This document shows positions 1 through 64,000 of a DNA stretch of 64,000 bases, piece after piece. A program made the position numbers and the translations under genes. Origin of the DNA: Parafrankia irregularis (GTDB lineage: Bacteria > Actinomycetota > Actinomycetes > Frankiales > Frankiaceae); NCBI RefSeq assembly GCF_001536285.1, contig NZ_FAOZ01000005.1, positions 299,813-363,812 on the forward strand, given 5' to 3'. Every line of letters begins with the position of its first letter. The first letter of the stretch is position 1. Under the pieces are notes generated by a model. The model was not told the origin of the DNA. It ran no database searches and was given only the letters and a program-made list of their open reading frames with translations.

Positions 1-119
1 GCAGCGGCGTCTTTGGTCAAGCCCGGGCCCGTGAACCCACCGTCGTGTTTGCCAAAGCCGACCCGCGGCGCCGGATGAGTACGCCGGATTCCGCTCCTGA
101 CGCTATGCGCCCGACTGCC

Positions 120-737
120 ATGGACTACCGGCTCACCTGGGTCGTCGACGCGGCGAACGTCATTGGCACACGACCAGACGGCTGGTGGCGGGATCGCGCC
201 GCCGCCGCCGGGCGACTACACAGGGACATTCTCACCCTGCTCAGCCGGCCGGATGGACTCCGCACTCCGGCGGATCGACCGTCACAGGTGCTTCTTGTTC
301 TCGAGGGAGCCGCCCGGGCCGGTGTACCGGCCGGGCCGACCATGGCTAAGTTCGCACCAACCGCGGCCGGTACGAGCGAAATCTCCGCCGGCGACCGGGA
401 AGACCGGACACCGGCAGCAGCACCGGAACTGAAGTCACCGTTACTGAGAATGAGCGTGGAACCCCCACGGCTCCTGGTGATCCATGCACCGGCCAGTGGG
501 GACGACACGATCGTGGAAGCGGTACGCACCACGTCACCACCGACTCTGGTCGTGACATCGGATCAGGCACTGCGAGATCGCGTTCGCGCGCTGGGCGCAC
601 GGGTGGTGGGCTCTGGCTGGCTCCGGGATGTCCTTGACGGGGTCAGTACACCTATATGCCGGAAATCACTATGCGGGGAATCACACCCACCCGGCACGGC
701 CCCGGGAGCCGACAAGTTCCGGCCACCGAACCAATAG
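120..737 (+). CDS. NYN/PIN-like domain protein, predicted RNA-binding
   Basis: About 205 aa. The opening strand LTWVVDAANVIGTRP followed by GWWRDRA is typical of the small NYN/PIN-like actinobacterial family: an early Asp and Asn form half of an acidic metal site. Near the C-terminus PPTLVVTSDQALRDRVRALG supplies the second Asp, followed by GARVVGSGWL. The fold is associated with RNA or nucleotide hydrolysis, but no substrate can be assigned here. The middle (about residues 75-120) is low-complexity. The frame also opens at GTG 45, ATG 75 and ATG 105; I prefer ATG 120 because the conserved strand begins four residues later, and no start has a good ribosome site. The last 30 residues look unconserved. 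No operon partner is visible. Confidence 0.6.
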   Translation: MDYRLTWVVDAANVIGTRPDGWWRDRAAAAGRLHRDILTLLSRPDGLRTPADRPSQVLLVLEGAARAGVPAGPTMAKFAPTAAGTSEISAGDREDRTPAAAPELKSPLLRMSVEPPRLLVIHAPASGDDTIVEAVRTTSPPTLVVTSDQALRDRVRALGARVVGSGWLRDVLDGVSTPICRKSLCGESHPPGTAPGADKFRPPNQ

Positions 738-1401
738 CCCTCGCGCCATCCGTGGATCGGCCCTGCTCCGCTCGGCTGTCAGGCACTCGGCTGTCAGGCA
801 CTCGGCCATCAGGCACTCGGCCCGCCGCCACCCACTCGTCAGGCTCTCACCCGTCAGGCATTCGGCCCGCCAGATGACGGCCCGTCGGGCGTTGCGACAC
901 CGCCGGCGGGACCGCGCTCCGTGGCCGACCGGCACGCCTGCCCACACGAGAGCCAGCGGGCCGCCTCAGCGGGTCAGACAAGCCTTCGAAAGGCGAGAGG
1001 GTAAATGAAACCCCGGATTCGCCGCGGCGCGGCACACAGACGCTCTGAGCCGCTCGCCCAGGCGCCCGACCCCTCGCCATCGGGCCGGGCCACATCCGGT
1101 ACGGGATCCCGAGGCCCCCAGCCGGCCCGAACACCGGCATGGGACCGACGGCCCGCCATCGCCACGGCGCCTGCGCGGGCACCCACCGGTTGCGTTCCCC
1201 GTGCACGAAGCCACTCACCACGAGGCCGCCGCCACGAAGCCACCCAGGATGGTGGGCCCGGTGCGGGAATCCCCGCCCGGCCGCCGCATCAGGCCAGGTG
1301 GTGCCAGTGCTGCGGCCGGCATCCGATGCGGGTCAGGCCCGCGCTGGACCGGCCGGACGGACGGGCCGGACCGAAACGGCCGGCCGAGTCGAAGCTGGAG
1401 A
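738..1401. other. Gene-free gap with tandem repeats
   Basis: No frame on either strand shows a recognisable protein. The left half holds a 15-bp tandem repeat (annotated separately); the rest is GC-rich sequence without a clear promoter or hairpin. It lies between the 3' ends of two converging genes. Confidence 0.6.
771..871. repeat. 15-bp tandem repeat, about 6 copies
   Basis: The unit CTCGGCTGTCAGGCA occurs exactly at 771-785 and 786-800, with one to several changes at 801-815, 816-830, 831-845 and 846-860, plus a partial copy to 871. Because 15 is a multiple of three, every frame gives a repeated pentapeptide, which makes spurious frames look protein-like. Confidence 0.85.
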
Positions 1402-2235
1402 TCAGGCTGAGACCGAAGCAGACGGTCGCCGTGGCCCCGGAGCGGCCAGTCGAGCCGAGTACCGGCCCGCCGCGGCCGTCACCTCCAGGGGAAGCCCGAA
1501 ACAGGCCGACAGATGCTCGGAGACCAGAACCTCGGCCGCCGGGCCGGCCGCGAGAACCTCGCCGCGGCGCAACAGCAGCGCGTGGGTGACCCCGACGGGG
1601 ATCTCCTCCACGTGATGGCTGACAAGGACCGTGACCGGAGCACCGGGATCGGCCGCGAAGCGGGTGAGCCGCCGCAGCAGCGCCTCCCGGGCACCGAGGT
1701 CGAGGCCGCTCGCCGGCTCGTCCAGCAGCAGCAGCTCGGGGTCGGTCATCAGCGCGCGGGCGATCTGGACGCGCTTACGCTCTCCCTCGGAGAGGGTGCC
1801 GAAGCTCCGCTCGGACAGGCTCCGGCAACCGAACTGGCTCAGCAGATCCGCCGCCCGCTTGAGGTCGACCTCGTCGTACTCCTCGCGGCCGCGCCCGAGC
1901 ACCGACCAGCCCGCGGTGACCACCGCGTCGAGCACCCGCTCGTGGTTCGGCGGCTTGTCGCTGAGAACCGGGCTGACCACCCCGACCCGGTAGCGAATGT
2001 CCTGCAGATTGACCCGGCCCATCCGCTCGCCGAGAAGATCAACCTCGCCGGCGGTCGGGAACAGCCGTGACGAGGCGATCTGAAGAAGCGTCGTCTTACC
2101 AGCGCCGTTCGGGCCGAGCAGCACCCAGCGCTCGCCCTGGTTCACCACCCAGTTCACGTTCCGCAACAGGTGTACCCCATCGCGCCTGACCGTGACGTTC
2201 TCTAGGCGCAGCACCGCTTCCGGCATGACGCTCAC
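1402..2235 (-). CDS. ABC transporter ATP-binding protein
   Basis: 277-aa ABC ATPase. Walker A is GPNGAGKTTLL near residue 42, the signature is LSEGERKR near 149, Walker B is LLLLDEP near 168, and the switch His lies in VLVSHHVEEIP. The layout resembles the stand-alone ModF/YlmA-like ATPases of actinobacteria, which are encoded without an adjacent permease; none is visible here, so the substrate is unknown. The start is taken as GTG 2235; ATG 2226 three codons later is equally possible. The 3' end converges on the repeat-containing gap. The C-terminal 30 residues are Ala/Pro-rich and unlikely to be structured. Confidence 0.88.
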   Translation of the reverse strand: MSVMPEAVLRLENVTVRRDGVHLLRNVNWVVNQGERWVLLGPNGAGKTTLLQIASSRLFPTAGEVDLLGERMGRVNLQDIRYRVGVVSPVLSDKPPNHERVLDAVVTAGWSVLGRGREEYDEVDLKRAADLLSQFGCRSLSERSFGTLSEGERKRVQIARALMTDPELLLLDEPASGLDLGAREALLRRLTRFAADPGAPVTVLVSHHVEEIPVGVTHALLLRRGEVLAAGPAAEVLVSEHLSACFGLPLEVTAAAGRYSARLAAPGPRRPSASVSA

Positions 2236-2325
2236 GTTACGCGAGGCGGCGTGGGATCCGACGGCCCGGCCGCGAGAAAGCCCGCCTGCGCCCTCTCGAT
2301 GGCCGGCCGCCGAAGGCCCGGACGA

Positions 2326-5300
2326 TCAGAGGTCGTCCGGATCGATCTCCGCCCACACCAGCTTGCCTTCGGGCAAGGGGCGCGTACCCCAGCGCATGGC
2401 GAGCCGCCCGACCAGGTCGAGCCCGCGGCCCGCCTCGTCGTCCGGGCTGGCGTGCCGCCGGCGCGGCATCCGTCCGCCGGCGTCGGTGACCTCGATCAGC
2501 AACCGCCGAGAGCTCCCGCCACCAGCGCCCGCGGCCCCGCCCGCGATCCCCATCCGCCGGACCCGCGCCGAAAGCGGCGACCGGCCGTGCACCAGCGCGT
2601 TGCCGACGAGCTCGGACAGCACGAGCACGACGGTGTCGATCACCGCGGGCGCGACCAGGGCGTTCTCCATGGCGACCCGGACGTGTGCCCGAACCTGGCT
2701 GAGACCGCCGGCCGGATCGACGGTGACGTCCAGTGGATCCACCGCCGGGCCCGCCTCGGGCAGCCTGGCCAACAGCAGGGCCACATCGTCACCCGGCCCC
2801 GACGCTGACGCCGGTGCGGGCGCCGGGCCCGAACCCGGGCCCGAACCCGGGCCGTCCGGACGAGCATCGCCCGCCCGCGACCCGGCCGCGCAGGCGGCCC
2901 GGGCAAGCAGGTCGAGCCGGCCGTCCCAGTCCTCGGCCGGGCGGGCGAGCACGGCGGCCAGGTTCGACACGCCCGCGTCGATGTCGGTGGACCGCCCCCG
3001 GACCAGCCCGTCGGTGAACAGGGCGAGCAGCGCCCCGGGACCCAGCTGCACGGTGTATTCGGTCATCGCGTCGCGGGCCAGCCCGAGCGGCGTAGCGACC
3101 GCCATGTACAGGCGCGACACCAGCCCGTTCGGAGCGACCACCAGCGGCGGCGGATGGCCCGCGCTGGCCAGGGTGAGCTGACCGGTCTCGATCTCGAGCA
3201 CGGCGTAGATGCAGGTGGCGATCAGATCCTCGCCGAGGTCGGCGACGAGCCGGTCGAGCTGGGTGAGGACCTCCACGGGCGGCAGGTCCAGCCGGGCGCA
3301 GGTGCGCACCGCGCTGCGAAGCTGCCCCATCAGCGCCGCGGCGCGCAGGCCGCGGCCCATGACGTCCCCGATGACCAGGGCCACCCGGCCGGCGCCCAGG
3401 TCGATGGCGTCGAACCAGTCACCGCCGACCTCGTCCGCATCCCCGGCGGGGACATACCGGGCCGCCAGCTCCAGGCCGGCCACGACGGGCATCCGCGGCA
3501 GCAGGGCGGTCTGGAGCGCACGGGCCTCGCCACCGGCCCGGCCACCGGCCTGGGCGCGCTCCAGCGCCGGCGCGGTGTGGGCCGCGATCTCGGTGAGGAA
3601 CGTCAGGTCGTCCTTGGTGAACGCGGCCCGCTCACCGGCCGCGATCATCACCATGACCCCGGCGGGACGTCCACGCCGCATGATCGGGATCGCGGCGGCG
3701 CTGTGGCCCTCGGCGTCGCGTACCCAGCGGGCCAGGTCCGGGGCCAGAGCTCCGTCCAGGAAGGGCGCCAGGCCCGTGGACGTCGGATCGCCGGGCAGCG
3801 CCGTGCCCTCCCCCAGGGACAACAGGACGGGCACGGTCCGGCCAGGCGAACCGTCGCCGTCATCGTCGCCGTCGGCGGCAGCGGCCAGGGGGCCGGTCGC
3901 GGGCAGCACGAGCGCGGGTCCACCGGGCAGCGGCGCGGCGGTCAGGCCGTTCCTGACCGCCGCGGCCACCGGGCGCACACCCGCGGCCGCGTCCGCCGCT
4001 TCCAGATCGTCCACCGTGGGGTTCAGGTAGATCAGGCAGACGTCGGCGATCTCGCCGACCACGACCGAGGCCAGCGCGGCCAGCGCCCGGTCGGCGTCCG
4101 CGGCCGCGGCCACCGCGGTGCTGGCCTGCGCGAGCACCTCGAGCCGCCGCAGCGCCCCGTCGGCGACCGCCTGATGGGCCTCGGCGGCCAGCCGCGCCGC
4201 GGCGAGCTCCGCCTCGGCCTCCTCACGGGCGACCCGCCGCCCGGCCGCCTCGGTGGCGAGCCGCTCGAACAGGGTCGCGCGCTCCAGCGCCTGCGCGGTC
4301 TGTTCAGCCAGCGTCAGCAGAAAGTCCTGGTCGTCGCCGCCGAACTCGCGTGCGTCGGGAAACCCCAGATGCAGCACGCCGAACGGCGCGTCCGTAGTCA
4401 CCAGCGGCAGCAGGGCCCAGCTGTGCTCCGGGCCGGACTCGACCGCGCCGAGCAGCTCCGCGACAGGCCAGCGCGCGCTCAGCTCGTCCCGGCTGCCCAG
4501 GAAGATCGGCCGCCGGCCGCGGACCACCTCGGCCAGTGGATGGATCGCGCCGAGCGAGACCTCCGACCAGTGCGCGGCGTACTCCGCCGAGGCGCCGACC
4601 AGGGCGTCGAACCGGAGCCGGTCGTCGGCGGAGTCGATCAGGGCGACCCCTCGGCTGATGGCACGCGCGGCGCGACCGCCGTGTTCGACCACGGCGGCTA
4701 CCACGTCGTCGACCGTCACCGCCCGGCCGAGCGCCGTGGTGAGGCGGCGGGACTGTTCCCGGCGCCACGCCGCCTCGTCCGCGGCCGCGGCGACCGACGC
4801 CCGCGTCACCGCGGCAGACCGGGCCTCGGTGACGTCCGTGAGCACGCCGACCCACTCGACGTGCTGGCCCTGCTGGCCGTCCACCGCCGTCGGAAGCAGC
4901 CGCGCGGTGATCTTCCGGGGGGCGCCGAGGACGTCCTGGATGGTGAACTCGCCGTCGAACGGCTCCCGGCGCTCCACCGCGGCGCGCCAGGCCCGGCGGA
5001 CCCGGTCCCGGTCGTCCGGGTGCAGCGCGTCGAGCCAGCCGAAGCCGGCGGTCTGGGCGCCCGACTGGCCGGTCATGGCACGCCAGCGGGGCAGATCCGT
5101 GTCCAGCGCGCCGTCCGGGCCGCCGTGGAAGACATCGGCGGCGGTGGCCTCCGCCAGCGCGCGCTCACGGGCCACGGACCGGCCGAGGTCGGCCTGGGCG
5201 GCTTTCGCACGGGTCGCGTCGATCGCGACCAGGACCGCTCCCGCGGGCGCGCCGAGCCGGTCCGTGGCCGGGTACCAGCTGGCCAGCCAGGTCTGGTTCG

Positions 5301-6516
5301 GCCCCGAGCCGCCCGTGGCGACCCCGATCTCAAGATCGGTGACCGGTTCACCGGTCCGCAGGACCCGCCCCAGCAGGACGTCCATCTCCTGGCCGATGTC
5401 GCCGAGCAGCTCCGGCATCGTGCGGCCGAGATGCTCGGCGGCGGAACGGCCGTTGAGGCTGGCCAGCACCTCGTTGACCCGGACATACCGGCCGGAGGTG
5501 TCGTAGAGGGCGAGCCCGACGGGCGCCCGGTCGAACAGCGCCTCGCGCAGGGCCTGGCCGACGAGATCGGTGGGCAGCGGCGGTGACGAGCCCGGCTCGG
5601 TGCCGGCGCCGGCGCCGGTCGCGGACAGGGCCGGGACCGCGCTGCCCGGACCCACGGAACCACCGGAACCACCGAATCCACCGGGACCGCCGCCCGCGCC
5701 ACCTGCCGCCGCGCTGTTTTCGAGGGCCGGACCGCGCCAGGACGTACCGAAATCAGACGGTGGCGCCACACCCGTGCCGGGTGGAGGCGTCAACGGGAAG
5801 CCGGGGATGCCGGCGAAGCCCGACCCGGGCTCCCCCGCGAGAAGGCCTCCGTCCGTGCCAGGGCCGGCGGCCGATGCCCCGAACGCTCCCGGCCCAGGCG
5901 TCCCCGGCCCCGGCCCAGGCCCCGGCCCAGGCGTGGCGGTCGGCGGCGGCGTGGCGGTCGGCGGCGGCATCGACGACGCTGCCGGCTGCGGGACGGGCGG
6001 CTGCGGATCTGACAGAGGAGGAACCGACTGCGGCAGGCCGGACAGCGGCGGTCCTGACAGCGGCGCGGCCGGTGGCGCGCTGGTCGGCGGCGGCACAGTC
6101 GGCGGCGGCGGGATCGTAGGCGGCGGCGCTGTGGGCGGCGGTACCGGCGGCCGTGCGGGCACTGGCAGCGGGAAGCCCGCCGATGACAGCGGCCCGTGGG
6201 TCTCGCTGTCGTCATCCCCCACGAGGGGCTCCCAGCCGGACGGGGTCCGCTGCTGGCCGACGGCGGCCCGCGCACCGGTGACGTCCGGGTAGGACGACCA
6301 GCCGTTCTCGCTGCTCTGGTCGTTCCAGCCGTCCAGAGCCCGGCCGAAGTCGTCCCAGCCGACGACGGGTGATCCCACCCGCTCCCCGCCCGGCTGGCCC
6401 GGAACCGGACCCGGGCCAGCCGATCCAGCGGGTTCGTCACCGACGGCGTCACGGCCGCCCGTCTCAGGGCCGTCGGACGGCCGGCCTGTTGGCTGGGCAG
6501 GGTACGGCGTGGTCAT
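2326..6516 (-). CDS. PAS-PAS-GAF-GAF-SpoIIE phosphatase-HATPase sensor protein
   Basis: 1396 aa, soluble. Residues 1-315 are low-complexity, very rich in Pro and Gly. A PAS domain follows near 325-430 (ALFDRAPVGLALYD), a second PAS/PAC near 460-560, a GAF near 575-755, an Ala/Glu-rich helical linker, and a second GAF near 780-985. A SpoIIE/PP2C phosphatase spans 995-1215, with the metal motifs GGDWFD, IGDVMGRG, ASAGHPPP and FTDGLVRGR all intact. An anti-sigma-type HATPase (N-box ELVGNALVHG, then GRGLDLVGRL) ends the protein. Such proteins dephosphorylate anti-anti-sigma factors or phosphorylate them through the kinase-like domain; no partner is nearby. The start ATG overlaps the upstream acetyltransferase stop by 4 bp (ATGA), implying translational coupling. 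Confidence 0.92.
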   Translation of the reverse strand: MTTPYPAQPTGRPSDGPETGGRDAVGDEPAGSAGPGPVPGQPGGERVGSPVVGWDDFGRALDGWNDQSSENGWSSYPDVTGARAAVGQQRTPSGWEPLVGDDDSETHGPLSSAGFPLPVPARPPVPPPTAPPPTIPPPPTVPPPTSAPPAAPLSGPPLSGLPQSVPPLSDPQPPVPQPAASSMPPPTATPPPTATPGPGPGPGPGTPGPGAFGASAAGPGTDGGLLAGEPGSGFAGIPGFPLTPPPGTGVAPPSDFGTSWRGPALENSAAAGGAGGGPGGFGGSGGSVGPGSAVPALSATGAGAGTEPGSSPPLPTDLVGQALREALFDRAPVGLALYDTSGRYVRVNEVLASLNGRSAAEHLGRTMPELLGDIGQEMDVLLGRVLRTGEPVTDLEIGVATGGSGPNQTWLASWYPATDRLGAPAGAVLVAIDATRAKAAQADLGRSVARERALAEATAADVFHGGPDGALDTDLPRWRAMTGQSGAQTAGFGWLDALHPDDRDRVRRAWRAAVERREPFDGEFTIQDVLGAPRKITARLLPTAVDGQQGQHVEWVGVLTDVTEARSAAVTRASVAAAADEAAWRREQSRRLTTALGRAVTVDDVVAAVVEHGGRAARAISRGVALIDSADDRLRFDALVGASAEYAAHWSEVSLGAIHPLAEVVRGRRPIFLGSRDELSARWPVAELLGAVESGPEHSWALLPLVTTDAPFGVLHLGFPDAREFGGDDQDFLLTLAEQTAQALERATLFERLATEAAGRRVAREEAEAELAAARLAAEAHQAVADGALRRLEVLAQASTAVAAAADADRALAALASVVVGEIADVCLIYLNPTVDDLEAADAAAGVRPVAAAVRNGLTAAPLPGGPALVLPATGPLAAAADGDDDGDGSPGRTVPVLLSLGEGTALPGDPTSTGLAPFLDGALAPDLARWVRDAEGHSAAAIPIMRRGRPAGVMVMIAAGERAAFTKDDLTFLTEIAAHTAPALERAQAGGRAGGEARALQTALLPRMPVVAGLELAARYVPAGDADEVGGDWFDAIDLGAGRVALVIGDVMGRGLRAAALMGQLRSAVRTCARLDLPPVEVLTQLDRLVADLGEDLIATCIYAVLEIETGQLTLASAGHPPPLVVAPNGLVSRLYMAVATPLGLARDAMTEYTVQLGPGALLALFTDGLVRGRSTDIDAGVSNLAAVLARPAEDWDGRLDLLARAACAAGSRAGDARPDGPGSGPGSGPAPAPASASGPGDDVALLLARLPEAGPAVDPLDVTVDPAGGLSQVRAHVRVAMENALVAPAVIDTVVLVLSELVGNALVHGRSPLSARVRRMGIAGGAAGAGGGSSRRLLIEVTDAGGRMPRRRHASPDDEAGRGLDLVGRLAMRWGTRPLPEGKLVWAEIDPDDL

Positions 6517-9293
6517 GGCAGACGATTGTGGACGGTGGGGACACGTTGTGCCGAACCGGGCTGTGTGTCGGCCTCCGCGACACGCGCCGTGGCACCCGCC
6601 GCGGAACCCGCCGGCTCGCCCTGGGAACCCGCCCGCCAGAAGCGACGCGGGCCCGCGTCGGCACGCGGGATCGGCGGGGCGAGAACGACCTCCGCGGAGA
6701 GCACGCTGACCCCGTCCGCCGAGACGATCACGGGCTCCAGGGCCAGGCGCCGCACCGCGCCGGTCTCGTCCACCAGGCGCGCCAGCCGCAGCAGCAGGTC
6801 CTCCAGCGCGGCGACGTCGACGGGGGCGGCGCCGCGGTAGCCGAAGAGCAACGGTGCCGCCTTCACGGACCGGACCAGCCGCGCGGCGTCGGCGTCGGCC
6901 AGCGGGAGGATGTGGTGCACCCGGTCGCCGAGCAGCTCCGTCGCCGCGCCCGCCAGCCCGAAGGACACCAACGGACCGAAGCGGGGGTTCTCCTCGGCGC
7001 CGAGGACCACCGCCACCCCGGTCGGCACCATCCGCTGCACGACGATCGGGCCGTCCGGCCCGACGCGCTCCACCAGTGACCGCCAGGCCGTCCGCAGCAC
7101 CGCCGGGTCCGCCAGGTCGAGGCGCTGCCCACCCAGCTCCGGCCGGTGCCGATAGCGGCTCGCGCGGGCCTTGAGCGCCACCGGCCAGCCGAACAGCTCG
7201 GCCGCCTCCACCGCCTCGTCCGCGTTCCGGACGACCTGGCTGGGAACGACGTCGATGCCGTAGCAGTCGAGGAGCTCACTCGCGGCGCCGGCGGTGAGCC
7301 GGCCGGTCACACCGTCGGTCAGTCGCCGGGCCTCGTCGCGCCGAACCGGCGTGGTGGGGATGGTCCCCGCTGGCAGGGCACGCCAGTCGGCGTAGGCGAC
7401 CGCTCCGCGCAACGCTCCGACCGCGGCCTCGGGCGAGAAGTAGACCGGGAGCCCGGACAGCTCCGGTGGCACCCGCGTGCCCCGGACGGTGGCGAGGACG
7501 GGCACGCTGACGGCCCTCGCCGCGGCGGCGGCACCGAGAGCCGCCGGAGCCGGGTCCGGGTCCGGGTTCAGGTCCGAGTTCGGGCCCGGCAGCGACGTGG
7601 GCAGCCGGACCGCGACGGTGATCAGCGCATCCGTCCGGGAGGCGGCGGAGACCAGCGCGGCCCGGAAGGCCTCGGTGCTGCTGCCGGCCGGCAGCAGCAC
7701 CTCCTCGACCGCGAGCCCCGCCGCGTCCGCCGCCCGGGCGGTGAACCGGACCAGAGCCCGTGAGTCACCGACGACCGCCACCCGGTTGCCCGCCGGCAGC
7801 GGGCAGGTGGCGAGCAGCAGCGCGACGTCCAGCCCCTGGGAGACCCGGTCGACGCCGATCACCCCGGCCTGGCGCAGCAGCGCCTCGTCCAACGGTGTCC
7901 GTTCGGAGAGGACGACGACCACCGGGGTGTCACGGCCCAGCCAGCGGGCCAGCCGGGCGAACTTGCGCGGGTTGCCGAAGGTCTCCAGATGCATGAGGGC
8001 GACACCGGTCGACGTGTCCGCCTTCCAGAACTGGAGCAGGTCGTTACCGCTGACGTCGGCGCGGTCACCCGCCGAGACGAAGACCGAGAAGCCCAGCCCG
8101 CGCGCGGCCGCCGCCTCCAGCAGCGCGCCACCGAGCGGGCCGGACTGGGAGTAGCAGCCGATGCGTCCGGGGGCGGGCAGTTGGTTCACCAGCGAGGCGT
8201 TCAGGCCGGCGGCGACGTTCTGCAGGCCCAGGCTCGCCGGGCCGACCACCCGCATGCCGCGGGCGCGGGCGTCGGAGGCGAGCCGGGCGTCGGCCTCGTC
8301 ATCGCGCTGGTCGGTCATGACCACAAGGCCGCGCACACCGTGGCGGCCGCAGGAGGCGACCACGCCGGGGATCTCGCCCGGCGGCACGCACAGCACCGCC
8401 AGATCGACCGGTGGCGGCGTGTCCTCGACCGACGCGTACGCCCGCACCGAGGCGACGGCGCCGCCGGTGGCCGCCGCCACGGGGTTCACCGGGTAGACCG
8501 GGCCGTCGAACCCGCCCGCCAGCAGGTTGCGCAGGACGATGTTGCCGAGCGATTCCCGGTCGCGGCCGGCTCCGATCACCGCCACCGCCCGTGGGTGCAG
8601 CAGCCGGTGCACGGACGCGGCCTCGGCCCGGTGCTCCCTGGCTCGCATCACATCGACGGAGCGGGTGGTGGGCGCGATGTCGAACGACAGGTGGGCGGCC
8701 CCGGACTCCCAGGCGCGCGACACCGTGTAGCCGGCGTCCAGGAAAACCCTGATCATCTGCTGGTTCTCGCTGAGCACGTCGGCGTCGAAGCGCCGCACCC
8801 CCCGCTCGGCCGCGGCGGCGGCCAGGTGCTCGAGCAGCACGGAGCCGATCCCGCGGCCCTGCTGGGCGTCCTCGACCAGGAACGCGACCTCCGCCTCGGG
8901 GGTGGGCCCGGCGTCCGGTGACTGCCCGCGCTCCCAGTGCGCGAGCCCGACGAGCTCACCACCGATCAGTGCCACCAGCGCGCCGCGGACCCGCTGGTCG
9001 ACGTTGGTCGTCCGGGCGATGTCGGCGTCGCTGAGGCCGCGGCGGACGTTGAAGTACCGGAAGTAGATCGTCCGGGTCGACAGCCGGGACCAGAACGGCC
9101 GCAGCAGCTCCCCGTCCGCCGGCCGGATCGGACGGATGTGCGCCGTGCCACCGTCCGAGAGGATGACGTCGGCCTCCCAGTGGGCCGGATAGTCGTGCGA
9201 CTGCGACTGCGACTGCGACTGCGGTGCTGGCTGCGGCTGCGGCTGCGGTGATGGCTGCGGTGGCGGCCCCGCGGCGGGCGGCGCGGCGCTCAA
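6513..9293 (-). CDS. GNAT acetyltransferase fused to NDP-forming acyl-CoA synthetase-like module (Pat-type)
   Basis: About 926 aa. A Pro/Gln/Ser linker (residues 1-35) precedes a GNAT domain (about 45-205) with the acetyl-CoA loop QGRGIGSVLLE. Next come a CoA-binding Rossmann domain (AVAVIGAGRDRESLGN), succinyl-CoA-ligase-like domains (YSQSGPLGGALLEAAA; ADVSGNDLLQFW) and an ATP-grasp domain (LLDCYGIDVVPSQ; VALKARASRYRHRPELGG). N-terminal GNAT followed by the NDP-forming module is the order described for Streptomyces lividans Pat, which acetylates acetoacetyl-CoA synthetase; most bacterial Pat proteins have the reverse order. No ATG lies between the acuC stop and the GNAT fold. TTG 9293 overlaps that stop (TTGA) and is the best start, though it lacks a strong ribosome site. 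Protein lysine acetylation is inferred from family and context. Confidence 0.85.
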   Translation of the reverse strand: MSAAPPAAGPPPQPSPQPQPQPAPQSQSQSQSHDYPAHWEADVILSDGGTAHIRPIRPADGELLRPFWSRLSTRTIYFRYFNVRRGLSDADIARTTNVDQRVRGALVALIGGELVGLAHWERGQSPDAGPTPEAEVAFLVEDAQQGRGIGSVLLEHLAAAAAERGVRRFDADVLSENQQMIRVFLDAGYTVSRAWESGAAHLSFDIAPTTRSVDVMRAREHRAEAASVHRLLHPRAVAVIGAGRDRESLGNIVLRNLLAGGFDGPVYPVNPVAAATGGAVASVRAYASVEDTPPPVDLAVLCVPPGEIPGVVASCGRHGVRGLVVMTDQRDDEADARLASDARARGMRVVGPASLGLQNVAAGLNASLVNQLPAPGRIGCYSQSGPLGGALLEAAAARGLGFSVFVSAGDRADVSGNDLLQFWKADTSTGVALMHLETFGNPRKFARLARWLGRDTPVVVVLSERTPLDEALLRQAGVIGVDRVSQGLDVALLLATCPLPAGNRVAVVGDSRALVRFTARAADAAGLAVEEVLLPAGSSTEAFRAALVSAASRTDALITVAVRLPTSLPGPNSDLNPDPDPAPAALGAAAAARAVSVPVLATVRGTRVPPELSGLPVYFSPEAAVGALRGAVAYADWRALPAGTIPTTPVRRDEARRLTDGVTGRLTAGAASELLDCYGIDVVPSQVVRNADEAVEAAELFGWPVALKARASRYRHRPELGGQRLDLADPAVLRTAWRSLVERVGPDGPIVVQRMVPTGVAVVLGAEENPRFGPLVSFGLAGAATELLGDRVHHILPLADADAARLVRSVKAAPLLFGYRGAAPVDVAALEDLLLRLARLVDETGAVRRLALEPVIVSADGVSVLSAEVVLAPPIPRADAGPRRFWRAGSQGEPAGSAAGATARVAEADTQPGSAQRVPTVHNRLP
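9196..9260. repeat. Simple repeat encoding the Gln/Ser/Pro linker
   Basis: Runs of the 6-bp unit GACTGC and then GGCTGC inside the start of the acetyltransferase gene encode (QS)n and (PQ)n. Such tracts are prone to slippage, and the linker length is likely to vary between strains. Confidence 0.75.
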
Positions 9294-10603
9294 CGGTCCC
9301 GGAGCGGGTCGAGGCCGTGCAGGGGCAGCACCATGTTGCGGGTCGCGGCCACCGCCCGGTCGAGCGGATCGTCCTGGTCGCCGGTGCCGGCGTCCCACGG
9401 GTGATAGCGCGTCGACGCGCCGTCGCCGAAGGTGGACGGCATGCCGGCGGCGCCGACCGAGGTGTGGCCGGTCGCCGCCCGCACCCTGGCCGGAGCCGCG
9501 GCGACCCATTCCTCGGGCAGCGCGCGGGCCCCGTCCAGGGTGGTGTGCGAGGCGATCGCCAGCAGCTGGGTCCAGGCCCGGGGAACCACGGCGTCCAGGG
9601 CGTAGCCACCACCGCCGCAGGCCACCCAGCGGCCCTCGCAGACCTCGTGGGCCAGGGCGTGCAGCGCCTCGTAGGAGGCACGCTGCCCGTCCAGGGACAG
9701 CCGCAGGTCGGCGAGCGGGTCGAGCAGGTGCGTGTCGCACCCGTGCTGGGTGACCAGAACCTGCGGCCGGAACGCGCGCAGCAGGACGGGCACCACCCCG
9801 GAGAACGCCCGCAGCCAGCCGGCGTCACCCGTGGCCGGCGGCAGTGCGACGTTGACCGCGGTGCCCTCGGCGCTGCCCTCACCGACCTCCCGGGGGAAGC
9901 CGGTCCCGGGGAACAGCGACATTCCGCTCTGGTGCAGCGAGATGGTCAGCACCCGCGGATCGTCGTAGAACGCGGCCTGCACCCCGTCACCGTGGTGGAC
10001 GTCGATGTCGACGTAGGCGACCCGGGTGGCACCGGCCGCCAGCAGCCAGGCGATCGCGATCGCCGGATCGTTGTAGACGCAGAACCCACTCGCCGCACCG
10101 CGCATCGCGTGGTGCAGGCCGCCCGCGAGGGACACCGCATGGCGGTGGGTGCCCTCCCACACCGCCCGCGCCGCGGCCAGCGTGCCGCCGGTGATGAGGG
10201 CGGAGGCGGCGTGCATCCGGTCGAAGACAGGATTGTCCGCGGTGCCGAGCCCGTATCTCGCCGCCAGCAGGCTGCCCGCCGCCGAGCCCGGCGAGGCCGC
10301 GCGGACCGCGCCCACGTAGTCGGGGTCGTGTACCAGTTCGATCAGCTCGTCGGCGGCCATGCCGGCGGCGGCGACGGTGAGCCCGGGCGCCTCCAGCAGG
10401 CCGGCCGCGGTGGCCAGCTCCATGGTCAGCGCCAGCCGGACCGGATGCAGCGGATGGGCCGGGCCGAAGTTGTAGTCGAGCATCCCCGGGTCCCAGACCA
10501 CGAGGGTGCCGTCGCCCGGGCCGCCATCCCCGGCGGCCCGATCAGCCTCCGAGGACCCGACCGACCACGACTGCACTGGCTGGACGTTCACGGACCCGCT
10601 CAC
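9290..10603 (-). CDS. acuC: Acetoin utilisation-type (class I HDAC family) deacetylase AcuC
   Basis: 437 aa. The histone-deacetylase fold is clear: LDYNFGPAHPLHPVRLALT, then CVYNDPAIAI, the zinc/charge-relay segment YVDIDVHHGDGVQAAFYDD, LHQSGMSLFPGTG, and the zinc Asp in TQHGCDTH, followed by CGGGGYALD. All catalytic His and Asp residues are present. AcuC enzymes remove acyl groups from lysines, classically reactivating acetyl-CoA synthetase. The 3' end overlaps the acetyltransferase start, so writer and eraser are co-translated. I chose GTG 10603 because a TACCGT -10 element ends 8 nt upstream, implying a nearly leaderless message; GTG 10591 is an alternative. The first 35 residues are an extension relative to Streptomyces relatives. 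Confidence 0.9.
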   Translation of the reverse strand: MSGSVNVQPVQSWSVGSSEADRAAGDGGPGDGTLVVWDPGMLDYNFGPAHPLHPVRLALTMELATAAGLLEAPGLTVAAAGMAADELIELVHDPDYVGAVRAASPGSAAGSLLAARYGLGTADNPVFDRMHAASALITGGTLAAARAVWEGTHRHAVSLAGGLHHAMRGAASGFCVYNDPAIAIAWLLAAGATRVAYVDIDVHHGDGVQAAFYDDPRVLTISLHQSGMSLFPGTGFPREVGEGSAEGTAVNVALPPATGDAGWLRAFSGVVPVLLRAFRPQVLVTQHGCDTHLLDPLADLRLSLDGQRASYEALHALAHEVCEGRWVACGGGGYALDAVVPRAWTQLLAIASHTTLDGARALPEEWVAAAPARVRAATGHTSVGAAGMPSTFGDGASTRYHPWDAGTGDQDDPLDRAVAATRNMVLPLHGLDPLRDR

Positions 10604-10611
10604 ACGACAAG

Positions 10612-10617
10612 ACGGTA
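10612..10617 (-). promoter_or_regulatory. -10 element of acuC, near-leaderless
   Basis: TACCGT (TANNNT) read on the minus strand, 8 nt before GTG 10603. No convincing -35 hexamer is seen. Confidence 0.4.
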
Positions 10618-10681
10618 ACTCCCGTGGCTCTCCGGCACGACCGCTCGTCGACTCGCGGGCGATTGACCGGCGAGGACACGT

Positions 10682-10687
10682 TAGGGT
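10682..10687 (+). promoter_or_regulatory. -10 element of the acetoacetyl-CoA synthetase-like gene, near-leaderless
   Basis: TAGGGT lies 8 nt before GTG 10696. A TTGACC sits at 10663-10668, but its 13-bp spacing to this hexamer is short, so the -10 carries most of the evidence. Confidence 0.4.
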
Positions 10688-10695
10688 CAGATCAC

Positions 10696-12438
10696 GTGGC
10701 GGGAGATGAAAGTCCAGTAGACGACGAATCGCGCGATCAGTCGCCCGCGGGTACGGGCCACTTCGCGGCCACCGGCTCGGGAACGTCACGCGTGGCGTCG
10801 TCACGCGCCGCACCGTCACGCACGCCGGTGGGAACCGTGCTGTGGGAGCCGTCGGCCCAGCGCGTCGCGGAGGCATCCGTCACCCGCTTCCAGGACTGGC
10901 TCGCACAGGACCACGGCGTGTCCTTCGCCGAGCGGACCGGGCTCGCCCGCTGGTCGGTCACCCAACCGGGCCCTTTCTGGGACGCGGTCTGGGAGTTCTG
11001 CGCCGTCGAGGGCGACCGCGGCGACGGCCCGGCACTGACCGGCACCGGGCTGGCCGATGCCCGCTGGTTCACCTCCGCACGCGTCAACTACGCCGAGAAC
11101 GCGCTCAGCCGCCGCGGCCCCGCACCCGCGATCATCGCCGTCCGTGAGGACGGCGTGACCACCGTCGTCAGCTGGGACGAGCTTCGACGGCAGGTCGCAC
11201 GGGCCGCCGCCGGCCTGCGCCGCCTCGGTGTCGGCCCCGGAGACAGGGTCGCCGCGGTGCTGCCCAGCGGCGCGCAGGCCGTGGTCGCGATGCTGGCGTC
11301 CGCGAGCCTCGGCGCGGTGTGGGCCTGCGGCCCGCCCGAGCTCGGCCTGGCGGACATCGCCGACCGTTTCGCCCCCATCACGCCGAAGGTGCTGATCGGC
11401 GTCGACGGGTACACCCGCGAGGGCCAGGTTTTCGACTCGGTGCAGTCGCTGGCCGACCTGGCCCGCCGCCTGCCCAATCTGGCCGCGACGGTGGTGGTTC
11501 CCTACCTCGCGGCCGATGCCCTGACCCGGGCGGCGCAGGCGCGGACCCCGGCCCTGACCTCCTGGGACGACCTGCTCGCCGCGACGGAGGACCTGGCCTG
11601 GGCCCGGCTCCCGTTTGACGCGCCGCTATGGATCCAGTTCAGCTCCCCGGACACCGGCGTGGCGAAGCCCGTCGTCCACGGGCACGGCGGGATCCTCTTG
11701 GAGCATCTGAAATCGCTGGTGCTCCACCTGGATCTCGGGCCGGACGACCGCTTCTGCTGGCTGGCCACCACCGGCGAGGCCACGTGGAACCTCCTGGTCT
11801 CCGGCCTGCTCACCGGGTCGGCGATCGTCCTGTACGACGGCAGCCCGGCCCGGCCGGACCTGTCGATCCTGTGGCGGCTCGCGGAGGCGGTCGAGGTGAC
11901 CTGCCTGGGCCTGCCCGCCTCGTTCGTCGAGGCGTGCCACGGCTCGGGGCTGGTGCCGGCGAGCGTCGCCGATCTCTCACTGCTGCGCACCGTGGCGGCT
12001 TTCGGATCGCCGTTCACGCCGGACGCGGCCGCGTGGGTCTACGAGACGGTGAGCCCGTCGGTCGCCTTCAGCGCCATGAGTGGCGGTGGCGACCTCGGCG
12101 CGCCCACGATCGCGGCGCTGCCCACCGCGCCGGTGCGGGCCGGTGAGGCCGGCGCGGCGCTGGGCTGCGCCGTCGCCGTGGTCGACCCGGCCGGCTACCC
12201 GGCCAGGGGCCCGGCGGACGTCGACGGTGAGCTGGTCGTGACCATGCCGATGCCGTCGATGCCACTGTTCGTCTGGGGCGATCCAGCTGGATCGTGGCTC
12301 TTCCAGACCCGGCTGGCACGTTTCCCCGGCTGGTGGTCGCAGAACGAGTACGCGCGCCTGACACCGTCGGGGGCCTTCGCCGTGGGCAACGTCCTGTACC
12401 CGACGCTCCTGCCATCCGGCGTCCGCGCAGGCTACTGA
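10696..12438 (+). CDS. Truncated, catalytically eroded acetoacetyl-CoA synthetase-like protein
   Basis: About 580 aa from GTG 10696 (a further GTG at 10624 is in frame). The fold follows AacS throughout: VLWEPSAQRV, WFTSARVNYAENAL, KPVVHGHGGILLEHLKS, and FCWLATTGEATWNLLVSGL where active enzymes have a Gly-Trp-Met-Met core. Key ANL motifs are lost. The P-loop SSGTTGLPK reads SSPDTGVAK; SGGTD reads SGGGD; the W-x-H-G-D ribose-binding Asp region reads WWSQNEYA; GRSDSTLNRNGVR reads GNVLYPTLLPSGVR, with the hinge Asp gone. The protein stops at that hinge, so the whole C-terminal domain with the catalytic, acetylatable lysine is missing (usual length about 650). The frame is long and undisrupted, which argues for a retained non-catalytic protein over a fresh pseudogene. 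Divergent from acuC. Confidence 0.8.
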   Translation: MAGDESPVDDESRDQSPAGTGHFAATGSGTSRVASSRAAPSRTPVGTVLWEPSAQRVAEASVTRFQDWLAQDHGVSFAERTGLARWSVTQPGPFWDAVWEFCAVEGDRGDGPALTGTGLADARWFTSARVNYAENALSRRGPAPAIIAVREDGVTTVVSWDELRRQVARAAAGLRRLGVGPGDRVAAVLPSGAQAVVAMLASASLGAVWACGPPELGLADIADRFAPITPKVLIGVDGYTREGQVFDSVQSLADLARRLPNLAATVVVPYLAADALTRAAQARTPALTSWDDLLAATEDLAWARLPFDAPLWIQFSSPDTGVAKPVVHGHGGILLEHLKSLVLHLDLGPDDRFCWLATTGEATWNLLVSGLLTGSAIVLYDGSPARPDLSILWRLAEAVEVTCLGLPASFVEACHGSGLVPASVADLSLLRTVAAFGSPFTPDAAAWVYETVSPSVAFSAMSGGGDLGAPTIAALPTAPVRAGEAGAALGCAVAVVDPAGYPARGPADVDGELVVTMPMPSMPLFVWGDPAGSWLFQTRLARFPGWWSQNEYARLTPSGAFAVGNVLYPTLLPSGVRAGY

Positions 12439-12517
12439 CACGCCGGCCGCTGGGGCCGCCCGCTGACGGGCTGGCGTCTCGCCGGCCCGGTTTCGACAGG
12501 CCGGCTTCCAATAGGAA

Positions 12518-12548
12518 AAGCCGGATCCTCATGGCGAGGATCCGGCTT
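12518..12548 (-). terminator. Perfect 13-bp hairpin between convergent genes
   Basis: AAGCCGGATCCTC and GAGGATCCGGCTT form a perfect stem around the 5-nt loop ATGGC. Read on the minus strand it is followed by CTTTTCC, so it best terminates the sigma factor gene; it can also stop the synthetase-like gene arriving on the plus strand. Confidence 0.85.
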
Positions 12549-12659
12549 CCGACCACCCGTACCGGAGCGAGGACGGCTGCCCCTGCTCCGGGCTGTGCTA
12601 CGGGCGCCGGCCCGCGTTGCCGGCGCCCATCAGACGACCTCGGCCCAGCCGCCCGCTCG

Positions 12660-13937
<1,278 letters not shown>

Positions 13938-14066
13938 CAGTGGCAGATCCGATGGTCGGTGCGGGTGGGTCGTCTACTTCCTTGCACGTGGAGGTAACGA
14001 CCGAAGAGGCGCAACCATTCCCGTGCAGGCACAGCCGGACGTCAGCGATCGCCGGGCCTACAGAGA

Positions 14067-14096
14067 AGTGTAGACCCCTGCCTTCGGGACGCTGAA
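14067..14096 (-). promoter_or_regulatory. Possible sigma-gene promoter
   Basis: On the minus strand, TTCAGC (14091-14096) and TACACT (14067-14072) are separated by 18 bp, with the start codon about 130 nt downstream. The -35 match is weak. Confidence 0.3.
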
Positions 14097-14181
14097 CCCG
14101 CTGTCGCGAAGACTACCTGGCAGATCGCGCGGTGTGGTGAGAACGAGCAACTATCTCGGCGGCTTCCACGGTCAGTCCTCG

Positions 14182-14196
14182 ACTGTCAGTGACAGT
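14182..14196. promoter_or_regulatory. Perfect palindrome, possible operator
   Basis: ACTGTCA-G-TGACAGT, two 7-bp arms around one base, lies about 245 bp upstream of the sigma factor start. The size and symmetry suit a dimeric repressor. No regulator can be named. Confidence 0.35.
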
Positions 14197-14900
14197 TCAC
14201 AACGCAGCGTTGCCGTAACACCACTTTCGGGAGTTCGATCCAGAGATCGGCGTCACCTTCCGCGCGCCGCGGCGAGGGTCCACCACGCACGCCCTCCGCC
14301 AGCGAACACCATCCAACCAGCTGCGCCGATGCCACAGAGAGACGATCAGGCCACCGACAGACCGACTCCGTACCCCCATGAGCGCCACTTCACCCGTCCG
14401 GAGCGCCGCCGCCGGCGAGAGACGGATCACATCCGAACCACACGGCCGCCGGCACGACGTGAGCCGATCCACGGACAACCAGCCCGCCGCGCCGGCGGAT
14501 GTATTCCGGGTAACGACTCGCGACGCTCACGGACCGCATCAACCCCCACCTCGCCGCGCCACCGAACCGCGACTTCTTCGCCCACACGGCGGAGTCGGCG
14601 CGCACCAGCCGGCCAGAGGCGGACCCCGACGTAGATCTTCCCGCAGCAAGACCGATGATCACTCTCGGTAACAACTCATGGTGCGCGCCCCCGCCGCGGG
14701 GCGAGCCCTCACCGCGCCGGGCACCTCGGCCACCCACGCCACCCCCACACCCACCACAGGAGCCCCGAACCTGGCGTTTTTGCTGATTCACCGGCGAACG
14801 ACGCGCTCGATGCAACGCTTCGGTAGCCCCTGCGCAACCTTCTTCCACCACCCCTGGCCGCGCCGGGGACCCCCACCAGACGAGCACGGGGTGTAACCGC

Positions 14901-14906
14901 TACTCT
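14901..14906 (+). promoter_or_regulatory. -10 element of the glycoside hydrolase gene, leaderless
   Basis: TACTCT ends 6 nt before ATG 14913, which places the transcript start at or next to the start codon. There is no Shine-Dalgarno sequence, in agreement with a leaderless message. Confidence 0.4.
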
Positions 14907-14912
14907 CTCACG

Positions 14913-16625
14913 ATGTCGGTTTCCCCGATGCCCGCGCACTCCTCGTCCAGCCCGATCACGCCGGCCTCCGCGCGCGGCGCCTCCCCTGCCGCGGCGCCGC
15001 CGGAGACGCCGACCGGCCGTGCCGCCGACCACCCCACGGTGGGATCGGCAGGCCCCAACCGGCCACTGGCGGACCCCGCCGGCAGCGGTGAGGTGCCCGC
15101 CATCGACGTCCCCCGCCCGGCCGGCCCGGCCGACCCGGTCGATGTGATGCCCACCACTGTCGAGGTCGCCGGGTCCCGCGCCGGCACAACGGTGCCCGCG
15201 GCACCGTCAGCCTCCGCCACGCCGCCGGCACCACCCGTGCCGTCGCCAGCCGGCGAGATTCCGCTGCCGGCCGACCTCGCCGCGTTGCGCGAGACGGCCG
15301 TCGGCGTCCTGCGCGCGAACGACCTCGGTGACATCACCCGCCCGTCGCCGACCCTCTACCCACACCAGTGGCTGTGGGACAGCTGCTTCATCGCCATCGG
15401 GCTGCGCCACCTCGACCCCGCGCGCGCCGCGGCCGAACTGCTCTCCCTGCTGCGGGGCCAGTGGCCGGGCGGCATGATCCCGCACGTGATCTTCGCGGAG
15501 ACGACCGACTACTACCATGCGGGCCCGCAGCGGTGGCGCTGCGACCGCGTGTGCACCACCGCGGGCGGGGTCCAGTCGACCGGGGTCACCCAGCCACCCA
15601 TGATCGCCGAGGCGGCCGTCCGGGTCGGGGAGGCCATGACCCGCGACGAGCGGGTCGACTTCTACCGGCGCCTGGCACCCGGGCTGATCCGGTTCCACGA
15701 GTGGCTCTACCGCGAGCGCGACCCCGACGACAGCGGGCTGGTCGCGCTGGTCCACTCCTGGGAGTCGGGCATGGACAACACCCCGACCTGGATGGAGATG
15801 ACCAAGCCGGTCGCCCCGCGCACCGTGCGGGCGCTGCGCCGGATCAACGGCGACGACGCGCTCGACGCGCTGCGCCGTGACTCCAAGGAGGTGCCGCCGG
15901 ACGAGCGGCTGACCTCCGCGGACCTGTTCACGCTGTACCGGATCGTCCGCGAGCTGCGCCGCAGCCGCTACGACTTTCGCACCATCCGAGACACCTTCGT
16001 CCCACTGGTTCAGGACGTCGCCTTCAATGCGATCCTGATCCGCGCGAACGAGCACCTCGTGACGATCGCCGACGAGGCGGGCATCCCCATCCCCCGCTGG
16101 CTCTCCCGGTCGATGCGGCGCAGCCGCGCGGCGATGAGTGAGCTGTGGTCGGACGGTCTCTACTTCAGCCGGGACTTCCGCACCGGCGAGCTCCTGCACC
16201 ACCCCACCATCGCGAGCTTCCTGCCGCTCTACGCCGGTGTCGTCCCGGACGACCAGGTCGACGGTCTGGTGAAGACCCTCCTGTCGCCGCGGTACTGGGC
16301 GAGGTACGGCATCGCCAGCGTCCCCACCGACGACCCGGCCTTCCTGCCCCGCTGCTACTGGCAGGGCCCCGTCTGGGTCAACATGAACTGGCTGATCGCC
16401 GACGGGCTCGACCGCTACGGCCGCCGGGAGGCCGCCGACGCGATCCGCGCGAACACCGTCGAGGTGATCCGCGCGTCCGGATCGATGTTCGAGTACTACT
16501 CGCCGCTGGACGGCTCCGGCGCCGGCAGCAACCGCTTCTCCTGGACGTCGGCCCTGCTCATCGACATCCTCGCCACCCACCCACAGGTGGCCCTGACCAG
16601 GGCGGACAACACGACGAATCCGTGA
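14913..16625 (+). CDS. GH63/MGH1-like glycoside hydrolase
   Basis: 570 aa. The first 120 residues are an Ala/Pro-rich tail with no signal peptide. The rest is an (alpha/alpha)6 barrel of the mannosylglycerate hydrolase / GH63 C-terminal type: TLYPHQWLWDSCFIAIGLRH at about 148-167, GGMIPHVIFAE, GVTQPPMIAEA, LVHSWESGMDNTPTWMEM, LWSDGLYFSRDF, CYWQGPVWVNMNWLIADGL and FEYYSPLDGSGAGSNRFSWT near the end. The Asp in W-D-S and the Glu in F-E-Y-Y are the likely acid/base pair of this clan. The substrate may be mannosylglycerate, glucosylglycerate or a trehalose-like compatible solute, inferred from family only. Cytosolic. The start follows a TACTCT -10 directly. Confidence 0.8.
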   Translation: MSVSPMPAHSSSSPITPASARGASPAAAPPETPTGRAADHPTVGSAGPNRPLADPAGSGEVPAIDVPRPAGPADPVDVMPTTVEVAGSRAGTTVPAAPSASATPPAPPVPSPAGEIPLPADLAALRETAVGVLRANDLGDITRPSPTLYPHQWLWDSCFIAIGLRHLDPARAAAELLSLLRGQWPGGMIPHVIFAETTDYYHAGPQRWRCDRVCTTAGGVQSTGVTQPPMIAEAAVRVGEAMTRDERVDFYRRLAPGLIRFHEWLYRERDPDDSGLVALVHSWESGMDNTPTWMEMTKPVAPRTVRALRRINGDDALDALRRDSKEVPPDERLTSADLFTLYRIVRELRRSRYDFRTIRDTFVPLVQDVAFNAILIRANEHLVTIADEAGIPIPRWLSRSMRRSRAAMSELWSDGLYFSRDFRTGELLHHPTIASFLPLYAGVVPDDQVDGLVKTLLSPRYWARYGIASVPTDDPAFLPRCYWQGPVWVNMNWLIADGLDRYGRREAADAIRANTVEVIRASGSMFEYYSPLDGSGAGSNRFSWTSALLIDILATHPQVALTRADNTTNP

Positions 16626-16872
16626 AGGAAGCCCGCGGAATCCGTGACAGAAGTGCCGCGGATTCCGCGGCCGGAGGCCCGACAGATTCGTAGCGGAGAG
16701 CTCGTAGCAGAATCCCTGAGAGGCGGCGGATCCGGGCACCGCCATGGGCTTGGCGGAGCCGTGCCGACGGAGGGCGAACCGCACCGCACGGCCACCCATC
16801 GAAGATCCCGAACCTCCCGCGCAGCGCCCGGCAATTCATCTCGAAATGGATAAAAAGGGCACGGGCCCACCT

Positions 16873-16961
16873 GGGAACCCGCAAGAGTGAAGGATTTTGG
16901 TCGTGGGAACAACCAGAATCCTTCACTCTTGCGACTCGTCAAAGCGGGCTGGCGGGTTCCC
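16873..16961. repeat. Long imperfect inverted repeat (REP/MITE-like)
   Basis: The inner arms are 16881-16904 and 16909-16932: GCAAGAGTGAAGGATT pairs exactly with AATCCTTCACTCTTGC, and the continuation toward the 4-nt loop pairs with two mismatches. Outside them GGGAACCC (16873-16880) pairs with GGGTTCCC (16954-16961), leaving a 21-nt bulge on the right. It may act as a bidirectional terminator, but its size and the nearby diverged copy suggest a dispersed intergenic repeat. Confidence 0.75.
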
Positions 16962-17019
16962 GGAGGTTCGGCCACGTTCGGCCGGCGATCTTGATCGGCG
17001 CCAGTCCGTGACAGGCTCA

Positions 17020-17059
17020 GGAACGACAAAGATCCTTACTTCTCGCGACTCGCCAAAAC
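17020..17059 (+). repeat. Diverged direct copy of the inverted-repeat right arm
   Basis: GGAACGACAAAGATCCTTAC and its continuation match 16905-16945 at most positions, sharing GGAAC, ATCCTT, GCGACTCG and CAAA in order. It is a second, older copy about 115 bp away. Confidence 0.6.
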
Positions 17060-17164
17060 CCTCGGGACGGATCTGAAGTCTCGGGCAGGGTGGGGGCAGC
17101 GAGGCGGACTCGCTCGCCACCCCCACCCTGCCGCACTGGTGCCCTGCCGCACCAGCGCTCGGTG

Positions 17165-20100
17165 TCAGCTGCAGCCGCTGGTGGAGCCGCACTGCTCGCA
17201 GACGTAGCAGCTGCCGGCCGGGCGCATGTTCACCCCGCAGGTGAAGCACAGCGGGGCGTCGACGGCGGTCTGCGCGGTGAGCGAGCCGCCCGGCATGGCC
17301 ACGCGGAGCTCACGCGCCACCAGCTCCGGACCTGCACCCGCGGCCGGGCCGCTGAGGCCGCCCACTCCGGCCGACGGGGCCGCCCCGTTACGTGCGGCGC
17401 GATCGGCGCCACCGGTGCCGGCGCCGGCACCGGTGGCGGCCGTTGCGTCACCCTCCACCGGCGCGGACGTCCGCAGCGCCTCGATGTCGACCTCGGGTTC
17501 CGCCGGGCCGGCCGCCGGGCCACCGGACTGCTCGGACAGCTTCCTGGTCCGCTCGGATGCGGAGAGGATGCCGAGTTCCTCGCGCTGTTCCTCGGTCAGG
17601 TAGTCCAGCGCCAGCCGGCGGAACAGGTAGTCCATGATCGACTGGGCGATGCGCACGTCCGGGTCGTCGGTCATGCCGGCGGGGTCGAAGCGCATGTTGA
17701 TGAACTTGCTGACGTAGGCCTCCAGCGGGACGCCGTACTGCAGCGCGATGGAGATCGCGATGGAGAAGGCGTCCATCACGCCGGCGAGCGTCGAGCCCTG
17801 CTTCGACATCTTGATGAAGACCTCGCCGAGGCCGTCATCCGGGTACGACCCGGCGGTCATGTAGCCCTCGGCACCGCCGACGGTGAACGAGACGGTCTGC
17901 GACGGGCGCTTCTTGGGCAGCCGCCGCCGGACCGGGCGGTGTTCCCCGGGGCCGGCGGGCCACTGCGGGAGCCCGGCCGCGGTGACCCCGGCGGTGGCCG
18001 CGGCTGCGGCACCCGCGAGCGCGGCGTCGGCGGCGGCGGCCGCCTCGGCGTCCCGCTTCGCGCCCTTCACATCGGTCAGCGGCTGGCCGACCTTGCAGTT
18101 GTCCCGGTAGATCGCCAGCGCCTTGAGCCCGAGCCGCCAGCCTTCGAGGTAGATCTCCTCGACGTCGGCGACCGTGGCAGTGGACGGCATGTTCACCGTC
18201 TTGGAGATCGCACCGGACAGGAACGGCTGGACCGCCGCCATCATCCGGACATGCCCCATCGGGCTGATCGCGCGGTCACCGATCGCGCAGTCGAAGACCT
18301 CGTAGTGCTCCTGGCGCAGGCCGGGGGCGTCGACGACATGGCCGTGCTCGGCGATGAACTCGACGATCGCCTCGGTCGTCTCCTCCGGGTAGCCCAGCGC
18401 CCGCAGGGCCGCCGGCACCGTCTGGTTCACGATCTTCATGCTGGCGCCGCCGACCAGCTTCTTCATCTTCACCAGGGCCAGGTCGGGCTCGATCCCGGTG
18501 GTGTCGCAGTCCATCGCCAGCCCGATGGTCCCGGTCGGGGCGAGCAGGCTGACCTGCGCGTTGCGCCAGCCGCTCTTCTCCCCCACCGACAGCGCCCGCT
18601 CCCACTCCTTTGAGGCGGCCGCGATCAGCCGGGCGTCCTCGGCGTGGACGGTGCGGACGGCGTCGTTCGCCGCCGCGTGCTTGCGCACGACGCGGCGGTG
18701 CGCGTCGGCGTTGCGGGCGAAGCCGTCGTACGCGCCGACCGTGCCGGCGAGCTCCGCCGAGCGGCGGTAGGCCGTCGCCGTCATCAGCGAGGTGATCGCC
18801 GCGGCGAGCGAGCGCCCGCCCTCGGAGTCGTACGCCCGGGCGCTCGCCATGAGCAGCGCGCCCAGGTTGGCGTAGCCGATGCCGAGCTGGCGGTAGGCCC
18901 GGGTCACCGTGGTGATCTCGGGGGTCGGGAAGTCCGCGAAGCAGATCGAGATGTCCATCGCGGTGATGATCAGCTCGACCGACGCGACGAACGCCTCGGC
19001 GTCGAAGGTGCGATCCGGCCGCAGGAACTTCATCAGGTTCAGCGACGCCAGGTTGCAGCTGGAGTTGTCCAGGTGGACGTACTCCGAGCACGGGTTCGAC
19101 GCGGAGATCCGCCCGGACTCCGGGCAGGTGTGCCAGTCGTTGATCGTCCCGTCGTACTGGATGCCCGGGTCGGCGCATTCCCAGGCCGCCTGGGCGATCG
19201 TGGTGAACAGCCCCTTGGCGTCCACCGACTCGATCACCCGGTTGTCCAGCCGGGCGCGCAGGTCGAAGGACGTCCCGTCGACGACGGCCCGCATGAACTC
19301 GTCGTTTACCCGGACCGAGTTGTTGGCGTTCTGGTACTGCACCGAGGCGATGTCACGGCCGCCGAGATCCATGTCGAACCCGGCGTCACGCAGGGCACGG
19401 ATCTTGTCTTCTTCCCGTGCCTTCGTCTCCACGAACTCGACGATGTCGGGGTGGTCGACGTCGAGCACGACCATCTTCGCGGCACGGCGGGTCGCGCCGC
19501 CCGACTTGATGGTGCCCGCCGAGGCGTCGGCGCCACGCATGAAGCTGACCGGGCCGGACGCCGTTCCGCCGGAGGAGAGCAGTTCCTTCGACGACCGGAT
19601 CCGGGAGAGGTTCAGGCCGGCACCGGACCCGCCCTTGAAGATCAGCCCCTCCTCCCGGTACCAGTTGAGAATCGACTCCATGGTGTCGTCGACGGCGAGG
19701 ATGAAGCAGGCCGAGACCTGCTGGGGCGCCGAGGTCCCGACGTTGAACCAGACCGGGGAGTTGAAGCTGAAAACCTGGTGCAGCAGCATCCAGGTGAGCT
19801 CGTGCTCGAAGGCCTCGGCGTCGTCCTCGGAGACGAAGTAGCCGTTCTCGCGGCCGGCCACTGTGTAGCGGTGCACGACCCGGTCGATGAGCTGGCGCAG
19901 CGACGACTCGCGCTCGGCCGAGCCGAGCGCGCCGCGGAAGTACTTGCTGGCAACGATGTTGGAGGCGTTCACCGACCAGGCGGCCGGGAACTCCACCCCG
20001 CGCTGCTCGAAGTTGACTGAACCGTCACGCCAGTTCGTCATGACGACGTCCCGGGTCTCCCACTCCACCTCGTCGTAGGGGTGGACGCCGGGCGTGGTTC

Positions 20101-20170
20101 GAACCCGCCGGATCTTCAGGCCAGCCACCTTCGCGGCCGATCTGCTGCCCTTGCCGCGGGTCTCGGTCAT
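17165..20170 (-). CDS. nrdJ: Class II, vitamin B12-dependent ribonucleotide reductase
   Basis: 1001 aa. It reduces ribonucleotides to deoxyribonucleotides with adenosylcobalamin, giving an oxygen-independent dNTP supply. Seen: FSFNSPVWFNVG near 140, FKGGSGAGLNLSRIRSS, the active-site Cys in ISASNPCSEYVHLDNSSCNLAS, the radical loop LLAPTGTIGLAMDCDTTGIEPD, and KTVNMPSTATVADVEEIYLEGW. The C-terminal tail carries a zinc ribbon (CFTC then CYVCEQC) ending GCS; the tail cysteines regenerate the active site. An Ala-rich linker of about 100 residues precedes it. ATG 20170 is chosen because AGGAG lies 6 nt upstream. The gene follows nrdR on the same strand after a 500-bp gap. No cobalamin riboswitch is seen upstream. 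Confidence 0.97.
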   Translation of the reverse strand: MTETRGKGSRSAAKVAGLKIRRVRTTPGVHPYDEVEWETRDVVMTNWRDGSVNFEQRGVEFPAAWSVNASNIVASKYFRGALGSAERESSLRQLIDRVVHRYTVAGRENGYFVSEDDAEAFEHELTWMLLHQVFSFNSPVWFNVGTSAPQQVSACFILAVDDTMESILNWYREEGLIFKGGSGAGLNLSRIRSSKELLSSGGTASGPVSFMRGADASAGTIKSGGATRRAAKMVVLDVDHPDIVEFVETKAREEDKIRALRDAGFDMDLGGRDIASVQYQNANNSVRVNDEFMRAVVDGTSFDLRARLDNRVIESVDAKGLFTTIAQAAWECADPGIQYDGTINDWHTCPESGRISASNPCSEYVHLDNSSCNLASLNLMKFLRPDRTFDAEAFVASVELIITAMDISICFADFPTPEITTVTRAYRQLGIGYANLGALLMASARAYDSEGGRSLAAAITSLMTATAYRRSAELAGTVGAYDGFARNADAHRRVVRKHAAANDAVRTVHAEDARLIAAASKEWERALSVGEKSGWRNAQVSLLAPTGTIGLAMDCDTTGIEPDLALVKMKKLVGGASMKIVNQTVPAALRALGYPEETTEAIVEFIAEHGHVVDAPGLRQEHYEVFDCAIGDRAISPMGHVRMMAAVQPFLSGAISKTVNMPSTATVADVEEIYLEGWRLGLKALAIYRDNCKVGQPLTDVKGAKRDAEAAAAADAALAGAAAAATAGVTAAGLPQWPAGPGEHRPVRRRLPKKRPSQTVSFTVGGAEGYMTAGSYPDDGLGEVFIKMSKQGSTLAGVMDAFSIAISIALQYGVPLEAYVSKFINMRFDPAGMTDDPDVRIAQSIMDYLFRRLALDYLTEEQREELGILSASERTRKLSEQSGGPAAGPAEPEVDIEALRTSAPVEGDATAATGAGAGTGGADRAARNGAAPSAGVGGLSGPAAGAGPELVARELRVAMPGGSLTAQTAVDAPLCFTCGVNMRPAGSCYVCEQCGSTSGCS

Positions 20171-20667
20171 GGCACTCCTCGTGTTCGCTTTCGACAGGTT
20201 CAACAATGGCGGCCGGAGTTACCTGCCCGATGAGCCCGGTCCACGCCGGGCTCGGCGCTCGCCGGGCAGGTGGCCCCGCCGTTGGATGGCACGCCGAAAT
20301 GACCGGATCAGCCTCGTTGCCGATCGGTCCGACGTGCTTTGGGATCTGTGGCAGCGCAGGCGACCACGCCGTCGGTGCGCGATGCGGTGACGGCTGTGGT
20401 GGCGCAGGCGACCGCCGAATGCAGTGGTTCGTGGCGGTGGTGGAGCGACGTGGCGCGGCGGTCAGGGCGCGATCATGATGCTGTGGTCAGTCGCGGTGGT
20501 CGGGCCGCGGTGGTTCAGCGCGGTGCGGTTGCCGGTGCGGTTGTCAGTGATACGCCCGGTGCCGGGAATGCCCCGACTTCCCGGGCCGCCCCACACCCGA
20601 CCCGGCCTGGCCGAGGCCGCACCCGGCCTGGCTCAGGGTCCGCGGCGGCTCAGGGGCCTGCGGCGGC
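20171..20667. other. nrdR-nrdJ spacer
   Basis: 497 bp on the nrd transcript. It contains a strong nested hairpin next to nrdJ and otherwise GGT/GCGG-rich sequence without a credible frame. The spacing suggests nrdJ has its own promoter or a leader-based control, but no clear -10 is seen. Confidence 0.45.
20221..20271 (-). promoter_or_regulatory. Nested hairpin in the nrdJ leader
   Basis: ACCTGCCCG pairs with CGGGCAGGT over 9 bp and encloses a second perfect 8-bp stem, GAGCCCGG with CCGGGCTC. The structure lies about 50 nt upstream of the nrdJ start and has no T-tract, so attenuation or mRNA processing is more likely than simple termination. Confidence 0.6.
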
Positions 20668-21249
20668 TCAGGGGCCCGCGGCCGCGCGCAGGCCCGGCGC
20701 GGCGGCGAGGTGCGGCCCGCGGGTGAGCCCGGCGGCGCCCAGCTCCGGGCCGGCGGCCCGGGACGACTCCGCCAGCGGGGCGCCTGCGGCCTCGGAGCTC
20801 TGCCCCGCGTCGGCACGAAGCGCCGCGATCGCCACCTCGAAGTCGGCGAGTGACTCGAAGGCCAGATAGACGGAGGCGAACCGAAGGTAGGCGACCTCGT
20901 CCAGCTCCCGGAGCGGGCCGAGTATCGCCCGGCCGACGTCCTCGGCAGCCACCTCCGCGGAGCCGGAGGAACGCACCGTCTCCTCGACCCGCTCGGCCAG
21001 CAGCGCGAGATCGTCCGACCGGACCGGGCGCCCCTGGCAGGCCTTGCGCACGCCCACGATCACCTTGGCCCGGCTGAACGGCTCGGTGGCACCGCTACGC
21101 TTGCGCACCCGCAACGAAGCTTCCTCCATCGTCGTGAACCGGCGCCCACACTCCGAGCACGCTCTGCGCCGCCGGATCGCGGCGCCTTCCTCGGCCTCCC
21201 TGCTGTCGACGACACGGCTGTCGGAATGGCGGCAGAAGGGACAGCGCAC
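20668..21249 (-). CDS. nrdR: Transcriptional repressor NrdR
   Basis: 193 aa. The N-terminal zinc ribbon [19 protein letters not shown] ... [13 protein letters not shown] (residues 2-40) binds DNA; the ATP-cone (about 47-140: [35 protein letters not shown]) senses ATP/dATP. NrdR represses ribonucleotide reductase genes when dATP is high. GTG 21249 is chosen because the family begins (M/V)RCPFC and GGAGAGGAG precedes it by about 6 nt. The tail after 150 is an Ala-rich extension longer than usual. Its own upstream gap carries three box-like dyads, so autoregulation together with nrdJ is likely. Confidence 0.96.
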
Positions 21250-21550
21250 GGCACACTCCTCTCCGCTCCGGGCGGCTTGGCTGCCACACGCGGAGCACGC
21301 CCCAGCAGGTGCCCACATGCCACCGGCCGACCACCCTCCGGGGGTGGCCAACTGACAACCTGTGGATATCGATGCACAACCTGTGGATGACTTACGGTGC
21401 TGTAACTACAAGATGTTGTGTTCACCGTAGCGCACGCACCCGACAGGTCCGACACCGCCCCTCCCCCTCCGGCGTGTCGCTGCCGCGGGGCCGCCGCCAC
21501 CTGATCGGCAGCCGATCCCGCCCGGTGGCCGGCCGTCGGGCGGGCCACCG
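21250..21550. other. nrdR control region
   Basis: 301 bp. It holds the three NrdR-box-like sites listed below; the remainder toward 21550 is GC-rich and featureless. Confidence 0.55.
21355..21421. promoter_or_regulatory. Three NrdR-box-like sites upstream of nrdR
   Basis: The 13-mer ACAACCTGTGGAT occurs at 21355-21367 and 21376-21388, exactly 21 bp apart. AACTACAAGATGTTGTGT at 21404-21421 (read as ACACAACATCTTGTAGTT on the minus strand) matches most of the published consensus acaCwAtATaTwGwgtgt. Centres are spaced about 21 and 31 bp, two and three helical turns, as expected for cooperative NrdR binding. TACGGTG (21393) and CACCGTA (21423) flank the third site as a perfect inverted repeat. 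The TGTGGAT cores also resemble DnaA boxes with one mismatch. Confidence 0.6.
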
Positions 21551-22558
21551 TCAGGGCAGGCAGAGCGGCTGGCCGGGAACGAGATCCGCGGTGGGCAGAT
21601 CGTTCAGGGACATGAGCCGACGAACAACCGCACGGGTGTCGGCCTCGGGGTCGATCCCGCGCGCCACCTCCCAGAGCGTCTCGCCCTGGCGCACCACGTG
21701 GACCTGACAGTCCACCGGGGTGGCCGTGAACGCCTGCGACGCGGTGACCAACGCCAGCGAGAGCACCAGCGCACCGGACAGGCACGCGAGCGCCGCGAAC
21801 ACGAGCCTGCCCCGCCGGGTCAGCCTCAGCGGCGGCTGTCGCCGCGGGCGGCGTCGCGAGCCCGGACGGAGCCGTTGCGCGCCCGGGGGCTGGGCTCGCG
21901 AGCTCGGGGACGAGCTGCGCCGCAGACTCAGCCACCGGCGCCGTGGTCTCGTCCGTAGCCTCTGGCCACCGGGCGGCGGCAACGCGTACCCGACGGCGCG
22001 GGCACGCCATTCCAGCCCGGGCATCTCGATGACCTGGGCCTCGCCGCAGTCGACCGCCGCCGAGGACGGCTGTGCGCCGCACGGGCCCGCCGCAGGTGAA
22101 GGACCACTGCCGAGACAACGAGAAGGGGCCGAGCGATGCGCCGGCCGCCGATCACCACCACGCACGGCCCTGCCCCGCACCGCCTGGCCGCGCACCACGA
22201 CCCCGCTGACCGCCGCACCACGGCGAGCACGAGGACGCGGACGCGCGCGACCACCATGGCCGCCCCCCGCCGGCGCACCTCCTCCGACGGCCGCGGACCG
22301 CCGCGCCGCGCCGACGCGGAACGCCCGACACCTAGGACCGGCTCCCCCGCCGAGCGCCCGGTCGCCATCCGCGATGTCGACATCGCCAGCAGCCACGCCA
22401 ACGTCGCCAGCGGCCGGCCGAAGGTCACGGTCGGCCGCATCGACATCGACAATGGCGATATCGACAATGGCAACGTCGGTCACGTCGGCATCAGCCAGAC
22501 CGGCGCGGGAAAGATCAGGGTCGGCCGGATCAGCGTTGGCCAGATCAGGGTCGGCCAT
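21551..22558 (-). CDS. SOS-linked LysM-domain membrane protein (Rv2719c-like)
   Basis: 335 aa. A basic segment and one membrane helix (LVFAALACLSGALVLSLALV, about residues 245-265) are followed by an extracytoplasmic LysM domain (VHVVRQGETLWEVARGIDP ... LPTADLVPGQPLCLP). In Mycobacterium the lexA-divergent LysM gene is DNA-damage induced and suppresses division; the same layout here supports that role. Unusually, residues 1-75 form an Asp/Ala/Val-rich repeated segment (ADPDLANADPADPDLSRAGL, then DVAIVDIAIVDVD) resembling pentapeptide repeats, and residues 75-240 are Arg/Gly/Pro-rich. ATG 22558 has an excellent GGGAGG five nt upstream, so the long N-terminus appears to be translated, although a later start would give a more typical protein. 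Confidence 0.75.
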   Translation of the reverse strand: MADPDLANADPADPDLSRAGLADADVTDVAIVDIAIVDVDAADRDLRPAAGDVGVAAGDVDIADGDRALGGGAGPRCRAFRVGAARRSAAVGGGAPAGGGHGGRARPRPRARRGAAVSGVVVRGQAVRGRAVRGGDRRPAHRSAPSRCLGSGPSPAAGPCGAQPSSAAVDCGEAQVIEMPGLEWRARAVGYALPPPGGQRLRTRPRRRWLSLRRSSSPSSRAQPPGAQRLRPGSRRRPRRQPPLRLTRRGRLVFAALACLSGALVLSLALVTASQAFTATPVDCQVHVVRQGETLWEVARGIDPEADTRAVVRRLMSLNDLPTADLVPGQPLCLP

Positions 22559-22889
22559 GTCAACCTCCCAGGCGCGAGCATCCGCCCGCTCGAACACCTG
22601 AGCGATTCTTACACGGCCGCCACGCACACTTCCCCCGACACGCTCGAACAGACGTTTGAGATTCGGCGACCGGCCGACTACCGTCAAGGACGATCAGTTG
22701 TGGACGATCGTGCGAGAAGAAGCGAGCACGGAGAATCCACCCGAACCGGTCAGAAGCTACTAATAGGACAAAGTGGTTGATCGACCGGGTGGCCCGCCGG
22801 CTGCGGAACCGCCGAGCCACCGGTCGCGGAGAAGCCGGTAGCGGGCGAAGCCCCGCCGCCGGATGCATCGACAGGGAGAGCGGTAGGCG
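22559..22889. other. Divergent SOS control region
   Basis: 331 bp between the LysM gene and lexA, with one LexA box. A TTGACG at 22682-22687 (minus strand) could be the -35 of the LysM gene, placing the LexA box over its -10 region. TACTAAT near 22753 may serve lexA. Confidence 0.5.
22644..22659. promoter_or_regulatory. LexA (SOS) box
   Basis: TCGAACAGACGTTTGA matches the actinobacterial/Gram-positive box TCGAAC-N4-GTTCGA with a single change. It can serve both divergent genes and would make lexA autoregulated. Confidence 0.8.
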
Positions 22890-23639
22890 ATGACCAGCCA
22901 GGCACGGGGTACCCGCCGAGGCGACGCCCGCGGCAATGTCCGGGATCTTCCCGACAGCCCCGCGGACGCCTCAGGCCTCACGCAACGACAGAAGGGGATT
23001 CTCGAGGTCATCCGCGCCGCGGTGGAGCAGCGCGGCTATCCGCCGAGCGTCCGCGAGATCGGCGAGGCTGTCGGTCTGACCAGCACCAGCAGCGTCGCGC
23101 ACCAACTCAAGGTGCTCCAGGAGAAGGGCTTCCTGCGGCGCGACCCGAACCGGCCGCGGGCCATGGAAGTGCTGCCGATCGGCGGCCAGAAGGCGGGCGC
23201 CCGGCTGCGCTCCGCCGGCGCCACGCCGGCGGAGGTGGGTGGTGCCGTCGCGGCCGAGGGCGGCACTCCGACCTACGTGCCCCTCATCGGGCGAATCGCG
23301 GCCGGTGGGCCGATCCTCGCCGAGCAGGCCGTCGAGGACGTCTACCCGCTCCCGCGGGAGATCGTCGGTGAGGGCACGCTGTTCCTGCTCAAGGTGGTCG
23401 GGCAGTCGATGATCAATGCCGCGATCTGCGATGGTGACTACGTCGTCGTCCGCCAGCAGCCGGTCGCCGACAACGGCGAGATCGTCGCGGCCATGATCGA
23501 CGGCGAGGCGACAGTCAAGCGCTTCCGCCAGCGCGACGGCCGGGTGTGGCTGGCGCCGGAGAACCCCGCGTTCTCCGACATCCCGGCCGAGGACGCGACC
23601 ATCCTCGGCCGGATCGTCGCCGTGATGCGCCGGGTCTGA
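22890..23639 (+). CDS. lexA: SOS repressor LexA
   Basis: 249 aa. A winged helix ([15 protein letters not shown] at 30-44; [20 protein letters not shown] at 51-70) binds SOS boxes. The latent peptidase domain has the self-cleavage site Ala138-Gly139 in GRIAAGG, nucleophile Ser173 in VVGQSMI, and general base Lys210 in ATVKRF, all intact. RecA filaments trigger cleavage after DNA damage. The protein has an N-terminal extension of about 28 residues and an inserted linker near 96-128 compared with E. coli (202 aa). ATG 22890 follows a GGGAGAGCGGTAGG stretch. A LexA box lies about 235 bp upstream, and the gene is convergent with hflX. Confidence 0.97.
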
Positions 23640-23650
23640 CCCGAACGCGA

Positions 23651-23676
23651 CCCCAGGGGGCGCTGGCCCCCTGGGG
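23651..23676. terminator. Hairpin after lexA
   Basis: CCCCAGGGGG pairs with CCCCCTGGGG around a 6-nt loop, starting 12 bp after the lexA stop. No T-tract. Confidence 0.65.
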
Positions 23677-23704
23677 AAGAGCCGGCCACCGAGCCAGCCG
23701 CCAT

Positions 23705-23731
23705 GCCGAGCCAGGCGGCCCCTGGCTCGGC
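23705..23731. terminator. Hairpin after hflX
   Basis: GCCGAGCCAGG and CCTGGCTCGGC form a perfect 11-bp stem with the 5-nt loop CGGCC, beside the hflX stop. An outer pair, ACCGAGCC and GGCTCGGT, can extend the fold. With the preceding hairpin it insulates the convergent genes. Confidence 0.65.
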
Positions 23732-23746
23732 TTCCCGCCGGCTCGG

Positions 23747-25255
23747 TCAGTTCCGAAGGGCTTCAGCGACCCTGAAGGGCTCCAGCTCGGCGGCAAGGCT
23801 CACCGGCACCCGGGCCGCCACCGCCGTGCCCGCGCCGGTGTGCTCGACGCTCAGCACCTCGCCGTCGCGGTGGATCCGGGAGACGAGATCACCACGGGTG
23901 TAGGGCACCAGCAGTGACATCTCGATCTCCGGGTGCGGTATCCGCTCCGAGAGGGCGTCGACCAGCTCCGCCAGGCCCGTTCCGGACCGAGCCGAGACGA
24001 AGATGGCGTCCGGAACCGCCTTGCGCAGCACCGCCAACGTCGTCGGATCGACCGCGTCGACCTTGTTGACGACCACGAGCTCGGGAACCCCGGCCGCGTC
24101 GATCTCGGCGAGCACCTCACGGACCGCCGTGATCTGCCCCATCGGGTCCGGTGCCGAACCGTCGACGACGTGCAGGACGAGATCCGCGTCCACGACCTCC
24201 TCCAACGTCGACCGGAACGCCTCGACGATCTGGTGCGGCAGATGCCGGACGAAACCGACGGTGTCGGCCAGGGTGAACACCCGCCCGTCGGGCAGGGTCG
24301 CCCGCCGCACGGTCGGGTCGAGGGTCGCGAACAGGGCGTCCTCGACGAGCACACCGGCTCCGGTCAGACGGTTGAGCAGCGAGGACTTCCCGGCGTTGGT
24401 GTACCCGGCGATCGCGACCGCCGGCACGGCACCCCGCCGCCGCGAGGAGCGCTTCGTCTCCCGGACGGTGGCCATCGCGGCCAGCTCGCGCCGCAGCTTG
24501 GCCATCCGTGTGCGCAGCCGCCGCCGATCGGTCTCGATCTTCGTCTCACCAGGGCCGCGGGTACCGATGGGCGCCCGGCCACCACTGCTCGCGGCGGCCC
24601 GGGACATCGACTCACCCCAGCCACGCAGCCGCGGGAGCATGTACTGGAGCTGGGCCAGCTCCACCTGGGCCTTGCCCTCCCGGGACGTCGCATGCTGGGC
24701 GAAGATGTCCAGAATGAGCGCCGTCCGGTCGATCACCTTGACCTTGACGACCTCTTCGAGCTGGCGCAGCTGCCCAGGGGTCAGCTCGCCGTCGCAGATC
24801 ACCGTGTCCGCACCGGTCGACGCGACGACGTCCGCGAGCTCTCGGGCCTTGCCGGAACCGACGAAGGTCGCCGTGTCCGGCCGGTCGCGGCGCTGCACGA
24901 GCGCGTCCAGCACCATCGAGCCCGCGGTGGTGGCGAGGGCCGCGAGCTCCGTCATCGACGCCTCGGCCTCCAGGAGGCTCCCGGAGGTCCACACCCCGAT
25001 CAGCACCACCCGCTCCAGTCGGAGCTGGCGGTACTCGACCTCGGTGACGTCCTCGAGCTCGGTGGTGAGACCCGGGATGCGGCGCAGCGCGCCGCGCTCC
25101 TCCAGGTCGAAGCCGTCGCCCTGTTCGTCGAAGAAGGAGAACCCCTCGCCGTCACCGAGGAGGACCACGCCCCCGTCGTCGCCGTCGAAGCTCGGGCTCA
25201 GGTTCGGGTTCGGGTACCGGGTGGACGCCATGGCGGCGTCAGCGGGAAGACTCAT
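23747..25255 (-). CDS. hflX: Ribosome-associated GTPase HflX
   Basis: About 502 aa. The N-terminal HflX domain (VVLIGVWTSG; LAALATTAGSMVLD; FVGSGKARELADVV; DGELTPGQLRQLEEVVKVKV) and Gly-rich linker (GRAPIGTRGPGETKIETDRR) precede a G domain with G1 AGYTNAGKSSLLNRL, G3 DTVGFVRHLP and G4 VVNKVDAVD. HflX splits stalled 70S ribosomes after heat or antibiotic stress. ATG 25255 is chosen (ATG 25231 is possible); the frame also opens at TTG 25270. The first 60 residues, with SFDGDDGGVVLLGDGEGF, are an acidic actinobacterial extension. Its place between lexA and dapF is conserved. Confidence 0.95.
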   Translation of the reverse strand: MSLPADAAMASTRYPNPNLSPSFDGDDGGVVLLGDGEGFSFFDEQGDGFDLEERGALRRIPGLTTELEDVTEVEYRQLRLERVVLIGVWTSGSLLEAEASMTELAALATTAGSMVLDALVQRRDRPDTATFVGSGKARELADVVASTGADTVICDGELTPGQLRQLEEVVKVKVIDRTALILDIFAQHATSREGKAQVELAQLQYMLPRLRGWGESMSRAAASSGGRAPIGTRGPGETKIETDRRRLRTRMAKLRRELAAMATVRETKRSSRRRGAVPAVAIAGYTNAGKSSLLNRLTGAGVLVEDALFATLDPTVRRATLPDGRVFTLADTVGFVRHLPHQIVEAFRSTLEEVVDADLVLHVVDGSAPDPMGQITAVREVLAEIDAAGVPELVVVNKVDAVDPTTLAVLRKAVPDAIFVSARSGTGLAELVDALSERIPHPEIEMSLLVPYTRGDLVSRIHRDGEVLSVEHTGAGTAVAARVPVSLAAELEPFRVAEALRN

Positions 25256-25444
25256 ACCATCCGTTCTCAACGCGGCACGGTGACCGTCGAATTCCGCCCG
25301 CCCCGTTCGGGAGCGGGCCGGTGCCGCTGTACCCGGGCTCGGTGCCCCGGCGCAGCGGAACCTCCGCAGCCCCAGAGTGACACGCCGGTGCCGCGATCGC
25401 GAGCCGTTTACCGGCCCGGCGCCCGGTAGGAACGGCCCTGTCGG

Positions 25445-26350
25445 TCAGCTCCGGCCGGTCCCGGCGGGAACCAGTGCCTGGGCACCCGCAGCGGCAGTAC
25501 CGGAGGCGACCTCGGCGGCCTGGCGGATCCATTCGGGACGAAGGACACCATCAGACACAAGAACGGCGGGACCGCGCAGAATGACGGTCGTCTCCCGCCA
25601 GTCAACGGTCAGGCGCCCGCCGGGAAGATCGACCAGCACCTCGGACGGCGGCGTACCGCCCACCCGCGCCGCCCACGCGACCGCCACCGCGCAGGCGCCG
25701 GTGCCGCAGGAGGCCGTCTCGCCGACGCCGCGTTCGAAGACCCGCATCGCGACGCCATCCGCACTCGGCACGACGACCTCGACGTTCACCCCGTCGGGGA
25801 AGGCCTCGGCCGGGAAGACGGGAGCGCCCAGGTCCAGGCGCGCCAGCTCGGACGGCCCCAGGTCGTCGGCGAAGCAGACCGCGTGCGGGTTGCCCATCGA
25901 AACACCCACCGCGGCGAACTCGCGGCCGACCACGGTGACCGGCACGGTGCCCGCGGCGAACGCCGGCGGGCCCATGTCCACGCTCACGTCACCGGCCGGC
26001 GGCACCTCGACGGAGCGCAGGCCCGCCCGGGTGGCGATCACGAGGCTGCCAGGCATCTCGTAGCCGGCGTCCACCAGATACCGCGCGAAGACCCGGACTC
26101 CGTTGCCGCACATCTCGGCGATGGAGCCGTCGGCGTTGCGGTAGTCCATGAACCAGCGGGCAGCGCCCAGGTAGGCCGCCGCCGCGGGCTCCGCGGCGAC
26201 GAGGACCACCCGCAGCACCCCGTCGGCACCGACCCCTGTTCCGCGGTGGCAGATCGCGCGCACCAGCTGTGTCGACAGGTCGAGATCACCGTCAGCATCC
26301 GGAAGGATGACGAAGTCGTTGCCTGTCCCGTGTCCCTTGACGTACCGCAC
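25445..26350 (-). CDS. dapF: Diaminopimelate epimerase
   Basis: About 301 aa. It converts LL- to meso-diaminopimelate for lysine and peptidoglycan. The two catalytic cysteines are visible in AEMCGNGVRVFARYL and ETASCGTGACAVA; the N-terminus YVKGHGTGNDFVI and the site MGNPHAVCF are typical. The family start aligns with GTG 26350; ATG 26380 ten codons earlier is in frame, and neither has a strong ribosome site. The final 15 residues are an unconserved Ala-rich tail. dapA, earlier in the pathway, lies at the far end of the window. Confidence 0.95.
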   Translation of the reverse strand: MRYVKGHGTGNDFVILPDADGDLDLSTQLVRAICHRGTGVGADGVLRVVLVAAEPAAAAYLGAARWFMDYRNADGSIAEMCGNGVRVFARYLVDAGYEMPGSLVIATRAGLRSVEVPPAGDVSVDMGPPAFAAGTVPVTVVGREFAAVGVSMGNPHAVCFADDLGPSELARLDLGAPVFPAEAFPDGVNVEVVVPSADGVAMRVFERGVGETASCGTGACAVAVAWAARVGGTPPSEVLVDLPGGRLTVDWRETTVILRGPAVLVSDGVLRPEWIRQAAEVASGTAAAGAQALVPAGTGRS

Positions 26351-26376
26351 GCGGCGATCGTACGGCGCCGGGCGCC

Positions 26377-27516
26377 TCATCCGGCCGTGGCCGCCCGAGA
26401 GCGGTCACCACGTCCGGAACTGCCGGGACGTCCGTTCTGCGAGTCCTGGCACGCCCTCGCCGGGTCGCGTGGCGGTGCCGCGGGTGGCGGGCCCGCGGGC
26501 GTCCGCCGGCCCGCACGACCCGCCGCGCCCGCATGACCGCTTCCCGGGCCCGCCCTGTTCGCAGCGTTGCCGGAGCTGGCCGAGCTGGCTGAGTAGGCGG
26601 AGCTGCCAAAGCCTGCCGAGTCGGCGGAGCTGGCCGAGCTCGAAGGATTCGACGGCTCGCCGGTCGGGCGACGGGTGCCGACGCCCTCCCAGGAGTCCGT
26701 CCACGGCTTGTACCAACGGTCCGGCCGACCCCGGCCGAGCGCGATCATCCGGGCGTCCTCGACCGGAACGGGCGGGCAGAACAGCGGACCGCAGACCCGG
26801 TCGCACTCCGTCCGCCCCACGGCGGCCGCCAGCGCCGCGGTGTCGACGTCCTCGGCGACCACGACCATGCGGCGACGGTGTGCGATCTGGAGCATGGACG
26901 CGAAAACCGCCTGACCCTCCAGGTCGCGGATCGTCGCCCGCAGGAAGCGCCCATCGATCCGCACGAGATCCAGCGGCAGCTTGTCGAGCGTCGCCACCGA
27001 CGCGGACCAGGTACCGAACGAGTCGACGCCGACCGCGACACCCAGCGCACGCAGCCGCCCGAGCAGGTGGGGCAGGCCCGGCGGCGCGAAGGCCAGCGTG
27101 TTCTCGGTGAACTGCAGGCCGATCGCCCCAGGTGGCAGCGACCGCCCGAGGACCAGCCGCTCGATCTCGTCGAAGAAGTCCGGCCGGCCGAGCTGGGCGC
27201 TGTCGACCCGCACCCACAGCCGGGGCGGGCGGACCCCGGTGCCCGCCGCCATGCGATGCCAGGTGCGCGCCTCGGTGACCGCCATCCGCAGCACCCACTG
27301 GTGGACCTGGCCGACCAGCCCCGCTGCCGCCGCGACCGGCATGAAGTCCGCCGGGCCCAGCAGACCCAGCTCGGGATGCGCCCAGCGTGGGTACGCCCGC
27401 ATGCCGGGCACGGAGCCGCTGCGCAGGTCGACGTCGGGCTGGTAGTGCAGGCGCAGCGTGCCGTCGTCGAACGAGGCGTACAGCGCGGGCACCAGGCCGA
27501 TGTCGAGCGCGGTCAC
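26377..27516 (-). CDS. Degenerate EAL-domain protein, probable non-catalytic c-di-GMP-type receptor
   Basis: 379 aa. Residues 10-250 follow the EAL fold (LRLHYQPDVDLRSG, FMPVAAAAGLVGQVHQWVLR, FDEIERLVLG, LPLDLVRIDGRFL, AHRRRMVVVAED). The catalytic signature is replaced: E-A-L reads R-A-Y in GMRAYPRW; the metal-binding Asn site reads VRVDSAQL; D-D-F-G reads D-S-F-G; the Lys of K-I-D is Arg; A-E-G-V reads A-E-D-V. Phosphodiesterase activity is therefore unlikely. Residues 285-379 are a Ser/Gly/Ala/Pro-rich tail with repeated SSASSADSAG-type units. GTG 27516 has GGAG six nt upstream. No GGDEF domain or membrane helix. The gene follows miaA by 53 bp on the same strand. Confidence 0.82.
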   Translation of the reverse strand: MTALDIGLVPALYASFDDGTLRLHYQPDVDLRSGSVPGMRAYPRWAHPELGLLGPADFMPVAAAAGLVGQVHQWVLRMAVTEARTWHRMAAGTGVRPPRLWVRVDSAQLGRPDFFDEIERLVLGRSLPPGAIGLQFTENTLAFAPPGLPHLLGRLRALGVAVGVDSFGTWSASVATLDKLPLDLVRIDGRFLRATIRDLEGQAVFASMLQIAHRRRMVVVAEDVDTAALAAAVGRTECDRVCGPLFCPPVPVEDARMIALGRGRPDRWYKPWTDSWEGVGTRRPTGEPSNPSSSASSADSAGFGSSAYSASSASSGNAANRAGPGSGHAGAAGRAGRRTPAGPPPAAPPRDPARACQDSQNGRPGSSGRGDRSRAATAG

Positions 27517-27569
27517 GTCAGACTCCAGACGCCGTGTTCCAGACGCCTCGGCAGGAGGCCGACCACCCG

Positions 27570-28469
27570 TCAGAGCGCGCCGACCAGACGTCGCACCTCG
27601 GCGAGATCCGGAGAGTCGAACCAGGATATCCGCCGGTCTCGCCGGAACCACGACCGTTGCCGCCGGGCGAAACGCCTGGTGGCGATGGTCGTGGCCGCCT
27701 TGGCCTCGGCCATTGAGCCCATTGCCCCGTCGAGCGCGGCCAGGACCTGCGCGTAGCCCAGCGCCCGCGAGGCCGTGCGGCCGTCCCGCAGGCCCTGTGC
27801 GGCCAGTTCTTCGACCTCCTCGACCAGCCCGGTACGCCACATCAGCTCGACGCGGCGTTCGATCCGCTCGTCGAGATCAGGGCGATCGAGACCCACCTGG
27901 ACCACGTCGTAGATCGAGCTGTGTTCTGGCAGGGTGGCCACGAAGGTGCCGGTCAGCTCGACGACCTCCAGTGCCCGGACGATGCGGCGCCCGTTGCTGG
28001 GCAGGATCGCCTCCGCCGCGTCGGGGGCCAGCGCCGCGAGTCGGGCGTGCAGGGGCCCCGGCCCGACCTCGGCAAGCTCCTTTTCGAGCCGCGCGCGCAC
28101 CGCCGGATCCGTCCCGGGAAAGGCCAGGTCATCGAGTACCGCTCGCACGTACAGGCCCGAGCCGCCGACGAGGACCGGAAGCCGGCCCGCCGTGAGCAGG
28201 CCATCGATGACGGCCCGTGCGTCGTGCTGGTAGCTGGCGACATCGGCCGTCCGGCTCACCTCCCACACGTCGAGCAGGTGGTGCGGGATCCCGCGGCGCT
28301 CCTCGACCGGCATCTTGGCCGTGCCGATGTCCATTCCCCGGTAGAGCTGCATCGAGTCGGCGTTGACGATCTCCCCGCCGAGCTCCAGGGCGATCTCGAC
28401 GGCCCAGTCGCTCTTCCCCACGCCGGTCGGGCCCACCACCGCGACGACGGGGCCACGGCGTTCGTTCAT
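27570..28469 (-). CDS. miaA: tRNA dimethylallyltransferase MiaA
   Basis: 299 aa. It adds dimethylallyl to N6 of A37 in tRNAs reading UNN codons; MiaB then methylthiolates it. Seen: P-loop [83 protein letters not shown], and the C-terminal [17 protein letters not shown] 28469 overlaps the upstream stop by 4 bp (ATGA), implying coupled translation with the LigB-like protein; ATG 28487 is an in-frame alternative. Confidence 0.96.
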
Positions 28470-29260
28470 CGACCGCTGCGCTCCCACCCGACGACAAGGT
28501 AGCCGACGCCGAACGGTGCGTCGTCGTAGCGGACCTCACTGCGCCAGGACCTCGCCGGATCCGTCGGCGTCGCGCGGCGCAGGGCGCCCGCGAGGACCTG
28601 CCAGGACGCCCGGCCAGGTGCGAGGAGATCCCTGGACAGCTCGGGGTCGAGGGCGAGCAGCGCGTCGACGTCGAGCGCCGCGAGCGCCGCGGCGACCGAC
28701 GCGTCGTGGGCGTCGGCGCGCGGGTCGAGGCTGCCGGGCGCCTTGACCGTGCGGCGGGCGCTGGCATCTCCCATGATCAGAAGTGCGAGCCGCGATCCGT
28801 CCGCCGCCGCGGCGTCAACGAGGCCGGCACCCAGTTCGGCCGCCGCGGCCGGAGTCGTCGTGGCGGGCACGCCGCGGGCCGCACAGGGCCCGGCCCAGCC
28901 CACCTCACCCAGCAGCCAGGCGCCGATCGTCAGCGAGAGCGGCAGACGTCGGCTCGAGCCGGCACCCACACCCACGCCTGGGGTTGCCGCAGGGGCCGTG
29001 GCCGTGGTCTTCGCCGTGGCCGCCCGGGCGAGCGGAAAGATCAGATCGACGCCGTAGCCGGCGAGCGAGCCGACGGACATCTCGTCGTACACGGCCTCCG
29101 TCGCGTCGTCTCCGACCAGCACGATCCGATCCGGTTCCAGCGCGCACAGCCGGCGCACGGCAGCCAGGGCCTGATCCCGGACGTCGATCGGGTCCCGGCC
29201 GGCGACCTGCGGGACGAGTAGCGGCGGGTGCGGGCAGACGGCCGCGGCGAGCAGCGTCAC
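28466..29260 (-). CDS. LigB-like (class III extradiol dioxygenase fold) protein of unknown function
   Basis: 264 aa. [16 protein letters not shown] at the start and [20 protein letters not shown] ... DPELSRDL later match the actinobacterial family with a class III extradiol dioxygenase subunit B-like fold. The early His of C-P-H-P-P is one expected metal ligand, but a full His-His-Glu site is not evident, so ring cleavage should not be assumed. It is locked between miaB and miaA: GTG 29260 overlaps the miaB stop by 4 bp and its own stop overlaps miaA by 4 bp. That context suggests a link to tRNA modification, by inference only. A low-complexity Thr/Ala loop occupies about residues 85-110. Confidence 0.8.
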
Positions 29261-30786
29261 CGCGCGGCAGGCCCGGTACGCAGGGTCGGCATCCCCAGCG
29301 AGACGGCGGGCTGCCCTGAGCCGGGGGACACCGAGCCGGCCGGCGACAGAACCTCCGGGCCAGCCTCCGAGCCGGCTTCGGAGCCGCGCGATCTGGCGGC
29401 CTCCCAGGCATCGCCGGCGGTGGTCCGCCGGTGGCTGTGCAGCGGCCCGTCGGCGGTCAGGTGGTGCGGGGCACCCCTGGTCACCACGGCCTCGATCACG
29501 TCGCCCGGGCGCACGACACCGTCCTGGGCGTGCGGACCGGTCACCAGTAGATGGACGAGCCGGCCGTCTCGCGCCCGGCCGGAGAGCCGGCCGGTCTCGG
29601 AGTCCTTCCGGCCCTCGCCCTCGGAGACGAGGATCTCGACCCGGCGCCCGACCTGCGCGCGGTTCTCCGCCCAGGACATCTCGTCCTGCAGGCTCGCGAG
29701 CCGCTCGTAGCGCTCGGAGACGACAGCGGGGTCGACGGCGCCGTCCATCTCGGCGGCCGGTGTGCCCGGCCGGGGCGAGTACTTGAAGGTGAACGCCCCG
29801 GCGAAACGAGCAGCACGGACGACGTCGAGGGTGTCGGCGAAGTCCTCCTCGGTCTCGCCGGGGAAGCCCACGATGATGTCGGTCGTGATCGCCGCGTGGG
29901 GAATGGCCTCGCGCACCCGCTCGACGATTCCCAGAAAGCGCTCGCGACGGTAGCTGCGCCGCATCCGCCGCAGTACCGCGTCGGACCCGGACTGCAGCGG
30001 CATGTGCAGCTGTGGGCACACGTTCGGCGTCTGCGCCATCGCCTCGATGACGTCGTCGGTGAAGTCGCGGGGATGCGGCGAGGTGAAACGCACCCGCTCC
30101 AGGCCCTCGATGTTGCCGCAGGCGCGCAGCAGCCTCGCGAAGGCCCCCGGGTCACCGAGTGACCGCCCGTATGAGTTCACGTTCTGGCCGAGCAGGGTGA
30201 TCTCGAGCGCGCCCTCCGCCACCAGCGCCTCGACCTCCGCGAGCACGTCACCGGGGCGCCGGTCGCGCTCACCGCCGCGCAGACTCGGGACGATGCAGAA
30301 CGTGCACGTGTTGTCGCAGCCCACGCTGATGCTCACCCAGGCCGAGTGATGGCTCGCCCGCCGCGCCGGCAGGCTGCTGGGGAAGACCTCCAGCGCCTCG
30401 GCGATCTCCACCTGGGCCGCCGCGTTGTGCCGGGCCCGTTCCAGCAGGACGGGCAGCCGGTGCAGGTTGTGCGTGCCGAAGACGACGTCGACCCAGGGCG
30501 CGCGGTCGAGGATCACCGAGCGGTCCTTCTGGGCGAGGCACCCGCCGACGGCGATCTGCATCCCGGGATTGTTCTTCTTCGTCGGGTACAGGTGACCCAG
30601 GTTTCCGTACAGCCGGTTGTCGGCGTTCTCACGGACCGCACAGGTGTTGAACACGACGACGTCGGCGTCGGCTCCCTGTGCCGCCGGCACATAACCGGCC
30701 GACTCCAGGAGGCCGGCAAGCCGTTCGGAGTCGTGCACGTTCATCTGGCAGCCGAACGTCCGGACCTGATAGCTGCGTCCGCTCAC
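29257..30786 (-). CDS. miaB: tRNA-2-methylthio-N6-dimethylallyladenosine synthase MiaB
   Basis: 509 aa. Radical-SAM methylthiotransferase acting on i6A37 in tRNA. The N-terminal cluster cysteines are in [15 protein letters not shown] and GGCLAQK; the radical SAM motif CDNTCTFC sits near residue 160; a TRAM domain ([15 protein letters not shown] ... GDVIEAVVT) ends the conserved part at about 435. The last 70 residues are an unstructured Ser/Gly/Ala extension. GTG 30786 is chosen by alignment with the family start; there is no clear Shine-Dalgarno. First gene of the miaB - LigB-like - miaA - EAL chain. Confidence 0.96.
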
Positions 30787-31312
30787 CCGACCAGCGTACG
30801 GCCCGCCCGCGGTCGCCGTTCGACGCGCCGATCGCGGGCGATGGTCCGTGCCCGTCCTCCGATGCCGGACCATGACGTCGGGTCACCACGTCGGGCAGCG
30901 GGCGGGCACGATGTCGGGTCACCACGTCGGGTCACCACGTCGGGTCACGACGCCCGGACGATCCAGGCCGCGCGGGCTACCGCTGGGGTGGCCGGCCCGG
31001 ACCCACGCGGACGCCGGTCTCCCTTCCACCCCGGCTGGCGGCGCGCCTCCACCCTGGGCGGGCGATTCGTCACCCGTCGGGATGGCAGGTAAACCCCGTT
31101 GCCTGACCGGCAGAACTCCACCGGCCGGCACCGTCACGAATGGCTGGGACGTAACATCCATAAATGCTCGGGAGCACGACACCGCAGCCGGAAGCCGTTC
31201 CGGGTGGGCGCCACCGATCTCGTCGACACGTTCGCCGTCAGGTTTCGGGTGGTACCACGTCAGCGTCCGCATCCACGCCCGCCGGCCGGGAACCGGGTTT
31301 CGGGGGTATGTC
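30787..31312. other. Divergent gap between miaB and the glutamate operon
   Basis: 526 bp. It holds a 13-bp tandem repeat near miaB, and a relatively AT-rich stretch near 31150 (AACATCCATAAATG) where a promoter for the transporter is likely, though no hexamer pair is convincing. Confidence 0.45.
30874..30949. repeat. 13-bp tandem repeat upstream of miaB
   Basis: ACGTCGGGTCACC occurs at 30874, 30924 and, with a final change, at 30937; ATGTCGGGTCACC is at 30911, and a degenerate unit starts at 30887. The head-to-tail copies at 30911-30949 are the best preserved. Confidence 0.8.
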
Positions 31313-32047
31313 ATGGCATTGGTGACCATGGAGGGCGTGGGAAAGTCCTTCGGCCGGAACCGGGTGCTGCGCGACATCAACCTGGCCGTCGAGAGTGGCG
31401 AGGTCGTGTGCGTCATCGGCCCGTCGGGCTCCGGTAAATCCACGCTCTGCAGGTGTGTCAACCGCCTGGAGACCATCGACGAGGGCCGTATCACCTTCGA
31501 CGGCCGCCCGCTGCCGGCGGAGGGCCGCGAGCTGGCGCGAATGCGTGCCCAGGTGGGCATGGTCTTTCAGTCCTTCAATCTGTTCGCGCATCGCACCGTG
31601 CTGGACAACATCACCCTCGGGCCGCGCAAGGTGCTGGGCGTCGGGAGGGCGGAGGCCGAGCAGGCGGCCCGCGCGCTGCTGGAGCGGGTCGGCATCGCCG
31701 ACAAGGCGGACCGCCTTCCCCGCCAGCTCTCCGGCGGCCAGCAGCAGCGCGCCGCGATCGCGCGAGCCCTCGCGATGGAACCGAAGCTGATGCTCTTCGA
31801 CGAGCCGACCTCCGCCCTCGACCCGGAGATGATCCAGGAGGTCCTCGACGTCATGCGGTCGCTGGCGGCGTCCGGGATGACGATGATCGTGGTCACCCAC
31901 GAGATGGGCTTCGCCCGCTCGGCGGCCGACCGCGTCGCCTTCATGGCCGACGGGCAGATCCTGGAGATCGCGCCCCCCGGGGAGTTCTTCGCCGCGCCCG
32001 GCAGCGAACGAGCGGCGGACTTCCTGGCCAAGGTTCTCACCCATTGA
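31313..32047 (+). CDS. gluA: Glutamate-type ABC transporter ATPase
   Basis: 244 aa. Polar amino-acid uptake ATPase: Walker [13 protein letters not shown] near 36, Q-loop [19 protein letters not shown], signature [15 protein letters not shown], Walker [15 protein letters not shown], switch [12 protein letters not shown]. It matches GluA of actinobacterial gluABCD systems and is followed by the binding protein and two permeases. ATG 31313 follows CGGGGGT by a few bases. Its stop codon lies inside the first unit of a 71-bp repeat array, so the array begins within the coding sequence. Confidence 0.93.
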
Positions 32048-32263
32048 ACCTTTTCCATCTCACGACACGTGACCGGGAGGGGCGAGGTCCGAGCCGACGA
32101 TGGAAAAGACTCATTGAACCTTTTCCGTCTCACGGCGCGTGGTCAGGGAGAGGGACGCGGCCGAGTCGACGATGGAGAACGCCCATCAAGCCTTTCCCAT
32201 CCCCGGACTCGACTCGAGACATCCAGGATCATGGACCGTGAGATGGAAAAGGACCATTGAACA
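32042..32263. repeat. 70-72-bp direct repeats carrying internal inverted repeats
   Basis: CATTGAACCTTTTCC starts units at 32042 and 32112; diverged unit starts are CATCAAGCC at 32184 and CATTGAACA at 32255. Within units, CCTTTTCCATC can pair with the downstream GATGGAAAAG. The last part (CGTGAGATGGAAAAGG at 32237-32252) is the reverse complement of CCTTTTCCATCTCACG at the start. The first unit contains the gluA stop codon. It may form alternative hairpins that tune expression between gluA and gluB. Confidence 0.85.
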
Positions 32264-32538
32264 CACCGCTGACCTGGCCGCTCCGAGGTCGTCCCGCAGG
32301 ATTTGATCGGACCACAACCAGTCACCTGGTTCGCCCTCGGCGAGCTACTCCACCGGCGAAGTCCCTCGCCGGCCGAGACGCCCTCCCGGTACCTGGTCAC
32401 TGTTGCCGCGTCACCGATGCGGAGTCATCGGCGGCGCGCTGGCTAGTGTTGTCGGGCCGGGCGTCGTCCGGCCCGCGAACGAGGTTCGCCGAAACCGATA
32501 CCTGAATTCCGACGCCAACCTTCTCCAGGGGATTACTC
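32048..32538. other. gluA-gluB spacer
   Basis: 491 bp. The left half is the repeat array; the right half (32264-32538) shows no clear feature apart from the gluB ribosome site AGGGGAT. Such a long spacer inside a transporter operon suggests RNA processing or a second promoter ahead of the highly expressed binding protein. Confidence 0.5.
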
Positions 32539-33507
32539 ATGCGCATGTCGCTCACCCGGACCAGACAGCGATCGGCTCACACGACCTCGCGGGCGGCAGC
32601 CGCCGGCCACCGTGAACCCAGGCGCCGGACGGCGCGTGGCACGGCACTGCTGCTCAGCACCGCGCTGCTCGCGGTGTTCGCGCTGGGCGCCTGCGGCAGC
32701 GACGACGAAGCCGAGGTCGAGCCCGCGGCCCCACCCGCCACGACCTTCCCCGCCGGCAGCACCATGGCCAAGCTGCAGGCGGGCGGAACCATCACCGTCG
32801 GCACCAAGTTCGACCAGCCGTTGTTCGGGCTGAAGAACCTCCGCGGCGTGCCCGAGGGCTTCGACGTCGAGATCGCGAAGATCATCACCAACGCGCTCGG
32901 CATCCCGGCGGACAAGGTCAAGTTCGTCGAGACGGTCTCGGTCAACCGCGAGCCGTTCATCCAGCAGCACAAGGTCGACATGGTGGTCGCCACGTACACC
33001 ATCAACGACAAGCGCAAGCAGGTCGTTGACTTCGCCGGCCCGTACTACGTGGCCGGCCAGACCCTGATGGTGCGGGCCGGCGAGTCCGCCATCACCGGGA
33101 AGGACAGCCTGGCCGGCAAGAACGTCTGCTCGGTCAGCGGTTCGACCCCGGCCGAGCGGATCCGCACCGAGGCGCCGCAGGCCAAGCTCGTCCTGTTCGA
33201 CGTGTACAGCAAGTGCGCCGAGGCCCTGAAGAACGGTCAGGTCGACGCCGTCACCACCGACAACGCGATCCTGCTCGGGCTGATGGACTCCGACCCGGGC
33301 ACCTTCAAGCTCGTCGGCAAGCCGTTCAGCACCGAGCCGTACGGGATCGGCATCGCCAAGGGTGACGACGAGTTCCGCACCTTCATCAACGAGACGTTGA
33401 CCGCCGCCTACGCCGACGGCCGGTACGAGAAGGCCTACGAGTCGACCCTCGGCAAGGTCGAGCCGAACATGCCGAAGCCCCCGGCGGTCGACAACTACAC
33501 CTCCTGA
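32539..33507 (+). CDS. gluB: Glutamate ABC transporter substrate-binding lipoprotein
   Basis: 322 aa. A basic N-terminus and hydrophobic helix end in the lipobox LGAC with Cys52 as the lipid anchor. The SBP family 3 domain begins near residue 80 (GGTITVGTKFDQPLFGLKN) and shows VPEGFDVEIAKIITNALG, VVATYTINDKRKQVVDFAGPYY and the hinge CSVSGSTPAERI. It matches GluB of Corynebacterium/Streptomyces more than glutamine binders. ATG 32539 has AGGGGA 8 nt upstream. The binding protein is anchored outside the membrane and feeds GluC/GluD. Confidence 0.93.
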   Translation: MRMSLTRTRQRSAHTTSRAAAAGHREPRRRTARGTALLLSTALLAVFALGACGSDDEAEVEPAAPPATTFPAGSTMAKLQAGGTITVGTKFDQPLFGLKNLRGVPEGFDVEIAKIITNALGIPADKVKFVETVSVNREPFIQQHKVDMVVATYTINDKRKQVVDFAGPYYVAGQTLMVRAGESAITGKDSLAGKNVCSVSGSTPAERIRTEAPQAKLVLFDVYSKCAEALKNGQVDAVTTDNAILLGLMDSDPGTFKLVGKPFSTEPYGIGIAKGDDEFRTFINETLTAAYADGRYEKAYESTLGKVEPNMPKPPAVDNYTS

Positions 33508-33511
33508 CAGG

Positions 33512-33599
33512 TACGCACGTCCGACTACCTGTGCATGTCCGACTACCTACGCACGTCTGATCGCGAACGCACATCTGAACCTTCGCCGGTCTGATCCTT
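33512..33599. repeat. 18-bp imperfect tandem repeat in the gluB-gluC spacer
   Basis: Units begin at 33512, 33530, 33548, 33566 and 33584. TACGCACGTCCGACTACC and TGTGCATGTCCGACTACC are the best copies; later ones decay to AACGCACATCTGAACCTT. The rest of the spacer to 33704 is featureless. Confidence 0.75.
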
Positions 33600-33704
33600 C
33601 GCCGGCCGCCGCGGCCCGGACAGCCGAGGCGGCCGGCGTAGCCGAGACCGGCCGGTGCCAGCCGGAACGGCCGATTCCACGACGGGTGGTCTCCCATCGA
33701 CGCG

Positions 33705-34346
33705 GTGCTCGACAACCTGCACGTCTTCCGCGACGGCTTCGTCCGAACCCTTGGGCTGAGCCTGTTCTCCGCCGTCGGGGCGCTGCTGCTCGGCAGCGTC
33801 CTCGCGACCATGCGGGTAAGCCCGGTCCCGCCGCTGCGCTGGGCGGGAACGGCCTATGTGGAGACGGTTCGCAACACGCCGCTGACCATCGTGTTCTTCT
33901 TCGTGGTCTTCGTACTTCCGCAGGTCGACATCGTCTTCAGCTTCTTCGCCTTCGCGGTGATGGCGCTGACGATCTACCACACGGCCTTCGTCTGTGAAGC
34001 GGTTCGGGCCGGTGTGAACGGCGTGGAAGTCGGTCAGGCCGAGGCCGCACGTGCCCTCGGCCTGACCTTCTCGCAGAGCCTGCGGCTGGTGATCCTGCCG
34101 CAGGCCTTCCGTAACGTCATCCAGCCTCTGGGCAGCGTGGGCAGCGCGCTCATCCGCAACTCGTCCATCGCGGCGGCCTTCAGCGTGCAGGAGCTGACCG
34201 GCGTCAGCCAGGGGCTGGCGACGGCCAACCCCGGTGACGTCATCGCCATCCTGCTCGCCGGGATCGTCTGCTATCTGGTGCTGACGCTGTCGCTGGCGGG
34301 CGCGGTCGGTGTTGCCGAGCGCCGGCTGAGAGGGGAGCCACGGTGA
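33705..34346 (+). CDS. gluC: Glutamate ABC transporter permease
   Basis: 213 aa, about five membrane helices. The HisM-type inner membrane domain is clear: TYVETVRNTPLTIVFFF-like segment near 52, and the EAA loop GVNGVEVGQAEAARALGL near 103 that docks on GluA. GTG 33705 is the only credible start, giving LDNLHVFRDGFVRTLGLSL as in other GluC proteins; a weak GGGTGG lies 12 nt upstream. The stop overlaps gluD. Confidence 0.9.
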   Translation: MLDNLHVFRDGFVRTLGLSLFSAVGALLLGSVLATMRVSPVPPLRWAGTAYVETVRNTPLTIVFFFVVFVLPQVDIVFSFFAFAVMALTIYHTAFVCEAVRAGVNGVEVGQAEAARALGLTFSQSLRLVILPQAFRNVIQPLGSVGSALIRNSSIAAAFSVQELTGVSQGLATANPGDVIAILLAGIVCYLVLTLSLAGAVGVAERRLRGEPR

Positions 34347-35212
34347 GCCTCCAACTGGCGGACCCGCCAGGTCCGCGTGCCCGGCGGCGCATCCTCGTCG
34401 CGAGCGTGCTGGCCGTCGCGATGCTGGCGGCACTCGCCGTGCTCGCCGTGCGCCGGCTGGCGGACAACGGGCGGCTCGACGCCGACGTCTGGCGGGTCCT
34501 CATCGATGAGCCCGACCTGCGCACCCTGCTGTGGGAAGGGCTGCTCGACACGCTGCGCGCCGCGGCGACCGGCATGGTGTTCGCCGTCGCGCTGGGAGTG
34601 GCACTCGCCTTCGCCCGGCTGTCGCCCCGCCCGGAGATCCACAGGCCGGCCGCCGTGCTCGTCGAGACGCTGCGCGGCCTGCCGCTGCTCATGCTGATCT
34701 TCTTCGCCTTTCTGGGCCTGCCCGCGCTCGGCGTGAACCTCTCGGCCTTCTGGGCGCTGGTCCTCGGCCTCACGGCCTACAACGGCGCGGTGCTCAGCGA
34801 GATCTTCCGCGCCGGCGTCCTGTCCATCGACCGGGGCCAGACGGAGGCCGCGGCGGCGCTCGGGATGCGCGGCACGCAGATCTTCGCCCTGATCCAGTTT
34901 CCGCAGGCGGTCCGCCGGATGTCGCCGACGCTGGTGAGCCAGCTGGTGACCCTGCTCAAGGACACCTCGCTCGGTTTCGTCATCGGCTACACCGAGCTGC
35001 TGCGGCAGGGGCGTACCGCGGTGGAGTACCTCGGCGGGCGGTACGCACTGCCCATCTACACGACGCTGGCCGTCATCTACATCATCGTGAACGGCAGCCT
35101 GTCCCTGACGGCACGCTGGCTGGAGCGTCGCCAGTCCGTCCGCGCGGGCGGCTCGACCGGTGCAGCGGCCACCGGCGCGGGCGCCGGCACGGGCGTCGAC
35201 GTGGCCGCCTGA
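34343..35212 (+). CDS. gluD: Glutamate ABC transporter permease
   Basis: 289 aa. Membrane helices begin at RILVASVLAVAMLAALAVL; a large periplasmic segment is followed by the permease core (LVETLRGLPLLMLIFFAFLG, and the EAA loop GVLSIDRGQTEAAAALGM). The C-terminal 25 residues are an Ala/Gly tail. GTG 34343 overlaps the gluC stop by 4 bp (GTGA) and has GAGGGGAG upstream, giving coupled translation of the two permeases. The gene converges on rny with only 21 bp between. Confidence 0.92.
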   Translation: MSLQLADPPGPRARRRILVASVLAVAMLAALAVLAVRRLADNGRLDADVWRVLIDEPDLRTLLWEGLLDTLRAAATGMVFAVALGVALAFARLSPRPEIHRPAAVLVETLRGLPLLMLIFFAFLGLPALGVNLSAFWALVLGLTAYNGAVLSEIFRAGVLSIDRGQTEAAAALGMRGTQIFALIQFPQAVRRMSPTLVSQLVTLLKDTSLGFVIGYTELLRQGRTAVEYLGGRYALPIYTTLAVIYIIVNGSLSLTARWLERRQSVRAGGSTGAAATGAGAGTGVDVAA

Positions 35213-35233
35213 GCGCGCGTCGGCGACCTGGGG

Positions 35234-37345
35234 TCAGCGGGCCAGGCCGATGGCGCGGGTCTCGCGGACAACGGTGACCCGGATCTGGCCCGGGTAGGTC
35301 AGCTCGGACTCGATCTGCTTGGCGACGTCGCGGGCGAGCAGGTGCGCGGCATCGTCGTCGACGACCTCCGGGACAACCATGACCCGCACCTCGCGGCCGG
35401 CCTGCATGGCGAAGACCTTCTCGACGCCGGGCCGTTCCCCGGCGATCTGCTCGATCCGCTCCAGCCGCCTGACGTAGGACTCCAGGCTGTCGCGGCGCGC
35501 CCCGGGACGCCCCCCGGAGATCTGGTCCGCCGCCTGGGTCAGCACCGCGCCGATGGAACGCGGCTCGACCTCGTTGTGATGCGCCTCGATCGCGTGCACG
35601 ACGTCCTCGTGCTCACCGTAACGCCGGGCGATCTCCGCGCCGACCAGCGCGTGTGAGCCTTCCACCTCATGCGTCAGTGCCTTGCCGAGGTCGTGCAGTA
35701 GCGTGCCGCGCTTCGCGATGGCCGGTGGCAGCCGCAGCTCGGCGGCCATGATTCCCGCGAGATGCGCGCATTCGACGAGATGCGCCAGGACGTTCTGCCC
35801 GTAGCTGGTCCGATACCGCAGGCGCCCGAGCAGGGTGATCAGTTCCGGATGCATCTCTGCGATACCGACATCGATCAGTGCGTCCTCCCCGGCCCGGACG
35901 CATTTCGCCATCACCTCCCGCTCGGCGCGGGCGTATTCCTCCTCGATGCGGTGCGGATGGATACGCCCGTCCGACACCAGCGCCGCCAGGGTGATGCGCG
36001 CCGTCTCCCGGCGCACCGGATCGAAACAGCTCAGCAGCACCGCCTCGGGCGTGTCGTCGATAAGCACATTGACGCCGGTGACGGATTCGAACGCCCGGAT
36101 GTTGCGCCCCTCCCGCCCGATGATGCGGCCCTTCATCTCGTCACTCGGCAGGTGCAGCACCGACACGACCGACTCGGCGGTCTGCTCGGAGGCCACCCGC
36201 TGGATGGCGAGGGTCACGATCCGACGGGCGCGATCCTCCGCCTCCTCCTCCGCCCGGGCCTCGATCTCCCGTACCCGAACCGCGGCGTCGAGGCGCGCCT
36301 GGTCCTCAACCACCTTGACCAGTTCGGTGCGGGCCTCGGCGGAGGTCAGGCCGGCGGCGCGTTCGAGCTCCTGACGCAGGCGGGTCTCCAGGCCGGTCAG
36401 CTCGGCACCACGGCCACCCAGCTCCACCTCCCGGGCGGCGAGCTCCTCCTCCCGGGTCTCCAGCCGCCGAGCCCGGTCCTCGACGGCGGTGGCCTGGTCC
36501 GCCAGCCGCTGCTCGCGCTGTGCCACCCTGCTGTCCCAGCCACGCAGCTCCGCCCGTTGGGAGCGCAGGTCCTCCTCCAGCTCGGCGCGCAGCTGTTCGC
36601 GCTGCACCCGGATCGCCTCGAGCGCCTCCGTCCGGGCCTTCGAGGCACGCAGCTCGGCATCCTCCGCGGCCCGCACCCGGATCGCCTCCGCTGCCTCCTC
36701 GGCATGCCGACGGATCTGCGCGACGTCACGATCGACTCGCGCGATCTGCTCGGCGACGTCCTGCTCGGCGCGCCGCCGGATGCGGTCGGCGTCGTCCTCG
36801 GCGTCGCGGGCCTGCCGCCGCAGGTCGACCAGCTTCGCGGACAGGGTGGCCAGATCGTTTCGGGCTACCTCCACCAGTGCCGTCTCCGCCTGAGCCGGCT
36901 CCACCTGAGGTGCCTCTGCCTGGGCAGCCCCCACAATCGCGGCCCGTTCCTCGCCGGCTTCAGGCGCCTGTGGGTCGACCGACTCCGCCTGGGCCTGGGC
37001 GTCCGCCCGCGCATCGGGCGAAGGCGAACCGTCCAGACGAGCGGGAACGTCCGGCGTGGGCCGGGCCACGCCGTCAGCAGCGACAGCGGTGTCAGCATCC
37101 GTGGTGACAGCGGTATCCGCGATGACAGGCGCGCCGGCGGTGTCATCTGTGACAGGGGCGTTGGCCGCAGGGGTGGAGTCAGTGGTGGAAGCGGTGGAAG
37201 CGCCGTCCGGGTCACCCTGCTTACCGGGAGCGACACCGCCGCCTACGCCGAGCGTTCCAGCCCGCACCAGGTGCAACAGAACGACGGTCAGACCGACCAC
37301 TGCGAGAAGAAGCAGGACGAGAAGCGCTATGAGTGCGACACCCAC
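35234..37345 (-). CDS. rny: Ribonuclease Y with long acidic N-terminal insertion
   Basis: 703 aa, against about 520 usual. The N-terminal membrane anchor (ALIALLVLLLLAVVGLTVVL) is followed by an extra, Asp/Ala/Thr/Pro-rich stretch (about 35-165), then the coiled coil (about 165-375), a KH domain (MKGRIIGREGRNIRAFESVTG near 410) and an HD domain (TLLHDLGKALTHEVEGSH near 550; AIEAHHNEVEP). RNase Y starts mRNA decay by single-strand endonuclease cuts at the membrane. GTG 37345 has GGGAGGAG 5 nt upstream. The insertion would hold the nuclease further from the membrane or bind partners. RNase J, its usual degradosome partner, lies at the right end of the window. Confidence 0.95.
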   Translation of the reverse strand: MGVALIALLVLLLLAVVGLTVVLLHLVRAGTLGVGGGVAPGKQGDPDGASTASTTDSTPAANAPVTDDTAGAPVIADTAVTTDADTAVAADGVARPTPDVPARLDGSPSPDARADAQAQAESVDPQAPEAGEERAAIVGAAQAEAPQVEPAQAETALVEVARNDLATLSAKLVDLRRQARDAEDDADRIRRRAEQDVAEQIARVDRDVAQIRRHAEEAAEAIRVRAAEDAELRASKARTEALEAIRVQREQLRAELEEDLRSQRAELRGWDSRVAQREQRLADQATAVEDRARRLETREEELAAREVELGGRGAELTGLETRLRQELERAAGLTSAEARTELVKVVEDQARLDAAVRVREIEARAEEEAEDRARRIVTLAIQRVASEQTAESVVSVLHLPSDEMKGRIIGREGRNIRAFESVTGVNVLIDDTPEAVLLSCFDPVRRETARITLAALVSDGRIHPHRIEEEYARAEREVMAKCVRAGEDALIDVGIAEMHPELITLLGRLRYRTSYGQNVLAHLVECAHLAGIMAAELRLPPAIAKRGTLLHDLGKALTHEVEGSHALVGAEIARRYGEHEDVVHAIEAHHNEVEPRSIGAVLTQAADQISGGRPGARRDSLESYVRRLERIEQIAGERPGVEKVFAMQAGREVRVMVVPEVVDDDAAHLLARDVAKQIESELTYPGQIRVTVVRETRAIGLAR

Positions 37346-37366
37346 GGTTGCTCCTCCCGCTTCTGT

Positions 37367-37390
37367 TCACGCCTGTGATGACAGGCGTGA
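37367..37390 (-). promoter_or_regulatory. Hairpin in the rny leader
   Basis: TCACGCCTG and CAGGCGTGA form a 9-bp stem around TGATGA, about 21 nt before the rny start codon, so it lies immediately upstream of the ribosome site. Confidence 0.6.
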
Positions 37391-37595
37391 GGTGCACGGG
37401 ACCAGGACCAGCCAGCGAGCAGGCGGCACGTATCGACCGGTGCCCTAAATCAGGCCACCGGAGGGCACATCGGCACCGAAAGCCGAGCCTGCCGACAGCG
37501 CAGGACCACCGACGGTCGAAGGAACACCGCCCTGATGTGAAGTTGGCCAGCTATCTGGAACCGCATACGCGCGGCTACCCTTGCACCTTTGTGAA

Positions 37596-37625
37596 AGGGT
37601 AGGTCTGTAACTTTCATTCGGTCAA
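37596..37625 (-). promoter_or_regulatory. Probable rny promoter
   Basis: TTGACC (37620-37625) and TACCCT (37596-37601), 18 bp apart, on the minus strand. The message would have a leader of about 245 nt. Confidence 0.5.
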
Positions 37626-37677
37626 GAAAAACATCGCCGATCCACCGCACCCGGACAGCCGGGAGGGAGCCACCCAT

Positions 37678-38352
37678 TCAGCTTTGCCAGCGGCTCCGCG
37701 GCCGGCGCTGCACGCCCCGGTCCAGGCTGTCGACGTCGCTGTCCGCTTCTTCGGCCTCCTCTTCGACGACCGCCTCGACCGCCTCCTCGACGACTCGCCG
37801 GACGAGGTCGAGCGGATAGCCCTTTCGGGTGAGCAGGGCGGCCAGCCGGCGGGCCTGCACTGATGCCGGCAGGCCCTCCATGACACGAAGACGCCGGGAG
37901 ACGAGGGAACGTGCGGTCGCCTCCTCGTCCTCGGTGCCGACCGCCGCCAGGGCTTCCTCCGACACCTCGGGCTGCACCCCGCGCCGTCGCAGCTCGACGG
38001 CGAGCGCGCGACGGCCCAATCCCCGCCCAGCCCGGGCCGACGAGACGAACGCGGCCGCGAAGGCCTCATCGTCCACCAGACCAACCTCGGCCAGACGATC
38101 GAGAACCAGCCCGGCGATCTCCTCCTCGACGCCCCGGCGACTCAGCACCGCCGCGAGCTCTGCCCGGCTGCGCGGCCGGGCCGCGAGCTGGTGCAGGCAG
38201 ATCTCCCGCGCGGCTGCCAACGGGTCGGCCCGGCCCGCGCGGGCCGACGCCGCAGAGGCACCCGACGTGACCGACGAGCGATCCGCTGCCGCCGGCCCGC
38301 TCTCCCCCTTCACCACATCCTGCACAGCTGACGACAGCTCGGGCGGGAACAC
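37678..38352 (-). CDS. recX: RecA regulator RecX
   Basis: 224 aa. Three-helix RecX repeats span about residues 48-195 (ICLHQLAARPRSRAELAAVL; AEVGLVDDEAFAAAFVSSA; GRRALAVELRRRGV; RRLAALLTRKGYPLDLV). RecX caps RecA filaments. GTG 38352 lies 11 bp after the recA stop, the usual recA-recX arrangement, so RecX is probably made by readthrough or translational coupling. The first 45 and last 35 residues (acidic, then Arg-rich) are poorly conserved. Confidence 0.93.
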   Translation of the reverse strand: MFPPELSSAVQDVVKGESGPAAADRSSVTSGASAASARAGRADPLAAAREICLHQLAARPRSRAELAAVLSRRGVEEEIAGLVLDRLAEVGLVDDEAFAAAFVSSARAGRGLGRRALAVELRRRGVQPEVSEEALAAVGTEDEEATARSLVSRRLRVMEGLPASVQARRLAALLTRKGYPLDLVRRVVEEAVEAVVEEEAEEADSDVDSLDRGVQRRPRSRWQS

Positions 38353-38363
38353 GGCACCCCGGG

Positions 38364-39407
38364 TCAGAGGTCGACCGGAACCGGAGCGGGCGCATCCGCG
38401 TCAGCGTCCAGCGCCGGCGTTATACCGAGCTTCTCCTTGATCCGCTTCTCGATCTCGTTCGCCAGATCAGGATTGTCGCGCAGGAATGAACGCGCATTTT
38501 CCTTCCCCTGGCCGAGCTGGTCGCCGTCGTAGGTGTACCAGGCACCGGACTTGCGAATGATGCCGTGCTCGACACCCATGTCGATGAGGGAGCCCTCACG
38601 GCTGATGCCGCCGCCGTAGACGATGTCGAACTCGGCCGTTCGGAAAGGTGGCGCCATCTTGTTCTTGACGACCTTCACCCTGGTTCGGTTACCGACGGCT
38701 TCCTGCCCGTCCTTCAGGGTCTCGATGCGACGGACATCCAGCCGGACGGAGGCGTAGAACTTCAACGCCTTGCCACCGGTGGTCGTCTCCGGGGAGCCGA
38801 ACATGACGCCGACCTTCTCCCGGAGCTGGTTGATGAAGATCGCGGTCGTGCCCGAGTTCGCGAGCGCACCGGTGATCTTCCGCAGCGCCTGGGACATCAG
38901 CCTGGCCTGCAGGCCGACGTGGCTGTCACCCATCTCGCCCTCGATCTCGGCACGCGGCACGAGGGCAGCCACCGAGTCGATGACGATGATGTCCAGCGCG
39001 CCGGAGCGGATCAGCATGTCCGCGATCTCCAGCGCCTGCTCCCCCGTGTCGGGCTGGGAGACCAGCAACGCGTCCGTGTCGACGCCCAGCTTGCCCGCGT
39101 ACTCAGGGTCAAGCGCGTGCTCCGCGTCAATGAAGGCCGCGATACCACCGGCCGCCTGGGCGTTCGCCACAGCGTGCAGGGCGACCGTGGTCTTTCCGGA
39201 CGACTCCGGCCCGTAGACCTCGATGATGCGCCCACGGGGAAGACCCCCGATACCGAGCGCGACATCGAGCGCGATCGATCCGGTCGGGATCGCCTGGATC
39301 GGCGGCCTGGTGTCGTCCCCCAGGCGCATGACCGAGCCCTTGCCGAACTGCTTGTCGATCTGCGCAAGGGCGTTCTCCAACGCCTTCTCGCGGTCGGGTC
39401 CAACCAT
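38364..39407 (-). CDS. recA: Recombinase RecA
   Basis: 347 aa. Strand exchange and LexA co-protease. Walker A is [13 protein letters not shown] near 66; the MAW region, [20 protein letters not shown], loop L2 with [20 protein letters not shown], and KNKMAPPF are all intact; there is no intein. ATG 39407 is preferred: GGAG lies 7 nt upstream and the family starts just before [13 protein letters not shown] 39446 would add 13 residues. A LexA box and TACTGT -10 lie about 115-140 bp upstream, so the gene is SOS controlled along with recX. Confidence 0.98.
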
Positions 39408-39496
39408 TGGAGTTACTCCATGCAGAGGTCGTCGAGTCTTGGCCACGATCCGACGCTAGGGGGTGGGTCCGACAGTTTCGAGAGCCGGGTCGCTTC

Positions 39497-39523
39497 TGTG
39501 GACATCGGAGAGCATGTGGACAA
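39497..39523. promoter_or_regulatory. Two DnaA-box-like 9-mers in the recA leader
   Basis: TGTGGACAT (39497-39505) and TGTGGACAA (39515-39523), 18 bp apart. The second is the exact complement of TTGTCCACA, the form preferred in GC-rich actinobacteria. Confidence 0.45.
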
Positions 39524-39528
39524 CAGTA
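39523..39528 (-). promoter_or_regulatory. recA -10 element
   Basis: TACTGT on the minus strand directly next to the LexA box; TTGAGG at 39548-39553 may be the -35 (19-bp spacing). The start codon follows after about 110 nt. Confidence 0.5.
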
Positions 39529-39529
39529 G

Positions 39530-39545
39530 CCGAACATTCGTTCGA
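39530..39545. promoter_or_regulatory. LexA (SOS) box of recA
   Basis: CCGAACATTCGTTCGA matches TCGAAC-N4-GTTCGA with one change. It lies between the -10 and -35 of recA, where LexA would block polymerase. Confidence 0.85.
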
Positions 39546-39770
39546 AGCCTCAACGACACGCCGCGGCTCACCCGAACGGGTGGCCCCACCGCTCCCCGCA
39601 CACCTGCCGGGCCGGGTTCCGGCGCCACTCGGCCACGACCCACTGCCGCTCGGCCACCACTCACCCGCCACTGCCGCCACTCGGCCACCACCCGTGGCCG
39701 CCCACGGCCGCGGCCATCCGCCGCGACCGGCTGCCACCAACTCGACGCCGGGCCCACCAAGGTGCCGGCG

Positions 39771-39965
39771 TCAGCGGTCGCGAGCCGGCACGTCGAACTC
39801 GTCACATACCGCGCGCCACACCTGCTTGGCGTCGTCCCCCCGCCGCAGCGCCGCCTCCACCGTCGCCCCGCCCAGACCGGCGATCACGTGGTCGCGTGCG
39901 AGCGAGTCGGCGTAGGCAGCGCCGAACTGCTTGTTCATGTTCGCCCAGAACTCGGTCAGTCGCAC
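39771..39965 (-). CDS. DUF3046 small protein
   Basis: 64 aa. RLTEFWANMNKQFGAAYADS then LARDHVIAGLGGATVEAALR and VWRAVCDEFDVP match the actinobacterial DUF3046 family, which is commonly encoded next to recA. Function is unknown. GTG 39965 aligns with the family start; GTG 39980 would add five residues. Divergent from lhr and upstream of recA on the same strand. Confidence 0.88.
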   Translation of the reverse strand: MRLTEFWANMNKQFGAAYADSLARDHVIAGLGGATVEAALRRGDDAKQVWRAVCDEFDVPARDR

Positions 39966-40110
39966 CGCTCCAGTCTGCACGCCGCCGACCGCGCCCCGGC
40001 CACGGCCGGGTCCTCATACCGGCGACCGTCCGGTGACCGTCCGGCGACGCCGGGCGGACCCGGCCGTGGACCGCGGGATTTGTGTCGGTGGCAGGAAGCA
40101 GACTGATGCC

Positions 40111-44990
<4,880 letters not shown>

Positions 44991-44994
<4 letters not shown>

Positions 44995-46478
44995 GCGCAT
45001 CGAACAGATCACCCGAAAACGAGCCACCCGAGCATCGGTCGACCGAGCATGGGTCGACCGAACGCGGGCCTTCCGGGCGGGGATCCCGAGGGCAGACGGC
45101 CGATCCCACCCCATGGGACCCGCGGCTGCGTGCCCTGACACTCGGCCTCGTCAGCACGGTGACGCTGATCGCGTTCGAGGCGATGGCGGTCATCACCGTG
45201 CTGCCGAAGGTCGCCGAGGATCTGTCCGGCCTGTCCCTCTACGGCTGGACGACCAGCGGGTTCTTCCTCGGGCTGCTGGTCGGAGTCGTGATCGCCGGCG
45301 CGGAGAGCGACCGGGTCGGAGCGGCCCGACCACTCACCGCCGGGCTGGTGCTGTTCGGTGCGGGGCTCGCCGTGGCCGCGCTGGCACCGAACATGTGGAT
45401 CCTGGTGGCCGGCCGGGTCCTGCAGGGGCTGGGCGGCGGTGCCGTACCGGCCATCCTCTACGCGACGATCGGCCGCGCCTATCCGGAGCCGCAGCGTCCC
45501 CGGATGTTCGCGGTGACGGCCACCGCCTGGGTGCTGCCCGGCCTGATCGGGCCGGCGACCGCCGCGCTCGTCGCCGAGCACGCGGGGTGGCGCTGGGTGT
45601 TCGGCGGGCTGATACCGCTTGTCGCGGTGGCCGGCACCGGCACTGTCCGCGCACTGCGAGGCGTGCCGGCCCCGACCACGGTGGACGTCGCGCCGACCGC
45701 GCCGCGCCTGATCGCGGCGCTGCGGGTGAGCGTCGGTGCCGGTCTGGTTCTCGCCGGGCTGACCGGTCGGTCGGCGCCGGGGCTGGCGCTCATCGCCGTC
45801 GGATCCGTGCTGGCCTACCAGCCGCTGCGCGCGCTGCTCCCGGCAGGTACCCTGCGGGCCCGGCCCGGCATCGCGGCCGCGGTGGCCGCCCGTGGACTGT
45901 TGACGTTCGCCTTCTTCGGCACCGACACCTTCGTCCCGCTGGCGATCACAGCGGCCCGGCATGAGCCGACCATCGTGGCGAGCGCGGCCGTGACCGCGGT
46001 GACAGTCACCTGGACGACCGGTTCCTGGACGCAGGCACGGCTGGCCGGCCGGGTCCCGGGCCGTGTCCTGATAGGCACCGGGCTGCTCGCGGTCTCCGCG
46101 GGCACGGCGGGTTTCGCGCTGGTACTGGTCGACGCGGTGGCACTCGCGGTGCCGATCGCCTGCTGGGCGGTCACCGGGCTCGGGATGGGCCTGGCCTACT
46201 CCCCGATCGCCAGCCTCGTGCTCGCCGAGACGCCACCTGAACGCCACGGAACCGCGTCGAGCGCGGTGACCCTGTCGGACAACCTGGGAACCGCGCTGGG
46301 CACCGGCCTCGGTGGCGCGGCGGTCGCGGCCAGTGAGGCGGCGAACGGCACTCCCGACCTGGGGCTCGCGACCGTGTTCGGGCTGACTGTGATCGTCGCG
46401 GCCCTGGGCGCACTGGTGGTGCGCCGGGCGCCCTCCCGGATCTTCCCCGCCGCGGATTCGACCCCCGCCGCCAGCTGA
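44991..46478 (+). CDS. MFS transporter, multidrug exporter type
   Basis: 495 aa. A hydrophilic head of about 45 residues, rich in Glu, Arg, Ser and Thr, precedes 12-14 helices of the DHA2-like class: LIAFEAMAVITVLPKVAEDL, the loop-2/3 motif SDRVGAARP, motif C-like VLPGLIGPATAALVAE, and GLGMGLAYSPIASLVLAETP. The substrate is unknown. ATG 44991 overlaps the lhr stop (ATGA), so the exporter is translationally coupled to the helicase. Confidence 0.9.
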
Positions 46479-46499
46479 GCCGCCCGGCCCTTCTCAGCC

Positions 46500-46584
46500 G
46501 CACCGCCGGTTCGGACGCACGGCCGACTCGGACGCACCGCCGACTCGGAGGCACCGCCGACTCGGAGGCACCGCCGACTCGGAG
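46500..46584 (+). repeat. 17-bp tandem repeat abutting the nei2 start
   Basis: GCACCGCCGACTCGGAG is exact at 46534, 46551 and 46568; variants lie at 46500 and 46517. The array ends 13 bp before the GTG, so the last unit supplies GGAG close to the ribosome site. Copy-number change would move upstream signals. Confidence 0.9.
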
Positions 46585-46597
46585 GCACTATCGAGAG

Positions 46598-47551
46598 GTG
46601 CCCGAAGGCGACACGGTCTGGCTCACGGCGCGCCGGCTCGACGCGGCGCTGCGCGGTCAGCGACTGCTGCGGTCGGACTTCCGGGTGCCGTCGCTGGCAA
46701 CCGCCGACCTGCGCGGGCGGGAGGTCCTCGAGGTATGCGCGCGGGGCAAGCACCTGCTGCTGCGCGTCGACGGCGGCCTGACGCTGCACACCCATCTCCG
46801 CATGGAGGGTTCCTGGCACCTGTACCGGCCAGGCTCACGGTGGTCTGGCGGGCCGGCCTGGCAGATCCGGGTCGTGCTGGTCACCGCGGTGCAGGTAGCG
46901 GTGGGTTACCGGCTGCCGGTCGTCGACCTGCTACCGACCGCCTCGGAGGACCGGGTCGTCGGGCACCTCGGCCCGGACGTGCTCGGCGCCGACTGGGATC
47001 TCGACCGCGCCGTCGCCAACCTGCTGGCGGACCCGGCCCGCGAGATCGGCGTCGCGCTACTCGATCAGCGCGTCCTGGCCGGTCTGGGCAACATCTGGCG
47101 GACGGAGGCGTGTTTCCTCGCCGGCGTCAGCCCCTGGACTCCGGTGGGCGAGGTGCGTGACCTCCCCGGTCTGGTCCGCCGCGCCCAGGCGATGGTCAGG
47201 GCCGGGGCGCGGGGCGGTCACCAGGTGACGACTGGTTCCGCCCGCCCGGGCGAACAGCATTGGGTGTACGGGCGCGCAGGCAGGCCGTGTCGGCGCTGCG
47301 GCACGCTTGTCCGCCGGCTGGATCGGCGGGTCTCCACCCAGAGTTCGTCCGAACGCGGATCGCCGGGACGTAGCCGCGGGCCCGGTGAGCGGGGCACGCG
47401 CCTCGACGTCCGGCGTGACCAGGGCCGGCACGCTGATGGTGCCGGCGGTTCCGCCGACGTCCGCGTCGACGTCGGCGGTGGCAACGATCGGGTCACCGCA
47501 TGGTGTCCGACCTGCCAGCCGGGGCCGGTGCCAGAGCCACCGGCCGGCTGA
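46598..47551 (+). CDS. nei2: Nei2-type DNA glycosylase/AP lyase with split zinc finger
   Basis: 317 aa. Fpg/Nei family, excising oxidised bases. The N-terminal catalytic P-E-G-D directly follows the initiator, and Lys52 lies in ARGKHLLLR. LHTHLRMEGSW, LLDQRVLAGLGNIWRTEACF and HQVTTGSARPGEQHWVYGRAGRPC are typical of actinobacterial Nei2. The zinc finger should read C-x2-C-x16-20-C-x2-C. Here CRRC near 230 and CPTC near 306 are about 75 residues apart, separated by an Arg/Gly/Asp-rich insertion of about 55. Whether the finger still folds is open. GTG 46598 follows a 17-bp repeat array. Convergent with the sigma factor gene. Confidence 0.88.
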   Translation: MPEGDTVWLTARRLDAALRGQRLLRSDFRVPSLATADLRGREVLEVCARGKHLLLRVDGGLTLHTHLRMEGSWHLYRPGSRWSGGPAWQIRVVLVTAVQVAVGYRLPVVDLLPTASEDRVVGHLGPDVLGADWDLDRAVANLLADPAREIGVALLDQRVLAGLGNIWRTEACFLAGVSPWTPVGEVRDLPGLVRRAQAMVRAGARGGHQVTTGSARPGEQHWVYGRAGRPCRRCGTLVRRLDRRVSTQSSSERGSPGRSRGPGERGTRLDVRRDQGRHADGAGGSADVRVDVGGGNDRVTAWCPTCQPGPVPEPPAG

Positions 47552-47561
47552 CCGCAGGTGT

Positions 47562-47578
47562 GGCCCGGCCACCGGGCC
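47562..47578. terminator. Short hairpin between convergent genes
   Basis: GGCCCGG-CCA-CCGGGCC, a 7-bp stem in the 32-bp gap between nei2 and the sigma factor gene. No T-tract. Confidence 0.45.
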
Positions 47579-47583
47579 GGGTC

Positions 47584-48159
47584 TCAGACCCTGCTGGCCG
47601 CCAGCAGGCGGGCCCGGCCGCGGGTGAACGCGCCCTCCGCGGCCTTCACGCTGATCGACAGATCGTCCGCCGCCTGACGGGTGGTCCGGCCGGCGGCGCG
47701 GGCCATCATGATCTGCCGTTCCCGACCGCGGAGCCGGCGGGTCTGGTCGAGCAGCCAGAGCGCCTCCGCACGGTCGCAGGTCGAGTCCTCGGGACCGGGG
47801 TCGCTGGGTGCCGCGACACTGCGGGCCATCGCGCGGTCCGCGCGCATCCGCGCACGGTGGTGATCCACACACAGCCGCAGCACCGTCGTCGTCAGGAACT
47901 GACCGACCCGATGGCTGTCGAGGTTGCGGAACCCGGCGGCACGGACAAGTGCCTCCTGCGCGCAGTCCTCCGCGTCGGCGGTGCTCGGCAGCCGCCGACG
48001 GGCGATGTGCACCAGTCGCTCGCGGTGCGGAAGGACCAGTGACCACCGGTCGCCGCTGAACGGCTGGTCGACGTCCGTGAGTGCGCCTGCCTCATCGGGT
48101 ACCTGCCGGGCAGGCTCCTGGTTCGGGGATTCGATATCGTCCCCACTGATTTGCGTCAT
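47584..48159 (-). CDS. ECF-like sigma-70 family factor
   Basis: 191 aa. Region 2 (HRERLVHIARRRLPSTADAEDCAQEALVRA) and region 4 (RGRERQIMMARAAGRTTRQAADDLSISVKAAEGAFTRGRARL) are joined by a short linker; regions 1 and 3 are absent, as in ECF factors. The family subgroup and target promoter are unknown, and no anti-sigma gene is adjacent. Region 4 has the S-V-K-A-A-E-x-A helix often seen in LuxR-like or ECF proteins. ATG 48159 has AGGTGGAAG upstream. It follows the pspM-like gene after 411 bp, with its own probable -10. Confidence 0.85.
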   Translation of the reverse strand: MTQISGDDIESPNQEPARQVPDEAGALTDVDQPFSGDRWSLVLPHRERLVHIARRRLPSTADAEDCAQEALVRAAGFRNLDSHRVGQFLTTTVLRLCVDHHRARMRADRAMARSVAAPSDPGPEDSTCDRAEALWLLDQTRRLRGRERQIMMARAAGRTTRQAADDLSISVKAAEGAFTRGRARLLAASRV

Positions 48160-48570
48160 GGCACTTCCACCTGCCTGGCTGCGTCATGCCATCCGGACGT
48201 CCGGGACCGCCGGTCTGGCCATCGCACGGCGGCGATGAAAACGTGGAAGACGCTCCCCTTCGTCATCCAGCGCCACAATCGCCGATCGGACATCTGGGAC
48301 ATTAGGCCAAACCGCGCTTGTGCGCCATAACCGAGGTCACATACCCAAACCTACATGCCCCTCGAAGGTGCCAACCCGGGTGCACACCAGAAAATCGAAA
48401 AAGAATTAACTGCATAGTCGCTGTGCACTTAGTGGGATGACCTTTGCCCCGCCGTTCCAGCCGAAAGTCGCTGCCAGACAGGCGGAACCGGCCGTTGCCC
48501 CCGGCCGGAAAGGGCGGGCCGCGGCGGACGGACGTTAAACGGACGTCACACCTGAGAGAATCGTGGCAGA
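48160..48570. other. Gap upstream of the ECF-like sigma gene
   Basis: 411 bp. A TAATGT -10 candidate lies at 48299-48304. An AT-rich patch at about 48388-48420 is unlike the surrounding GC-rich DNA. No frame is credible. Confidence 0.5.
48299..48304 (-). promoter_or_regulatory. -10 candidate of the ECF-like sigma gene
   Basis: TAATGT on the minus strand about 140 nt before the start codon. No consensus -35 is seen, which would also suit an alternative sigma factor. Confidence 0.35.
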
Positions 48571-49638
48571 TCAGGCCGGGCGGCCCGCCCCGCCCGATCC
48601 CAGCAGTTCCGATAGCCCATCGGCGTAGGTGCGCAGGCGTTCGACGTCAGCCGTGAGCTCCGCGAGCCGCGGGGACGAGCCCGCGACCGTGACGGCGCCG
48701 ACGATCTGCGTCGCCGCGGCCAGCAGGCCGTCGAGCAGGTCCGCAGCCTGGTCCATGCCCGCCAGCAGCCGGGCGGAGGTGGTGCTGATCTCGGCCCGCA
48801 CCGCCGGGTCCGACACCGCACGCAGCGCGGACTCGCAGGCCAGCACCCTGCGGGCGGTCGATCGGAGGTCGTCGACCAGGCGGGCGGCGGTCTCGGTGGC
48901 CCGCAACACCTGCGCGGCGGCCGGACGAGCCTCGACCGCGAGCAGCAGGGCGGCGAGAGCGGCCAGCCCGGCCTCGCCGCGGCGCAGCGCACGCGCGGCC
49001 GCGGACCGGCGTATCTCCATGGCCTTCAGCGGAGCGACGCGCGGCACGGGTAGCCCGGTATCCGGAGACGTCCGGAACTCCCGAAACGACACAGCGGCCT
49101 GAACGAGGGCTGCCGCGCCGAATCCCAGCCATCCCCATTCATCGGCGGCGACGGCCGCCACCGGCGAGGCGGCAGCGGCGGCGGCGGCCCAGATCCGGGC
49201 GGAATTCAACGCACGCCGACGGGCCCGCCGGAACGGCCGGTCGAGCCGGCGGTGTGAGTTCTCGAACGAACGGCGTTCGACGTCCGCCCGCATCCAGTCC
49301 GGAAGACCGGGAGTGACCGCCGCGACCGCACCGGAGAAGCCGAATCCGCCAGCGTTGTCAGCGAGACCGATAAAGTGCGAAAAACTTCTGCGTTGACGGC
49401 CGGAGCGGGGTTCTTCGAAACCGCCGGACATACTCTGTGTCCCGCCGGGAACATTCCGGGTGACCGCCGGCCCGAAATCTGCGAAGTTCTTCGAATCACG
49501 CGGCTCGGCGGGAACCTGCGGTGCGGGCGCGGCCCGCTTCCGCGCGGACTGTTGCTCAGCCCCGGGCGCGGCGGCCGGAGGTTGCGGGCCCACGGGCGGC
49601 GAACCGGGCTCGCCAGGGCTTCCCGCCACGTCGGTCAT
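48571..49638 (-). CDS. PspM-like membrane partner of PspA
   Basis: 355 aa. The first 100 residues are Pro/Ala/Gly-rich and cytosolic. Conserved-looking WMRADVERRSFENSHRRLDRP leads to two close membrane helices (IWAAAAAAASPVAAVAA; WGWLGFGAAALVQAAVSF, about 150-185) and a helical C-terminus (about 215-350). In Mycobacterium clgR-pspA-pspM the gene after pspA encodes such a two-helix protein that binds PspA; position and topology agree here. The assignment is by context, not strong sequence identity. ATG 49638 has GGAAGG 6 nt upstream. Confidence 0.7.
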   Translation of the reverse strand: MTDVAGSPGEPGSPPVGPQPPAAAPGAEQQSARKRAAPAPQVPAEPRDSKNFADFGPAVTRNVPGGTQSMSGGFEEPRSGRQRRSFSHFIGLADNAGGFGFSGAVAAVTPGLPDWMRADVERRSFENSHRRLDRPFRRARRRALNSARIWAAAAAAASPVAAVAADEWGWLGFGAAALVQAAVSFREFRTSPDTGLPVPRVAPLKAMEIRRSAAARALRRGEAGLAALAALLLAVEARPAAAQVLRATETAARLVDDLRSTARRVLACESALRAVSDPAVRAEISTTSARLLAGMDQAADLLDGLLAAATQIVGAVTVAGSSPRLAELTADVERLRTYADGLSELLGSGGAGRPA

Positions 49639-49716
49639 CAGCAGCCTTCCGGTATGAGCGCATGCGGTGGCAGCACAGCACGCGTCCGCGGCAGTGTCAG
49701 CGCCTATCCGGCAGCG

Positions 49717-50634
49717 TCAGCGCGCGTCCGGCGACGTCTGGGCATCATCCGATGCCTTCTCCAACGACGGGCGCGGACCACCCGTGCCACTGGTACCACC
49801 GGCGCCGCCAGCGCCACCGCCAGGCCGAGCGGATTCGACCGCGGACACCTCCGGGGCCCCCTGATCGCCGACGTGAGGCGCCACGCCCGTGGAACCAGCC
49901 GCCGGCGCTGCTGCGGGCGGCAGGGACGCCCTCAGCTCCGCCAGGCGCCCCATCGCCTGCGCGTCCATAGTGGCCCGCTGCACCTCGATCATCTGAGCTT
50001 CCAGGCCCTGCGACGCCAGTTCCTGGCGCCCCCGGGCCAGCGCGTAGCGCTTCTCGATCTTGTCCCGGACGTCGGCGAGCGTCGGGACGTCTCCGGCCGG
50101 CGGGAGCGATGTCATCTGCTCCATCACCTTGCCCATCTGCTCGTGCATCGCCGCATGCTCGATCTGGGTGAGCAGGCGGGCCCGCTCGGCCTGCAGGCGC
50201 CGCACGCGCAGGGTGTTGTCCTCGACGGCGGCCCGGGCCTGGGCGGCCGACTCAGCCGCCTGCTGCTGGAGCAGCTTGAGATCCTCCAGCGCCGCCTCGG
50301 CGGAGATGAGCCGGCTCGCGAACGCCTGCGCGGCCTGCTCGTACCGAGCCGCCGCCGCGAGGTCACCGGCGGCGCGGCCGTTGTCCGCGAGCATTAGGGC
50401 TGACCGGGCCGACTCGGTGAGGTTCGTGACCTCCTCGATCTGGCGGCCCAGCTTCATTTCGATCTGGCGCTGGTTGCCCACGACGAGCGCCGCCTGCGAG
50501 ACGAGCCGCTCGTGCTGGGCGCGTGCCTCGTCCATCGCCTGCTCGAGCTGGATCTCCGGTCTGGCCTTCTCCTCGAACGCGACCTCGGCCCGCTTGGACA
50601 GGTAGCGGAAGGCCTTGCGAACAACATTCGCCAT
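49717..50634 (-). CDS. pspA: Phage-shock protein A (PspA/IM30)
   Basis: 305 aa. Residues 1-225 are the long antiparallel coiled coil of PspA (RKAFRYLSKRAEVAFEEK, PEIQLEQAMDEARAQHERLV, LLTQIEHAAMHEQMGKVMEQM), which polymerises on damaged membrane. The last 75 residues are a Gly/Pro/Ala tail absent from E. coli PspA (222 aa). The N-terminal amphipathic helix needed for membrane contact is present. Follows dps and precedes the pspM-like gene on the same strand. Confidence 0.94.
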   Translation of the reverse strand: MANVVRKAFRYLSKRAEVAFEEKARPEIQLEQAMDEARAQHERLVSQAALVVGNQRQIEMKLGRQIEEVTNLTESARSALMLADNGRAAGDLAAAARYEQAAQAFASRLISAEAALEDLKLLQQQAAESAAQARAAVEDNTLRVRRLQAERARLLTQIEHAAMHEQMGKVMEQMTSLPPAGDVPTLADVRDKIEKRYALARGRQELASQGLEAQMIEVQRATMDAQAMGRLAELRASLPPAAAPAAGSTGVAPHVGDQGAPEVSAVESARPGGGAGGAGGTSGTGGPRPSLEKASDDAQTSPDAR

Positions 50635-50778
50635 TGCTCGATCGTCCCACGCGCAGGGCGATCCGGAGAGTCGACGAGTGTCACTGATCTGACCGCCCCC
50701 GGCCGCACCCGGTGGTCGGGACGGGCCGCAGCGCCAGGCTGCAGAGCCGGGCCGCAGAGCCGGGCTCGGGGCGCGCCG

Positions 50779-51246
50779 TCAGACCATCGCCTGGAACATC
50801 CAGTGCTGCTCCTCGAGATCGCGGATCACCGCGATGAACAGATCCTGCGTCACCGGGTCCGGCTCAGCGGTGAGATCCATCCGGGTACGCATCCTGGTGA
50901 TCATCCCGGCGAGCACGTCCGTGATGAGGCGGATGGCCTTCTCGTCACCGATGTAGCCGCTCTCGACGCCGTGCAGATGGCTGCCGCGGGCGACAGTGGT
51001 GGCCTGACCGTCGGGGTTGACCCCGATCGCGACCGCCCGCTCGGCGGCCATGTCCGTGTACCGGCGTCCGAGGTCGACCACGTCGTCCAGTTGGCGGTGA
51101 ACCGTGCGGAAGTTCCGCCCGATGACGTTCCAGTGCAGCTGCTTGCCCAGCAAGGAAAGATCGATCAGGTCTATGACCGCGCCCTGAAGGGCCTCCCCGA
51201 CGACGACGCGCGCCTCGTCGGACAGCGGACTGCGGATGGCGCTCAT
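50779..51246 (-). CDS. dps: Dps-family ferritin-like protein
   Basis: 155 aa. LLGKQLHWNVIGRNFRTVHRQLDDVVD carries the His, Asp and Glu-position residues of the inter-subunit ferroxidase site, and LIAVIRDLEEQHWMFQAM-like C-terminal helix completes the four-helix bundle. Dps dodecamers store iron and protect DNA from peroxide. ATG 51246 has GGGAGGAAAGCC directly upstream. It sits between clgR and pspA, a place normally without a dps gene. Confidence 0.92.
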   Translation of the reverse strand: MSAIRSPLSDEARVVVGEALQGAVIDLIDLSLLGKQLHWNVIGRNFRTVHRQLDDVVDLGRRYTDMAAERAVAIGVNPDGQATTVARGSHLHGVESGYIGDEKAIRLITDVLAGMITRMRTRMDLTAEPDPVTQDLFIAVIRDLEEQHWMFQAMV

Positions 51247-51325
51247 GGCTTTCCTCCCGGAAGGTTTCGGACACGTCCGCATGAGGACGTGCCCACCGAG
51301 AGGAGTCGTATGCAGGCCGGCCGCT

Positions 51326-51643
51326 CTAGGCGGCGCGATCCACCACCGCCGGCCGCGCCGGCACGACGACCGCCGTGGCGCCGACCGGCGCCGGGGCGCC
51401 CACAGCCAGCTCGGCAAGCTCCAGATCGTCGCTGACCTCACGCAGGAGATCGGCGAGACGTACCCCCAGCGCATCGCAGATCGAGGCGAGCAGTTCGGAG
51501 CTCGCCTCCTTCTGACCGCGCTCCACCTCGGAGAGGTAGCCGAGCGACACTCTGGCGGCCGACGACACCTCCCGCAACGTGCGGCGCTGATCCTGTCGGC
51601 GGCGGCGCAATGCCTCGCCGATCACGCGTCGGAGCAGGACCAT
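51326..51643 (-). CDS. clgR: XRE-family regulator ClgR
   Basis: 105 aa. HTH residues [30 protein letters not shown] match ClgR/PopR, the activator of clp protease genes and, in mycobacteria, of the psp genes. The protein ends R-A-A: a C-terminal Ala-Ala pair is the known Clp degradation signal of Streptomyces ClgR, so rapid turnover is likely. ATG 51643 follows GGAGGAGG at 5 nt. First gene of the clgR-dps-pspA-pspM chain. Upstream, TTACAGCG and TTACAGTC repeat directly near 51720-51735 on the minus strand. Confidence 0.9.
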
Positions 51644-51795
51644 CGAGCCTCCTCCTTCATCCACGGGCTGGCTTCACCGTATACCCGCCGAGCCCGTTTC
51701 CGGGGCGTCGTTGATGCGACTGTAACGCTGTAAGCACACCCGGACCGGGTCAATCCGCGATCAGGGCACCCCTGGGCCTCGCCGAGGCCCGCCGA

Positions 51796-53112
51796 TCAGC
51801 GCGGCCCGGTCGGCACCCACGGGCCGAAGTCGCCCGCGGCCGCCACTCCGGTGAGGACCCGCCGCAGCACATCCAGGGCCTGGACCACGGCGAACTCACG
51901 AACCCGGCGCCGGTCACCAGGCAGCCGCACCGTGCGTGTGGTCGCCCCGTCCGGGCCGGCGAGCCCGACGTGCAACGTGCCGACAGGCTTCCCCTCCTGC
52001 TCGTCCGGGCCGGCGACACCGGTGGTGGCCAGCCCATAGGTGGCGCCGAGCCGCTCCCGCACCCCGGCTGCCATGGCCACCGCCGTCTCCGGCGACACGG
52101 CGCCCACGGTCTCGAGGATCGCGGGGTCGACCCCCAGCGCGGAACTCTTCACCTCGGTCGCGTAGGCGACCACCCCACCGCGCAGCACCGCGCTCGCACC
52201 GGGGACGTCGGTCAGCCGGCCGGCGAGCAGCCCCCCGGTCATCGACTCCGCGACGGCCAGCGTCGCTCCCCGGGCGCCCAGCAGATCCAGGACGACCTTT
52301 TCGAGCGAGTCGTCGTCGACACCGTACAGCCCGGGGCCGAGCGCCACCCGCGCCGCCGCCTCGACCGGAGCGATCAGCTCCTGGGCGGCGAGGCGATCAG
52401 CGGCCCGCGCCGTGATCCGCACCCGGGTCTGACCACCGCTGGCCAGGAAGGCGATCCGCGGGTTCCCGAGCGGCTCGAGCCTGGTGACCTCGTCCGCGAG
52501 CGCCTCCGCGACCATCGACTCCCACATGCCGGCCGTCCGCAGCACCCGGTGCACGACGACCGCCGGCTCACCGGCCCGGCGCAGGATGTCCGGCAGCACG
52601 CTGCGGGTGAACATGTCCTTCATCTCGAACGGGACCCCCGGCATGGCGTAGACCACGCCGGAGCCGATCTCCATCCGGATGCCCGGCGCCGTGCCCGGCA
52701 CGTTGGGCAGGGCCTGCGCGCCGACCGGAAGGTCCGCCTGGCGGAAGTTCATCTCGGGCACCCCGCGCCCGCCCGAGCCGGCCCTGCTGCGCCCCATCTC
52801 CTCGAACCGGCGGCGCAGCGTCGCCTCCTCGGCAGCGTCGCGGTGCAGGCCCACCCCGGCCGCCTGCGCGATGCCCTCACGGGTGAGGTCGTCCTGGGTC
52901 GGGCCGAGCCCGCCGGTGAGGACAACCGCGTCGGCCCGATCGAGCGCCGCGACGATCGCCGTGGCGATGTCCGCGATCACGTCCCCGACCACGATCGACG
53001 TCGACACCTGGACCCCGACGTCCGCCAGCTGGCCACCCAGCCAGGCCGCGTTGCCGTTCACGATGTCGCCGTAGAGGAGCTCGTCCCCGACCGCCAGCAG
53101 CTCAGCGCGCAT
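51796..53112 (-). CDS. cinA: CinA-like competence/damage-inducible protein (NMN amidohydrolase-type)
   Basis: 438 aa. N-terminal MoaB/MogA-like domain ([40 protein letters not shown]) and C-terminal PncC-type domain (VAESMTGGLLAGRLTDVPGA; GVVAYATEVKSSALGV; ATTGVAGPDEQEGKPVGT) which in other CinA proteins deamidates nicotinamide mononucleotide. A low-complexity loop near 120-135 replaces part of the first domain. ATG 53112 has AGAGGAGA just upstream and overlaps the pgsA end by 11 bp. Confidence 0.95.
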   Translation of the reverse strand: MRAELLAVGDELLYGDIVNGNAAWLGGQLADVGVQVSTSIVVGDVIADIATAIVAALDRADAVVLTGGLGPTQDDLTREGIAQAAGVGLHRDAAEEATLRRRFEEMGRSRAGSGGRGVPEMNFRQADLPVGAQALPNVPGTAPGIRMEIGSGVVYAMPGVPFEMKDMFTRSVLPDILRRAGEPAVVVHRVLRTAGMWESMVAEALADEVTRLEPLGNPRIAFLASGGQTRVRITARAADRLAAQELIAPVEAAARVALGPGLYGVDDDSLEKVVLDLLGARGATLAVAESMTGGLLAGRLTDVPGASAVLRGGVVAYATEVKSSALGVDPAILETVGAVSPETAVAMAAGVRERLGATYGLATTGVAGPDEQEGKPVGTLHVGLAGPDGATTRTVRLPGDRRRVREFAVVQALDVLRRVLTGVAAAGDFGPWVPTGPR

Positions 53113-53878
53113 CCGTCTCCTCTGGTCGGGCTCCAGCCGCGGCGCTGGCCCCGGTCCCGTCCCCGGCCCGGCGACGCAGCGCGAGCGCACGATAGACATA
53201 GTCCGCACCGGTCACCATGGCCACGATGACGCCACAGCTGAGAATCACCGCCCGGCCCGTCGCCGCGAACCCGTCGAGCGGGAGCACGTAGAGGCCGAGC
53301 GAGATGTTGAGCAGAAGTGTCTTCGCCTTGCCCCCGCGGCTCGCGGCGATCACTCCGAAGCGGATGACCCACAGCCGCAGCAGCGTCACCCCGATCTCGC
53401 GGACGGCGACCAGCACCGTGACCGCCCAGGGCAGCTCGTCCAGCAGCGACAGCGAGACCAGGGCGGCACCGGTGAGCGCCTTGTCGGCGATGGGATCGAC
53501 CAGAATCCCGAAATCGGTGATCAGGCCACGCCGACGAGCGATCGTGCCGTCGATCTGGTCGGTGACGGCGGCGACGGCGTAGGCCGCGAAGGCCGCGTAA
53601 CGCCAGCCGTCGGTGTCCGGGCCGGCAAACAGAAAGCCCACGAAGACCGGCACCAACACCAACCTGATGATGGTGAGGACGTTGGCGATGTTGAGCACCG
53701 GCGGCTTGGGCTCAGGCGGCTTGGGCACCGACCGGTCGGGCTCCGACCGGTCAGGCCGTTGTCCAGCCGCTCGGGCCGGCGGTGTCCCGCCCGCCAGCAC
53801 CGGCCCGCCCGCCGGCACCGCCGGATCCGTCCCCGCGGCCGCGCCGCCGGGTGAGGGACCCGCAACGGGACCGGTCAC
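53102..53878 (-). CDS. pgsA: CDP-alcohol phosphatidyltransferase (PgsA)
   Basis: 258 aa. Four to six membrane helices begin at residue 62 after a Pro-rich cytosolic head. The catalytic signature D-G-x2-A-R-x8-G-x3-D-x3-D is intact in [20 protein letters not shown] and the following Ala-Asp. The likely product is phosphatidylglycerol phosphate, judged from the PgsA-type surroundings ([15 protein letters not shown]). GTG 53878 overlaps the rimO stop by 4 bp (GTGA). The rimO-pgsA-cinA order is shared with other actinobacteria. Confidence 0.93.
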
Positions 53879-55650
53879 GCCGAACCCGGCGACTGGCCGA
53901 CCGCACCGCTGAGCGCGGCCTGATCCTCGACCACGGCCGGCACAGCGTCGGCCGGCACGACAGCGGCCGGCGCGGAGACGGCCCGCACCGGCGTGACGGT
54001 GGCACGGTCGAGCACGTCGGTGAACTCCACGACCAGGTCGACGCCTTCCGCCGCCACGACCCGGGCGGCGACAAGGTCACCGACGCGCACGCCGCCGTGG
54101 GCCGATCCATCGCCATGGCCCGACTCGTCGGCGCGGCTGGTCTCGTCGGAGCGGCCGGTGGGGAGCCGGACGGTGCAGGCGCCGTCGGCGTCGGCCTGCT
54201 GGTGCCCGGCGCAGCCGAACGCCAGACCGCCGCTGACCTCCTCGACGAGGACCTCGACCGTCGTGCCCACCCGGCGCTCGGCCCGGGCCGCCGTCAGCTG
54301 CTCGACGAGGTCGGTGACGTCGGCGCGGCGGCGCTCGATCTCGTCGGGATCGACGTGACCGTCCATTCCGGCGGCTTCGGTGCCCTCTTCGTCGGAGTAG
54401 CCGAAGACACCGACGACATCGAGATCTGCACGCTCCAGGAAGTCCATGAGGATGTCGACATCCTCCTCGGTCTCGCCCGGGAAGCCGACGATGACGTTCG
54501 ACCGCGCGCCGAGGTCGCCGAGCAGCCCACGGGCCCGGCGCAGCAGGTCCAGAAAGTCGTCGGTCCCACCGAACCGGCGCATCCGGCGCAGCACCGCGGG
54601 GCTGGCGTGCTGGAAGGAGAGGTCCAGGTAGGGGGCCAGGCCCGGCGTCGTCAGCAGCACCTCGAGCAGCGACGGACGCAGCTCGGCCGGCTGCAGGTAC
54701 ACCGTCCGGACACGGATGATCCCCGGGACCTCGGCCAGCCGCGGCAACAGCTTCTCCAGCGCCCGCAGGTCACCGAGATCCTTGCCGTAGGACGTGGAGT
54801 TCTCGCTGACGAGCACCAGCTCGCGCGCTCCCTGCGTGGCCAGCCACTCGGCCTCGGCCAGCACCTGCTCCGGCGGGCGGGAGACATGGGAGCCACGGAA
54901 CGACGGAATGGCGCAGAACGCACAGCGCCGGTCGCACCCGCTCGACAGCTTCAGCGGCACGACCGGCCCCTCGGTCAGCCGACGCCGGCCGACCCCACCG
55001 GCGAGAACCCCCGCCGACGGCTCGCTCGGACGGCTGCCGGTGCCCGCCGCCAGGGTGCCCGCCGCCCGCTGGGTACCAGCCGTCGTCTGGGTGGTCGGCA
55101 GCTGGATGTGCCCGGGCAGATGCGGGGCGTGCGGGGCGCCGGAGACGCCCGCACGCTCGACCGGCGTGATCGGCAGCAGGGACCGCCGGTCACGCGGGGT
55201 GTGCGAGGCCGGCGCCGCGCCGGCGAGCACCGCTTCGAGGTGAGCCGAGATCTGCGGGTACGCATCGAAACCGAGCACGGCGTCGGCTTCTGGCAGGCTC
55301 TCGGCGAGCTCCTGGCCGTAGCGCTCCGCCAGGCAGCCCACAGCCACCACCGCACGCGGCCCACCGGCGCCGGGGCCGGGACCCGAGCCACCCGGACCGC
55401 CTTCGCCGGCCGTGGCCGCACCCGCCGGCTCGCGCAGTGCGTCCGCGGCGAGCAGCGCGTCGATCGAGTCCTTCTTGGCCACATCGACGAAACCGCAGGT
55501 GTTCACCAGGACCGCATCGGCGAGCTCGGCGTCGTCGACCAGCTCCCAGCCATCAGTGGCGAGGCGGGCGGCGAGCTCCTCCGAATCCACCTCGTTACGG
55601 GAACAGCCGAGCGTGACGAGAGCTACCCGGCGTGTAGGGCGAGGGGACAC
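53875..55650 (-). CDS. rimO: Ribosomal protein S12 methylthiotransferase RimO
   Basis: 591 aa, against about 440-490 usual. It adds a methylthio group to an Asp of ribosomal protein S12. N-terminal cluster cysteines are in [15 protein letters not shown] and VGCLAERY; the radical SAM motif is CDRRCAFC near 255; a TRAM domain follows near 480. Extra length comes from a Thr/Ala/Gly-rich insertion (about 155-235) between the first two domains and an Ala/Val tail. GTG 55650 precedes [14 protein letters not shown] as expected. Confidence 0.94.
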
Positions 55651-55709
55651 GGACTCAGGCTACCGGGACGCGGCGCTGGTGACGCGGCTGGACCTGCTCC
55701 CAGTGCCGT

Positions 55710-56630
55710 TCAGCGCGTCCCGCCAGGCTGGACCGCCGCCCCGGTCACCCCGCTGACGGCGGGACGACCGGCGGCGGCCAGGCCGGTCGCCCTGCCGTCG
55801 CCGCCGCCGACGGCACAACCGCCGCCGCTCTCGGCGAGTGCCAGCCTGATCGTGACCACCTCGCCGGGGCCGCCCGCCTTGCCCAGGTCCCGGCCGTTGC
55901 AGGTGAGGTCGACGGCGCCCGCGTTGCCCATCTTGATCTCCAGGGCCCCCTCGGAGGACACCTCCCGGCTGTCCCCCTGCTGGAGAAGCTGCGCCAGGAG
56001 GGGCTTCCCACCCTCGTCCCGGACCTCCAGCCAGCTCTGCGCGTCGTGGGCCTCGACCCGCACGTTCACACCGGGTGGCTGGGACGGCGTCGCGGCGGCC
56101 GTCGGGGCCGCCGGGGCGGTCGCGGCCGCGGTGCTCGGCACAGCGCTCGGCCGGGCCGTGGCGTCGTCCTCGTCACCGCCGCCACCGGGCAGCACCAGCG
56201 CGACCAGAGCCAACACGCAGACCACTACCAGCGAAGCGATCATGGCCGGCGCCCAGCGGAAGCCACCCATCCCCCGGCGTGCCCCGCCGCCGTTCAGCGG
56301 GTCGAACTCGGAGGAGGCGACGACGACCGGCGACGGGACCCGCTCGTGCCCGGCGTCGTAGGCCGCGAGCAGCGGCGCGGGGTCGAGCTCCAAGGTCGTC
56401 GCGATGCTCCGCAGGTGACCGCGTGCGTACACGGTGCCGCCGCAGCCGCTGAAGTCCTCACGCTCGATCTGCTCGATCAGCGACGCGCGGATTCTCGTCC
56501 GGTCGCTCACGTCGTCGATCGTGAGGCCCGCCGCCCGGCGGGCGGCTGCCAGCGTCGCCCCGATCGAGTCGGGGCCCGCCTGCCTGGAGGCATCCGGCCC
56601 AGGGGTCGCCGGCTCGTCCGCGGACTGCAT
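55710..56630 (-). CDS. RodZ-like HTH membrane protein (DUF4115)
   Basis: 306 aa. A cytosolic HTH (IGATLAAARRAAGLTIDDVS; RTRIRASLIEQIEREDF; VYARGHLRSIA) is followed by one membrane helix (MIASLVVVCVLALVALVLP, about 130-148), a Pro/Ala/Thr linker and a beta-rich DUF4115 domain (AQSWLEVRDEGGKPLLAQLL; LEIKMGNAGAVDLTCNG). This is the layout of RodZ-type proteins that connect the cytosol with the cell-wall side. GGAGG lies 7 nt before ATG 56630. It sits between ftsK and rimO, as in many actinobacteria. Confidence 0.88.
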   Translation of the reverse strand: MQSADEPATPGPDASRQAGPDSIGATLAAARRAAGLTIDDVSDRTRIRASLIEQIEREDFSGCGGTVYARGHLRSIATTLELDPAPLLAAYDAGHERVPSPVVVASSEFDPLNGGGARRGMGGFRWAPAMIASLVVVCVLALVALVLPGGGGDEDDATARPSAVPSTAAATAPAAPTAAATPSQPPGVNVRVEAHDAQSWLEVRDEGGKPLLAQLLQQGDSREVSSEGALEIKMGNAGAVDLTCNGRDLGKAGGPGEVVTIRLALAESGGGCAVGGGDGRATGLAAAGRPAVSGVTGAAVQPGGTR

Positions 56631-56738
56631 GAGCGAACCTCCGCACCCGTCATCGCGCTGGCGCCACTGCCAGCGCCAGCCGATATTACGGTCGCCCGCC
56701 GACGCCCGACCGAGCGCAGCGGATCTGTTGAGACTTTC

Positions 56739-59540
56739 TTATCCGTTGCGGAGCGTCGTGAGAAGTCCCTCCAACTCGTCGGGCATCACGAGGACGTCCC
56801 GTGCCTTGGAGCCTTCGCTCGGGCCGACAATCCCGCGGCTTTCCATCAGGTCCATCAGTCGACCGGCCTTGGCGAAGCCGACGCGCAGCTTGCGCTGCAA
56901 CATCGACGTCGAGCCGAAGTGGGTGCTGACCACGAGTTCGACGGCCTGGAGGAACAGCGCCATGTCGTCGCCGATCTCCTCGTCGATCTCCTTGCGTGCC
57001 TCACCGCCACCGTCGAAGACGTCCGCCACGAAGGTGGGCTGGGCCTGTTCCTTGGTGTGGTCGACGATCGCGGCGATCTCTTCCTCGGAGACGAACGCGC
57101 CCTGGATTCGGGCCGGCTTGCTCGCCCCCATCGGCAGGAAGAGCGCGTCCCCGAGGCCGACCAGCTTCTCGGCGCCCGCCTGGTCGAGGATCGTGCGGCT
57201 GTCGGCCAGCGAGGCCGTCGCGAAGGCCAGCCGAGACGGGACATTCGCCTTGATCAGACCGGTCACGACGTCCACGGACGGACGCTGGGTCGCCAGCACC
57301 AGGTGGATGCCGACCGCACGGGCCATCGCCGTGATCCGACAGATCGCGTCCTCGACGTCACGCGGCGCGACCATCATCAGGTCGGCGAGCTCGTCCACGA
57401 TCGCGAGAATGTAGGGATATGGCGTGTAGACCCGCTCCGAGCCCGGCGGGGCCACGATCTCTCCGGCTCGCACCTTGCGGTTGAAGTCGTCGACGTGGCG
57501 CACTCCGCAGGCCGCCAGGTCCTCGTACCGGTTCTCCATCTCCTTCACCACCCACTGCAGCGCGTCCGCCGCCTTCTTGGGGTTGGTGATAATGGGCGTG
57601 ATGAGGTGCGGAATTCCCTGGTAGTTCGTCAGTTCCACCCGTTTGGGGTCGACCAGCACCATACGGACCTGGTCCGGCGTGGCCCGTGCCAACACGCTCG
57701 TGATGAGGGTGTTGATACAGGTCGACTTTCCGGCGCCCGTTGCGCCCGCGATGAGGATGTGCGGCATCTTCGCGAGATTCGCCAGCACATACCCGCCCTC
57801 GATGTCCTTGCCGAGGCCGACCACCAGCGGGTGCGGATTGCCGGTCGCGTCCGTGCTGCGCAGGACGTCACCGAGAGACACCAGCTCGCGGTCGGTGTTC
57901 GGGATCTCGATGCCGACCGCGCTCTTGCCCGGGATCGGACTGATGATCCGCACGTCGGGGCTCTTGACGGCGTAGGCGATGTTCTTCGCGAGCTGGGTGA
58001 TCCGCTCGACCTTCACCGCCGCGCCCAGCTCGACCTCATAGCGGGTCACCGTCGGGCCCCGGGTGAAGCCGGTGACCTTCGCATCCACCTTGAACTGGGA
58101 GAACACGTCGGTCAGCGAGGCGATGACACCGTCGGTGGCAGCCGAGCGCACCTTCGGCGGAGTACCGGAACGCAGCAGCGTCGGCGAGGGCAGTCGGTAG
58201 TCACCCTCCAGCGGCGGTACGAGGTACTCGATCTCGTCCGGCCCGGCCGGGCCCTGGGCGGACGGGCCGGCATCGGCCGCCGCGCCCGGAGACGCGGCCG
58301 CCCGGCCGCGCTGGCGCCGCGCACCCGCCACGGGCCCGCCGACCTCCCCGGCGACGAGGCCGACCACGTCATCGACGTCATCGACATCCACGCCGTCCCC
58401 CGCGCCCACCGCAGCCGGGATGTCGCCGAACAGGTCGGCCTGGTCGCGGGCGTCGGGTGATCCGGAGCGCCGCGCCCGGCCAGCCCTGGCCCGGTCGCCA
58501 CCCGCCGCCGAGCCCCGCGGATCGCCGTCGACGTCGTACACGTCATCGGACCCCGCGGCCGCGCCCCGCCGGCGCCGCGAGGGCGAGCGGGCCGGCTCAC
58601 CGTCGAGCAGGTCGTCGAGGGCGGCGTCCGCCGGCCCACCGGCCGCCCCGTGGACGTCCTCGTCAAGGTCGTAGTCGTCGTAGTCCTCGTCGTCGCCCTC
58701 GTCATAGGCGCCGGGCTGTCGGATCGGGATGGTGAGCCGCTCGGCGAGCCCGCGCAGCCGCTCCGGCACCTGGCGCACCGGGGTCGCCGTCACCACCAGC
58801 GACCCGAAGAACGCCATCAGCACCAGCAGCGGCACCGCGACATAGGTGGTCACCGCTCCGACCAGCGGGGCGCTGCCCAACAGCCCGATCATGCCGCCGG
58901 CGTCCCGCAGCGCGGCGACGCCGGTGGCGAAGTCGGGCAGCCCGCGGGCGATGTGAACCAACCCGAGAACACCGAGCGTCACCGCGGCCCAACCGATCAC
59001 CACCCGGCCGCGGCTCTCCGGGTCCGAGGGCGAACGCACCAGCCGCCAGGCCGCGCCGAGGCAGAACACCGGCACGACCAGCGCTCCCTCGCCGAGGAAG
59101 AGCTCGATGGTCGCCGCGACACCGGCGCCGACCGGCCCACCGGCGCCGCCCCACATCGTGGCGCCCAGCAGGATCGCCGCGCCCAGGGCCGCCAGCCCGA
59201 GGCCGTCGCGCCAGTGCTCGGGCTCGATGTGCAGATCCCGCGTGTTGCGACCGAACCGGCGCAGCCCGCTGCCGAGCAGGCCCGCGGCGGCCATCCAGGT
59301 CTGGTAGACCGCCTTGATCGCCACCTGGGCGAGCCGCAGCTGGACGGGACGCGGCGGCGGTTCTCGGCGCCCGCGACCACCCGGGCCGCGGGCGGCGGCA
59401 CCCTTGGTGGACGCGCCGGACCGCGGACGCGCGGAAGCCCGCCCAGAGCCGCCGGAACCGCTCGGGCCGCCGGACCGTGCCGTGGCCGCTCGTGGCTTCG
59501 GTTGCGCCTGGGTTCGGGCGCTGGACGTGCGTGTGGCCAC
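56739..59540 (-). CDS. ftsK: DNA translocase FtsK
   Basis: About 933 aa. A basic, Gly/Ser-rich head (1-85) is followed by four to five membrane helices (about 115-260), an acidic Asp-rich linker (about 280-440), and the motor: [19 protein letters not shown], Walker [27 protein letters not shown], and Walker [13 protein letters not shown]. The gamma winged helix that reads KOPS ([20 protein letters not shown]) ends it. FtsK pumps chromosome ends through the septum. The frame opens at TTG 59579; GTG 59540 is preferred from the usual (M/V)ATRTSSAR start. Confidence 0.96.
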
Positions 59541-59737
59541 GCGGAGAAGGTACCCGGGAAGCGCCGCGAGTCGCTGCAACCCAGACTATCCGGGCGCGCC
59601 ATGGCCGTAGTGGCCGCGTTTCGCCCCGCCCGAGAGTGCCCTCAGGTGTGCGACCCGAACCCGCCGCCGGCAGCGCCGTGCAGCGTCATGGTGCGACGCA
59701 CAGCACCGTACCGCGACGCGACGCGCGCCGGCCACGC

Positions 59738-60949
59738 TCAGCCGTGGCCGGCGACCGAGCCACCCGCTCTGGCGGAGATCCGGCGGGCGCGCATCCCGTC
59801 GATCAGGGCGGCGCACAGCAACAACGCCAGAGCCAAAGCGATCTGGGTCATGCGCCCGTAGAAGTCCCAGTACTGGATCCACGCCAGCCATACGGGCAGA
59901 ACCGAAAGCAACGCGCCGCAGACGAACAGGGCCGCGACCCAGCCCGGCCGCCGGACACCGGCGAGCAGGCCCACCACGCCCGTACACAGCAGGCCCCCGG
60001 GCATCGAGTCGACCAGCGACGCGAAGTAGGACCCACTCCAATAGCCGGTGGGGACGGTACGAACCATCGCGAGGAAACCCTCCTCGGGCGGGGCCCACCA
60101 GCCCCACCGGTGACCGAGGACGCCAACCAGGCCGGCCCAGCCGACGACCACGGCCACCGCGGGCAGAAGACCACCGGAGCCGGGGTCGCCGGGGTCGGGG
60201 ACCCGCGGCGCCGCAGCAGCGGCGAAAGCCGGCACGGACAGCGCCACGAGCAGCACGAGGAGGACCAACGGCGGCCGCATGTACCCAGCCCATGCCGCGA
60301 GCGCGAGCACAGCCCCGGTGGCCGGATATGTGCTCAGCAGCAGGCCCCGCATCACCCGTCGGCGCCGCGCCAACGCCGCGATCAGGGCCAGTACCCATGG
60401 GACCAGCACCAGTGGCCCGGTGGTCAGGAACGGGCCCGGCACCTGCCCGGAGACCGGCACCGCGTCCGCGGGCCAGGTCGCGATGCGAGTGCCTCCCGTT
60501 GGCTCTCGTTCGGCCGCCACCAGGCAGACCACCGCGAGCCCGGCGCCCAGCGCGAGGGTCAGGTTCGCGACCAGCTCACGCACCCGGGACGGCAGCACGC
60601 CGGTGGCGACCGCGCAGCGGGCAGCCAGACCATGGACGACCAGGTCAGCGGCCTCGGCCAGGCTGGGCCGCGAGGAGCGCCCGGCGGCCTCGGCACACTG
60701 CATCAGCGTGCCGACGAGCTCCTCGCCGTGCCTCTCACGCCACCGGCGGGGATAGCACCTCAACAGCCGCCGAAAAGCGACCTCGATCCTGGCAGGTGGC
60801 CCGGTGATCTCGTCGGGTTCCCCGATCCCGCTGGGTACATCGATCCCGCTGGATGCCTCGATCCCGCTGGATGCCTCGATCCCGCTGGGTACCTCATCGT
60901 CCGAGTCGGGTCGCGGGCGCTCCCCACCGGTCTCGTCGAGCGCGCTCAT
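59738..60949 (-). CDS. Multi-pass membrane protein paired with a PadR regulator
   Basis: 403 aa, function unknown. Residues 10-40 contain GIEASSGIEASSGID repeats. IEVAFRRLLRCYPRRWRERHGEE is the head common to membrane proteins encoded after PadR regulators. Eight or more hydrophobic helices follow (for example LTLALGAGLAVVCLVA; LVLLVLLVALSVPAFAAA; IALALALLLCAALI). It may be a permease-like or stress protein; no ATPase is nearby. ATG 60949 overlaps the padR stop by 4 bp, so the pair is co-translated. Confidence 0.82.
   Translation of the reverse strand: MSALDETGGERPRPDSDDEVPSGIEASSGIEASSGIDVPSGIGEPDEITGPPARIEVAFRRLLRCYPRRWRERHGEELVGTLMQCAEAAGRSSRPSLAEAADLVVHGLAARCAVATGVLPSRVRELVANLTLALGAGLAVVCLVAAEREPTGGTRIATWPADAVPVSGQVPGPFLTTGPLVLVPWVLALIAALARRRRVMRGLLLSTYPATGAVLALAAWAGYMRPPLVLLVLLVALSVPAFAAAAAPRVPDPGDPGSGGLLPAVAVVVGWAGLVGVLGHRWGWWAPPEEGFLAMVRTVPTGYWSGSYFASLVDSMPGGLLCTGVVGLLAGVRRPGWVAALFVCGALLSVLPVWLAWIQYWDFYGRMTQIALALALLLCAALIDGMRARRISARAGGSVAGHG
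60823..60894. repeat. 18-bp tandem repeat, four copies
   Basis: CGATCCCGCTGGATGCCT is exact at 60841 and 60859, with variants at 60823 and 60877. It lies in the start of the membrane protein gene and encodes the G-I-E-A-S-S type repeat. Confidence 0.9.
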
Positions 60950-61317
60950 CCGCCCGCCGCCATTCCGGCCACGGTCGCCGAACCCGGGAGATGGCGAGTT
61001 CGCACGCCCAGCCGGCGCTCGGCCTCGGCGGCGTTCGCCCGCATCCGTTCGGTCTGCGCCGCGAGCACGGCGGCGCCCTCGTTGGTCAGCGCGTAGTACC
61101 GCCGCAGCCGCCCGTTGACGATCTCCTCGTGGTCGACCTGGACAAGGCCCTCGCCCGCGAGCCGGTCCAGCGCGCCGTAGAGGGTGCCTGGCCGCAGGTT
61201 CACCCGCCCACCGGACATCGCGCTGACCTCGCCGATCGTCGCGTACCCATGACGGGGACCGTCCGCGAGCGCGGCGAGCACCAGGAAGGTGGGCTCCCGC
61301 ATCTCCTCCATACTCAT
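60946..61317 (-). CDS. PadR-family transcriptional regulator
   Basis: 123 aa. Winged helix: EPTFLVLAALADGPRHGYAT, RVNLRPGTLYGALDRLAGEG and RRYYALTNEGAAVLAA are diagnostic of PadR. The ligand is unknown; these proteins usually repress themselves and the overlapping neighbour gene. TATAGT at 61326-61331 ends 8 nt before ATG 61317, so the transcript is probably leaderless. The next in-frame ATGs are two and five codons on. Confidence 0.93.
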   Translation of the reverse strand: MSMEEMREPTFLVLAALADGPRHGYATIGEVSAMSGGRVNLRPGTLYGALDRLAGEGLVQVDHEEIVNGRLRRYYALTNEGAAVLAAQTERMRANAAEAERRLGVRTRHLPGSATVAGMAAGG

Positions 61318-61325
61318 GTCAGAAG

Positions 61326-61331
61326 ACTATA
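61326..61331 (-). promoter_or_regulatory. -10 element of the padR operon
   Basis: TATAGT on the minus strand, within an AT-rich island (61327-61348) that includes a CGATCG palindrome and could hold the PadR operator. Confidence 0.5.
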
Positions 61332-61380
61332 CAAACGATCGATATATACCGCCCGGAGGAGCGCGAGGCGGGGCGGGCGG

Positions 61381-61420
61381 AAAAAGAACCGCCCTGGACC
61401 GGAGATCCGGCCCAGGGCGG
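61381..61420 (-). terminator. Intrinsic terminator of rnj
   Basis: On the minus strand, a stem of CCGCCCTGG/CCAGGGCGG and CCGGA/TCCGG (one mismatch between them) closes on a 2-base loop and is followed by GGTTCTTTTT, a classical T-tract. It stops transcription 25 bp after the rnj stop. Confidence 0.9.
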
Positions 61421-61444
61421 CGAGAAATCATCCGCGGTCGCTCT

Positions 61445-63130
61445 CTAGACCTCCAGGACCACCGGGAGGATCATCGGGCGGCGCCGGTACCGCTCGTTCA
61501 CCCAGCGGCCCACCGTGCGGCGGACGAGCTGCTGCAACGCGTTCGTGTCGGTCATCCCGGAACGCATCGCGTCGTTGAGGGCGTCGGCAAGCCGGCTCTG
61601 GACCTCGTCGAAGGCCCCGCGTGCGTCGGAGAAGCCACGAGCGGACAGATCGGGGCCGACGACCACCTTCCCGGCGGCGGCGTCCACCACGACCGTGATC
61701 GTGATGAAGCCCTCCTCCCCGAGGATCCGCCGGTCCTTGAGGCTGGACTCGCCGACGTCGCCGACCGCGAGCCCGTCCACGAAGACCATCCCGCAGGGCA
61801 CCGCCCCGGTGATGCTGGCCTGGCCGTCGATGAGGTCGACGACCGTTCCGTCCTCGGCGAGGATGATGCGGTCCGGCGGGACGCCGGTGGCCTCCGCAAG
61901 CGCCCCGTGAGCGCGCAGATGCCGCCATTCGCCGTGCACCGGCATCATGTTCGACGGCCTCGTCGCGTTCAGCACATAGAGCAGCTCACCGGCGGGCGCG
62001 TGCCCGGACGTGTGGACCATCGCCACGCCCTTGTGGACGACCTTCGCGCCCCACCTGGTCAGGCCGTTGATCACTCGGTAGACGGCCGTCTCGTTGCCCG
62101 GGATCAGGCTGGAGGCGAGCACGACGGTGTCACCGGCCTCGATGCGGATCGCGTGGTCCCGGTTGGCCATCCGCGACAGCGCGGACAGCGGCTCCCCCTG
62201 GGACCCGGTCGAGATCAGGCAGATGTTGCGGTCCGGCAGCGAGTCGACGTCACGGGCATCGATCACCAGGCCCGGCGGGACCTGGAGCAGGCCCAGCTCG
62301 CGGGCGACGCCCATGTTCCGGACCATCGAACGGCCGATGAAGCAGACCGACCGGCCGTGTGCCTCGGCGGCGTCGAGAACCTGCTGGACCCGGTGGACGT
62401 GGCTCGCGAAGCACGCGACGACGATGCGCCGCTCCGCCTCGCGGAAGACCTTGTCGAGCACCGGCGCGATCGTGCGCTCCGAGGCGACGAAGCCCGGGAC
62501 CTCGGCGTTCGTCGAGTCCGACAGCAGCAGGTCGACGCCTTCCCGGCCGAGCCGGGCGAAGCCGCCCAGGTCGGTCAGGCGACCGTCGAGCGGGAGCTGG
62601 TCCATCTTGAAGTCACCGGTGTGCAGGACCAGGCCCGCGTCGGTGCGGATGGCGACGGCGACGGCATCCGGAATCGAGTGGTTGACGGCGAGGAACTCGC
62701 AGTCGAACGGCCCGAACGAATGGCGCTCCTCCTCGCGGATCTGCAGGGTCACCGGCTGGATGCGGTGCTCCTGCAGCTTGGCGACCATGAGCGCGAGGGT
62801 CAGCCGGGTGCCGATGAGTGGGATGTCCCGGCGCTCGCGCAGGAGGTAGGGAACGGCCCCGATGTGGTCCTCGTGCGCGTGGGTGAGGATCACCGCCTCG
62901 ATGTCGTCGAGGCGATCCCGGATGGCGGTGAAGTCCGGCAGGATCAGGTCGATACCGGGCTGGTCCGTCTCGGGGAAGAGCACCCCGCAGTCGACGATGA
63001 GCAACCGGCCGGCGTGCTCGAACACGGTCATGTTCCGGCCGATCTCGCCCAGCCCGCCCAGCGCGATGATCCTCAGCCCGTCGGCACGCAGCGGCGGGGG
63101 CGGCCCCAGCTCGGGGCGCGGAGGCGTCAT
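61445..63130 (-). CDS. rnj: Ribonuclease J
   Basis: 561 aa. Metallo-beta-lactamase/beta-CASP RNase with endo- and 5'-exonuclease activity. Metal motif THAHEDHIGA near 82, HTGDFKMDQLP, LLLSDSTNAEVPGF, CFASHVHRVQQV, ISTGSQGEPLSAL, HTSGHAPAGEL and MMPVHGEWRHLRAH are all intact. ATG 63130 overlaps the dapA stop by 4 bp. The dapA-rnj pairing is conserved in actinobacteria. Together with rny at 35-37 kb, this window encodes both main RNA-decay nucleases. Confidence 0.97.
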   Translation of the reverse strand: MTPPRPELGPPPPLRADGLRIIALGGLGEIGRNMTVFEHAGRLLIVDCGVLFPETDQPGIDLILPDFTAIRDRLDDIEAVILTHAHEDHIGAVPYLLRERRDIPLIGTRLTLALMVAKLQEHRIQPVTLQIREEERHSFGPFDCEFLAVNHSIPDAVAVAIRTDAGLVLHTGDFKMDQLPLDGRLTDLGGFARLGREGVDLLLSDSTNAEVPGFVASERTIAPVLDKVFREAERRIVVACFASHVHRVQQVLDAAEAHGRSVCFIGRSMVRNMGVARELGLLQVPPGLVIDARDVDSLPDRNICLISTGSQGEPLSALSRMANRDHAIRIEAGDTVVLASSLIPGNETAVYRVINGLTRWGAKVVHKGVAMVHTSGHAPAGELLYVLNATRPSNMMPVHGEWRHLRAHGALAEATGVPPDRIILAEDGTVVDLIDGQASITGAVPCGMVFVDGLAVGDVGESSLKDRRILGEEGFITITVVVDAAAGKVVVGPDLSARGFSDARGAFDEVQSRLADALNDAMRSGMTDTNALQQLVRRTVGRWVNERYRRRPMILPVVLEV

Positions 63131-64000
63131 GAAACCGCCGCCCCCGCGGCCGCCGCCGCGGTGTCGGACCGTGGCGACGCCGAAGCGGCACCGCCGGCCC
63201 CCGCGGCCGCCGGGTCCAGCACGGCGGCGGCGAGATCGGCGCGCAGCCGCGCACGCTCGGCCTCAGTGGCGTCGACCAGCGGGGACCGCACCGGCCCCGC
63301 GGGCAGGCCCGCCATCGCCAGCGCCGCCTTGGCCGTGATCACACCCTGGGTACGGAAAATTCCCTCGTATGCGGGCAGCAAGCCCTTGTGTAGCGCGATC
63401 GCCCGACCCACCTCACCGGCCCCGAAGGCCTCGATCATCGCCCGGATGGCGGGTGCGGCCACATGACCGACAACGCTGACCACGCCGCACGCACCAACGG
63501 ACAGCAACGGAAGATTGAGCACGTCCGTGCCCGAGTAGTAGGCGAGGCCGGTGTTGGCCAGCACCCACGACGACCCGGCGAGATCGTCCTTCGCGTCCTT
63601 CACCGCGACGATCCGCGGGTGCTCCGCCAGCCGCAGGAGCGTCTCGGTCGCGACGGGAACTCCGGACCTGCCGGGAATATCGTAGATCATCGTAGGCAGG
63701 CCCGTCGCGTCGGCGACGGCCCGGAAGTGGGCGAGCAGCCCGGCCTGCGGAGGCTTGCTGTAGTACGGCGTGACGACCAGCAGGCCGTCGGCGCCCGCCT
63801 TCTCGGCCGCGCCAGCCAGCTCCAGCGTGTGCCGGGTGTCGTTCGTGCCGACCCCGGCGATGATCCGGGCGCGTCCGCCGACCGCCTCACGGACCACACG
63901 CAGCAACGTGTCCTTCTCGGCGTCCGACGTCGTGGGGGACTCACCCGTCGTACCGTTGATGACCAACGCCTCGTTACCGGCGTCGACGAGATGCTCGGCG
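63127..64000 (-). CDS. dapA: 4-hydroxy-tetrahydrodipicolinate synthase, 5' end outside the window
   Basis: The visible 290 residues lack the N-terminus. VINGTTGESPTTSDAEK holds the pyruvate-binding Thr-Thr; VVTPYYSKP the catalytic Tyr; VAVKDAKDD the Schiff-base Lys. It condenses pyruvate and aspartate semialdehyde, the first step specific to diaminopimelate/lysine synthesis. The frame stays open to base 64000 and reads E-H-L-V-D-A-G-N-E-A-L as in DapA, so the start lies beyond the edge. An Ala-rich tail of about 25 residues ends the protein. Its stop overlaps rnj by 4 bp. Confidence 0.95.
   Translation of the reverse strand, partial: AEHLVDAGNEALVINGTTGESPTTSDAEKDTLLRVVREAVGGRARIIAGVGTNDTRHTLELAGAAEKAGADGLLVVTPYYSKPPQAGLLAHFRAVADATGLPTMIYDIPGRSGVPVATETLLRLAEHPRIVAVKDAKDDLAGSSWVLANTGLAYYSGTDVLNLPLLSVGACGVVSVVGHVAAPAIRAMIEAFGAGEVGRAIALHKGLLPAYEGIFRTQGVITAKAALAMAGLPAGPVRSPLVDATEAERARLRADLAAAVLDPAAAGAGGAASASPRSDTAAAAAGAAVS

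Follow-up and report, generated by a model that had tools for sequence, protein, structure and literature searches.

A probable SOS-controlled division inhibitor with a long cytosolic tail beside lexA in Parafrankia irregularis, and the uneven distribution of its parts among relatives

The gene at positions 21551 to 22558 of the window (the whole 64,000-nucleotide stretch of Parafrankia irregularis DNA that was analysed) is probably the form that the SOS-induced, single-pass membrane division inhibitors encoded beside lexA, of the YneA, ChiZ and DivS kind, take in Parafrankia. The probability of this reading is put at roughly three in four. By analogy with those proteins, the product most likely pauses cell division after DNA damage.

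Gene, control region and protein layout

The sequence-only reading gave the open reading frame with correct coordinates, strand and frame. The gene order is nrdR, the tail-TM-LysM gene and lexA, the last two being divergently oriented. The features used below are as follows.

20668..21351, minus strand: nrdR (PF22811 and PF03477), start codon provisional
21551..22558, minus strand: SOS-linked tail-TM-LysM protein, open reading frame of 335 aa with an ATG start
21557..21706, minus strand: LysM domain, residues 285-334 (Pfam PF01476; pLDDT about 81-90)
21725..21817, minus strand: membrane helix, residues 248-278 (AlphaFold2 helix)
21818..22015, minus strand: Arg/Pro-rich linker, residues 182-247, ending in PPLRLT, predicted to be disordered (charge; mostly low pLDDT)
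22016..22039, minus strand: short conserved motif AQVIEMPG, residues 174-181, predicted to be cytosolic (sister-genus profile, top site in 6/6 Parafrankia tails)
22157..22225, minus strand: RGxAV pentad block, residues 112-134 (alignment, 6/6 genus members; lag 5, z 3.9)
22367..22549 (edges approximate), minus strand: Asp-rich pentad block, residues 4-64, 61 codons (insertion relative to 4/6 genus members; period 5 aa or 15 bp)
22564..22569, minus strand: ribosome-binding site GGGAGG, preceding the ATG at 22558
22574..22589, minus strand: degraded SOS box 3, 5 mismatches in the window genome
22590..22605, minus strand: SOS box 2, 2 mismatches (match to consensus)
22606..22611, minus strand: possible -10 element TAAGAA just upstream of SOS box 2 (position conserved by eye)
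22644..22659, plus strand: SOS box 1, 1 mismatch (match to consensus)
22890..23639, plus strand: lexA (TIGR00498, 251.7 bits)

SOS boxes were scored against the consensus TCGAACNNNNGTTCGA. Boxes 1 and 2 lie between the gene and lexA and are putative LexA sites by sequence match, and the proposed SOS link is thereby upheld. The window holds 8 matches with at most two mismatches, compared with a chance mean of 2.4; a further SOS-box-like site with one mismatch, CCGAACATTCGTTCGA, lies at 39530-39545. A consensus promoter scan returned no promoter on the minus strand and did not pick out TAAGAA.

The LysM half of the protein, also named in the sequence-only reading, matches PF01476 at 27.5 bits against a Pfam cut-off of 20.9. 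With one predicted helix followed by a LysM domain that would lie outside, the layout is that of the proposed class. Residues 191-251 before the helix contain 20 Arg and no acidic residue (net charge +20), which would place the N-terminus on the cytosolic side. Disorder is predicted for all 245 residues of the cytosolic tail, and in the AlphaFold2 model of the full protein residues 12-182 have a pLDDT below 50. The earlier suggestion of a novel cytosolic module is supported as to the cytosolic location, as indicated by this charge, and unsupported as to a folded module. The 335-residue protein has 50 arginines and no lysine, and lysine numbers 0 or 1 in 15 of the 16 proteins counted; without lysine, pupylation of the protein is unlikely.

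Tail motif and LysM domain in relatives

Matches to the TM+LysM region occur in 41 of the 58 genomes searched, the window's own included. At 28 loci in the family and class, the start lies shortly after the last SOS box and the tail spans 10 to 252 residues. Where several candidates existed, these starts were chosen by hand, by taking the first one past the SOS boxes that had a strong ribosome site; the set leaves out L015, which meets a contig end, and L029, which has no strong ribosome site after its SOS boxes.

The tail motif and the LysM domain are both present in Frankia and Parafrankia. An 8-residue profile built from eight sister-genus genes ranks AQVIEMPG, or the corresponding site, highest in all six Parafrankia tails, with 7 to 27 of 1000 shuffles equally good, and places residue 7 first in 10/10 Frankia tails, of which only two have fewer than 50 of 1000 shuffles equally good. 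These figures overstate the case, since the species are related and the sequences had already been seen when the profile width and the regular expression were set. The same profile finds no motif in L020, a relative from genus g4. A 16-residue profile made from 10 Frankia tails has the Parafrankia motif as its best site in none of the six Parafrankia tails; its best site is no better than shuffles in four of them, and in the window genome and EUN1f it prefers the acidic block.

The sister genus (g6), probably Pseudofrankia, yields no TM+LysM match in eight genomes. Behind the SOS boxes these genomes carry a lexA-divergent ORF of 110-117 residues without LysM, complete in seven of the eight (L098, L099, L100, L101, L102, L105 and L106). 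It starts at a GTG or ATG after the ribosome site GGAGGTTGGC, in one case with an extra T, and encodes the motif A[QD]VI[SAT]LP at residue 22, a juxtamembrane LRLTxRGR, a helix and then a stop. In the eighth genome (L097) the ORF runs off the contig and the motif is at residue 4. A juxtamembrane and helix profile from 22 relatives was run on a set of 16 sequences and matches the seven complete ORFs with E-values between 2.5e-5 and 1.7e-7, reversed copies scoring 1.1 or worse. A LysM domain hidden by a frameshift was considered and rejected: a 30-sequence TM+LysM profile run on six-frame ORFs of at least 40 aa at 14 lexA loci, some ending short of nrdR, found nothing up to E 10. Since relatives in other families have LysM, its absence in the sister genus is most simply a loss.

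The opposite arrangement occurs in the genus that is presumably Protofrankia (g2), where all five genomes (L008-L012) have a 10-11-residue tail, no motif and an intact helix and LysM domain. With both kinds of loss in one family, the motif in the cytosol and the LysM domain outside may well be separable effectors or anchors. It is possible, although doubtful, that in Frankiaceae the part that stops division has moved to the cytosolic side or is shared with it, so that the motif [AT][QDRS][VI][VI]x[LMF] plus the helix would suffice and LysM would be dispensable. A separate case is L096 (g5), which has a normal Frankia start and motif and no recognisable helix or LysM before nrdR, and is probably a decayed copy.

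Translation of the tail and origin of the acidic repeat

The window belongs to the genus of Parafrankia sp. EUN1f, P. colletiae, P. soli and Frankia sp. EI5c, and the start was compared in six genomes of that genus, the window's and five more. All six have the ribosome site GGGAGGTT and an ATG or GTG at the same place, and share a nearly invariant leader that ends in CCTGGGAGGTTG[AG]C and the start codon. The distances from start to helix are 735, 735, 756, 585, 528 and 564 nt, all divisible by three and free of stops. The sequence-only reading had a start behind a strong ribosome site about 240 residues before the helix; the reference juxtamembrane/helix segment begins at residue 246, giving a measured 245, and translation from ATG 22558 is supported.

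Substitution patterns were examined in two pairs of genomes. In the L006/L007 pair, dN/dS from residue 1 to the motif is 0.27, and 22 of the 38 changes upstream of the motif fall at third positions (p 0.0016). Shifting the forward frame by 1 or 2 raises the ratio to 1.24-2.36, although one reverse frame is also low, with 0.28 in residues 1-75. For the window and EUN1f, dN/dS of the upstream tail is 0.67 and third positions take 11 of 28 changes (p 0.31), and the ratio is lower in some wrong frames than in the true one; the coding signal is not clear, and dN/dS on this pair was set aside as uninformative for acidic-block translation. GC3 is 0.64 in residues 1-75 and 0.90 in TM+LysM. The case for translation of the acidic block consequently lies in the start and in the in-frame blocks downstream, both of which are conserved.

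Residues 1-67 contain 18 D/E and 4 R/K (net charge -14). At lag 5 their residue identity reaches 0.27, which residue shuffles put at z 3.0, and their residue-class identity has z 3.2. For residues 1-50, class identity at lag 10 has z 4.2; the DNA at lag 15 has z 3.4 against codon shuffles. Lag 7 is raised too (z 3.4). TRF reports 15-bp arrays of 3.1 copies at 22512-22557 and of 2.1 copies at 22441-22471. The near-pentapeptide repeat described from the sequence thus exceeds chance, with a period of 5 residues or 15 bp.

In the six-protein alignment, residues 4-64 form an in-frame insertion of 61 directly after Met-Ala-Asp. An orthologue comparison had been proposed for the N-terminal repeat; it finds the insertion shared with EUN1f and missing from the other four genus members. 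A search of the six genomes with residues 1-75 likewise gives good matches only in the window genome (1.5e-37) and EUN1f (3.8e-29), all other matches in those genomes having E 0.05 or worse. The block shows little constraint and evolves nearly neutrally. A dispersed repeat was considered and rejected: the genome holds no second full copy of the acidic-block DNA, the next best of 34 matches with E at most 1 being 35 bases long (E 5.7e-4).

Arrays of 15 bp with a score of at least 50 occur in 7 of the 28 relatives' tails, the window's included; the tail of Frankia sp. QA3 (L014) has PGLQS four times. Within the window, 8 of 10 such arrays lie outside the tail-TM-LysM gene. In another genus, about seven 15-bp units (RPATA-type pentads), apparently of independent origin, stand in the tail of L020, which is 222 residues long. 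The insertion in one lineage, the 15-bp period and the similar arrays in relatives' tails point to a lineage-specific repeat expansion, and the acidic pentads are probably a recent one, a disordered add-on that would at most tune the charge of the tail and would not form a folded domain.

The acidic block is followed by basic, low-complexity sequence and then by the second pentad block, RRGAAVSGVVVRGQAVRGRAVRG, which all six genus members retain. The four members that lack the acidic cap have a net tail charge of +28 to +30, whereas the tail carries +19 in the window genome and +16 in that of EUN1f. The cap would make a basic tail into an acid-base polyampholyte and, as a guess, could weaken its contact with anionic lipids or partners. 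SOS box 3 has 5 mismatches in the window genome, 3 in EUN1f and 0-1 in the other four species, and so has decayed in the same lineage that gained the acidic repeat. Loss of box quality and addition of acidic residues to a basic tail thus coincide there, and dose may have evolved together with tail charge.

Three other readings of the tail were weighed. Translation could begin at M179, inside AQVIEMPG, or nearby, which would leave a 67-residue ChiZ-like tail and turn the acidic repeat and the rest of the upstream part into an untranslated leader. M179 is indeed invariant in all six genus members, and the window pair gives the upstream part no clear coding signal; no consistent ribosome site precedes M179, however, whereas the one at 22564-22569 is conserved, the L006/L007 pair shows a coding signature upstream, and sister-genus and Frankia genes begin upstream of the same motif, beside their SOS boxes. 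A start at M179 is accordingly unlikely. Given the upstream start, the acidic pentads might instead form a right-handed pentapeptide-type beta-solenoid with a cytosolic role such as DNA mimicry, in line with the likeness to pentapeptide-repeat proteins seen in the sequence-only reading. The period of five with Asp and aliphatic residues is genuine, and a phmmer search of the PDB with residues 1-75 gives six weak matches (E 0.15-2.6), five of them (E 0.15 to 1.7) to beta1-type and Alr5209 chains, which look like designed and natural pentapeptide-repeat proteins. These matches are read as common period and composition. Pfam assigns residues 1-75 to no family up to E 10, although PF00805 matches 17 times elsewhere in the same genome; AlphaFold2 predicts no strand and no solenoid (pLDDT 61, pTM 0.20), a weak result given an alignment of two sequences and no positive control; and the block is present in only two of the six genomes, with little constraint. 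The likeness to PF00805 proteins is one of period. A solenoid is very improbable, and any other folded new module is likewise unsupported.

The broader alternative is that the long tail is a product of drift, 15-bp slippage in a GC-rich gene having given neutral disordered tails of any length with no functional part. The 10-252 aa range of tails among relatives, the arrays in a quarter of the 28 tails and the near-neutral acidic block all fit this view, which is a minority possibility. Against it, three genera retain the motif although its spacing from the start differs, in the sister genus the motif persists even in the absence of LysM, and the RGxAV block is kept in all six genus members.

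Comparison with known inhibitors and significance

On the preferred reading, that of an SOS-induced division inhibitor, DNA damage would free LexA from the SOS boxes, a short leader would be transcribed and translation would start at ATG 22558. The product would cross the membrane by a single helix, with a long disordered tail in the cytosol and the LysM domain outside. By analogy with YneA, the helix would probably dock on FtsW/FtsI, the septal wall machine, while LysM would probably bind nascent peptidoglycan, so that septation stalls. The tail itself would be a fast-evolving basic polyampholyte with one docking-type motif, AQVIEMPG.

By description, the layout is like that of ChiZ (Rv2719c) of Mycobacterium, which according to the available parts of PMC7355643 and PMC3989709 is DNA-damage induced and has a disordered Arg-rich cytosolic tail, one helix and an outer LysM domain. 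Its disordered tail is given as 64 residues with charge +10 (PMC7355643, in part), compared with 245 residues here, including the 61-residue acidic expansion and AQVIEMPG. YneA of Bacillus subtilis also lies beside lexA and has one helix and a LysM domain. Its helix is N-terminal, binds FtsW and is accompanied by a LysM domain needed for arrest, as far as the available part of PMC13396833 states, whereas here 245 residues precede the helix. The match to NCBIfam NF010723 (YneA equivalog) is 28.5 bits over residues 264-335, below the cut-off of 60, so the protein is no YneA equivalog. DivS of Corynebacterium glutamicum and SosA of Staphylococcus are likewise SOS-controlled, beside lexA and built on one helix. 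They are described as lacking LysM in the part of PMC6851548 available; by description they resemble the sister-genus gene in this respect, while the window protein has LysM. The available passages of PMC5768760 mention no LysM. The literature searched, mostly at title level and so no proof of absence, yielded no title on the tail-TM-LysM gene in Frankia and no Frankiaceae expression or division phenotype.

In the parts of the sources available, YneA is reported to need LysM (PMC13396833), whereas for ChiZ earlier work, as reported in PMC7355643, found tail and helix to be enough for filamentation. Natural variants behind the same SOS boxes in one family allow this disagreement to be tested, and the reciprocal loss of tail and motif versus LysM makes it testable which half stops division. 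The acidic repeat shows that a tail can grow by 15-bp units, a point of modest importance; the main value of the gene lies in the natural module series to which it belongs.
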